Shown piece after piece: positions 1-36,752 of a stretch of 36,752 bases of DNA. Made by a program: the position numbers and the translations under genes. The stretch lies in assembly GCA_012523545.1 (NCBI GenBank), contig JAAYIH010000049.1, forward strand, positions 107,841 through 144,592, written 5' to 3'. Numbering within the stretch: the stretch's first letter is position 1; each line of letters starts with the position of its first letter. The notes beneath the pieces were generated by a model. That model made no database searches and was not told the DNA's origin. It worked only from the letters and a program-made list of their open reading frames with translations. The DNA is from Bacillota bacterium. GTDB lineage: Bacteria; Bacillota; Proteinivoracia; UBA4975.

Positions 1-2
1 TT

Positions 3-2044
<2,042 letters not shown>

Positions 2045-2050
2045 TTCGAA

Positions 2051-2080
2051 AGTCAAAGCCAGCTTTGGCTTTGACTTTTT
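2051..2080 (+). terminator. Hairpin with T-run between dnaK and dnaJ
   Basis: AGTCAAAGCC (2051-2060) pairs perfectly with GGCTTTGACT (2067-2076) around a six-base loop, and the stem is followed by TTTTT up to 2080. This has the form of an intrinsic terminator. It lies seven bases after the dnaK stop and just before the dnaJ ribosome site (GGAGGT, 2085-2090). It could terminate part of the transcription so that DnaK is made in excess over DnaJ, or stabilise a processed dnaK mRNA end. Partial read-through is inferred because dnaJ has no clear promoter of its own. Confidence 0.7.
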
Positions 2081-2098
2081 CCATGGAGGTGACGGCCC

Positions 2099-3232
2099 TT
2101 GCCAGGATTCGACCCATATGAGGTATTAGGGGTTAGCAGAAATGCCACTGCTGAAGAAATAAAAAAGGCCTACCGCCGGCTGGCCCGCAAATACCATCCC
2201 GACCACAACCCCAATGACAGCACCGCTGAGGAAAAGTTCAAAGAGGTCAAAAAGGCGTACGACATCCTCAGCGATCCGGGCAAACGGCAGCAGTATGATA
2301 ACTACGGTTTTACCGGCGACGAACAGCCTGGTGCGGGAGGGTTTGGCGGATTCGGCGGCTTTGGCTTTAACTTTGAAGATATTTTTGAATCCATGTTTGG
2401 CGAAGGCTTTGGCGCCAGGACCAGCTCCAGGCCCAGGGCCCAAAAAGGCGCCGACGCCGGTGTGGAAATTACCCTGTCCTTTGAGGAAGCGGCTTTTGGC
2501 GCCGAAAAAGAGATATCTGCCCGGGTGCTGCAAGTGTGTCAGGAATGCGAAGGGACGGGAGCCAAGCGCGGAACCGGGCGGCGAGAGTGTTCCCATTGCC
2601 GTGGCACAGGTGAAATCAGGGTAGTCCAGACCACGCTTCTGGGCAGAATGGTCCAGGTACGCACTTGTCCCCAGTGCAATGGCGTGGGGACTGTCATAAC
2701 TCAGCCCTGTCCCAATTGCCGTGGGCAGGGTCGTGTGGAAGGAATTGTCCGCAAGAAAGTAAACATTCCCGCAGGAGTGGATACCGGCACGCGGTTGCGG
2801 ATTGCCGGTGCGGGACATGCCGGCGTGTATGGCGGACCGCCGGGAGATTTGTATGTCACGGTAAATGTGCGCAAACACCAGTTCTTTGAACGCAAAGGTC
2901 AGGACATTCATCTTACCGTTCCCATTGGTTTGGCACAGGCTGCGCTGGGAGTCGAGCTGGAGGTGCCCACGCTCTATGGCTCCGAACGGCTGATTATACC
3001 TGCGGGCACAAAATCCGGAACTGCTTTCCGGCTTGCCGGCAAAGGGGTGCCGCGGATTCACCGTGGCGGCAGGGGCGACCAAATAGTGACCGTGGAGATA
3101 GATGTTCCCCGCAATCTCACTCCCCAACAGAGAGATGCCTTAAAACAGTATGCCGAACTGAGCAATGAGACGGTGGAAAACATCGACGACGGCCTGGTGA
3201 GCCGTTTAAAGCGAGTATTTGGCAGGAGGTAG
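2099..3232 (+). CDS. dnaJ: DnaJ, Hsp40 co-chaperone
   Basis: A 377-residue type I DnaJ that stimulates DnaK ATPase and delivers substrates. The J domain starts at once ([20 protein letters not shown]) and carries the essential HPD at about residues 34-36. A Gly/Phe-rich linker follows ([13 protein letters not shown], about 78-90). Four zinc-binding CxxCxGxG repeats are visible: [24 protein letters not shown] and CPNCRGQG. The C-terminal peptide-binding domains complete the normal length. The start is TTG at 2099, eight bases after GGAGGT; no ATG is available before the J domain. It ends four bases before the prmA ATG. Confidence 0.97.
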
Positions 3233-3236
3233 CCGC

Positions 3237-4085
3237 ATGGAATGGACCGAAATAGTGATTACTGTTAAAACCGATGCCGTTGAGGCAGTGGCCAATTTCA
3301 TTCATGAAGCCGACGCCGGCGGAGTCGTCATAGAACACCAGGACAGCCAAACCAGTACTGTCACCGCCTATTTTCCCGCCGGGGAGAAGGCCGAATCCAT
3401 TTTGGCCAGCCTGGAGACGTTGTGGTCAAACCTGGAGGAAGCGGACATCAATGCTGAACCCCAGATCCGCACCAACATCGTCCGGGATACTGACTGGGCG
3501 GAAGAGTGGAAAAAATACTACAAGCCGGTGCGGGTGGGCAATATATGCATAACGCCGTCCTGGCTGGAGCCCGATTGCCAGGCCGGGCAAACCGTCGTAC
3601 ACCTCGACCCTGGCATGGCTTTCGGCACAGGCACTCACCCCACTACGCAGATGTGTTTAGCCGAACTCAGCGCCATCGCCCCGGTTAACAAGACAGTATT
3701 GGATTTAGGTACCGGTTCGGGTATCCTCGCCATTGTCGCTGCCAAACTGGGCGCCGCCCGGGTGCAGGCAGTGGACAGTGACGAGACGGCGGTTAAGGTT
3801 GCAGAAGAAAATGCCCGGCGCAACAACTGCACAGTTGAGGTAGGCCTGGGCGATGCAGTGCAGGTCTTCGCGGCCAGTGCAGACGACCTGGCTGTAGCCA
3901 ATATAGATTTTGCCACCTGCGCACAGCTGGCCAAAATATTTGTCGCAGAAAAGAAACGGTGCCGGCTTATCCTCAGCGGCTTTCCCCAGCAGCGCATACC
4001 TGAATTGAAGGAAATTATCGGTGATTGCCGGATGCGCATTCGCACCCAGGAGGGCTGGGGCTGTCTGGTGCTGGAAGATGCGTAG
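3237..4085 (+). CDS. prmA: PrmA, ribosomal protein L11 methyltransferase
   Basis: A 282-residue SAM-dependent methyltransferase expected to trimethylate ribosomal protein L11 (yqeT position of the Bacillus dnaK operon). The family signature DPGMAFGTGTHPTTQMCL is at residues 124-141 and the SAM-binding motif I DLGTGSGILAI at 156-166. The ATG at 3237 follows GGAGGT (3225-3230) and is preferred to an upstream in-frame codon inside dnaJ. In place of the usual NILA-like motif after VVAN, this protein reads ANIDFATCAQLA. That could alter the active-site loop, though the fold looks whole. It overlaps rsmE by eight bases, which suggests translational coupling. Confidence 0.93.
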   Translation: MEWTEIVITVKTDAVEAVANFIHEADAGGVVIEHQDSQTSTVTAYFPAGEKAESILASLETLWSNLEEADINAEPQIRTNIVRDTDWAEEWKKYYKPVRVGNICITPSWLEPDCQAGQTVVHLDPGMAFGTGTHPTTQMCLAELSAIAPVNKTVLDLGTGSGILAIVAAKLGAARVQAVDSDETAVKVAEENARRNNCTVEVGLGDAVQVFAASADDLAVANIDFATCAQLAKIFVAEKKRCRLILSGFPQQRIPELKEIIGDCRMRIRTQEGWGCLVLEDA

Positions 4086-4803
4086 GCTGCTGGTGAATTT
4101 TCCGCTGCACGCGGGCGCAGTGCTGCAACTGGAAAGGAGCCAAGCCCATTATCTGTACAATGTGCTGAGATTGAGGGAAGGGCAAAAGATCGTCGTCATC
4201 GGTACCGACGGCATACCCTTTGTGGCAGAGCTTGGTCCACGGTCTCAGCGCACCTGCACAGTTCTCACCGAGGCGGGGGAGCTGGACCGGGAACCGCACC
4301 TGAAGGTCCGCCTGTATGTCCCGTTGCTCAAAGGGGACAAACTGGAACTGGCGGCGCAAAAAGCGGTGGAGCTTGGCGTCGGTGAAATTGTTTTGTACAG
4401 CGCCGAGCGCAGCATAGCCAAATGGAACAAAAACGCGGACCAGAAAATTGCCCGGTTGCAAAAAATAATGTTGGAAGCTGCCCGCCAATGCCGCCGCCAA
4501 AAGGCGCCGGAGCTGAGAGGAGTGCTCTCTTTTCCGGAAGTGCTGGAGGAGAAGGCACCCGGTATATTTGCCTGGGAGCAAGAGCGCAGCAGCAGCCTGA
4601 ACCAATGCCTCCAACATTTTCAGTCTGCTGCAGAGCTGGCGCTGCTGACCGGCCCTGAGGGGGGATTGAGCCCCCGGGAAGTCAATACCCTTATCGACGC
4701 AGGCTGGCGCCCGGTTACTCTGGGTGCGCGCATATTGCGCGCCGAGACAGCGGCCATTACCTTACTGGCATGCACCATGTTTGCCATGGGTGAAATGGGG
4801 TGA
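4078..4803 (+). CDS. rsmE: RsmE, 16S rRNA m3U1498 methyltransferase
   Basis: A 241-residue SPOUT-class methyltransferase that methylates N3 of U1498 in 16S rRNA. The C-terminal knot signatures LTGPEGGLSPREV and LGARILRAETAAI are clear. The N-terminal MRRLLVN and the HYLYNVLRLREGQ segment match the PUA-like RNA-binding domain. The ATG at 4078 is used because the protein then begins with the family's typical MRR; it overlaps the prmA stop. It is followed immediately by mtaB, whose ribosome site lies in the last rsmE codons. The position equals yqeU in Bacillus subtilis. Confidence 0.95.
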   Translation: MRRLLVNFPLHAGAVLQLERSQAHYLYNVLRLREGQKIVVIGTDGIPFVAELGPRSQRTCTVLTEAGELDREPHLKVRLYVPLLKGDKLELAAQKAVELGVGEIVLYSAERSIAKWNKNADQKIARLQKIMLEAARQCRRQKAPELRGVLSFPEVLEEKAPGIFAWEQERSSSLNQCLQHFQSAAELALLTGPEGGLSPREVNTLIDAGWRPVTLGARILRAETAAITLLACTMFAMGEMG

Positions 4804-4808
4804 GTGCG

Positions 4809-6095
4809 ATGAAAGTAGCCTTTGCCACACTGGGATGCAAAGTAAATCAGGATGAAACCGTCGGCATCCGGCAACTTTTTGCCGATGCCGGCTATGAAAT
4901 AGTGGACTTTAAAGATTTGGCTGATGTATATATCGTCAATACTTGCACCGTAACCAATTTGGGCAGTAAAAAATCCCGCCAGCTGTTGCGACAGGCGCGG
5001 CGCAGAAACCCCCGGGGGCTTGTGGTGGCGGCGGGGTGTTACCCGCAGGCAGCTGCCGGGGAATTGGCGGACATGGCAGAAGTGGACCTGATTGTGGGCA
5101 ACAGCCACAAAGCGGAGCTGGTTGAACTGGTGCAGAGCGCTTTGGCCGATAAAGAGAGGCGCATTGTCGTGGGAGACCTTGACGCATTCCAGGATCTGCC
5201 TGTCGCTGCCGGCACCAGCCGGCACCGGGCAACGCTGAAAATTCAGGAAGGGTGCCAGCGCTATTGCACCTATTGCATAGTGCCCAAAGCCCGGGGCCCG
5301 TTACGCAGCATGCCCTTGGACACTGTTGTGGAGCGGGGCAAGGATTTGGTGCGGGCGGGGTTTCGCGAGATTGTACTCACCGGCATTAATTTGACTTCGT
5401 ACGGAAAAGAAGACCCGGGTTTGCCCGACCTGGCCGACGTCATCAATGCTTTGGCTCCGGCGGTGGGGTCCGCGCGCATCAGAATCAGTTCGGTGGAACC
5501 CACCGATTTTTCTCCCCGGTTAATCGAGGCTTTCCGCCGTCATGCCAATGTCTGCAATGATTTTCACATCCCCCTGCAAAGCGGAAGCAACCCGGTATTG
5601 CAGCGCATGGGGCGTTGCTACAGCGCCGAGGATTTTCTCGCCCTTACCGACCAATTAAAGCAGCTTTTCCCTAACCCGTCCTTTTCCACCGACGTTATCG
5701 TGGGGTTTCCGGGGGAATCGGAAGCCGACTTCGAAGCCACGAAAGAGTTGATTAAGAGGGTGGGTTTTTCCAGGTTGCACGTGTTCCGCTACTCCCCGCG
5801 GCCAGGCACTCCCGCCGCCGGGTTTGAAGAGCAAATTCCCCCCGCCGTTAAAGCCATGCGCAGCAACGAACTGATTGCCTTGGGACAGCGTCTGGCAGAA
5901 AATTATGCCCGCACGTTGCTGGGCGGCACCGAAAGGCTGCTGGTGGAAGAGCCCAGCCCCCTGGTGAACGGTTATGCCGGTTATGGCGACCGCTATGTGC
6001 GCATTCATTGTACCGGCGAATTGGTACCCGGCCAGATTGTCGACGTCCGCATTACGGGTAATAAAGACGGTGAATTACTGGCCGTACAGGTCTAA
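4809..6095 (+). CDS. mtaB: MtaB, tRNA t6A37 methylthiotransferase
   Basis: A 428-residue radical-SAM methylthiotransferase that converts t6A37 to ms2t6A37 in tRNAs reading ANN codons. The N-terminal domain holds the three cysteines of the auxiliary iron-sulfur cluster (C10 in TLGCKVNQ, C46 in NTCTVTN, C77 in AAGCYPQ). The radical-SAM triad CxxxCxxC is at 149-156 (CQRYCTYC). A C-terminal TRAM-like segment ends the protein. GCKVNQDE and operon position (yqeV) favour MtaB over MiaB. ATG 4809 is preferred to GTG 4800 because GGGGTGA (4797-4803) is correctly spaced and the protein then starts MKVAFATLGC. Confidence 0.94.
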   Translation: MKVAFATLGCKVNQDETVGIRQLFADAGYEIVDFKDLADVYIVNTCTVTNLGSKKSRQLLRQARRRNPRGLVVAAGCYPQAAAGELADMAEVDLIVGNSHKAELVELVQSALADKERRIVVGDLDAFQDLPVAAGTSRHRATLKIQEGCQRYCTYCIVPKARGPLRSMPLDTVVERGKDLVRAGFREIVLTGINLTSYGKEDPGLPDLADVINALAPAVGSARIRISSVEPTDFSPRLIEAFRRHANVCNDFHIPLQSGSNPVLQRMGRCYSAEDFLALTDQLKQLFPNPSFSTDVIVGFPGESEADFEATKELIKRVGFSRLHVFRYSPRPGTPAAGFEEQIPPAVKAMRSNELIALGQRLAENYARTLLGGTERLLVEEPSPLVNGYAGYGDRYVRIHCTGELVPGQIVDVRITGNKDGELLAVQV

Positions 6096-6149
6096 GCTGC
6101 CGATGTCGGTCATATATATACACAGCCTCTAAAACAGGGGGGATTGGCG

Positions 6150-6602
6150 GTGACCAGACTGGTGGTGGTGGAAGCGCGGCGTCTGCTGCCCATAGCGGTG
6201 TTGTTCCTGATGTTGCTGGCGGTGTCCATATACGACAGTTTGACCGGGACAACAGTGCCTGTCTCTACGCAGCCAAATGCTGTCCCATACAAGACGTTGC
6301 TGGCAACTTCGCTGGACAACGGCATCAGGGCCCAAACGGTGACCTCGTTGGATATGTGGGTGACAATACACGATGTCCTGGGTTTGCCGCTGACTGACCA
6401 CGATTTTGATCCCCAGCGGGAAGTTGCGGTATTTTTGCTTAATTGCCAGCTGCGTGCGACCCGCCAGTCCGATGACAGGGTGGAGTTGATAGTGTCTTCC
6501 AGCAAAGACACAGTACAATTGCTTATATTCGACAAAGCCCAGCTCAATGTTGATCCGCAGACGGTGCGCTTTACAGTTGCCGAAAAGGACAAAGGCTATT
6601 GA
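6150..6602 (+). CDS. Unknown membrane-anchored protein
   Basis: A protein of about 150 residues that I do not recognise. It has one N-terminal hydrophobic segment (LLPIAVLFLMLLAVSIYDSL) after a short basic stretch (EARR), so it is probably a signal anchor with the rest outside the membrane. The outer part contains two beta-rich stretches (REVAVFLLNCQLRA, VELIVSSSKDTVQLLIFDK) and a single cysteine. GTG 6150 is chosen because the G-run at 6137-6142 is seven bases away; TTG 6144 in the same frame is the alternative. It stands alone between mtaB and a terminator-like hairpin. Confidence 0.7.
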   Translation: MTRLVVVEARRLLPIAVLFLMLLAVSIYDSLTGTTVPVSTQPNAVPYKTLLATSLDNGIRAQTVTSLDMWVTIHDVLGLPLTDHDFDPQREVAVFLLNCQLRATRQSDDRVELIVSSSKDTVQLLIFDKAQLNVDPQTVRFTVAEKDKGY

Positions 6603-6622
6603 CGCTCCCGGGGAGCGTTTTT
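6602..6622 (+). terminator. Intrinsic terminator after the unknown membrane protein
   Basis: ACGCTCC (6602-6608) pairs with GGAGCGT (6612-6618) around a three-base loop, and the strand continues with T-rich sequence (TTTTT to 6622, then AATTTAATT). It begins at the last base of the preceding stop codon and probably ends the dnaK-mtaB transcript. Confidence 0.75.
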
Positions 6623-6685
6623 AATTTAATTAAAGGATTTAAGAACAATATGTGGAAAATATACAGGGTAAAGGAGGTGACTGGG

Positions 6686-7021
6686 ATGAGCCAATGTATC
6701 TTTTGTAAAATCGCCCGGGGAGAGTCGCCGGCGGATGTTCTTTATCGCGATGAGCAGTTGCTGGTTCTTAAGGACATAAATCCCCAGGCGCCTGTTCACC
6801 TGCTGGTAATTCCTGTAGAGCATTACCCCAATCTCCAACAAGCAAGTGCCAATTCCGCCCTGGTTTCTGCGTTGATTAAAAAATGCACTCAACTGGGCAG
6901 CGAACTGGGTTCGCAGGGCTATCGGATTGTTGTAAATACCGGCCCGGACGGCGGACAGACAGTAGATCATCTGCATATTCACGTTCTGGCTGGCAGGCCG
7001 CTGCAGTGGCCGCCTGGATAA
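6686..7021 (+). CDS. HIT family hydrolase (Hint-like)
   Basis: A 111-residue histidine-triad protein. The catalytic motif HLHIHV is at residues 95-100. The N-terminal CIFCKI (4-9) is the usual zinc-site cysteine pair, and FGGP-like NTGPDGGQTVDHLHIH is typical of the Hint/HinT branch, which hydrolyses AMP-linked phosphoramidates in the cytoplasm. ATG 6686 follows AAGGAGGTGA (6671-6680, preceded by A) at ideal spacing; an upstream in-frame codon would add an unconserved extension. The physiological substrate cannot be told from sequence. It is followed by the rpsU promoter within five bases of its stop. Confidence 0.92.
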   Translation: MSQCIFCKIARGESPADVLYRDEQLLVLKDINPQAPVHLLVIPVEHYPNLQQASANSALVSALIKKCTQLGSELGSQGYRIVVNTGPDGGQTVDHLHIHVLAGRPLQWPPG

Positions 7022-7025
7022 TTTA

Positions 7026-7055
7026 TTGACACCGGAACGGCAGGCAGAGTATAAT
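7026..7055 (+). promoter_or_regulatory. Sigma-A promoter of rpsU
   Basis: TTGACA (7026-7031) and TATAAT (7050-7055) are both perfect consensus hexamers separated by 18 bases. Transcription would begin near 7062, giving a leader of about 35 bases before the rpsU TTG. This is the best-matching promoter in the window, fitting a highly expressed ribosomal protein. Confidence 0.85.
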
Positions 7056-7096
7056 CTAGCTTGGCAGCGTCGTCGGCGTGAGGGGAGGGTAGAATT

Positions 7097-7276
7097 TTGT
7101 CCGAAGTCAGAGTTGGCAAGAACGAATCTCTCGACAGTGCTCTGCGTCGCTTTAAACGCCAGTGCCAAAAGGCTGGCGTTCTTTCTGAAGTGCGCAAACG
7201 GGAACATTACGAAAAACCCAGCGTCAGGCGCAAAAAAAAGTCTGAGGCGGCCAGGCGGAAGAGAAGAAGATATTAA
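7097..7276 (+). CDS. rpsU: Ribosomal protein S21
   Basis: This 59-residue protein is bS21 of the small ribosomal subunit. It reads [20 protein letters not shown] and continues with KREHYEKPS and a very basic tail ([16 protein letters not shown]), all typical. The start is TTG at 7097, six bases after GAGGGGAGGGT (7080-7090); there is no ATG. A longer overlapping frame starting at 7026 is a shadow. In Bacillus rpsU is followed by yqeY; here the next gene is nfeD, so yqeY is absent from this spot. Confidence 0.96.
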
Positions 7277-7306
7277 AGGCGGAAATTTTTTTCCGGAATT
7301 GACCAA

Positions 7307-7332
7307 AAACCGGCCTTGAGGTCGGTTTCTTT
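7307..7332 (+). terminator. Terminator after rpsU
   Basis: AAACCGGCC (7307-7315) pairs with GGTCGGTTT (7320-7328) around TTGA, with one G-U pair, followed by CTTT. It would end the short rpsU transcript. Confidence 0.7.
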
Positions 7333-7392
7333 GCTGAAGCAGGAGAATTTTGTTGACATGCAGAATAATTTACCGTAACTGGAGGTGAATGA

Positions 7393-8706
7393 ATGAAATA
7401 TATTTGGCGCGCTCTTGCTCTGGTGTGCTTATGCGTATCGTTGCTGAATTTTGCTTCTGTGTCGGCGCAGGAAGAGCTGGTATACGTAGTTCCCCTGGAC
7501 GGCGAGATTACCCAGGCCCGGTTTCTGGCTTTGCGACACGCCTTCAAACAAGCCGAAAAAGAGGGAGCTGCTACAATCATCCTGGTCATCGATACCTTTG
7601 GCGGCACTGTGGATGCGTCGGATAAAATTAAGAATCTGATTTACGATACAGCAATTCCGGTTCACGCCTTTGTCAAAAAAGCCATTTCCGGCGGAGCTTA
7701 TGTCGCACTGGCATGCGACAATATCTATATGCGCGCCGGCAGCACTCTGGGTGCCGTTGAGCCCGTGGCGGGAGGTGAACCGGTTACCGACGAAAAGACC
7801 CTGTCCGTCATCCAAAGCCAGATGGAGACCATGGCCGAACGACGGGGCCGGGACCCGGAGATTGCCGCCGCCATGGTGCGCAAGGAGATTGGCATCCCCG
7901 GCCTGGTTGAGCCGGGTAAGTTGCTGACATTGACGGCGGCCAGGGCTCTCGAGGTTGGCTATGCAGAGGGGATTGTCGATCGTTACACCGAAATACCGCC
8001 CTTGCTGGGCATGGAGTCTCCCCGTTTTACTGTATATGAGGCACCGTGGTCTGTTCGCTTTGCCATTTTTGTGCAACGCCCGGTGGTCAGCGCCATCATA
8101 CTTGCCATCGCCCTGGCGGCATTGGTAATTGAGATATTAACCGCAGGTTTTGGCGTGGCCGGGATTATATCGATACTCGCCTTTTCCGCCTTTTTTGGCA
8201 GCGGCATGGTTGTCGGCCTGGCCCAGTGGGAATACGTCGCCCTCTTTATTCTTGGCATCATTCTGTTGCTGACAGAGGCCTTTATCCCTGGATTCGGCGT
8301 CGTGGGTATTGCCGGCTTAATTTGCATAGTCCTGGGTATAATCTTGTCAGCATCCACTTTTGCGCAGGGACTGGTGACTCTGGCCGGCGCCCTGTTGCTG
8401 GCAGCGCTCATGGTGATCGTGGCCTTCCGCCTGTTGCGCAAAAGCCCTGCCTGGAACCGCATAGTCCTCAGCACGGCGGAAACCAAGGAGAGGGGATACG
8501 TTGGCCCCAAAGATTTGAGTGCTCTGGTTGGCCAGCAGGGCGTTGCTGCCACTCCGCTGCGCCCCAGCGGTATTGTAGCCCTCAGCAACGGTGAGCGGGT
8601 AGATGCGATTACTGAAGGCCTTTACATTGCCGCCGGAACGGAAGTGGAAGTGACCGGGGTGTCCAGCGGCAGTGTTGTGGTATCTCCCAAAAACAGAAAG
8701 GAGTGA
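7393..8706 (+). CDS. nfeD: NfeD long form, membrane ClpP-like serine protease
   Basis: A 437-residue membrane protein. An N-terminal signal peptide (about 1-25, ending ASVSA) precedes a ClpP-like protease domain with [12 protein letters not shown] and [13 protein letters not shown]. Ser99 is the likely nucleophile and Lys135 (TDEKT) a candidate base, by comparison with archaeal 1510-N proteases. Four to five hydrophobic segments follow (about 220-355), and the C-terminal OB-fold NfeD domain ends with [13 protein letters not shown]. Such proteins act next to flotillins, and floA starts five bases downstream. The ATG at 7393 follows GGAGGTGA (7382-7389). Confidence 0.92.
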
Positions 8707-8710
8707 TTAT

Positions 8711-9703
8711 ATGCCCACTATGATGATTGTCTTGATCTTAGTCAGTGTGGGAGTTCTGTTTATTTCGGTGCTTTTCAGCATGATCCCCGTTGGTTTGTGG
8801 ATATCTGCCTGGGCTTCCGGTGTCAAAATCAGTCTCGCAGATCTGGTAGGCATGCGTCTGCGCCGCGTCGCACCCGCCCGGATTGTCAATCCGATGATTA
8901 AGGCGGTTAAGGCCGGTCTGGAATTAAACATCGACAAGCTGGAGAGCCACTATTTAGCCGGCGGCAATGTCGACCGGGTGGTCAATGCCCTGATTGCAGC
9001 GCAAAGGGCCAATATAAATCTTGGTTTTGAAAGGGCGGCGGCCATTGATCTTGCTGGCCGGGACGTTCTCACCGCCGTCCAGATGAGCGTCAACCCCAAG
9101 GTCATTGAAACTCCCGTCGTCGCCGCCGTGGCCAAGGATGGAATCGAGGTCAAGGCCATGGCGCGGGTAACGGTGCGGGCCAACATCGACCGCCTGGTGG
9201 GCGGGGCCGGGGAAGAGACCATCATTGCCCGCGTTGGCGAGGGCATCGTTACCACCATCGGCTCTTCGAATTCCCACAAGGAAGTGCTGGAAAACCCCGA
9301 CAGGATATCCCAAACTGTATTGGACCGGTCGCTGGATGCCGGTACTGCTTTTCAGATCCTGTCCATTGACATCGCCGACGTGGACGTAGGCAAGAACATC
9401 GGCGCCCAGCTCCAGACCGATCAGGCCGAAGCCGACAAGCGTATTGCCCAGGCCAAGGCGGAGGAGCGCCGGGCGATGGCGGTGGCCAGGGAGCAGGAAA
9501 TGAAAGCAGTGGTGCAGGAAATGCGGGCCAAGGTTGTCGAGGCTGAAGCCGAAGTGCCCAAAGCTTTGGCCGCCGCCCTGCGGGAAGGCAAGCTGGGTGT
9601 TATGGATTACTTTAACATGCAAAACTTGATCGCCGACACCCAGATGCGCGACTCCATCAGCAAGGGCACCGGCCTGGGCGGAAAAGATAAAGACGACAAA
9701 TAG
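8711..9703 (+). CDS. floA: FloA, flotillin-like lipid-raft scaffold protein
   Basis: A 330-residue flotillin-like protein, the length normal for FloA (yqfA). A short N-terminal hydrophobic hairpin ([17 protein letters not shown] and VGLWISAW) anchors it to the inner face of the membrane. A PHB/SPFH domain follows ([25 protein letters not shown]). The Ala/Glu-rich region [20 protein letters not shown] (from about 235) is the oligomerising coiled coil. ATG 8711 is used because AAGGAGTGA (8698-8706) precedes it; the longer frame would run back into nfeD. FloA organises functional membrane microdomains. Confidence 0.95.
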
Positions 9704-9710
9704 GGCAAAC

Positions 9711-10061
9711 ATGGAACTGATCTTCTTCGCCATTGCAGCTATCGTTTGGGCAGTAATAAAGGCTTTGGCTGAATCCGCGACCAGGCAACCGGTACCGCGC
9801 CCGCGCGTCCCGGGACCCCGGCCGACGGCAAAACCGGTTGCAGAAGTTGCCGGCCAGCCCCAACACAAACCCAAGCCTAAACAACCTTCGCAACCCTACT
9901 TTACCGAGCAACCGGAGACAGTTTTAACAGTGGAAGATCTGGATGCCCCGGGTACCGGCGACATCCAGATGTCCGCCGACACTTTGCTCCAGGGCATCAT
10001 TATGTCTGAAGTTCTCGGCGCCCCGCGGTGCAAAAAGCCGCATCGACTGGCACGCAGATAA
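9711..10061 (+). CDS. Small proline-rich membrane protein next to floA
   Basis: A 116-residue protein with one N-terminal membrane segment (ELIFFAIAAIVWAVIKAL). A Pro/Arg/Lys-rich cytoplasmic linker follows (about residues 26-62). The C-terminus holds the short pattern LLQGIIMSEVLGAPR, which I recall from other small Firmicutes proteins located after floA. No enzyme motif is visible. It starts seven bases after floA and ends at a strong terminator, so it probably belongs to the nfeD-floA unit and may be an accessory of the membrane microdomain. That role is inference from position only. Confidence 0.75.
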   Translation: MELIFFAIAAIVWAVIKALAESATRQPVPRPRVPGPRPTAKPVAEVAGQPQHKPKPKQPSQPYFTEQPETVLTVEDLDAPGTGDIQMSADTLLQGIIMSEVLGAPRCKKPHRLARR

Positions 10062-10092
10062 AAGCAGAAGGACCCCGGTCCTTCTGCTTTTT
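10060..10092 (+). terminator. Strong terminator ending the nfeD-floA unit
   Basis: AAAAGCAGAAGGACC (10060-10074) pairs perfectly with GGTCCTTCTGCTTTT (10077-10091); the innermost bases must open to form the loop. The 3' arm ends in a T-run to 10092. The A-rich 5' side means it could also act on the other strand. It starts inside the stop codon of the preceding gene. Confidence 0.85.
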
Positions 10093-10122
10093 GTTATACC
10101 TGAAGCTCGCCCGGCATACTGT
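10093..10122 (+). promoter_or_regulatory. Possible sigma-E-type promoter of yqfC-yqfD
   Basis: GTTATACC (10093-10100) and CATACTGT (10115-10122) are separated by 14 bases. They resemble the mother-cell sigma-E pattern (an ATA-containing -35 and a -10 like CATACAAT). The site falls right after the terminator and before yqfC, and yqfC/yqfD are sporulation genes in Bacillus. The start point would be close to the yqfC ribosome site, so the call is tentative. Confidence 0.45.
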
Positions 10123-10140
10123 GTAAAGAGGTGAGCTGCT

Positions 10141-10422
10141 GTGGCCAAAGTTGAGAAGGTTAAAAAAAAGATTGCGGATATTTTTGATCTCCCCCATGAT
10201 ACTGTCCTGGGTCTGCCCCGGGTAACCCTGATCGGCAGCCATCAGCTGTATATCGAAAACCACACTGGCATTAACTTGTACGAAAAAAATCAAATCCGCG
10301 TCGGCGTGCACAAAGGTGAAATCCAAATTGACGGCGAGGATTTGCAACTGCGCACTGTCTACAGCGACGACATTTTTATAGAAGGGAAGATTTTTAACAT
10401 CTTCCTGAAGGAGCAGGTATGA
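10141..10422 (+). CDS. yqfC: YqfC, sporulation protein
   Basis: A 93-residue protein of the YqfC family. The core pattern LPHDTVLGLPRVTLIGSHQLYIENHTGI is the family hallmark, followed by a beta-rich tail (IEGKIFNIFLKEQV). No membrane segment is present. It starts with GTG at 10141 behind GAGGTGAG (10129-10136) and overlaps yqfD by four bases (ATGA), so the pair is translationally coupled. In Bacillus the pair is expressed in the mother cell during sporulation; its biochemical role is not known. Confidence 0.9.
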   Translation: MAKVEKVKKKIADIFDLPHDTVLGLPRVTLIGSHQLYIENHTGINLYEKNQIRVGVHKGEIQIDGEDLQLRTVYSDDIFIEGKIFNIFLKEQV

Positions 10423-11582
10423 AAAACGGGAGCATGCTGGCGGTATTGGGCACTGTGGAAATTGAAGCCGGAGAGATTTCTCCCGAAGAATTTATTAACC
10501 GGGCGCGGGAGGCGGGCGCCAGATTATGGAATATCAGCGCTGTTGGCGGCAAAGTTCAATGCAAAACCGATATCTTCAGTTACAACAGGCTGGTGGCAGT
10601 CCAGAAGCAGACCGGCTGTACACTAACCGTTTTGAAAAAATCCGGCCTCTGTGTGCTTGCCCGGACGGTGTGGCTGCGCAAACTGCTGCTGGTTGGTTTT
10701 ATGGGGTTTTGGCTGACCCTTTACTTCTTGTCCGGTCTGGTTTGGCATATCAGAGTGGAAGGCGCCAGGACTCTGGATGAGGCTGAAATACTTGAATACG
10801 TTCGGTCCCTTGGGTTGGAGCAATGGGCCAGCATCCGGGACATCGACCTTAATCGCATGGAGAGAGAATTGACGCTGCGTTTTCCCGAAATTGCCTGGGT
10901 GGCGGTGGAAAGGCAGGGCACGCAAATAACCATTCGCATAGTGGAAAGAGAAGCAGATCCGCTCCAATTTGGCGTTCCAGTTGACATAGTTGCGGAGAAT
11001 GATGGTATAATAATTGAAATGAAGGTTATCCAGGGTATTCCCCTGGTTGAGCCGGGGATGACCGTAGCTAAAGGAGATGTGCTTATTTCCGGCTTTAAAG
11101 ATGAAAAGGGCATTGTAAATGCTGCCGGCTTCGTCAGGGCGTTGGTTTATATTGAAGGCTATGGCGAAGCTGCTGTTGAAGAGCGGGTAAAGGTATTTAC
11201 CGGCAATGAGTTTACAGCGCGATATTTAACTCTGGGAAACAAAAAAATTGCTTTGACCCGGCGCAATCACCGGTTCGCCCGCTTCGAGAAGGTTGAAACA
11301 CGGCGTTTTTTCAGGGGTAATCCCCGCATTCCCATCGGCTTGCTGGAGCAGCGCTACAGAGAAGTGGAACTGCAAACTGTGCGCCATACGCCGGAAGAGG
11401 CAAGAGAACTGGCCAGGGAAAGGGCAATGCTGCGGGCGCACCAGCAGCTGGGGGAGCATGCAGACCTGCTGGAAACGAAAGTCTATGACATTACCGCCGA
11501 CGATGTTTTTAGAGTCAAAGTGGTGCTTACTGCAGAGACCAGAATCGGCCGGCAGAAGGCTCAGGCCAAGGGGGAAAATTAA
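10419..11582 (+). CDS. yqfD: YqfD, sporulation membrane protein
   Basis: A 387-residue protein with a cytoplasmic N-terminal part, one strong membrane segment at about residues 87-110 (LLLVGFMGFWLTLYFLSGLV) and an external C-terminal part. The pattern WHIRVEGARTLDEAEILEYV followed by FPEIAWVAVERQGTQITIRIVE is the POTRA-like region seen in YqfD proteins. Length is close to the Bacillus protein. It overlaps yqfC by four bases and is followed by phoH with no gap. It is likely to act at the spore membrane interface; the exact function is unknown. Confidence 0.9.
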   Translation: MKNGSMLAVLGTVEIEAGEISPEEFINRAREAGARLWNISAVGGKVQCKTDIFSYNRLVAVQKQTGCTLTVLKKSGLCVLARTVWLRKLLLVGFMGFWLTLYFLSGLVWHIRVEGARTLDEAEILEYVRSLGLEQWASIRDIDLNRMERELTLRFPEIAWVAVERQGTQITIRIVEREADPLQFGVPVDIVAENDGIIIEMKVIQGIPLVEPGMTVAKGDVLISGFKDEKGIVNAAGFVRALVYIEGYGEAAVEERVKVFTGNEFTARYLTLGNKKIALTRRNHRFARFEKVETRRFFRGNPRIPIGLLEQRYREVELQTVRHTPEEARELARERAMLRAHQQLGEHADLLETKVYDITADDVFRVKVVLTAETRIGRQKAQAKGEN

Positions 11583-12536
11583 TTGACCGATAGTTGCCTT
11601 ATCACACTGAGCAACGGCGAGGCTGTAAAATTGCTGGGAGCCCAGGACAGACACCTCAATTTGTTTAATGACCTGGGGGTTAATCTGGTGCAAACCGACG
11701 ACGGTTTGTTAATCACCGGCAATTCTCCTCACAAAGAACATGTCTATGCTGTAATCCGGCATCTTTTGTCTGTTATCAGGGCCGGTCATACGCCCAGCCA
11801 GGAAGAAATTCAGTACTTGCTGGCCAATTACAGCGAGAGCAGGCCTGAGTTCAAAACACTATACCGCGAGGAAATTTTAATTACCCCCCGCGGCAAAAAG
11901 ATTTTTGCCAAGACGGCAGGTCAGCAACGCTACCTGCAGGCAATCAGGAACAACGATTTGGTGTTTGGCATCGGGCCAGCGGGAACCGGCAAGACTTATC
12001 TCGCCGTCGCCATGGCGGTTAGGGCGTTAAAGGACAAGCAGATCGCCAAAATAATCCTTACCAGGCCTGCCATTGAAGCCGGAGAACGCCTGGGCTTTTT
12101 GCCCGGGGACCTTCAGGACAAAGTGGATCCTTACTTGCGGCCACTGTACGATGCGCTTATGGAATTTTTGGGCGTCGACAGCTATCAAAAGTATATGGAA
12201 AAGGGCATCATTGAAGTGGCGCCCTTAGCATATATGCGGGGTCGAACTTTAAATGACGCCTTTATCATTTTGGACGAAGCGCAAAATACTACTCCCGAAC
12301 AAATGAAAATGTTTCTTACCCGTTTTGGCTTTGGTTCCAAAGCCATCGTAACGGGGGACATAACCCAGATTGACCTGCCGCGGGAGACCGTTTCGGGACT
12401 GCGCCAGGTGTTGCAAATTTTGCGCGGCATCAAGGGAATCGAAGTTATTACGTTGGACGAGACAGATATTATCCGCCACAGGCTGGTGGCCGATATCGTC
12501 AGGGCCTATGCCGAGCATGCAAAACGGCGAAAGTGA
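11583..12536 (+). CDS. phoH: PhoH-like ATPase
   Basis: A 317-residue PhoH-family P-loop ATPase. Walker A is GPAGTGKT (131-138) and Walker B is FIILDEAQ (227-234). TRPAIEAGERLGFLPGD and RFGFGSKAIVTGDITQ are further family signatures. An N-terminal KH-like domain covers about the first 100 residues, which fits RNA-related work; neighbouring ybeY and era support a link to ribosome maturation. It begins with TTG directly after the yqfD stop, behind AAGGGGGA (about 11568-11575). The 3' end carries the ribosome site for the next gene. Confidence 0.94.
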   Translation: MTDSCLITLSNGEAVKLLGAQDRHLNLFNDLGVNLVQTDDGLLITGNSPHKEHVYAVIRHLLSVIRAGHTPSQEEIQYLLANYSESRPEFKTLYREEILITPRGKKIFAKTAGQQRYLQAIRNNDLVFGIGPAGTGKTYLAVAMAVRALKDKQIAKIILTRPAIEAGERLGFLPGDLQDKVDPYLRPLYDALMEFLGVDSYQKYMEKGIIEVAPLAYMRGRTLNDAFIILDEAQNTTPEQMKMFLTRFGFGSKAIVTGDITQIDLPRETVSGLRQVLQILRGIKGIEVITLDETDIIRHRLVADIVRAYAEHAKRRK

Positions 12537-12546
12537 GGTGAGATTT

Positions 12547-14697
12547 GTGCACAGGCTCCGGGACAAGGTTTTCAGCGCAGTTAATTTTAAACGACACTTC
12601 AACACACCATGGTTCAAAGTAACCCAGGCAGTGGTGCTTTTTTTGGCAGTATATGCCACTGTCGTCGTTGGCATTCTTCCCACTCAATACGCCCTAGAAG
12701 TTGGACAAATCTCCCCCGAAACCATATATGCTCCCCGCACTGTCATCGATCATGCCGCCACCAATGCCGCCCGCAACAGAGCGGCGGAACAGGTAGCGCC
12801 TGTCTATCTGCCCGATTCTTCGGTGGAGCCAAAGATTATCAGTTCAGTCACCGATGTGTTGCACTATTTAATAGAGTTGCCCCGGCCGCCCCAAGGAGAC
12901 CAACAACAGGCGGATGAAACGGCTGAAAACGGAATTACCCTGGAGGACCTGGCCAGGGAGCTTCTGCAAAACCATCCCGATGTCGGTTCTCTGGATGTGG
13001 CCATGGCTTTGCTGGCTGTTCCGTTGGATACCCTGCAAGAGTGCGCTGAACTTACCGAGAATCTCATCAGGTCCAGCATGCAGGCCGGGGTCAAAGCTGA
13101 TGAAGTAGACGAGCATGTGCAGGAGATCAGCAGCAACATTTATCAGGCTCAATTCCCTTCGGTTTTAGCGGAGCTCATCGTCGGCAGGCTGGAGGACAAT
13201 TTTACCTTCAATCTGGTTTTTTCGCCCGAGGAAACTGAAAATGCGCGGCGCAGAGCCATGGATGCCGTGGAGGAGATCCGCATCCTCAAGGACGCCAAAA
13301 TAATAGACAAGGGCGAACTGGTTACCGAAGAACACCTTTCCCAACTGTATGCCCTCGGCATGTTGCATACCAGCGTGCCATACGGTTATTACCTGGGCCT
13401 GGCAGGCCTGGTGCTTTGCATTTTTCTCAGCTGGAGCTACTACCTTTATAAATTCAGGCCGAATATTTTTAACCGCTCCGACCGCCTGTGGCTTTTGGCA
13501 ATGATTGTCCTGCTGACGCTGTGGGCTGCCAAGCTGTTTGGCGGCATGCTCTTCGATACAGGCGCGCCTTACCTGACGCCGGCCAGTTTGGCAACCCTGT
13601 TGATTACCATCATTTTCGACGTCCACTTGTCCTTGTTCTTTGGTGCCACTCTGTCTGTCCTCATCGCCATTATGGCGGGCAACGAACTGAATATCCTTGT
13701 GGTTGCCCTTATTGGCAGTATTGTAGGTGCATACAGCGTAACCCATGTCAACCAAAGGTCGGACTTGACCCGAGCCGGGTTGCTGGTGGCCTGCGCCAAT
13801 GCCTTTGCCATTCTGGGCATCATACTGATTGGGGACGGGTTTGCCTTTACCCAGGCCTCGTTGCAGAGAACTTTCGCCGATGTCGCCATGGGCGTGGGCG
13901 GCGGCATTTTGGCCTCGGTGTTTGCCATCGGTTTGTTGCCCTTTTTTGAGATGTCCTTTGGCATTACCACATCAGTGCGTCTGCTGGAACTGGCCAACCC
14001 CAACCAACCGCCTCTTAAACGGTTGTTGCTGGAAGCGCCGGGGACGTACCACCACAGCATTCTGGTGGGGAATTTGGCAGAAGCTGCTGCCGAAGTAGTC
14101 GGAGCCGATCCCGTCCTGGCCCGGGTAGGTGCCTATTACCACGATATCGGCAAGCTGGCACGTCCCTATTTCTTTATTGAAAATCAGTTCCAGGGGAACA
14201 ATCCCCACGACAGAATTCCTCCCAGCCTCAGCAGCATGATTCTGACCGCCCACGTTCGGGGCGGCGTCGAGCTGGCTGAGCAATACAGACTGCCGCCGGT
14301 TATCAAAGATATCATCCAGCAACACCACGGCGATACCCTTATCGGATATTTTTACCACCGCGCCCTGTCGGAGCGCGGAGGCAAAGACAATCTCCTGGAG
14401 GAAAAATTCAGGTATGACGGGCCCAAGCCTCAGTTTAAAGAGGCGGGAATAATCATGCTGGCCGATTCGGTGGAGGCCGCGGTGCGTTCTCTGGCCCAGC
14501 CCAATCAATTCCGTATCAGGGGCATGATTAACCGGATTATTCAGGACAAACTGGCCGACGGCCAGTTGGATCACTGTGACCTGACCCTTAAAGACCTGAA
14601 CATGATTGCAGAAGCTTTTGCGCGGGTTATGACCGGCATTTACCACAAACGTATCGCTTATCCCACCGAGCAGGATCTGGCTAACGCGGGATCGTAA
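12547..14697 (+). CDS. pgpH: PgpH, 7TM-HD cyclic-di-AMP phosphodiesterase
   Basis: A 716-residue membrane HD phosphodiesterase (yqfF position). A first membrane segment at about 23-40 is followed by an extracellular domain with APRTVID and a long helical stretch. About seven membrane segments lie between residues 280 and 475. The cytoplasmic HD domain begins YHHSILVGNLAEAAAEVVGA and carries YYHDIGK at about 530-536, with further metal ligands at TAHVRGG and QQHHGDT. It degrades c-di-AMP to pApA in relatives. GTG 12547 is chosen because AGGTGA (12536-12541) is five bases upstream; the longer frame extends far into phoH. Confidence 0.93.
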   Translation: MHRLRDKVFSAVNFKRHFNTPWFKVTQAVVLFLAVYATVVVGILPTQYALEVGQISPETIYAPRTVIDHAATNAARNRAAEQVAPVYLPDSSVEPKIISSVTDVLHYLIELPRPPQGDQQQADETAENGITLEDLARELLQNHPDVGSLDVAMALLAVPLDTLQECAELTENLIRSSMQAGVKADEVDEHVQEISSNIYQAQFPSVLAELIVGRLEDNFTFNLVFSPEETENARRRAMDAVEEIRILKDAKIIDKGELVTEEHLSQLYALGMLHTSVPYGYYLGLAGLVLCIFLSWSYYLYKFRPNIFNRSDRLWLLAMIVLLTLWAAKLFGGMLFDTGAPYLTPASLATLLITIIFDVHLSLFFGATLSVLIAIMAGNELNILVVALIGSIVGAYSVTHVNQRSDLTRAGLLVACANAFAILGIILIGDGFAFTQASLQRTFADVAMGVGGGILASVFAIGLLPFFEMSFGITTSVRLLELANPNQPPLKRLLLEAPGTYHHSILVGNLAEAAAEVVGADPVLARVGAYYHDIGKLARPYFFIENQFQGNNPHDRIPPSLSSMILTAHVRGGVELAEQYRLPPVIKDIIQQHHGDTLIGYFYHRALSERGGKDNLLEEKFRYDGPKPQFKEAGIIMLADSVEAAVRSLAQPNQFRIRGMINRIIQDKLADGQLDHCDLTLKDLNMIAEAFARVMTGIYHKRIAYPTEQDLANAGS

Positions 14698-14709
14698 GGG
14701 GGCCGTGCT

Positions 14710-15147
14710 GTGGAACTGTCCCTGTGGATTGAGTTGGACTGTATCTCCCGGGAACAAAGGTCGGCAATGAACGGTTTGACTGATAATATTCGCAGTGCCG
14801 TTGAGGTGACTTTTGGCCGGCTGGAGCAACATGTCGTCCATATCATCGTCGTCTCTGACGAGTACATGCGCCAATTAAACCGGGATTATCGGCATCGGGA
14901 CTACGTTACCGATGTCCTCAGCTTTCCCATGGGAGAAGAGAGCGAAGTAACGGGGGAAATTTATCTGTGCTGGTCCAGGATTTTAAGCCAGGCTGAAGAG
15001 TACGGCCACTCCTGGCAGAGGGAATTTTCTTTTCTTGCCGTGCACGGTATTTTGCACCTGCTGGGGTATGATCATCATGAAGAACCCTGCCCCCGCATGC
15101 GCCAAATGGAAGAGCTGATCCTCAGGCGGGCAGGAATGGGGAGGTAA
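14710..15147 (+). CDS. ybeY: YbeY, rRNA maturation endoribonuclease
   Basis: A 145-residue zinc-dependent RNase involved in 16S rRNA 3'-end processing and ribosome quality control. The metal motif HGILHLLGYDH is near residues 113-123, and YRHRDYVTDVLSFPM is the second family signature. GTG 14710 lies seven bases after AAGGGGG (14696-14702). It sits between pgpH and dgkA as in Bacillus, four bases before dgkA. Confidence 0.95.
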   Translation: MELSLWIELDCISREQRSAMNGLTDNIRSAVEVTFGRLEQHVVHIIVVSDEYMRQLNRDYRHRDYVTDVLSFPMGEESEVTGEIYLCWSRILSQAEEYGHSWQREFSFLAVHGILHLLGYDHHEEPCPRMRQMEELILRRAGMGR

Positions 15148-15151
15148 CAGT

Positions 15152-15520
15152 TTGCGGGCCAAAACCCTGTGGGAAAGTTTTAAATATGCCGGTCAGGGCT
15201 TTGCATACAGTTTTAAAACGCAACGCAACTTCAGAATACACTGTGCTTTTACCATGCTTTTGGCGGTCGCGATTTCGGTCCTCAACTTGTCTCCAGGCGA
15301 AATTCTGTTTCTCCTTTCCGCCGCCTTTGCCGTTCTGGTCAGCGAGTTAATAAACACTGCCATTGAAAAGACCATTGATCTGCACACCACTGCGTACCAC
15401 CCTTTGGCAAAAACGGCCAAAAACTGCGCAGCAGCGGCGGTGTTGCTGGCGGCGGTGTATGCTGTTATTGTCGCCCTGATCATTTTCCTGCCCGTATTTT
15501 TAGAAATGGTGAGGGGGTAG
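15152..15520 (+). CDS. dgkA: DgkA, undecaprenol/diacylglycerol kinase
   Basis: A 122-residue integral membrane kinase. The active-site signature VSELINTAIEKTIDL is at about residues 62-76 and three membrane helices can be drawn. Gram-positive members phosphorylate undecaprenol for cell-wall lipid recycling. The start is TTG 15152, six bases after GAGGT (15141-15145). The gene ends five bases before the first DUF881 gene. Bacillus has cdd next; here two extra genes intervene. Confidence 0.93.
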   Translation: MRAKTLWESFKYAGQGFAYSFKTQRNFRIHCAFTMLLAVAISVLNLSPGEILFLLSAAFAVLVSELINTAIEKTIDLHTTAYHPLAKTAKNCAAAAVLLAAVYAVIVALIIFLPVFLEMVRG

Positions 15521-15524
15521 ATCC

Positions 15525-16559
15525 GTGCGCCCGGGAATGAAATTGCTGTATGGGTTAATGGCGTTGGCGCTGTTGCTCAGCGTTGTTCTGATCCTCAATG
15601 CTCTGGGATTAATTCGCTTTGAGGCGGAAGAATTCCAAATGGCCAAAAACTATGCCCTCAACCTGTTGGAATATAACCTGGAATTGGCTTCCGAATTCAA
15701 AGTTCCGAAAACCGATCTCCGGGTTAATCTGAATTACAGAAGGCTGAAGGACCAAATCAACAACGCCGGTACGCCCGAAGAACTGTACCATATTATCCTG
15801 ACTGAAATGAAGCGCTTTGAACAAATTATCCGTGAACAGGCCGATATCAATTTAGCCAACTCTCTTTCCCAGGCTATCCTCAATGATCCTCGCCTGGGCT
15901 ACCTGACAGAATCAGCCGAGGTGACTATCAATTTCCTCGCCGACAGCACAACTATAGTGGGCGGAGAATTTTTGCACCAAATGACAGTAGACAGGATACT
16001 GTCATACAAAGTGCCCAGCGGCCTGAGCCTGCAAACGCTGACAATTGTCGTCGATGTTTCCGGCAACCGTCCGACCACCAGAATCAAGGAACCCCTGATG
16101 GCACAGGATCCGCTGCAGCATATGCAAAATCAATACATGTTTCTGGAACAGGAATTCAATAACCTGCGGTCCTTGTCCGGGTATGGGGAGATGCTTGGTC
16201 CCGGTCTCATCATTTCGCTTATGGATGCCGATGGCGAAATATATGATCAGAACCAAATTATTCACGACGTTGATGTGCAACAGGTCGTGCATTATTTGTA
16301 TGCCGGCGGAGCCCGGGGGATCTCGGTAGGGGAACGCAGGCTGACGGCTACCAGTTCCATCCGTTGTGTAGGCGGCCCAATATTAATCAATTACCAGCCC
16401 GTCCCTGTCAAGCCGCTTGTCATAAAAGCTGTAGGTGATCCTGAAGCTATGCTGGAGGTTGTCCAGCCCCTGTTGGACAGCTATGTGCGAGAGCGCAGCC
16501 TGAGGGTGCAAGTGGAAACTGTTTCCGAACTGCGCTTGCCCGGCCAGCCCTTGCGTTAG
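15525..16559 (+). CDS. DUF881 membrane protein, first of a tandem pair
   Basis: A 344-residue protein with one N-terminal membrane anchor (LLYGLMALALLLSVVLILNA) and an external part. Residues about 200-340 match the DUF881 (YlxW/YlxX-like) pattern: LRSLSGYGEMLGPGLIISL, a conserved HDVDVQQVVHYLYAGGARGI, then SSIRCVGGPILIN and VIKAVGDPEAML. Residues 30-195 form an extra domain I do not recognise; DUF881 proteins are usually shorter, about 240 residues. The start is GTG 15525 behind GAGGGGG (15511-15517). No catalytic site is evident. Relatives lie near cell-division or wall genes, so an envelope role is plausible but inferred. Confidence 0.8.
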   Translation: MRPGMKLLYGLMALALLLSVVLILNALGLIRFEAEEFQMAKNYALNLLEYNLELASEFKVPKTDLRVNLNYRRLKDQINNAGTPEELYHIILTEMKRFEQIIREQADINLANSLSQAILNDPRLGYLTESAEVTINFLADSTTIVGGEFLHQMTVDRILSYKVPSGLSLQTLTIVVDVSGNRPTTRIKEPLMAQDPLQHMQNQYMFLEQEFNNLRSLSGYGEMLGPGLIISLMDADGEIYDQNQIIHDVDVQQVVHYLYAGGARGISVGERRLTATSSIRCVGGPILINYQPVPVKPLVIKAVGDPEAMLEVVQPLLDSYVRERSLRVQVETVSELRLPGQPLR

Positions 16560-16571
16560 GAGGTGGAAGGT

Positions 16572-17609
16572 ATGGCTCGCCAGCTCAGGATTGTGCAAAT
16601 TTATGCGGCCGTCGTCCTTGCCGTCAACATTTTTTTGGCAGCTACCCAGATTCCCTGGAAAGAGCTGGGCAATCAGCCCAACCTGGATTTTTCCAAGGAA
16701 TTTGCCAGTAATATAGTTATGAGCTTGCAGGAGTTGGCCCAGGAGTTGGGAATCGCTGAGCGTTCCAACGTCAAGCAGGCGTTGGCAAAATTGCACTACG
16801 ATGCTTACCTGGCAGAAAGCAGGGCCGATTTGGCCAACATCATTCAGAACGCAGCCGCTGATACCAGAGAGTTAATTATCTCGGAATATATTAATGCCAG
16901 CGGTGAACAGGTACTGATTACCCTGAACAACGCCACCGAGGTGCAGAATTTTTCCGGCAAAACAACGCTCAGTCTCAAACCTCATGCCCAAGGAGGTTAT
17001 TACGCCGAGGAGCCGCATATTTTGCGGCAAGACACCCTTGAGCAGCTCAGCGCTGTACCTTCCCTGTTCAGTTTTGCTTCTTTCCAGCGCTACTACGAGA
17101 CATACCGTGACCAGGCCACCTTGCACGTTGAAATTGAAAACGGCAAGGCTCAGCTGATTGTTCCGCACAGCGAGCAGGATACCCTGCGCTACTGGGAGCG
17201 GGAGTTGCAGAATTTGCGCAGCGATTATGCCCGCTATTCCAGGATGGCCGGATTTTCCGAGGTCTCAGGACCCGGGATTACCATTACCATATCCGAAATA
17301 TTCTTTCCCCTGGAAGCCCAGGAATTGCGGCAAATAGTCAGCGAGCTGTACTCGGCTGGGGCCATTGCCATAGCCATAAACGGATACCGCCTGGCAGTTA
17401 ACAGTTATATAATCGAATCTGAAGGTGGAATCAGCGTAGACGGGTTTTCCATCGACCCCAGTCTGGTAACAATAGAGGCTGTGGGAGATCAACAAACCCT
17501 GATTACAGGCATTGACCTGCTTTTCAACGTCGGCCTGGGCATGTATGATGCTTTCCATGTGGATATTGACACCTACGATAAACTGGTCCTCCCCGGCAAA
17601 ATTCAGTGA
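16572..17609 (+). CDS. DUF881-like membrane protein, second of a tandem pair
   Basis: A 345-residue protein with the same layout as its upstream neighbour: an N-terminal anchor (IYAAVVLAVNIFLAA), a middle domain and a C-terminal DUF881-like domain. Matching pieces are YSRMAGFSEVSGPGITITI, VSELYSAGAIAIAINGYRL and VTIEAVGDQQTLI. The HDxD stretch is replaced by PLEAQELRQIV and the SIRCxG stretch by YIIESEGGI, so it is the more diverged copy. ATG 16572 follows AGGAGGT (16558-16564); GTG 16563 would lie in the ribosome site. The two products may form a heteromer; this is inference from paralogy and adjacency. Confidence 0.72.
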   Translation: MARQLRIVQIYAAVVLAVNIFLAATQIPWKELGNQPNLDFSKEFASNIVMSLQELAQELGIAERSNVKQALAKLHYDAYLAESRADLANIIQNAAADTRELIISEYINASGEQVLITLNNATEVQNFSGKTTLSLKPHAQGGYYAEEPHILRQDTLEQLSAVPSLFSFASFQRYYETYRDQATLHVEIENGKAQLIVPHSEQDTLRYWERELQNLRSDYARYSRMAGFSEVSGPGITITISEIFFPLEAQELRQIVSELYSAGAIAIAINGYRLAVNSYIIESEGGISVDGFSIDPSLVTIEAVGDQQTLITGIDLLFNVGLGMYDAFHVDIDTYDKLVLPGKIQ

Positions 17610-17622
17610 GGGGTGAAGCAAT

Positions 17623-18042
17623 GTGGATGCGGCTTTAAAGATGCGCCTGGTACAATCGGCCCTGGAAGCCAGGAAAAATGCTTATGTGCCATATTCCGGT
17701 TACAGAGTCGGGGCGGCGGTGGCCACCAAAGAGGGCTCTATTTACTCGGGATGCAACATAGAAAATGCGTCCTACGGCCTGACCAACTGCGCCGAGCGCA
17801 CAGCTATATTTAAGGCTGTTTCCCAGGGTGAAAGGGATTTTATTGGCCTGGCGGTGGCTGTGGACGGCAGCCGGCCCGCCTCACCTTGCGGAGCCTGTCG
17901 TCAGGTCATCAGGGAGTTTTTTGATGATGAAACCGAAATATTCCTGGTAAACGAAAACGGCCAAGGCATCTGTACCACTATCGCCAGACTCTTGCCGGAC
18001 GGGTTTACCAAGGAAAATATGGGGGGTTATGGCAATAGTTAA
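17623..18042 (+). CDS. cdd: Cytidine deaminase
   Basis: A 139-residue zinc enzyme that deaminates cytidine and deoxycytidine in pyrimidine salvage. The zinc and proton-transfer residues are C56-A-E58 (TNCAERTA) and the pair C89/C92 (SPCGACRQ), the arrangement of the small tetrameric class. SGCNIENASYG binds the sugar. The start is GTG 17623 behind GAGGGGTGA (from 17608); an ATG two bases earlier is in another frame. Its last codons overlap era by 14 bases, and the era ribosome site GGGGGG lies within it. Confidence 0.95.
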   Translation: MDAALKMRLVQSALEARKNAYVPYSGYRVGAAVATKEGSIYSGCNIENASYGLTNCAERTAIFKAVSQGERDFIGLAVAVDGSRPASPCGACRQVIREFFDDETEIFLVNENGQGICTTIARLLPDGFTKENMGGYGNS

Positions 18043-18898
18043 GAGCGGCTTTGCAGCTGTTACCGGCCTTGCCAACGCTGGTAAGTCGACCCTTATCAAC
18101 GGCCTGATGCAGGAGCGCTTGCTCATCACTTCGGAGAAAAAGCAGACTACCCGTAATCAGATTCGGTGCATATTGACAGGAGAGGATTACCAGATTATCC
18201 TGGTGGATACCCCCGGCATCCACCAGCCCAAAAACAAGCTGGGGGAATACATGCTCAGGGAGGTTGCCTCCGCCATAAAAAACAGCGACGTTGTCCTGTA
18301 CATCGTCGATGCAACCAACCCGGATGTGGATTTGTTTTCTAACTTCACAATTGCCAAGCCGGTAATTTTAGCCCTCAATAAAGTGGATTTGCTCTCTCCG
18401 GCCGACACCGAAGCGCTGGTTGCTCAATTCAGCGCCGACCCGCGCTTTGCGGCGGTGGTGCCGGTGGCCGCCCTGCATGGCCAGAATCTGGACCGTTTAA
18501 TTGCGGTCATCAAAGATTTTTTGCCTGCCGGCGATTTCTTGTACCCGCCTGACCAGGTAATGGACGCCAATTTCCGCTTTATTGCTGCTGAACTGATCAG
18601 GGAGCAGGCCCTGCTGCACCTCGACGATGAAGTGCCCCACGGCATCGCAGTGGAAATCGATGAATTCAAAGAAGATGAACGTGAAGCCAGAATTTCGGCG
18701 ACAATCAATGTTGAAAAAGAATCCCATAAAGGCATAGTCATCGGACGGGGAGGCAGCATGCTCAAAAAAATCGGCAGCTCTGCGCGCCTGAAAATCCAGG
18801 AGGCAATGGATAAGACCGTGCATCTTAAGCTGTGGGTGTCGGTTAAAAAGAACTGGCGCAAAGATCCCAATCAACTGAAATGGCTGGGGTATAAATGA
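18029..18898 (+). CDS. era: Era, ribosome-assembly GTPase
   Basis: A 289-residue GTPase that binds the 3' end of 16S rRNA during small-subunit assembly. G1 is GLANAGKS (13-20), G3 DTPG (60-63) and G4 NKVD (117-120). The C-terminal KH domain shows GIVIGRGGSMLKKIG (235-249). The P-loop is unusual: most Era proteins read GRPNVGKS, but the invariant G-x4-GKS is intact, so activity is expected. It overlaps cdd upstream and recO downstream (ATGA), giving tight coupling. Confidence 0.95.
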   Translation: MAIVKSGFAAVTGLANAGKSTLINGLMQERLLITSEKKQTTRNQIRCILTGEDYQIILVDTPGIHQPKNKLGEYMLREVASAIKNSDVVLYIVDATNPDVDLFSNFTIAKPVILALNKVDLLSPADTEALVAQFSADPRFAAVVPVAALHGQNLDRLIAVIKDFLPAGDFLYPPDQVMDANFRFIAAELIREQALLHLDDEVPHGIAVEIDEFKEDEREARISATINVEKESHKGIVIGRGGSMLKKIGSSARLKIQEAMDKTVHLKLWVSVKKNWRKDPNQLKWLGYK

Positions 18899-19650
18899 GG
18901 CTGGAAAAACACACCGGTTTTGTGGTCTACGGTTTTCCGTTGGGTGAAGCGGACCAGATTGTCTCCTGTTTCACCAGCGAGGGGAATCTGGTAAAGTTCA
19001 TCGCCAAGGGCAGCCGCAAAATTAAAAGCCGCTTCGCCGCTTCGGTCCAGCTCTTTAACCTGGCGGAGTTTGTGCTATATAAATCCAAAGGCCTGCCCTA
19101 TCTCCGGCAGGCCGCAATTATTGACAGCTTTGCGCCTGTGCGCCGTGATTGGCAAAAAAGCGGCGCTGCTTTTGCTGTCGCCGAGCTCTGCCGGTTGCTG
19201 ATTGGGGAGGAGGCGGGCGAACAGGCAGTTTTCAGACATGTGCTGGCATACATGCTCCACCTTCGGGACCGGGATTATGTGCCGCTGACCTTTGATGCCT
19301 TTCGCTGGCAGTTGGCGGCAGCGTTGGGTTATGGCATGCAGACCGAACGCTGTGCGATTTGCCGGCAGGCCGCGCGCAGCGGCTGCATGGATTGGAGCCA
19401 GGGGGGCCTGGTCTGCCCGCGTTGCCGTTCCCGCACAGGTGGGGTTGGCGTTGATGTCCGTCATTTGGCCTTGCTCCGCACCCTGAGCCGGTGTTCTTTT
19501 GCCGAAAGCGATAAGCTGGCGGTGAATGGCAACCTGCAACGCCACTGCGCCCGGCTGGTCGACGATCTAATATTTTGGCTTACAGAGGGAAAGACTAAAG
19601 CACAGGCTTTCCGCAAGCTGTTTGAAGAACTGAGGTGCAGGAGCGAGTAA
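18895..19650 (+). CDS. recO: RecO, recombination mediator
   Basis: A 251-residue protein that loads RecA in the RecFOR pathway and anneals SSB-coated DNA. The N-terminal OB fold carries GFVVYGFPLGEADQIVSCFT, and SRKIKSRFAASVQLF is typical. A four-cysteine zinc site is formed by C153, C156, C174 and C177 (CAIC and CPRC). The era-recO order is conserved across Firmicutes. The gene ends one base before the start of the glycyl-tRNA synthetase-like gene, whose ribosome site (CAGGAG, 19638-19643) is inside recO. Confidence 0.94.
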   Translation: MRLEKHTGFVVYGFPLGEADQIVSCFTSEGNLVKFIAKGSRKIKSRFAASVQLFNLAEFVLYKSKGLPYLRQAAIIDSFAPVRRDWQKSGAAFAVAELCRLLIGEEAGEQAVFRHVLAYMLHLRDRDYVPLTFDAFRWQLAAALGYGMQTERCAICRQAARSGCMDWSQGGLVCPRCRSRTGGVGVDVRHLALLRTLSRCSFAESDKLAVNGNLQRHCARLVDDLIFWLTEGKTKAQAFRKLFEELRCRSE

Positions 19651-19651
19651 A

Positions 19652-21466
19652 TTGGATTTTTTAATGGAATTTTACTTCCGGGGCCTGACCGGCAAACAAA
19701 CGCAAAAAGCGTACGACTTTGCCACAAAAGAATTTAAAGCAGAAATAAACGCGATGCATGTTGAGCAGTACAAGCTGGAAGTGTTTTTCAGCAAGTACAG
19801 GCTTGTGATGTGGTTGCGGCTGGGGGAAGCGGGTTCCGCCGGGCTGAGAAAGAAATTGGCCGGCGCTGTCGGCGTACTGCTGCGCAAGTTTGCGGAGAGT
19901 CTTCCCGAGGTCTGGGCCCGCGTTAACGGCATGGCGACCTTAACTGATAATGGCTTTTTGCCGGTGCAATTTGGGACAATGCAGTCCAAACCGGTAACCC
20001 GGGTCGGAACTGCGCACATACCTTTGCGCAATGCGCATCATTATTGGCGAGAGATGGGAAAACGTAAAGTTCTGGTCGACAACGGGCAGAGGGAAAAAGA
20101 AATCCGCGCCATGCTGTCCCAGGCAGCTGCACAGGCTGGCGGGGAAGTGGTCTCGTCTCCCATTATGAATGACGTTGTCATGACTGCGGAACGTCCTGTG
20201 CTCAACGTCATTACCGTAGATGAAAAATACATAAACCTGCCGGAAACACTCCTCACTATTATTTTGGACCGTAATCTGTGTTTTGCCATACGGTCTCCGG
20301 AAGGCCGTCTGCTCAGCACGGTACTGTATATCAGCAACGCAGCCAGCCGGCGCCCGCGCCTGGCTGCAGATTTGGCCAGAGCGGAAGAAAAATTCGCTGC
20401 TGATTTGGGCATCCCCATCTCACTGCGTCAGCAATGGCTCAGGGATATGCTCTGCCCGAGCGGGCTGGGCAGTATGTGGGAAAAGCAAATGCGCCTGCAA
20501 AAAATTGCCCTGGCCATTGCAGAGCACGCTGAAGCGGGGGAAAATGTTTGCGCTGTGGCCCGGGAGGCTGCGGAATTGGCCAAGCTGGACCTGACCACCG
20601 AAATTTGTCAGCTCTACCCCGAGTTTAGCGGTTATATGGGCGCCCTTATTGCAAGGCACAACGGAGTTGAGGATATGGTCGCCAGTGCCATCGTTGAGCA
20701 TTGGGGTCCGGGTCGGTATTCCCGGGGCTTGCCCCACACCCTGGTGGGGGCTCTGCTGGCCATTGCCGACCGCCTGGACGATATCTGCGGCCACTACTAC
20801 CAGAGTGAATTCCGGTTATCCCACTACCGCGCAGTCAAAACCTGGTTTGACGAAATTATTGCCATTTTGGACAGCGTCGCCCTGGATGTTTCCCTGACCA
20901 GGCTGTTGCGCTTTTCCCTGTCCCTCTATGAATCCCAGGGACTGGTGCCATGGCAGGAAAAAGATCTGGCCAATCTGCTCAAGGTCTTCGTTGACAGGCT
21001 TTATTGGCACCTGGTGGACCGGGACTTTGCCGAAGGTGTGGCCTCGGCTCTGACAGCGATTAACCCGGATAATGTATATTCAACTATGCAAAAAGCCATT
21101 GTGCTGAAGGACGAAAACAACTGCGCCATGGTGGAGAACTGTAAAGAAGCCTGCCGGTTGCTGGACAGGATTTGCGCCAGGGAATACAGCTATCAGGAGG
21201 CTGCCCGGGAATATTTTGAACAGCCTGAGGAAAAAGAGCTCTTCGAGGCATACTTAACGGTTCGGCAAGACGCCGAGGAGCTTATCAAGGCCAGGGATTT
21301 TGCCGGCGCCTTGGCGAGACTGGCCCGGCTAAAAACGCCGCTGTTGCGTTTTGTCAATTCAGTGGACCTGGATACCGAGGACAAACCGGTGCGCTACAAC
21401 AGACTAAGCTTGCTGGCAGAAATTCGCCGCCTCTACCATGCTTTTGCCGATTTTAGCATGTTGTGA
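19652..21466 (+). CDS. Diverged GlyS-like protein (glycyl-tRNA synthetase beta-subunit relative), without alpha subunit
   Basis: An intact 604-residue protein that aligns by eye along its length with the GlyS beta subunit (usually about 690 residues). Retained parts: LPETLLTIILDRNLCF with EGRLLSTVLYISN (196-229); AAELAKLDLTTEICQLYPEF and GYMG (306-330); AIVEHWGP and GALLAIADRLDDICGHY (346-382); and RYNRLSLLAEIRRLYHAFAD near the end. Lost parts: the N-terminal GTEELP (here FRGLTG, 9-14), the HQ.YF motif (RNLCF, 207-211), and PTGS/DPFALRR after the ADKLDTL-like stretch. No glyQ adjoins it and there is no T-box leader. The start is TTG 19652, so the protein begins DFLMEF like DLLLEI of GlyS. It may be repurposed or a fast-evolving synthetase subunit; function uncertain. 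Confidence 0.72.
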   Translation: MDFLMEFYFRGLTGKQTQKAYDFATKEFKAEINAMHVEQYKLEVFFSKYRLVMWLRLGEAGSAGLRKKLAGAVGVLLRKFAESLPEVWARVNGMATLTDNGFLPVQFGTMQSKPVTRVGTAHIPLRNAHHYWREMGKRKVLVDNGQREKEIRAMLSQAAAQAGGEVVSSPIMNDVVMTAERPVLNVITVDEKYINLPETLLTIILDRNLCFAIRSPEGRLLSTVLYISNAASRRPRLAADLARAEEKFAADLGIPISLRQQWLRDMLCPSGLGSMWEKQMRLQKIALAIAEHAEAGENVCAVAREAAELAKLDLTTEICQLYPEFSGYMGALIARHNGVEDMVASAIVEHWGPGRYSRGLPHTLVGALLAIADRLDDICGHYYQSEFRLSHYRAVKTWFDEIIAILDSVALDVSLTRLLRFSLSLYESQGLVPWQEKDLANLLKVFVDRLYWHLVDRDFAEGVASALTAINPDNVYSTMQKAIVLKDENNCAMVENCKEACRLLDRICAREYSYQEAAREYFEQPEEKELFEAYLTVRQDAEELIKARDFAGALARLARLKTPLLRFVNSVDLDTEDKPVRYNRLSLLAEIRRLYHAFADFSML

Positions 21467-21502
21467 GGCGTTAGCCTAAAAAATACCGAGGGAGCATTGG
21501 CT

Positions 21503-21670
21503 TTGAACCGACTGGACAAGATTGAGATCCTGTTAATCAAGATTTTGATGGCGCTGGCCTGCGGCCTGGCCTTTTTTCAGTATGCTGCTGCCCACCCCCG
21601 CTGGTCGCAAATCCTGGTCTTGCTCAACCACATTGAGGGGGCAATATACCAAGGCGGCGGCTGGCCATAG
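21503..21670 (+). CDS. Small one-pass membrane peptide, unknown
   Basis: A 55-codon frame starting with TTG 21503, seven bases after GAGGGAG (21489-21495). It encodes MNRLDKIEI, a hydrophobic segment (LLIKILMALACGLAFFQYAA) and a short tail ending GGGWP. The good ribosome site and the coherent charged-then-hydrophobic pattern support a real gene. I do not recognise a family. It lies 36 bases after the GlyS-like gene on the same strand and could share its transcript. The following 186 bases (21671-21856) hold no gene that I can support, only a weak -10-like TATAGT at 21831. Confidence 0.55.
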   Translation: MNRLDKIEILLIKILMALACGLAFFQYAAAHPRWSQILVLLNHIEGAIYQGGGWP

Positions 21671-21856
21671 ACGGTGCACTATTAAGGCCAGAAAGCGGAC
21701 GGCGGGATGGGCGCGGTCAATGGACATGCTTTCACGGCCGGGGAATATTTGTCTGCCGACGGGGTCCGGGCAGAAAAATTGCTTTCGTTACATAGGATTG
21801 CAGGGTTTTCTTTGTTCTGTGTCGAATTTCTATAGTCGAAGCAAAGGGGGAAACCG

Positions 21857-22528
21857 ATGAAAAACAATACAATTTCCATCGCCTTGGACGGACCGGCTGG
21901 GGTGGGGAAAAGCACTATTGCCAAAGCCCTTGCCCTTGAGCTGGGCTATTCTTATGTGGATACAGGTGCCATGTACCGCGCGGTTACCCTGTTTGCTTTG
22001 GAAAACAATATTCCCATTGATGCCGATCATCAGCAGACCATGCTGGAACTGGCCATGCGCAAAGAATTCCGCTTTATTTTTTCCGACGGTTTATTTCAGG
22101 TGTACTTTGGCGACAGGGACATAACCGATGAAATTCGCAGCCTGGAAGTTACCAGAAACGTCTCTTATGTTGCGGCGCTGCCTGCGGTGCGCGCAGGTAT
22201 GTGCGCTCTGCAGAGGAACATGGCTGCCGATGCCAATGTAGTCATGGAAGGACGGGATATTGGCACCGTGGTGCTGCCCGATGCCACATACAAGTTTTTT
22301 CTCACCGCCTCGGTGGAAATCCGGGCACGGCGCCGTTATCTGGAGCTCAGCGCGCGGGGCATTTCAGTAAGTTTCGAGGACCTTTGTCGGGAAATTGCCG
22401 CCAGGGACAATCTGGACTCTTCTCGATCCCACGCTCCTCTGCGCAAAGCACCCGACGCTGTCGAAATCGATACCACTGACATGAACATAGAAGAAGTGGT
22501 AGCGCGGATTTTATCCTACATGGAATAA
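21857..22528 (+). CDS. cmk: Cytidylate kinase
   Basis: A 223-residue (d)CMP kinase. The P-loop is GPAGVGKST (12-20), YVDTGAMYRAVT is the substrate-binding signature, and VMEGRDIGTVVLPDA with RDNLDSSRSHAPL are the other hallmarks. It supplies CDP/dCDP for nucleotide and phospholipid synthesis. ATG 21857 follows AAAGGGGG (21843-21850). The neighbourhood cmk then S1 is widespread in Firmicutes and beyond. A separate promoter follows its stop. Confidence 0.96.
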   Translation: MKNNTISIALDGPAGVGKSTIAKALALELGYSYVDTGAMYRAVTLFALENNIPIDADHQQTMLELAMRKEFRFIFSDGLFQVYFGDRDITDEIRSLEVTRNVSYVAALPAVRAGMCALQRNMAADANVVMEGRDIGTVVLPDATYKFFLTASVEIRARRRYLELSARGISVSFEDLCREIAARDNLDSSRSHAPLRKAPDAVEIDTTDMNIEEVVARILSYME

Positions 22529-22533
22529 TTTTT

Positions 22534-22562
22534 TTGTTAAATCGCCAAAAATGATATATAAT
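22534..22562 (+). promoter_or_regulatory. Sigma-A promoter of ispH-rpsA
   Basis: TTGTTA (22534-22539) and the perfect TATAAT (22557-22562) are separated by 17 bases. Transcription would begin near 22569, about 22 bases before the GTG start. The site is in the 62-base gap after cmk. Confidence 0.75.
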
Positions 22563-22590
22563 GAATTAGTTAAGGACAGGCGGGAAGACA

Positions 22591-24588
22591 GTGCAAGTCA
22601 GAGTTTCAAAATTTGCCGGGTTTTGTCCCGGCGTCAAGAGGGCGGCCGAAATGGCCCTTAAAGGTGCCGCAGACACAGGCGGCAGCATAGCCACCTACGG
22701 TCCGCTGGTGCACAACAGGGATATGCTGGATTACTTGGCCCAGAGGGGTATCGGCGTTGTAGAGGATATTAAGGCTGCACACCAGGATACTATTGTGGTG
22801 CGCGCCCACGGTATCACTCCTGCGGAAATGGAAGCACTGGAAAGCGCAGGCAAAAAAATTATCGATGCCACCTGCCCCTTTGTCAGCCGCATTCATAAAA
22901 TTGCCAGTTCCCTGGAAGACAGGTATCTGTTCATCGTAGGCGACCCGCATCATCCCGAGGTAAAGGGAATTGCCGGCTGGGCGCGCTACGGTTGCGCTGT
23001 CGTTCCCGATGAACAAACGGCCCAAACTGTCGAGGCAGAGCTGCCGGTGGCAGTGGTGGTCCAGACAACTTTTGCAGTGGACAGATTTCAGCGCATCCTG
23101 GAGATACTAAAGCAAAGGTTTGCCGACATCTTAGTATTTGATACAATTTGCCCGGCAACCCTGGAACGCCAACGGGAAGTGGCTGAAATCAGCAGGCAAT
23201 CTGATTTAATGCTGGTCATTGGCGGCAAATCCAGTGCCAATACCCGCAAATTGGTGGAAATATGTTTGCAATCCGGTGTCGAGACACATCACATACAGTC
23301 AGCTGCAGACATAAACCCTGGGTGGTTTCACAGCAAAAAAGCCGTGGGAATTGCCGCAGGTGCTTCGACTCCGGAATGGATTATAAGGGAGGTTGTTGAA
23401 ATGGTTATGGAAACTAACAATGAGGGCATCGAAGAGGTAAAGGAGGACACCAACGCAAACGCAATCTTGGAGCAGGACAGCAAACCCTTGGCGGTTGGCG
23501 ATATAGTCGTTGGCAAAGTCGTTCAGGTTAACCCCGATGAAGTACTTGTCGATGTCGGCCATAAGATGGAGGGACTGATTCGCAAGGAAGAGCTCTCCTT
23601 CCGCACTGTGGAGCATTGCGAAGAGCTGGTAAACGTTGGCGACGAGCTGGAAGCCGAAGTTATTCGGCTCACCGATGACCTGCTTGAACTCTCGGTGCGC
23701 AAGGTTACCCAGGCCAAGGCCTGGAACATGGTAAAAGAGGCCTTTGAAAACCAGACCCCGGTAACCGGCAAGGTTGTCGAAGTGGTCAAGGGCGGCCTCA
23801 TCGTCGACCTGGGTTTGCGGGGATTCATGCCCGCCTCACTGGTGGATCTGCGCTTTGTCGAAGACCTTTCGCAATTTGTCGGCCAGGAAGTAACTGTAAT
23901 GGTTATTGAACTGGAACGCCGGCGCAACAAGGTCATAGTGTCGAGAAAGGCGTACTTGATGCGGGAGGCCGAGGAAAAGAAGGCCCGGACCCTGGCCAAT
24001 CTGAAAGAAGGGACAGTGGTCCCGGGCATCGTCAGACGCCTGACCAATTTTGGCGCCTTTGTCGATATCGGCGGCATCGACGGCTTGATCCACATCTCTG
24101 AACTGGCCCACTATCGCGTTGAACATCCCAGTGAAGTGTTGCAAGAGAATCAGGAGATTGAAGTATATGTCCTTAAAGTGGATAAGGAAGCCGAGCGGGT
24201 TTCCCTCAGCCTCAAGCAAACGCTGCCCGATCCCTGGTCAGAAGTGGCCAGCAAATTCAAGCCCGGCGCAATAGTGGAGGGCAAGGTTGTCCGCCTGGCT
24301 GACTTCGGGGCATTTGTGGAATTGATTCCCGGTGTCGACGGCCTTGTTCACGTCTCGCAAATTTCCGACGAGCACGTGGAAAAACCCGAAGATGTACTCA
24401 GCGTCGGCCAGGCAGTTAAGGTCAAGATTCTGGACATGGATATCGAGGCCAAGCGTATCAGCCTCAGCATGCGGGAAGCCACGAGAACTGCCGCCAAGCC
24501 AATGAGGGAAGAACCTTTTGAAACTACCATAGGCGCAACCATTGGCGAACGCCTGGGCAACATCTTCGAAAGCAATGAAGGTGAATAA
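22591..24588 (+). CDS. ispH-rpsA: IspH-RpsA fusion: HMBPP reductase joined to ribosomal protein S1
   Basis: A 665-residue two-part protein. Residues 1-270 are IspH, the [4Fe-4S] enzyme making IPP and DMAPP in the MEP pathway; cluster cysteines are C12 (GFCPGVKRA), C95 (DATCPF) and C187 (DTICPAT), with substrate histidines in HNRDM, RAHG and GDPHHPE. Residues about 300-640 hold four S1 RNA-binding domains, each beginning like VVGKVVQV, VTGKVVEV, VPGIVRRL or VEGKVVRL. This fusion is known from several Clostridia. The start is GTG 22591 with a weak GGCGGGAA site. A strong internal ribosome site precedes Met271, so free S1 may also be made. It overlaps fni by 14 bases. Confidence 0.94.
   Translation: MQVRVSKFAGFCPGVKRAAEMALKGAADTGGSIATYGPLVHNRDMLDYLAQRGIGVVEDIKAAHQDTIVVRAHGITPAEMEALESAGKKIIDATCPFVSRIHKIASSLEDRYLFIVGDPHHPEVKGIAGWARYGCAVVPDEQTAQTVEAELPVAVVVQTTFAVDRFQRILEILKQRFADILVFDTICPATLERQREVAEISRQSDLMLVIGGKSSANTRKLVEICLQSGVETHHIQSAADINPGWFHSKKAVGIAAGASTPEWIIREVVEMVMETNNEGIEEVKEDTNANAILEQDSKPLAVGDIVVGKVVQVNPDEVLVDVGHKMEGLIRKEELSFRTVEHCEELVNVGDELEAEVIRLTDDLLELSVRKVTQAKAWNMVKEAFENQTPVTGKVVEVVKGGLIVDLGLRGFMPASLVDLRFVEDLSQFVGQEVTVMVIELERRRNKVIVSRKAYLMREAEEKKARTLANLKEGTVVPGIVRRLTNFGAFVDIGGIDGLIHISELAHYRVEHPSEVLQENQEIEVYVLKVDKEAERVSLSLKQTLPDPWSEVASKFKPGAIVEGKVVRLADFGAFVELIPGVDGLVHVSQISDEHVEKPEDVLSVGQAVKVKILDMDIEAKRISLSMREATRTAAKPMREEPFETTIGATIGERLGNIFESNEGE
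23385..23403 (+). promoter_or_regulatory. Internal ribosome binding site and start codon for S1 alone
   Basis: AAGGGAGGT (23385-23393) lies eight bases before an in-frame ATG (23401-23403), exactly between the IspH and S1 parts of the fusion. It is stronger than the site of the fusion itself. Initiation here would give a 395-residue S1 with its four RNA-binding domains. This is a sequence prediction only. Confidence 0.5.
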
Positions 24589-25633
24589 GCTTAGACAACA
24601 AAGAAAAAAAGAACATCTGCTCCTCGCCCGCCGAGGAGCCAGATGTTCTTTTGCTAGTTTGTTCTCCGACATCCGGTTGCCCCACAATTGCCTCACCGAG
24701 GTCAACCCTCATGATGTGGATTTGCGCGCCACTCTGTGCGGTTATTCCGTGGCAGCCCCCCTGTACCTCAATGCCATGACCGGCGGCACTTTGGCGGCAG
24801 AGCATGTCAACCGGCAATTGGCCCGGGCAGCGGCAAAGTTCAATCTGCCCATTGCGGTGGGTTCTCAAAGTTCCGGCCTCCGGAGCCGGGGGTTACGCTT
24901 TACGTATCAAGTGGTACGCAAGTACAATCCCCACGGTCTGATTATGGCCAACTTAAGCGCCCACGCCTCACTGCGGGAAGCCCGGGCGGCTGTGGAAATG
25001 CTGGAGGCCCAAATTCTGCAGTTGCACCTCAACCCCGTTCAGGAATTTATTATGCCGGAAGGGGAATGCATCCCTCCGGGACTGGTGGACAATATTGCCG
25101 ACATCTGTGCCGGTCTGTCCGTTCCAGTACTGGTCAAAGAGGTGGGCTTTGGAATTGGCTCAGCCCAGGCAAAAATCCTCGCCGCGGCCGGCGTCAAAGC
25201 CATTGATGTAAGCGGCAGCGGGGGCACCAATTTTGCCCGGATTGAAGGGCGGCGCAATGCAAGTACGTGGTGGAAGCCCCTGGCCGACTGGGGTCTGCCT
25301 ACGCCATTGTGCCTGATTGACCTGGCCGTCAACGCATCCGACCTGGAGTACCTCGCTTCCGGAGGAGTCGACGACGGCATCAGGGCGTTAAAATGCCTGG
25401 CGTTGGGCGCCGGGGCCGTAGGCATTGCCGGAGCGGTGCTCAGAGCCCTGCCTGCCGGCGTTGAGGATTTTTTGTCCGCTTACCTGCGCCAGTTGCGTGT
25501 GGGCATGGCTCTTCTGGGCGCAGCGGCAGTTGCCGATTTAAGAACGATTCCCCTTTATATTACAGGCACTTTACGGGACCTGGCACTGGCCAGGGGCATT
25601 GACCCTGCATTTTTTGGCACGCGAGGCGGTTAG
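24575..25633 (+). CDS. fni: Type 2 isopentenyl-diphosphate isomerase (FMN-dependent)
   Basis: A 352-residue flavoenzyme interconverting IPP and DMAPP, the products of the IspH half encoded just upstream. Signatures: QRKKEHLLL at the N-terminus, APLYLNAMTGG, VGSQSSGLR, HLNPVQEFIMPEGE (glutamine and glutamate of the active site), VLVKEVGFGI, IDVSGSGGTNFARIE and the FMN phosphate site near SGGVDDGIRALKCLALGA. The start is ATG 24575 (GTG 24581 is possible); both overlap the end of the fusion gene and the ribosome site is weak. A 20-bp terminator-like hairpin lies in codons 11-26, so expression may depend on read-through. Confidence 0.9.
   Translation: MKVNKLRQQRKKEHLLLARRGARCSFASLFSDIRLPHNCLTEVNPHDVDLRATLCGYSVAAPLYLNAMTGGTLAAEHVNRQLARAAAKFNLPIAVGSQSSGLRSRGLRFTYQVVRKYNPHGLIMANLSAHASLREARAAVEMLEAQILQLHLNPVQEFIMPEGECIPPGLVDNIADICAGLSVPVLVKEVGFGIGSAQAKILAAAGVKAIDVSGSGGTNFARIEGRRNASTWWKPLADWGLPTPLCLIDLAVNASDLEYLASGGVDDGIRALKCLALGAGAVGIAGAVLRALPAGVEDFLSAYLRQLRVGMALLGAAAVADLRTIPLYITGTLRDLALARGIDPAFFGTRGG
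24607..24652 (+). terminator. Terminator-like hairpin inside the start of fni
   Basis: The arm at 24607-24626 (AAAAGAACATCTGCTCCTCG) pairs over 20 base pairs with 24632-24652, with one bulged C and a five-base loop CCCGC. The 3' arm ends TTCTTTT. It is 19 bases after the rpsA stop, where a terminator for ispH-rpsA would be expected, yet it lies inside fni coding sequence. The A-rich 5' side would give a T-run on the other strand as well. Confidence 0.7.
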
Positions 25634-25644
25634 CCTCTTTTTTT
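25623..25644 (+). terminator. Short terminator after fni
   Basis: GAGGC (25623-25627) pairs with GCCTC (25633-25637) around GGTTA and is followed by seven T (25638-25644). The stem is short but GC-rich; it overlaps the fni stop codon. Confidence 0.6.
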
Positions 25645-25709
25645 ATGGGAATACCAGGAGCAGCAGCGGGAAAAATAGTGAGGAGACTTCAGCTCGAGGT
25701 GGTGTGCAG

Positions 25710-26363
25710 GTGACTCCTTTTTTGCTCACGGGCCTGGCGGTTGTTATCTATCTTGGCTTGCTGCAGCGAACTCTGGACCGAATGCGCCTCAGCGACAGAG
25801 CTGCCCTGGTAATCATTGCGTTGATGTTGGCGGGAACATGGCTGCCCGACGTCAAGATTGGCCTGCTCAGCATAAATCTGGGCAGCACCCTGGTGCCTCT
25901 GGGTTTGGCGGTATATTTAATCGGCACCGCCGACAGGTTGCAGGAGCAGGTGCGGGCATTGGCCGCCATTGCAGCCAGCACCATTGCGGTGCTGTTGTTG
26001 GACTGGGTGTTGCCCCAGGAACCGGGCGCAATGTTTATCGAGCCCATGTATGCCTATGGCCTGGCTGCGGGGATTATTGGCTACCTGGCCGGCCGGTCGC
26101 GGCGTTCTGCCTTTCTGGCGGGAATGCTGGGCATCCTGCTGGCAGATACCATCATCGTTTTGCGGCAATTACCCCTGCAAAGCGCCTACCGGATTGGAGG
26201 CGGTATTTTTGACTCAGCTCTGATTGCGGGGATAATTGCCGTGGGCATTGCCGAACTGGTGGGGGAAACCCGGGAATTTGTCGCTCCTGACAAAGGTAAA
26301 AGCAAAATCGCTTGGCTGGATGAGAAGCGCCGGGAAAAGTACAGGAAAAAGAACGGGCGGTAA
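25710..26363 (+). CDS. DUF1614-like multi-pass membrane protein
   Basis: A 217-residue membrane protein with about six hydrophobic segments. The order of LSINLGSTLVPLGLAVYLI, GMLGILLADTIIVLR and RIGGGIFDSALIAGIIAVGIAEL resembles the DUF1614 family, which has similar NxGGxxxP, GTLGxLIGAD and SIGGAGTFDGI stretches. The cytoplasmic tail is basic (WLDEKRREKYRKKNGR). GTG 25710 is chosen because GAGGTGG (25696-25702) is seven bases upstream; the longer frame starts within fni. It ends two bases before the YIEGIA gene, so the two are probably co-expressed. Function unknown. Confidence 0.7.
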   Translation: MTPFLLTGLAVVIYLGLLQRTLDRMRLSDRAALVIIALMLAGTWLPDVKIGLLSINLGSTLVPLGLAVYLIGTADRLQEQVRALAAIAASTIAVLLLDWVLPQEPGAMFIEPMYAYGLAAGIIGYLAGRSRRSAFLAGMLGILLADTIIVLRQLPLQSAYRIGGGIFDSALIAGIIAVGIAELVGETREFVAPDKGKSKIAWLDEKRREKYRKKNGR

Positions 26364-26365
26364 CC

Positions 26366-27298
26366 ATGGCAGACAATTTCAGCTCTATTGTCCTGGCCGC
26401 TATATTGGGTGGCGCACTTCGTTTCCTGCTTCTGCGCTCCGATTACCGCCAATACCCCACATATCCCCATGGCTATGTCTCACATCTGGCCCTGGGCTTT
26501 ATTGCTGCCGCCCTGGGAGCGGTGGCTCTACCGGCGTTGCTGGAGCAGGAATACGTGGCGGTTACATTCCTGTCTTTGGCAGCGCAACAATTTAGGGATA
26601 TTCGCAGCATGGAGAGGGAAACCCTGACCAAACTTGATGCCAGGGAACTGGTGCCCCGGGGCGAACATTACATTGAGGGAATTGCCAGGACTTTTGAAGC
26701 CCGCAATTACCTGGTCATGGGTTGCACGCTGATTATCAGCGCCACAGACCTTTGGTTGCTGCGGGAGTGCTCACCCTGGCTGCGGGGTTGCGGTCTCCTG
26801 TTGACCGCTCTGTTGCTGTACATGGCGGTGCGCAATGTCATGGAAGGGAAAAGGGTGGAACACCTGGCGACCATAAGGCCGGGAAAAATCATCTTTAAAG
26901 GGGCAAATGTATTTGTTGATGATATTCACTTTATGAACCTGGGTCTGGATGAAGCCAAGGCCGAATTCCTAAAAAAGGGGATGGGAGTGGTCCTGGAACC
27001 CAAAGACATCGATGCTTCAGCGACACTGGCCAACATCGGCCAACGGCAGGCCATAGCGCACATATGCGCCAAGTTGCTGGGCATCTATAAAGATGTGGAT
27101 ACGCCTGAATTTACCCCTTTAGTGCGCCGGGATGTAAAAACGGGCAGACTGGGCCTGCTCATCATTCCCGCCACCAGGGATTGGGATGCCCTGTTGGATG
27201 CGGTGAAAAGAGTTCCGGTACTGGAGGGGTCCATTTCCCGTCCCAGCAGATCCAAAGCCGGAAGAAAGCGGGGAGATTATGAGCACCAGTCTCAATAA
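26366..27298 (+). CDS. YIEGIA family membrane protein
   Basis: A 310-residue protein named after the YIEGIA motif, present here at residues 102-107 (GEHYIEGIARTFEARNYLVM). Hydrophobic segments are at about 8-24, 40-60, 112-128 and 137-153. The C-terminal half is soluble, with LGLDEAKAEFLKKGMG and LLIIPATRDWDALLDA. The family occurs in spore-forming Firmicutes; its mechanism is unknown to me. It overlaps the small partner gene by 20 bases. The ATG at 26366 is the only sensible start. Confidence 0.85.
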   Translation: MADNFSSIVLAAILGGALRFLLLRSDYRQYPTYPHGYVSHLALGFIAAALGAVALPALLEQEYVAVTFLSLAAQQFRDIRSMERETLTKLDARELVPRGEHYIEGIARTFEARNYLVMGCTLIISATDLWLLRECSPWLRGCGLLLTALLLYMAVRNVMEGKRVEHLATIRPGKIIFKGANVFVDDIHFMNLGLDEAKAEFLKKGMGVVLEPKDIDASATLANIGQRQAIAHICAKLLGIYKDVDTPEFTPLVRRDVKTGRLGLLIIPATRDWDALLDAVKRVPVLEGSISRPSRSKAGRKRGDYEHQSQ

Positions 27299-27482
27299 AG
27301 TAGTGTTGGCCACCATTGTGTTGCCGCACTCCAAAGATCTTGTATTGTCGGGCGGAGCGGGCCCTGTTTTTGTGGCGGCCAATAAAGAAGAGCAGCAGCG
27401 GCTGGCCTTGTACATGTCCCGGATAACCGAAGGAGTAGTTCATGACTTGGAAAACGGCGTCCTGGTCGTTGTCAAACATTGA
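27279..27482 (+). CDS. Small partner protein of YIEGIA (capping complex subunit type)
   Basis: A 67-residue soluble protein. The pattern VVLATIVLPHSKDLVLSGGAGPVFVAANKEEQ..LALYMSRITEGVVHDLENGVLVVVKH fits the small family annotated elsewhere as the capping complex subunit for YIEGIA. ATG 27279 lies inside the end of the YIEGIA gene behind GGGGAG, so translation is coupled. The name comes from memory of family annotation; a direct biochemical role is not known to me. Confidence 0.75.
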   Translation: MSTSLNKVVLATIVLPHSKDLVLSGGAGPVFVAANKEEQQRLALYMSRITEGVVHDLENGVLVVVKH

Positions 27483-27540
27483 CCGGGTAATCATAAAATT
27501 TGACATAATTCCCGAAAAAACTCGCTAAGTCGGTGATACT

Positions 27541-28011
27541 ATCGGCAAAGTCTATATATATCACTGTTATGGCGGTTCCCATTCGTCGGTCGTGGCGGCC
27601 GCTGTCCACGTTGGCCTGTTGGCCCCCCACCCATGTCCATCCCGGCAGGTTCTAATGAGCTTGCCTTATTTTGATACGCAAAAATCCGCTGATCACGGAA
27701 TTTTACAATTCGTCGGCACCGACCAGGCGGGGAATGTGGTTTGTTCGGTGGGTTTACAAACGGCGGCCGATACCGTAATAAAGGCCCTGGCCAACCTGAT
27801 GGCCATTGCCGGGGCCGGCGGCAGGGAGATTGTGTTTATCGACACTTTGCCTGCCGTAAACCTGTGGATGAAGATAGGGGGAATATGCTCCCGGGTATTT
27901 GGCTTGAAGGCAATTGGCCGTCCCCTGGTTGTCTTTGGGGTAAAGAGGGCATTCCCCAGCCTGGTGAGTCTGGTGAACCGGGCGCTGATGGCTGAGCAGA
28001 AGGAGGTTTAA
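27541..28011 (+). CDS. DUF3189 family protein, first copy, non-canonical start
   Basis: About 156 residues. The conserved N-terminus of DUF3189, VYIYHCYGGSHSSVVAAAVHVG, is encoded in frame at 27550-27615, but the frame has no ATG, GTG or TTG between the stop at 27526-27528 and GTG 27592, which is in the middle of this block. The residue expected to be Met is ATC at 27541, four bases after GGTGA (27532-27536). Initiation at ATC (or ATA 27556), a base change, or an indel linking GTG 27533 are possible. The rest is normal: LPYFDT, FVGTDQAGNVVCSVG, LPAVNLWMKIGGICSRVFGLKAIGRPLVVFG. Role unknown. Confidence 0.75.
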   Translation: MGKVYIYHCYGGSHSSVVAAAVHVGLLAPHPCPSRQVLMSLPYFDTQKSADHGILQFVGTDQAGNVVCSVGLQTAADTVIKALANLMAIAGAGGREIVFIDTLPAVNLWMKIGGICSRVFGLKAIGRPLVVFGVKRAFPSLVSLVNRALMAEQKEV

Positions 28012-28452
28012 ATGGTATACTTTTATCACTGCTACCGGGGGGCGCATTTGTCCATAACCGCTGCTGCTCTGCATCTGGGCAAAATAACTGTCCGCTCCGG
28101 TGTAAAAGAGCTGTTGGCATTGCAGTACTTTGACATCCTGCAACCCGAAGATATGGGAACGCCGGTGTTGGCCGGGTATGACCGGGATAACAACCCGGTA
28201 TATTTTGTCGGCCTGGGCCGGGGAAGCAAAATATTTGCCCGTTTTGCCGACAGTTTAGTCCGGCAGCTGGGCCTGGACATACAGTATAAATCCGTTGATT
28301 GTCTGCCTTGCCTGAACATCTTTACGCGTGTGGGCGGTTTTCTTGCGCGATTTAGGGGCATTGGCGTGCTGGGCAGGCGCCTGGCAGCCTGGGGCGTGGC
28401 TAAAAATCTGGACAGACTGCATTCCCTGGTTTTGCAAGCACAGGGAAGATAA
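28012..28452 (+). CDS. DUF3189 family protein, second copy
   Basis: A 146-residue paralogue of the preceding gene, starting with ATG directly after its stop behind AAGGAGGT (28000-28007). It begins VYFYHCYRGAHLSITAAALHLGKI and shares YFDIL, GYDRDNNPVYFVGLGRG and CLNIFTRVGGFLARFRGIGVLGRRL with the first copy. The first block has Arg where the family usually has the second Gly (YHCYGG). No membrane segment is seen. Function unknown; the family is found in Clostridia and related spore formers. Confidence 0.85.
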   Translation: MVYFYHCYRGAHLSITAAALHLGKITVRSGVKELLALQYFDILQPEDMGTPVLAGYDRDNNPVYFVGLGRGSKIFARFADSLVRQLGLDIQYKSVDCLPCLNIFTRVGGFLARFRGIGVLGRRLAAWGVAKNLDRLHSLVLQAQGR

Positions 28453-28460
28453 AGTATAAT
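28432..28460 (+). promoter_or_regulatory. Sigma-A promoter of the DUF512-der unit
   Basis: TTGCAA (28432-28437) and a perfect TATAAT (28455-28460) are 17 bases apart. The -35 lies within the last codons of the DUF3189 gene. The start point near 28467 leaves a leader of about 32 bases before the ATG at 28499. Confidence 0.75.
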
Positions 28461-28498
28461 TCACATATGCGGAGCATTTGCGGTAATGAGGTGTTGTA

Positions 28499-29785
28499 AT
28501 GCTGAAGATTAAAAGTGTGGTTCCGGGGGGCATCGGGGCGGAATTGGGCCTGGTGCCGGGAGATATCATTCTGTCTTTTAACGAAAAACCTGCCCGGGAC
28601 ATATTGGATTACTGCTTTCATGCCACTGACGAAAAGCTGTGTATCCGGGTGAAGAAGAACCGGGAGATCATCGATTACGAAATAGAGAAGGATTACCAGG
28701 ACGACCTGGGGCTGGAGTTTGAATTGCGGCCCAGACAATGCCGAAACAAATGCATTTTTTGTTTTGTAGACCAGATGCCGCCGCATCTGCGCAGGACACT
28801 GTATATCAAAGATGATGACTATCGCCTTTCCTTTCTGCACGGGAATTATATCACCCTGACCAATCTCGATAACCGGGATATACAGCGTATTATTGACGAG
28901 CGGCTTTCGCCGCTGTACATTTCTGTCCATGCCTCCAACCCCCGGGTCCGCGCCCGCCTCCTGGGCAAAAACTCAAGCATAGACATCATGGAGCTGCTCA
29001 ATAGGTTTGCACGGGCTAAAATTGCTTTTCACGGACAAATAGTCCTTTGCCCGGGTTACAATGACGGTCCTGTCTTGCAACAGACCCTGACCGACCTGGC
29101 GGAATTGGGAGATTCTGTGCTTTCGCTGGCGGTGGTCCCGGTGGGGTTGACCAGGCATCGCAATCACCTGACGCCCCTGGCGCCGGTGACCAGGGAAATC
29201 GCCCGGGAAGTGATTGCTGTCATTGCCGGGTATCAGCAAAAATTCCTGAAGGAGCTGGGCCGCCGGACCGTGTATGCCGCCGATGAATTCTTTATCGTGG
29301 CGGAGCAACCGGTTCCCGGTCCGGAATACTACGAAGATTTTGCCCAACTGGAAAACGGCATAGGCCTTATTCGCAAAGCCCTGATGCAGGCCGAATCCCT
29401 CAGGGCTTTGCCGCCCAGGAGAACCAAGCCCGGGAAAGTGCTGCTGGTTACCGGCCTGGCCGCTCGTGACACACTTGACACCGCAGTCCCTGATTTGCAA
29501 CGCGTGCTGCCCGACCTTACGTTTTCTGTCCTGGCAGTGGAAAATCATCTGTTGGGCCCTCAGATTACTGTTGCCGGGTTACTGGCCGGCGCAGATATTT
29601 TGGCGGCATTGCGCAGGACCGATGCCGATTGGGATATCCTGGTGGTTCCGGAAACGGCAGTGCGGGCAGGCTGTTTTATCGATGATTGCACAACCGCTGA
29701 CTTGGCCCGGGAATTGGACAAACCTGTCTGTGCAGCCGCCGATTTCCTCGACTTGACTGAAATACTGATTCGGGAGGTGAAATGA
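28499..29785 (+). CDS. DUF512 protein with PDZ and radical-SAM-type iron-sulfur motif
   Basis: A 428-residue protein. The N-terminal 60 residues are PDZ-like (VPGGIGAELGLVPGDIILSFNEKPARD). An iron-sulfur motif CxxxCxxC follows at C81, C85 and C88 (CRNKCIFC), as in radical-SAM proteins, with YISVHASNPRVRARLLG and GQIVLCPGYNDG downstream. The DUF512 domain contains VPVGLTRHR and YAADEFFIVA, and the end has GPQITVAGLLAGADI. The family occurs in Firmicutes and cyanobacteria, often beside der as here; no reaction is established to my knowledge. GAGGTG (28487-28492) precedes the ATG. Confidence 0.88.
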   Translation: MLKIKSVVPGGIGAELGLVPGDIILSFNEKPARDILDYCFHATDEKLCIRVKKNREIIDYEIEKDYQDDLGLEFELRPRQCRNKCIFCFVDQMPPHLRRTLYIKDDDYRLSFLHGNYITLTNLDNRDIQRIIDERLSPLYISVHASNPRVRARLLGKNSSIDIMELLNRFARAKIAFHGQIVLCPGYNDGPVLQQTLTDLAELGDSVLSLAVVPVGLTRHRNHLTPLAPVTREIAREVIAVIAGYQQKFLKELGRRTVYAADEFFIVAEQPVPGPEYYEDFAQLENGIGLIRKALMQAESLRALPPRRTKPGKVLLVTGLAARDTLDTAVPDLQRVLPDLTFSVLAVENHLLGPQITVAGLLAGADILAALRRTDADWDILVVPETAVRAGCFIDDCTTADLARELDKPVCAAADFLDLTEILIREVK

Positions 29786-31092
29786 TGCTTCCGATTGTTT
29801 CCATAGTCGGCCGCCCCAACGTGGGCAAATCAACTTTATTTAACAAGATTATGCAACAGAGGCTGGCCATCGTTGAGGACACTCCGGGAGTGACCAGAGA
29901 CCGCCTGTACGGAAGGACGGACTGGAATGGAGTTCCCTTTATGCTGGTGGATACCGGCGGATTGGTTTGGGACGATGATCCTCTGGCCCAGGCAGTTGCA
30001 AGGCAAGCGGAAATTGCCATCGACGAAAGCGACGTCACCATTTTCCTTACAGATGCCAAAACCGGTCTTACCGGGGAAGACCATGACGTGGCGGCAATGT
30101 TGCGCCGCAGTCAAAAACAGGTTGTGCTGGCGGTTAACAAAGTAGATGATTTTTCGTGCAGCCACCAGCTGTTGGCAGAGTTCTATGAACTGGGACTGGG
30201 TGAGCCGATACCCATCTCTGCTGCCAATGGCCTCAATATCGGCGATCTCCTGGATGCCGTCGTCGCGCACCTGCCGGCCTTAACAGAACACGAAGAAGAC
30301 GATTCCATTTCCGTCGCCATTATAGGACGGCCCAATGTGGGCAAATCGTCCTTGTTCAATCGCCTTGTGGGGCAGGAGCGCTCGGTGGTCAGCGACATTC
30401 CCGGCACGACCAGGGATGCCATTGACACCAGGATCGTTCATGCCGGCGTACTATATACCTTCATAGATACCGCCGGGTTGCGCAAAAAGAGCAGGATAGG
30501 TTCGGGCATTGAATACTACAGTATGTTGCGCAGCATCCGGGCGGTAGAACGCAGCGACATAGCCATCATTGTCCTTGACGGGCGGGAAGGGCTGACGGAA
30601 CAGGACAAGCGCATAGCCGGAATTGCCCATGAAGCGGGCAAAGCATCGATACTCCTGGTCAACAAGTGGGATATTGTGGAAAAAGATTCCGACACGATGG
30701 CCAAATATCAAAAGGAATTGCGGCAGGGACTGCAATTTATGGATTACGCCAACATCGAATTTGTCTCTGCCTTGACGGGAGCCCGGTGCGCACGCCTGTT
30801 CCCGTTAATTCTGGCCACCATGGAGGAATATCAGCGCCGCATTGGCACCGGGTTGCTCAACGACCTGTTAAACGATGCGGTCCTGGCCAACCCGCCCTCG
30901 GCCAAGGGCCGCAAGGTTAAAATATACTACATTACCCAGGCAGCGATTAAGCCGCCGCGCTTTGTCCTTTTTGTCAATGCACCGGAACTCCTCCATTTTT
31001 CCTGGCTGCGCTATTTGGAAAACCGCCTCCGGGAAGCCTTTGGCTTCGCCGGGACGCCGATAAATTTTATCATCAGAAAGAGAGGAAAATGA
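29785..31092 (+). CDS. der: Der (EngA), double-GTPase for 50S ribosome assembly
   Basis: A 435-residue GTPase with two G domains in tandem and a KH-like C-terminal domain. The first P-loop is GRPNVGKS (9-16), the second GRPNVGKSS near residue 180; DTGG and DTAG are the G3 motifs, NKVD and NKWD the G4 motifs. It binds the large subunit during maturation. Two adjacent ATGs overlap the previous stop; the second (29785) has the better distance from GGAGGTGA (29773-29780). Confidence 0.96.
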   Translation: MLPIVSIVGRPNVGKSTLFNKIMQQRLAIVEDTPGVTRDRLYGRTDWNGVPFMLVDTGGLVWDDDPLAQAVARQAEIAIDESDVTIFLTDAKTGLTGEDHDVAAMLRRSQKQVVLAVNKVDDFSCSHQLLAEFYELGLGEPIPISAANGLNIGDLLDAVVAHLPALTEHEEDDSISVAIIGRPNVGKSSLFNRLVGQERSVVSDIPGTTRDAIDTRIVHAGVLYTFIDTAGLRKKSRIGSGIEYYSMLRSIRAVERSDIAIIVLDGREGLTEQDKRIAGIAHEAGKASILLVNKWDIVEKDSDTMAKYQKELRQGLQFMDYANIEFVSALTGARCARLFPLILATMEEYQRRIGTGLLNDLLNDAVLANPPSAKGRKVKIYYITQAAIKPPRFVLFVNAPELLHFSWLRYLENRLREAFGFAGTPINFIIRKRGK

Positions 31093-31093
31093 G

Positions 31094-32113
31094 ATGAAAC
31101 CGTGCAGGATTGCCGTCATCGGTGCGGGAGGCTGGGGGACAGCGATGGCACTGGTCCTGGCCAAAAAAGGTCACGATGTTCTGATTTGGGCCAGGAGAGA
31201 GGAGTTCTGCCGCCAACTGCGCGAAACCAGAGAAAACTCCGCTTATTTGCCCGGAGTTTTGCTTCCTGCCCGGGTCGAAATAACCAACTCCATTACCGAA
31301 GCAGCAAAATACGGGGAAGTGGTGGTCATCGCTACTCCTACCAAAGCAGTCCGGGAAACGGCTGTTGCCCTGGCTAATCATCTCAGGCCTCAGGCGGTGC
31401 TGGTCAGCCTCAGCAAAGGCCTGGAGCGTAATACATACCTGCGTTGTTCCGAGGTTATAGCCGAAGTCGTCGGCAATGCCGACAACGTGACAGCGCTCAG
31501 CGGCCCCAACCATGCCGAAGAAGTAGCCAGAGGCATACCCTCTGCAACGGTTGTGGCAGGCTATAATCTGAAAACTGCCCAAATGATTCAGGACATTTTC
31601 ATGACCCCTAAATTTCGCGTCTATACCAACCAGGACATCATCGGAGTGGAAATAGCCGGGGCGTTAAAAAACATTATTGCTCTGGCAGCTGGGATCTGCG
31701 ATGGACTGGGGTATGGCGACAACACCAAAGCAGCTTTGATGGCCAGAGGTTTGGCAGAAATTGCCCGGCTGGGAATCAGGATGGGGGCGCAACCCATGAC
31801 CTTTGCCGGCCTGGCCGGCATCGGCGACCTCATTGTTACATGTACCAGCAAGCACAGCCGCAACTGGCGCACAGGCTATGCCCTGGGCAAGGGCGAAAAG
31901 CTGGAGGATATCCTGGCCAGGACCGGGATGGTGGTGGAAGGCGTGGCTACAACGGAAACGGCCATCCAGCTGGCCGAAAAGTACGAGGTCGACATGCCCA
32001 TTGCGACAGCATTGGGAGAAGTGCTTTTTGCCGGCAAAGAGCCCAAAGATGCCGTCAACGACTTAATGTTGCGGGACAAGGCCCAGGAATCCGATGGATC
32101 AAACAGCGACTAG
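31094..32113 (+). CDS. gpsA: GpsA, NAD(P)-dependent glycerol-3-phosphate dehydrogenase
   Basis: A 339-residue enzyme reducing dihydroxyacetone phosphate to sn-glycerol 3-phosphate for phospholipid synthesis. The N-terminal Rossmann motif is VIGAGGWGTAMA. SLSKGLE, LSGPNHAEEVARGIPSATVVA, GVEIAGALKNIIALAAGICDGLGYGDNTKAAL and FAGLAGIGDLIVTCTS are all conserved, including the catalytic lysine in ALKN. It begins one base after the der stop, suggesting one transcript. No plsY gene lies between der and gpsA. Confidence 0.96.
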   Translation: MKPCRIAVIGAGGWGTAMALVLAKKGHDVLIWARREEFCRQLRETRENSAYLPGVLLPARVEITNSITEAAKYGEVVVIATPTKAVRETAVALANHLRPQAVLVSLSKGLERNTYLRCSEVIAEVVGNADNVTALSGPNHAEEVARGIPSATVVAGYNLKTAQMIQDIFMTPKFRVYTNQDIIGVEIAGALKNIIALAAGICDGLGYGDNTKAALMARGLAEIARLGIRMGAQPMTFAGLAGIGDLIVTCTSKHSRNWRTGYALGKGEKLEDILARTGMVVEGVATTETAIQLAEKYEVDMPIATALGEVLFAGKEPKDAVNDLMLRDKAQESDGSNSD

Positions 32114-32122
32114 GAGCTTCCG

Positions 32123-32152
32123 GTAAAATTTGTCCTCCTCCGAGCATACAAC
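32123..32152 (+). promoter_or_regulatory. Possible sigma-E-type promoter of spoIVA
   Basis: GTAAAATT (32123-32130) and CATACAAC (32145-32152) are 14 bases apart. The -10 differs from the sigma-E consensus CATACAAT at one base; the -35 is weaker. spoIVA is a mother-cell gene of this regulon in Bacillus. The start point near 32159 would give a leader of about 55 bases. Confidence 0.5.
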
Positions 32153-32213
32153 CATTTTTTGCACATATATATATTGTGAACAAATCCGGATTTTTGTGAG
32201 GGGGAGGAGAAAA

Positions 32214-33695
32214 TTGGCCGCGCAAAGCATATATCATGATATAGCCAAACGAACTGGCGGAGATATCTATCTTGGCGTAGTTGGACCTGTTCGGACCGGA
32301 AAATCGACATTTATAAAAAAGTTCATGGAACTCATGGTAATACCTAATATTATCGATGAACAAGACCGACTCCGGGCAGTGGATGAGCTTCCGCAGAGCA
32401 GCGGCGGCAAAACGATAACTACCACCGAACCCAAATTTATTCCCGACGAAGCTGTGGAAGTTCAGTTTGACGATGATTTTACCATGCGGGTGCGATTGGT
32501 GGATTGCGTCGGATATACAGTGGCCGGCGCCTTAGGTTATTCCGATGAGCGGGGCGAACGCCTGGTTATGTCGCCCTGGGCCGACGAAGAGATTCCCTTT
32601 CAGCAAGCTGCTGAAATAGGGACCAGGAAAGTAATTAAAGACCATTCCACCCTGGGCCTGGTGGTGACCACCGACGGCTCTTTCACCGACATTCCCCGGA
32701 AGGATTTTCAGGAACCGGAAGCGCGCATCGTTGCAGAGCTGAAACAAATCGGCAAACCCTTTGTAATTCTGCTTAACACCAAGCAGCCCGAAGCCGGCTC
32801 AGCCTTGGAGCTGCGGGACCAGTTAAGCGAAAAGTACCAGGCGCCGGTTATCCTGTGCAACTGCCTGCGCCTGGATAAAAAAACCGTTGATGTAATCCTT
32901 AAAGAAGCTTTATATGAGTTCCCCGTCAGTCAAATCAACTTTATCCTGCCGGATTGGGTAGAAGCATTGGATGAAGACCACTGGCTGAAGGCAAGTTACC
33001 GCGACATCATTACCGGGATTATGGAAAGCACCGGCAAGGTCCGGGAACTGCGCAAGGTTTTGGAGCCCATCAGCACTGAATTCGAATATGTTTCCCGGGT
33101 GGCGCTGACGCATTTGGATCTGGGCAGCGGCGAAGCAGAAATTCGCTTTGAATGCCCGCCCGAGCTGTTCTATTCGGTGCTGTCCGAGACCACTGGGTTC
33201 AATATCGGCAATGCCGGCGATCTTTTCAGGCAAATGAAGGACTTGGTTCGGGCCAAGCGAGAATACGACAAAATCGAGGACGCCTTTATTTCTGCCCAGT
33301 CAACCGGCTACGGCATAGTCCCGCCGTCCTTGGATGAAATGGTTTTGGAGGAGCCGGAAATCATTCGCCAGGGGACGCGTTTTGGTGTCCGCCTGCGGGC
33401 TACGGCGCCGTCCTATCACTTAATCCGGGTGGATGTGGAATCGGAGTTCGCGCCCATTGTCGGCTCTGAAAAACAGAGTGAGGACCTGGTCAATTACCTG
33501 TTGGAGGAATTTGAAGATAATCCCGATAAAATTTGGGAGTCCAATATATTCGGCAAATCGTTGCACTCGCTGGTCCAGGGAGGAATTCAGACCAAGCTGG
33601 GCAATTTGCCGCCCAGTGCCCAGGCCAAATTGCAGGAGACACTGGAAAAGATTGTCAACGAAGGCAGCGGCGGTTTAATCGCCATAATTCTATAG
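32214..33695 (+). CDS. spoIVA: SpoIVA, spore-coat basement-layer ATPase
   Basis: A 493-residue sporulation protein (492 in Bacillus) that hydrolyses ATP and polymerises on the outer forespore membrane as the base of the coat. The family start IAKRTGGDIYLGVVGPVRTGKSTF includes the Walker A GPVRTGKS at 24-31. LVDCVGYTV, MSPWADEEIPF and TTDGSFTDIPR are further fixed stretches, and the conserved C-terminal end is present. TTG 32214 is chosen because GGGGGAGGAG (32200-32209) precedes it and the length then matches the family. It is the clearest sign that the organism forms endospores. Confidence 0.96.
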   Translation: MAAQSIYHDIAKRTGGDIYLGVVGPVRTGKSTFIKKFMELMVIPNIIDEQDRLRAVDELPQSSGGKTITTTEPKFIPDEAVEVQFDDDFTMRVRLVDCVGYTVAGALGYSDERGERLVMSPWADEEIPFQQAAEIGTRKVIKDHSTLGLVVTTDGSFTDIPRKDFQEPEARIVAELKQIGKPFVILLNTKQPEAGSALELRDQLSEKYQAPVILCNCLRLDKKTVDVILKEALYEFPVSQINFILPDWVEALDEDHWLKASYRDIITGIMESTGKVRELRKVLEPISTEFEYVSRVALTHLDLGSGEAEIRFECPPELFYSVLSETTGFNIGNAGDLFRQMKDLVRAKREYDKIEDAFISAQSTGYGIVPPSLDEMVLEEPEIIRQGTRFGVRLRATAPSYHLIRVDVESEFAPIVGSEKQSEDLVNYLLEEFEDNPDKIWESNIFGKSLHSLVQGGIQTKLGNLPPSAQAKLQETLEKIVNEGSGGLIAIIL

Positions 33696-33696
33696 C

Positions 33697-33726
33697 GGCG
33701 CGCCAACAAGTGTGCGCCATTTTTTT
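33697..33726 (+). terminator. Terminator after spoIVA
   Basis: GGCGC (33697-33701) pairs with GCGCC (33714-33718) across a 12-base loop, followed by ATTTTTTT. The stem is short, but the T-run and the position two bases after the stop support the call. Confidence 0.6.
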
Positions 33727-33730
33727 GCTC

Positions 33731-33768
33731 GAAAAGAAAAAACCCCGGAGGCCCAAAACCTCCGGGGT
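33731..33768 (-). terminator. Terminator of the tRNA-Pro gene
   Basis: ACCCCGGAGG (33742-33751) and CCTCCGGGGT (33759-33768) form a perfect 10-bp stem with a seven-base loop. On the - strand the stem is followed by TTTTTTCTTTT (complement of 33731-33741), so it terminates leftward transcription from tRNA-Pro. On the + strand no T-run follows. Confidence 0.8.
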
Positions 33769-33785
33769 ATATCTTGCAATAAAAA

Positions 33786-33862
<77 letters not shown>

Positions 33863-33876
33863 AACCGACATATATT

Positions 33877-33905
33877 ATTTTACTCATTTAACTGCGGCAT
33901 GTCAA
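33877..33905 (-). promoter_or_regulatory. Sigma-A promoter of tRNA-Pro with overlapping inverted repeat
   Basis: On the - strand TTGACA (33905-33900) and TAAAAT (33882-33877) are 17 bases apart, eight bases or so before the mature tRNA start point. The -35 lies in the 18-base inverted repeat GTCAACC-ATGC-GGTTGAC (33901-33918). The rest of the gap up to 34103 has no gene I can support. Confidence 0.8.
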
Positions 33906-34103
33906 CCATGCGGTTGACGATGCGGTCCGGTCGAAACTATGGGCAGAATATTATCCCGTTAACATGCAGTGTTTATATGGAAATACTTTCTAGTGAATGC
34001 AAAGATTACAAATCAATAACATGGAGGATTTTCCCTCCCGCTGGAAGAATAATGCAACTACAAAAAGAATTGCAGCCCTGAATACAATGGTAAGGTGAAA
34101 GCA

Positions 34104-34682
34104 ATGATTGAGTACAAAAGGGTCGACGAAACTTACTTACCCCAATATGACCAAATCCCCATGACAGTCCAGGTGAATTCATATTATTACATAAAAAAGA
34201 GCAATCGGGGCCTGGGCGGCTTTGCCTTTATCGAAACCCCTGTCGAGCCTTATATAAAAGACTTCCGTGCCGACGGCGACGCCAACATGGCGGAATTGCC
34301 GCAACGGTGGGACCTGGCCAATTGGGCATTCTTTATGGCCTTTGCCGGAGAAGCGCCTGTGGGCGGTGCTATTGTAGCTAGCAGGACCGAGGGAGTGAAG
34401 ATGCTTGGGGGAAGAGACGACCTGGCCGTGCTTTGGGATATCCGAGTCGCCGATAGATGCAAGCGGCAAGGCATTGGCCAGGCTTTGTTTGACATGGCTG
34501 CAGCCTGGTCACGCCGGCAGGGACTCGTCCAGATGAAAATCGAATGCCAGAACAACAATATACCGGCGATTAAATTTTATCACAAACAGGGCGCGGTTCT
34601 GACTGCCATAGATGAGTACGCCTATTACAATGACCCAAAATACAGGCACGAAGTCCAGCTGATCTGGCATCTTGATTTGTAA
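34104..34682 (+). CDS. GNAT family N-acetyltransferase
   Basis: A 192-residue GNAT protein. The acetyl-CoA site is seen as LWDIRVADRCKRQGIGQALFDMA (motif A with Q/RxxGxG/A), followed by IECQNNNIPAIKFYHKQGAVL (motif B). The pattern resembles streptothricin-type acetyltransferases, but the substrate cannot be read from sequence. ATG 34104 is preferred to GTG 34095 because AAGGTGA (34092-34098) is five bases upstream. It stands alone between tRNA-Pro (divergent) and a terminator, so it may be an accessory gene. Confidence 0.88.
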   Translation: MIEYKRVDETYLPQYDQIPMTVQVNSYYYIKKSNRGLGGFAFIETPVEPYIKDFRADGDANMAELPQRWDLANWAFFMAFAGEAPVGGAIVASRTEGVKMLGGRDDLAVLWDIRVADRCKRQGIGQALFDMAAAWSRRQGLVQMKIECQNNNIPAIKFYHKQGAVLTAIDEYAYYNDPKYRHEVQLIWHLDL

Positions 34683-34708
34683 CATCTGCCGGACAAAGGG
34701 GATGCTGT

Positions 34709-34742
34709 CTCCCACCGCTCTGGGGAGTTTTGTCTATTTTTT
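34709..34742 (+). terminator. Probable terminator after the acetyltransferase gene
   Basis: CTCCCA (34709-34714) pairs with TGGGGAG (34721-34727) with one bulged G, followed by the T-rich stretch TTTTGTCTATTTTTT. Moderate stem, good T-run. Confidence 0.55.
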
Positions 34743-34763
34743 GCGTTTAACCCGCAGTCTTTA

Positions 34764-34791
34764 TTGACATTTAGAAGATATCTGCTAAAAT
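34764..34791 (+). promoter_or_regulatory. Sigma-A promoter of speD
   Basis: A perfect TTGACA (34764-34769) and TAAAAT (34786-34791) are 16 bases apart. The leader to the ATG at 34835 is about 37 bases. Confidence 0.8.
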
Positions 34792-34834
34792 TTATTTGAG
34801 TTTTTGCGCCAATACTATTAAGGGAGGTTGAAAG

Positions 34835-35221
34835 ATGGCAAAATCCTTGGGCAGGCATGTCCTTGCCGAAATCTATGAGTGCGATTCAGAGATTCTCAAT
34901 GACATCCATCAGGTGGAGAAAATTATGGTGAAAGCTGCCCTGGAAGCCGGAGCAGAGATCCGCGAGGTTGCTTTCCATAAATTCTCTCCCCAGGGAGTCA
35001 GCGGCGTCGTAGTGATTTCCGAATCTCATTTGGCTATCCATACATGGCCGGAGCTGGGCTATGCAGCAGTTGACGTTTTTACCTGCGGCGACAGCGTCGA
35101 CCCCTGGGTTTCGTGTAACTATATAAAACAACAGTTTGCCGCGCAGAGAATGGAGGCCAAAGAAGTAAAAAGAGGCGTTTTCAGCCAAGACTTGACCCAT
35201 AAACCAGCGGTCAATTTATAA
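34835..35221 (+). CDS. speD: S-adenosylmethionine decarboxylase proenzyme
   Basis: A 128-residue proenzyme of the short bacterial class that makes the aminopropyl donor for spermidine. Self-cleavage occurs in VVISESHLAIHTWPE, between Glu63 and Ser64; Ser64 becomes the pyruvoyl group. LGRHVLAEIYECD, the catalytic FTCGD cysteine region and HKFSPQGVSG are conserved. The ATG follows GGAGG at normal spacing. It has its own promoter and no spermidine synthase gene beside it. Confidence 0.96.
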   Translation: MAKSLGRHVLAEIYECDSEILNDIHQVEKIMVKAALEAGAEIREVAFHKFSPQGVSGVVVISESHLAIHTWPELGYAAVDVFTCGDSVDPWVSCNYIKQQFAAQRMEAKEVKRGVFSQDLTHKPAVNL

Positions 35222-35267
35222 AGGGGTGTTAGTTTGTTACTTTATTGCGCACAAGGTTAGTGATTTA

Positions 35268-35308
35268 CCCTACGACGGTAACAACGGGCGTAGGGATTAT
35301 TTATTTTA
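35268..35308 (+). terminator. Possible terminator between speD and ndk
   Basis: CCCTACG (35268-35274) pairs with CGTAGGG (35289-35295) across a 14-base loop, followed by ATTATTTATTTT. The loop is large, so the terminator call is tentative; a weak TATAGT (35338-35343) just downstream may be the -10 for ndk. Confidence 0.45.
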
Positions 35309-35368
35309 AAGGATATTAGCCGGCCTCTGTCAAATACTATAGTGTAAAACCTTGATGAGGTGTGCGGT

Positions 35369-35788
35369 ATGGAAAAAACTTTGGTACTGATTAAGCCTGA
35401 CGGGGTCCGCCGCAAACTCGTTGGCGAGATAATCGGGCGCCTGGAGAAAAAGGGGCTGGATTTGGAAAAAGCCAGGATGCTGGTGTTGTCACGGGCCAAG
35501 GCCGAAGAGCACTATCGGGATCACAGGGGAAAAGATTTTTATGAAGAGCTCATACAATACATAACTTCCGGGCCGGTCTTGGCCATGGTGTGGAGCGGCC
35601 GTAATGCCATTGCGCTGACCAGGAGGCTGGTAGGCGACACCAATCCCCATGAAGCACTGCCCGGGACCATAAGAGGGGATTTTGCCCTGACCACAACGGA
35701 AAACCTGGTGCACGCTTCCGACAGTCCCCAGGCTGCTCAACGTGAAATCGCGCTGTTCTTTTCAGGGGAAGAAGATGACAGATTTTAA
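35369..35788 (+). CDS. ndk: Nucleoside diphosphate kinase
   Basis: A 139-residue kinase that balances NTP and dNTP pools. The phosphorylated histidine is His115 in NLVHASDSP (family form NxxHGSDS), LVLIKPDGVRR is the first motif and PGTIRGDFAL the third. ATG 35369 is chosen over GTG 35360 because GAGG (35357-35360) is the ribosome site and the product then begins MEKTLVLIKPDG. It overlaps cheR by 14 bases. Confidence 0.95.
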   Translation: MEKTLVLIKPDGVRRKLVGEIIGRLEKKGLDLEKARMLVLSRAKAEEHYRDHRGKDFYEELIQYITSGPVLAMVWSGRNAIALTRRLVGDTNPHEALPGTIRGDFALTTTENLVHASDSPQAAQREIALFFSGEEDDRF

Positions 35789-36545
35789 GCAGTTTACCGA
35801 GCGCTTTAAAATGCTAACCGGCATTGACCTGGAACATTATAATAAAAACCAAATCCAGAGGCGGCTCAACGTATTCCGCCAGAAATACCAGTTTCATACC
35901 CTGCCGGATTTGCTTGCGGGTATAGAAAAAAATGCGGCGTTGCGCCAGGAGTGCATCCGCCGTTTGACCATTAATGTCACTGGGTTTTTTCGTGATCCCG
36001 AGCACTGGCAAGTTTTAAAAAACTACCTGCGCGAAATGGGCAAGTACCAAGTGCCTGTGCGGTTGTGGAGTGCCGGTTGTGCCACCGGCGAGGAGGCGTA
36101 TTCCCTGGCGTGGCTGGCCATGACCACGTTGCCCAAAAATACCTGGGAGCTGTTGGCCTCGGATCTGGATGCAGATGTCCTGAACACTGCCCGGGCCGGA
36201 GTGTATACCGCAAAGGCCGTCAAGGGCGTGGATGCAAAAACCCTGCCGCTGATGTTTCAAAGAACAGGGAGCGATTTATATTCCGTCAAGCCCCATATCC
36301 GGGAGCGGGTGCGCTTTTTCAGGCACGACCTGTTGCGCGATCAGTATCCTTTCCATGTAGATGTTATTCTTTGCCGAAACGTCCTGATATATTTTATAGA
36401 AAAGACCAAGAAAAAAGTAATCTCCAACCTGGTCCAGGCCCTAAACCCGGGCGGAATCCTTTTTCTCGGCAGTTCGGAGCAAATCATCGGGCCGGACAAG
36501 TATGGCCTGGTCAATGAAAACGTCTTCTTCTACCGCAAAAAATAA
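35775..36545 (+). CDS. cheR: CheR-type protein-glutamate methyltransferase
   Basis: A 256-residue SAM-dependent methyltransferase of the CheR family. The N-terminal helical domain ends with INVTGFFRDPEHW, and the SAM-binding domain starts SAGCATGEEAYSLAWL (99-114). ILCRNVLIYF and LFLGSSEQI are family signatures. It would methylate glutamates of chemoreceptors, but no other chemotaxis gene is in the window, so it may serve another sensory system. ATG 35775 lies behind AGGGGAAGAAG within the end of ndk. Confidence 0.9.
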   Translation: MTDFKQFTERFKMLTGIDLEHYNKNQIQRRLNVFRQKYQFHTLPDLLAGIEKNAALRQECIRRLTINVTGFFRDPEHWQVLKNYLREMGKYQVPVRLWSAGCATGEEAYSLAWLAMTTLPKNTWELLASDLDADVLNTARAGVYTAKAVKGVDAKTLPLMFQRTGSDLYSVKPHIRERVRFFRHDLLRDQYPFHVDVILCRNVLIYFIEKTKKKVISNLVQALNPGGILFLGSSEQIIGPDKYGLVNENVFFYRKK

Positions 36546-36567
36546 AGGCCGGAAACCGGCCTTTATT
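36541..36567. terminator. Bidirectional terminator between cheR and tRNA-Leu
   Basis: AATAAAGGCCGG (36541-36552) and CCGGCCTTTATT (36556-36567) form a perfect 12-bp stem with a three-base loop. On the - strand the stem runs into TTTATTTTTT, on the + strand into TTTATTGCATTTT. It would serve both convergent units. Confidence 0.8.
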
Positions 36568-36573
36568 GCATTT

Positions 36574-36660
36574 TGGTGCGAGAGGCGGGATTCGAACCCG
36601 CACACCGGTGAGGGCACTAGATCCTGAATCTAGCGTGTCTGCCAGTTCCACCACTCTCGC
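36574..36660 (-). tRNA. tRNA-Leu (anticodon CAG)
   Basis: An 87-base class II tRNA on the - strand beginning GCGAGAGTGGTGGAAC and ending with encoded CCA. Acceptor arms GCGAGAG and CTCTCGC pair fully. The anticodon stem CTAGA/TCTAG encloses TTCAGGA, giving CAG, which reads CUG. A long variable arm and the T loop GGTTCGAATCC fit leucine. Confidence 0.95.
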
Positions 36661-36672
36661 GAATACAAATAC

Positions 36673-36701
36673 TTTATAGCACAGAATCGCGATGATGTCA
36701 A
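36673..36701 (-). promoter_or_regulatory. Sigma-A promoter of tRNA-Leu
   Basis: On the - strand TTGACA (36701-36696) and TATAAA (36678-36673) are 17 bases apart. The -35 almost touches the 3' end of the next tRNA (36703). Confidence 0.8.
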
Positions 36702-36702
36702 T

Positions 36703-36752
36703 TGGCGGGCCATCAGGGATTCGAACCCCGGACACCCTGATTAAGAGCTGTC
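36703..36752 (-). tRNA. Partial tRNA, 3' half, cut by the window end (identity uncertain, possibly Lys CTT)
   Basis: On the - strand the last 50 bases end GGCCCGCCA, with encoded CCA and discriminator G. The T arm CGGGG-TTCGAAT-CCCTG pairs well. A loop CTCTTAA would give anticodon CTT (lysine), but the five bases before it (GACAG) do not pair with TCAGG after it, and G is not the usual discriminator of lysine tRNAs. The 5' half lies outside, so the identity stays open. Confidence 0.6.

Follow-up and report, generated by a model that had tools for sequence, protein, structure and literature searches.

The gene that follows recO in this genome of the Bacillota is best explained as a relict of a superseded alpha-beta glycyl-tRNA synthetase (GlyRS), which has probably been retained as a stand-alone protein with a non-synthetase role centred on its HD pocket. 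We give this reading as a whole a probability of about 0.75, and regard the repurposing of the protein, taken by itself, as still more probable. The gene is here called the orphan, and the window is the whole stretch of 36,752 nucleotides that was analyzed.

The recO-linked gene and its product

The two genes concerned were located as follows.

18895..19650, + strand: recO, directly upstream, ending 1 nt before the orphan start; it marks the ancestral glyQS site
19652..21466, + strand: orphan GlyS-beta-like protein, 604 aa, TTG start; assigned from profile matches, profile-profile alignment and predicted structure

The orphan frame contained no internal stop codons, began 1 nt past the recO stop codon, and was preceded by a GGAG 8 nt 5' of its TTG start, which agreed with the full-length 604-codon frame described in the first-pass annotation. 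Its neighbours were recO on one side and, on the other, a small ORF followed by cmk, with no adjacent glyQ. The ORF list showed no glyQ anywhere in the window, and no T-box was found in the window either; the earlier statement that both are missing therefore holds for the window, but for glyQ it does not hold for the genome, in which a different contig carries glyQ together with a normal glyS. The gene order era-recO-orphan was common to six genomes (G000-G003, G005 and G006). This coupling suggests that the orphan is expressed along with genes for RNA and DNA maintenance; the neighbours carry little weight, however, because they were inherited from the glyQS operon site. The small ORF, a 55-codon frame at 21503-21670 (+) between the orphan and cmk, was conserved throughout the family f1 (six genomes) and had no Pfam match; with its hydrophobic stretch (LDKIE..LIK...LLN..EGA.Y), its product resembles a small membrane protein that has escaped annotation.

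The orphan protein was compared with GlyS families and structures. It matched Pfam PF02092 with an E-value of 2.4e-49 (169 bits, against a cut-off of 29.2), TIGR00211 with an E-value of 1.6e-75 (255 bits, below the equivalog cut-off of 300 bits), and E. coli GlyS with an E-value of 7.5e-28. The relatives L066 and L060 likewise scored below 300 bits on TIGR00211. Profile-profile alignment with canonical GlyS (hhalign) extended over the full length (602 columns, E 1.4e-69), with the B2 domain deleted. The AlphaFold model had a pLDDT of 92.5 and a pTM of 0.82, and its best match in the PDB was E. coli GlyS (7yse_C; TM 0.84, E 2.8e-31). The PDB matches that reached significance (E up to 0.001) were all to alpha-beta GlyRS or its fused form; among the 13 rows was 9a71_B, an integrative model with the title BUK-SYGB, and we take it from this name to contain GlyS. 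The data showed the orphan to be genuinely related to the GlyRS beta subunit in homology and predicted fold, so that the relationship proposed at first pass was borne out by both the profile searches and the structure prediction.

Catalytic, tRNA-contacting and pocket residues

Residues of E. coli GlyS whose roles have been published (PMC8464048, PMC9908026) were mapped on 107 canonical GlyS, six orphans and three GlyS-like proteins of a sister family, f4. The regions of the orphan were assigned as follows.

19652..20071, + strand: B1-domain equivalent, about residues 1-140, with a deletion of the B2 insert (E. coli residues 66-124; hhalign, f4 alignment, limits from PMC8464048)
20072..20413, + strand: B3-domain equivalent, about residues 141-254; the Arg326/Asp329 stretch is gone (role of Arg326/Asp329, PMC8464048)
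20414..21016, + strand: HD-domain equivalent, about residues 255-455; pocket residues kept (pocket from PMC8464048)
20819..20839, + strand: S.YR.VK segment, residues 390-396, replacing the acceptor-stem/U73 loop H18-H19 (GDKDPFALRR in E. coli; loop role, PMC9908026)
21017..21463, + strand: anticodon-binding-domain equivalent, about residues 456-604; Arg585 changed to Leu and Asn588 to Arg (roles, PMC9908026)
21362-21373, + strand: loop H27-H28, changed to V-D-L-D, in the anticodon-binding-domain equivalent

Arg326 and Asp329 of GlyS, which assist ATP binding at the active site of alpha (PMC8464048), were present in 100% of the 107 canonical GlyS and absent from all nine orphan and f4 proteins. 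The losses of GTEELP, HQ.YF and PTGS/DPFALRR reported earlier were also confirmed, the last of these now reading S.YR.VK. The residues that contact tRNA were changed as well. The orphans had lost B2, the acceptor/U73 loop residues Gly473, Asp476, Arg481 and Arg482, and the anticodon residues Arg585 and Asn588, and Met658, which neighbours the C35 contact, was replaced by a fixed Asp. Arg531 was retained in five of the six.

The main alternative is that the orphan has kept the ability to bind tRNA-Gly or some other tRNA, with no part in charging, and serves for instance in tRNA chaperoning, sequestration or stress sensing. In GlyRS it is GlyS that binds the tRNA, its overall fold appears to be retained in the model of the orphan, and Arg531 persists in most orphans; moreover, the f4 GlyS-like proteins keep the B2 insert, Asp476, Arg585 and Asn588, and judging from these residues tRNA binding may have survived in them. 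However, the orphans themselves lack B2, the H18-H19 loop and both anticodon residues and carry the Asp at Met658, and in E. coli deletion of B2 or of the loop cripples the tRNA step (PMC8464048, PMC9908026). We therefore regard a role in tRNA binding as possible but rather improbable. The tRNA- or RNA-binding job suggested at first pass is accordingly weakened with respect to tRNA, while binding of another RNA is possible. The pI of the orphans (5.0-6.9) did not point to stronger RNA binding.

The changes in the tRNA loops were not scattered. Five of the 16 sites in the two tRNA loops had switched and then become fixed in every orphan, against three of 102 elsewhere (n = 8 in all, P = 0.001, with loop ranges set post hoc on an alignment already seen), and the loops therefore look rewritten rather than left to drift. 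The HD domain was preferentially kept (22 of 56 sites, against nine of 62 in the other domains, P = 0.003). The pocket residues K278, R281, K311, D313, D373, R374 and D376 of the orphan correspond to K364, R367, K394, D396, D456, K457 and D459 of E. coli GlyS. Lys364, Arg367, Lys394, Asp456 and Asp459 were retained in all nine proteins; in the orphans Lys457 had become Arg and Tyr434 was changed. Enrichment of pocket residues among the kept HD sites was weak (P = 0.10), and the kept pocket residues could be structural. The catalytic His-Asp doublet of HD-superfamily hydrolases was absent, with Ala310-Lys311 of the orphan at the position of Ser393-Lys394, and E. coli GlyS also lacks this doublet (PMC8464048). 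The HD pocket of GlyRS has been described as a possible allosteric site, for which the nucleotides tested gave no ligand (PMC8464048).

Working synthetases, distribution and origin

The glycyl-tRNA synthetases of the orphan-bearing genomes were then compared. In the genome of the orphan, contig C27 carried an adjacent pair of normal genes, glyQ (509 bits) and glyS (699 bits), and no match to single-chain GlyRS exceeded the cut-off. Contamination by C27 was rejected, since every f1 genome carries both genes. No T-box was found at glyQ of this contig; a T-box leader at L070:15810-16011 (-), also on C27, lies beside trpS, downstream of glyQS. Because the genome has this normal pair on another contig, the orphan is not the glycyl-tRNA synthetase subunit of the cell. 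The first-pass annotation had reasoned that another GlyRS in the genome would mean a different job for a protein that has been kept, and the pair on C27, together with the selection on the orphan described below, agrees with that reasoning. The refuting case that it named, a glyQ elsewhere with the orphan as the only and normal beta subunit, is contradicted by the second, normal glyS.

An orphan together with a normal glyS and glyQ was found in all six f1 genomes, which belong to two genera; in G004 the orphan was split by contig ends. In G006, of family f2 in the same order, the orphan was present, glyQ was absent, and a single-chain GlyRS was encoded. The orphan therefore does not need GlyQ and works without it. 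A model of the f4 GlyQ-like proteins, used to look for a relic GlyQ, matched no GlyQ in f1 other than the normal one and had no match in G006. In G007 (f3, same order), rated 94% complete, no glyS, glyQ or recO was found and single-chain GlyRS gave only a partial match of 182 aa below the cut-off; the gene absences are probably assembly gaps.

These distributions bear on two further alternatives. The orphan might join the normal GlyQ as a second beta subunit, alternative or regulatory, and in this way modulate GlyRS, as all f1 genomes have both proteins and B1 and B3, which contact alpha, are partly retained. This is unlikely, given an orphan without any GlyQ in G006 and the loss of the residues that reach the alpha active site. 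That the orphan is a strongly diverged but working synthetase subunit, as its membership of the GlyS profile family would allow, is the least credible of the alternatives: the genome has a normal GlyQS, the ATP and tRNA determinants are lost, and G006 again has no GlyQ for it to work with.

We also analyzed the recO neighbourhood in the sister family f4, which belongs to this class. In G008, G009 and G011, a small gene stood after recO, encoding a DUF4342 protein in G008; next came a GlyQ-like gene and then a GlyS-like gene of full length. These genomes encoded a single-chain GlyRS elsewhere.

L067:8030-10808, L068:6854-9653 and L069:6758-9576: f4 pseudo alpha-beta GlyRS pairs after recO

The GlyQ-like proteins (255-265 aa) kept 16 of 125 canonical-invariant GlyQ sites and lacked the class II motifs. 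The two GlyS-like members scanned scored above the TIGR00211 cut-off, and such proteins would be named glycine--tRNA ligase beta subunit, which calls for caution in annotation. Within f4, the pair was absent from G010, in which recO is followed directly by the next genes of the neighbourhood, and from G012, in which other genes follow.

The orphan is under purifying selection and is a protein in use. For the closest pair of orphans (G002 and G003), dS was 0.60 and dN was 0.07, a ratio of 0.11, and that of the f1 canonical glyS was about 0.15-0.29. Frames were full-length in the six assembled copies examined, and invariant stretches such as SLSLYESQGLVPW persisted among proteins only 39-40% identical at the extremes. 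The description of the gene as eroded was thus wrong for the gene overall, and fits only the synthetase-specific sites. Decay towards a pseudogene would accord with a function that seems dispensable in part of the class, where the recO site of G010 and G012 has no pair; with full-length frames (except for G004, cut by contig ends), a dN/dS of about 0.1 and long invariant stretches, it is very unlikely.

The origin of the gene was investigated by gene order and phylogeny. recO upstream of glyQS was found in Bacillota, Desulfobacterota and a spirochaete, and the arrangement is old. In the tree, the orphans and the f4 GlyS-like proteins lay on one side of a branch (support 100/99) that separated them from 46 canonical GlyS, while f1's own canonical GlyS was nested among other Bacillota GlyS; long branches may draw the orphans and f4 together. 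A clade of the orphans with the present glyS of f1 was not rejected by the AU test on a smaller tree (P = 0.12), and a late duplication of f1's own glyS is thus formally possible. It is the less apt explanation, because it leaves G006, the f4 pair and the ancestral location unexplained.

In a phylum sample of 250 genomes, judged by per-genome counts and best E-values, two distinct glyS genes occurred only in f1 and a strongly diverged complete glyS only in this class, among the matches listed. Double or weak glyS hits in other lineages of the sample were split genes or fragments. A single-sequence protein scan of genome contigs with the orphan gave no matches; among the matches listed for an alignment-based scan, UBA5496, UBA5509 and AS09scLD_363 were followed by canonical GlyS. 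A published description of such a protein was not found in the literature searched on GlyRS paralogues and glyS.

Proposed history and comparison with known systems

We infer the following order of events. The orphan would be a vertically inherited remnant of the ancestral recO-linked glyQ-glyS operon of the class. Charging of tRNA-Gly would have passed to another enzyme, a single-chain GlyRS in f2 and f4 and an acquired alpha-beta GlyRS in f1, whose present GlyQS was probably acquired. The alpha subunit would first have lost its active site, a state still seen in f4, and then vanished in f1 and f2, while beta was retained. Left without the residues that support glycine activation and without the known tRNA-Gly determinants, the orphan would act alone as a non-catalytic binding protein around the conserved charged HD pocket. 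The pocket would hold a ligand, and the old acceptor and anticodon contact loops would have been re-specified for a new partner, either another RNA or a protein. This mechanism of pocket plus new partner is tentative. We consider it more doubtful still that the pocket is a ligand site separable from charging, which was freed as a stand-alone sensor or adaptor after GlyRS was replaced.

The case is of interest in that a beta subunit has outlasted the death of its catalytic partner, with an intermediate of dead alpha plus beta surviving in the sister family. A protein that has the pocket without the charging apparatus would also allow the role of the pocket to be tested apart from aminoacylation.

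In comparison with GlyS, the beta subunit of the bacterial heterotetrameric GlyRS (PF02092, TIGR00211; E. coli 7yse, 7eiv), the orphan shares homology over the full length, the fold, the order B1-B3-HD-anticodon, the HD pocket residues and the position after recO. However, it has no adjacent alpha gene, lacks B2, Arg326, Asp329, loop H18-H19, Arg585 and Asn588, scores below the TIGR00211 cut-off, and coexists with a normal GlyS. The f4 pairs occupy the same site after recO and have lost the same ATP-contact residues, and f4 uses a single-chain GlyRS encoded elsewhere, like G006; unlike the orphan, f4 still has a motif-less GlyQ-like gene, B2 and some of the tRNA contacts.

Retired synthetases with other jobs are known, and those named in PMC9437257 derive from catalytic enzymes. 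Like such paralogues, the orphan coexists with a working enzyme and is under selection, and it presumably has an alternative role; we would class it among the proteins that derive from synthetases but have a role other than charging, its source being the GlyRS beta subunit. HisZ is likewise a synthetase descendant that no longer charges tRNA and persists alongside the normal enzyme (PMC9437257), but HisZ-type paralogues arose from a catalytic core, whereas the orphan comes from the non-catalytic beta subunit of GlyRS.

Follow-up and report, generated by a model that had tools for sequence, protein, structure and literature searches.

This locus raises the question of where translation begins in a gene whose reading frame offers no standard start codon ahead of its most conserved residues. 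The window, meaning the whole stretch of 36,752 nucleotides that was analyzed (G000:C37:107841-144592), belongs to a 1.73 Mb genome in 55 contigs that is 96% complete. All features from 26366 to 28452 lie on the + strand. Gene A (27541-28011; 156 codons plus stop) had been assigned to DUF3189 in a sequence-only reading, and a profile search agreed, with PF11385 scoring 155.6 bits (gathering threshold 23.2) and its match starting at residue 9 of the translation of 27529-28008. The gene follows a YIEGIA membrane protein gene (26366-27298; PF14045, 367.3 bits) and, immediately 5′, a gene for a YIEGIA capping-complex subunit (27279-27482; PF21835, 67.1 bits). Directly after it comes gene B (28012-28452; PF11385, 111 bits), a tandem paralogue and second DUF3189 gene with an AAGGAGG and a canonical ATG. 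An Rfam search of 26300-29800 returned nothing at E ≤ 1. Elsewhere in the window (22591-24588), the translation reads as an IspH-like protein apparently fused to S1-type repeats in a single 665-aa frame.

Re-reading the sequence confirmed the codons listed earlier. In the frame of the YHCYGGSHSS motif, TAA 27526-27528 is followed by GTC, GGT, GAT, ACT, ATC, GGC, AAA, GTC, TAT and ATA, and the motif opens with TAT 27559. No ATG, GTG or TTG occurs between that stop and the motif. A GGTGA lies at 27532-27536, with ATC 27541-27543 four bases on. The first start accepted under table 11 is GTG 27592-27594, where a gene caller would clip the protein, as had been predicted, at a cost of 17 residues counted from ATC 27541.

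These 17 residues include the most conserved part of the protein. Motif columns Y7, H8, C9, Y10, G11, G12, H14 and S16 were invariant in 58 sequences including that of the window. The YHCYGG.HS block present in gene A is not universal in DUF3189, as a YFDYGG type differs. Counting from ATC, the AlphaFold2 model of the gene A product (mean pLDDT 90.2) has strand 1 at residues 4-9, and initiation at GTG 27592 would thus remove both this strand and the invariant motif. With the model, Foldseek found no match at E ≤ 0.001, and the best VIA-align hit was weak (8p6m; Z 6.4, rmsd 3.9 over 94 residues). When solved structures were searched by sequence, the one match was at chance level (E 0.83). The likeness of the model to low-molecular-weight tyrosine/arginine phosphatases and arsenate reductase is weak. 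The phosphate loop of those enzymes is C-x5-R, and gene A reads C-YGGSH-S at this place, with serine instead of arginine.

Gene A was found in seven of eight genomes examined from the window's order, the window's own included. None of the six order relatives had ATG, GTG or TTG within the eight codons before the motif. Each carried AUH (AUU, AUC or AUA) at codon −6, aligned with ATC 27541, after GGTGGTG or a closely similar string. This codon was ATC in G001, G003, G005 and G007 and ATA in G002 and G004, so that ATC or ATA, always with a Shine-Dalgarno (SD)-like stretch 5′ of it, occupied the position in 7/7 order members. Codons −8, −7, −5, −4 and −3 varied while codon −6 stayed within this pair. 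Among 163 other distinct DUF3189 loci (order members and duplicates excluded), only 10 had ATH at codon −6, and 143 had a canonical start at codon −4. For gene B, five genomes of the order have an ATG start and two have a TTG. Two features of this comparison count against an AUC start, namely that the five order mates bearing names were assembled from metagenomes and that the order relatives are not independent of each other.

SD pairing was calculated as RNAduplex energy against the 16S tail (kcal/mol), with canonical DUF3189 starts as controls and a shuffled background. Among in-frame codons from 27529 to 27592, ATC 27541 showed the strongest SD-like pairing (−9.4 kcal/mol, equaled by the next codon through overlap of the scored windows), and the frame held no canonical alternative between the stop and the motif. 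The stretch responsible is TAAGTCGGTGAT (27526-27537), whose register fits ATC 27541 and whose first three bases double as the last in-frame stop. Pairing elsewhere was −0.3 at GTC 27529, −2.9 at GTG 27592 and −0.3 kcal/mol at the out-of-frame GTG 27533. In the relatives, the AUH codon scored −13.9 (G001), −6.1 (G002), −10.1 (G003), −9.7 (G004) and −11.9 (G005 and G007), giving a mean of −10.4 kcal/mol with the window included. Canonical control starts (n = 161) had a median of −9.3 and quartiles of −10.7 and −7.4 kcal/mol. The shuffled background had a median of −5.0, and 10% of it reached −9.5 kcal/mol, so a single gene alone would be unconvincing. Compared with shuffles of each gene's own upstream 62 bases, the AUH energies gave p values of 0.002-0.083; the mean of the seven, which are related sequences, was reached by 0 of 2000 shuffles. 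By a crude register score, SD-to-start spacing was 7 nt in the window, 8 nt in three relatives and 11 nt in three, and canonical control spacings scored in the same way peaked at 7 and 10. Counting against an AUC start are the 11 nt spacing, rather than 7-8 nt, in those three relatives, and the weakest case, G002, where AUA scored −6.1 with a shuffle p of 0.083. The arrangement at ATC 27541 is more than chance: SD pairing is strongest there, and relatives conserve the arrangement.

A separate element lies further upstream. CGGGYAATCAYWWWWYTYGAC(A) (27484-27505) ends 35 nt 5′ of the AUC. Its exact match was the only one in the window, where shuffled sequence gave a mean of 0.02, and CGGGYAATCAYWWWWYTYGAC was present 5′ of gene A in 7/8 order genomes. 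Leaderless initiation from this element was considered and rejected on the grounds that its distance to the start varies. The element also occurred at a second site in order genomes, the G000 copy having two mismatches. At the second sites that were read, it is flanked by a UPF0102 gene and a ComM-like Mg-chelatase gene and runs opposite to the gene downstream of it. The TTCGACA part of the element is similar to a Spo0A box, and a regulator site common to both locations is possible.

The alternative that we initially favored was a start, lacking a usable SD, at GTG GTG (codons −10 and −9), which is in frame in 6/6 order relatives inside the SD-like stretch. GTC 27529 of the window, aligned with the first GTG, would then be either a GTC start like that of Streptomyces sigR, for which PMC5472188 documents a natural GTC start, or the mark of a crippled gene. 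This reading was dropped after the SD analysis and now appears unlikely. GTC 27529 paired at −0.3, and GTG −10 reached only −4.0 (G007), −0.8 (G005), −0.1 (G004), −0.3 (G003) and −3.2 (G002) in five of six relatives, with −9.4 in G001 (mean −2.6 kcal/mol). GTG −9 was somewhat better, with −9.4 in G001, −6.8 in G007 and −5.4 in G002, next to −2.8 (G003), −2.0 (G004), −2.2 (G005) and −0.3 at the corresponding GGT of the window (mean −4.1 kcal/mol). The GTG GTG kept in all six relatives, a potential start lacking an SD, counts against an AUC start, as do the G001 GTG energy of −9.4 and the G007 value of −6.8 at GTG −9. These GTGs share bases with the SD-like stretch that precedes the AUH codon itself. 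In the window, GGTG lies one base closer to the start than in the relatives, which puts the GTG out of frame and leaves the SD-like string intact, so the string is favored as an SD rather than as codons. The YFDYGG clade described below points the same way: five of its ten members have a GTG inside the SD, and the rest have AUH without such a GTG, bar one ambiguous case.

An error of assembly or consensus, hiding a true ATG at 27541 or a TA repeat (27552-27560) that is really one unit shorter, seems very improbable. The assembly is fragmented (55 contigs), and GTG 27533 would come into frame through an indel of two bases in this repeat. However, six separately assembled relatives carry AUH, never ATG, at this codon, and the SD energy of GTG 27533 is −0.3 kcal/mol. 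Less probable still is decay of gene A towards a pseudogene after loss of its start, as the small genome (1.73 Mb) and the missing canonical start might suggest. Gene A does not look decayed, judging from a frame open across the whole family length, a retained invariant motif and a start class common to the whole order. Its substitutions relative to the relatives are concentrated at third positions (dN 0.38-0.50, dS near or beyond saturation), and dN/dS among G002-G005 was about 0.07-0.15. Fusion of gene A to the cap gene by frameshifting was also considered and fails, because several relatives have in-frame stops between the two genes.

The wider family was surveyed through 271 DUF3189 loci from 80 named contigs and further genomes, with A and B types mixed and some loci representing the same contig from two collections. 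The motif located 268 of these (not L031, L163 or L179), which yielded 224 distinct start regions. ATG, GTG or TTG occurred within eight codons in 213 of the 224. The other 11 were the six order relatives, L071, L193 and three YFDYGG-type loci. L193, with no near start and an ATG at −14, was not counted as AUH. L071 (2501-2917 of a Gelria-labeled assembly) is of the YHCYGG type and has ATT at −4 with an SD of −15.1 kcal/mol; its sister L090 has ATG, and the AUU could have arisen either through a recent change or through misassembly.

YFDYGG-type genes (L157, L301-L309), which belong to Syntrophomonas-like genomes, were found in 10 of 63 genomes searched in one class. All ten had AUH at codon −4 or −5 (AUU in seven, AUC in two, AUA in one) with SDs of −9.7 to −13.1 kcal/mol, although one, G409, is ambiguous, having a GTG of equal SD directly before its ATT. 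The five with an in-frame GTG inside the SD, a GTG without its own SD as in most window relatives, fall among the 213 canonical-start regions. PF11385 matched in 4/4 YFDYGG proteins tested, and weakly in 3/4 of the downstream genes tested. The downstream gene started with ATG, TTG or GTG where its start could be located (7/10). Where checked, the AUH gene was the first of a tandem DUF3189 pair and the second was canonically started. A phylum-wide draw of 398 genomes under a strict cut-off gave three YFDYGG matches, all in genomes that contig and position showed to be already included, so the subclade looks restricted. Initial single-protein scans of genome contigs and viral contigs returned no relatives, and no mention of DUF3189 or PF11385 was found in the literature searched, which was limited in coverage.

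A quick IQ-TREE phylogeny of 70 DUF3189 proteins, with the start codons left out, placed the AUH label with three changes, compared with a shuffled mean of 16.1 and 0/500 shuffles as low. One group was the window's order (support 94 for its 7 rows), whose sisters are same-class genes that start canonically; the second was the YFDYGG clade (support 99 for 10 rows), and L071 stood alone. The starred branches alone required two AUH changes. These changes imply more than one origin of AUH and its retention in two clades, across whose 17 members the third base switched among U, C and A but never to G. The pattern is therefore broader than the sequence-only reading had noted: on these comparisons, it is one protein family in which an AUH start recurs.

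The known precedent for such starts is infC, whose AUU, AUC or AUA start is discriminated by IF3, which represses such codons, according to PMC5472188. We located infC in 8/8 order genomes and confirmed the IF3 domains of the G000 product. Its start is AUC in G000 and G002-G005, whereas G001, G006 and G007 have AUU. The likeness to gene A is an AUH start after an SD, with AUC used in the same genome. In contrast, infC has stronger SDs in the order genomes (−13.2 to −16.2 kcal/mol) and regulates its own synthesis. As DUF3189 is a different protein from IF3, a link to IF3, if any, would have to act in trans. Staphylococcal ccpN (AUA) and cvfC1 (AUU) likewise have conserved AUH starts, each with a strong SD, and PMC13009471 gives reporter activities near 10% of AUG in poor medium, with ccpN reaching as much as 30% in rich medium. 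They are other proteins with experimentally proven starts, whereas the gene A start is proposed from sequence comparison and its SD is not unusually strong in the window's order. The GTC start of Streptomyces sigR is IF3-repressed and limits SigR relative to its partner RsrA, again from PMC5472188; a similar relation may hold for genes A and B, although gene A has AUH rather than GTC.

An AUC start at 27541 analogous to infC, as the sequence-only reading had put forward, is thus backed by the relatives, the SD-like stretch and the AUC infC of the same genome, and the assignment is well supported on these grounds. We infer that translation would truly begin at this codon and, by analogy, that the yield of A would be low and under IF3 control. 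The full reading, to which we give a probability of about 0.78, is that translation of gene A starts at AUC 27541 by SD-driven, IF3-discriminated initiation, with low or IF3-linked synthesis relative to B. TAAGTCGGTGAT would position the 30S subunit at the AUC, with which the initiator tRNA would pair imperfectly, as at infC. IF3 would destabilize complexes of initiator tRNA on AUC, so A synthesis would be held low relative to canonically started B, and it may increase when free IF3 drops. Poor, possibly regulated initiation at 27541, also suggested earlier, fits the reporter data on other genes in PMC13009471 and PMC5472188.

Retention of AUC, and of AUH more generally, over long evolutionary distances suggests that a weak, possibly regulated start may be under selection. 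More tentatively, and at somewhat below even odds, AUH in the first gene of DUF3189 pairs may have at least three origins and be a selected, IF3-sensed dial that holds A below its partner. If true, DUF3189 would join infC as a family with a start-codon class conserved across deep bacterial divergence. Well-supported non-canonical starts are very few in bacterial genes and invisible to gene callers, and standard callers would cut the most conserved part of this protein or, in relatives, choose as start a GTG lying within the SD. A recurrent AUU, AUC or AUA start would offer a natural test of IF3-dependent start discrimination beyond infC, as well as a handle on an uncharacterized Bacillota gene pair that adjoins YIEGIA in the window.
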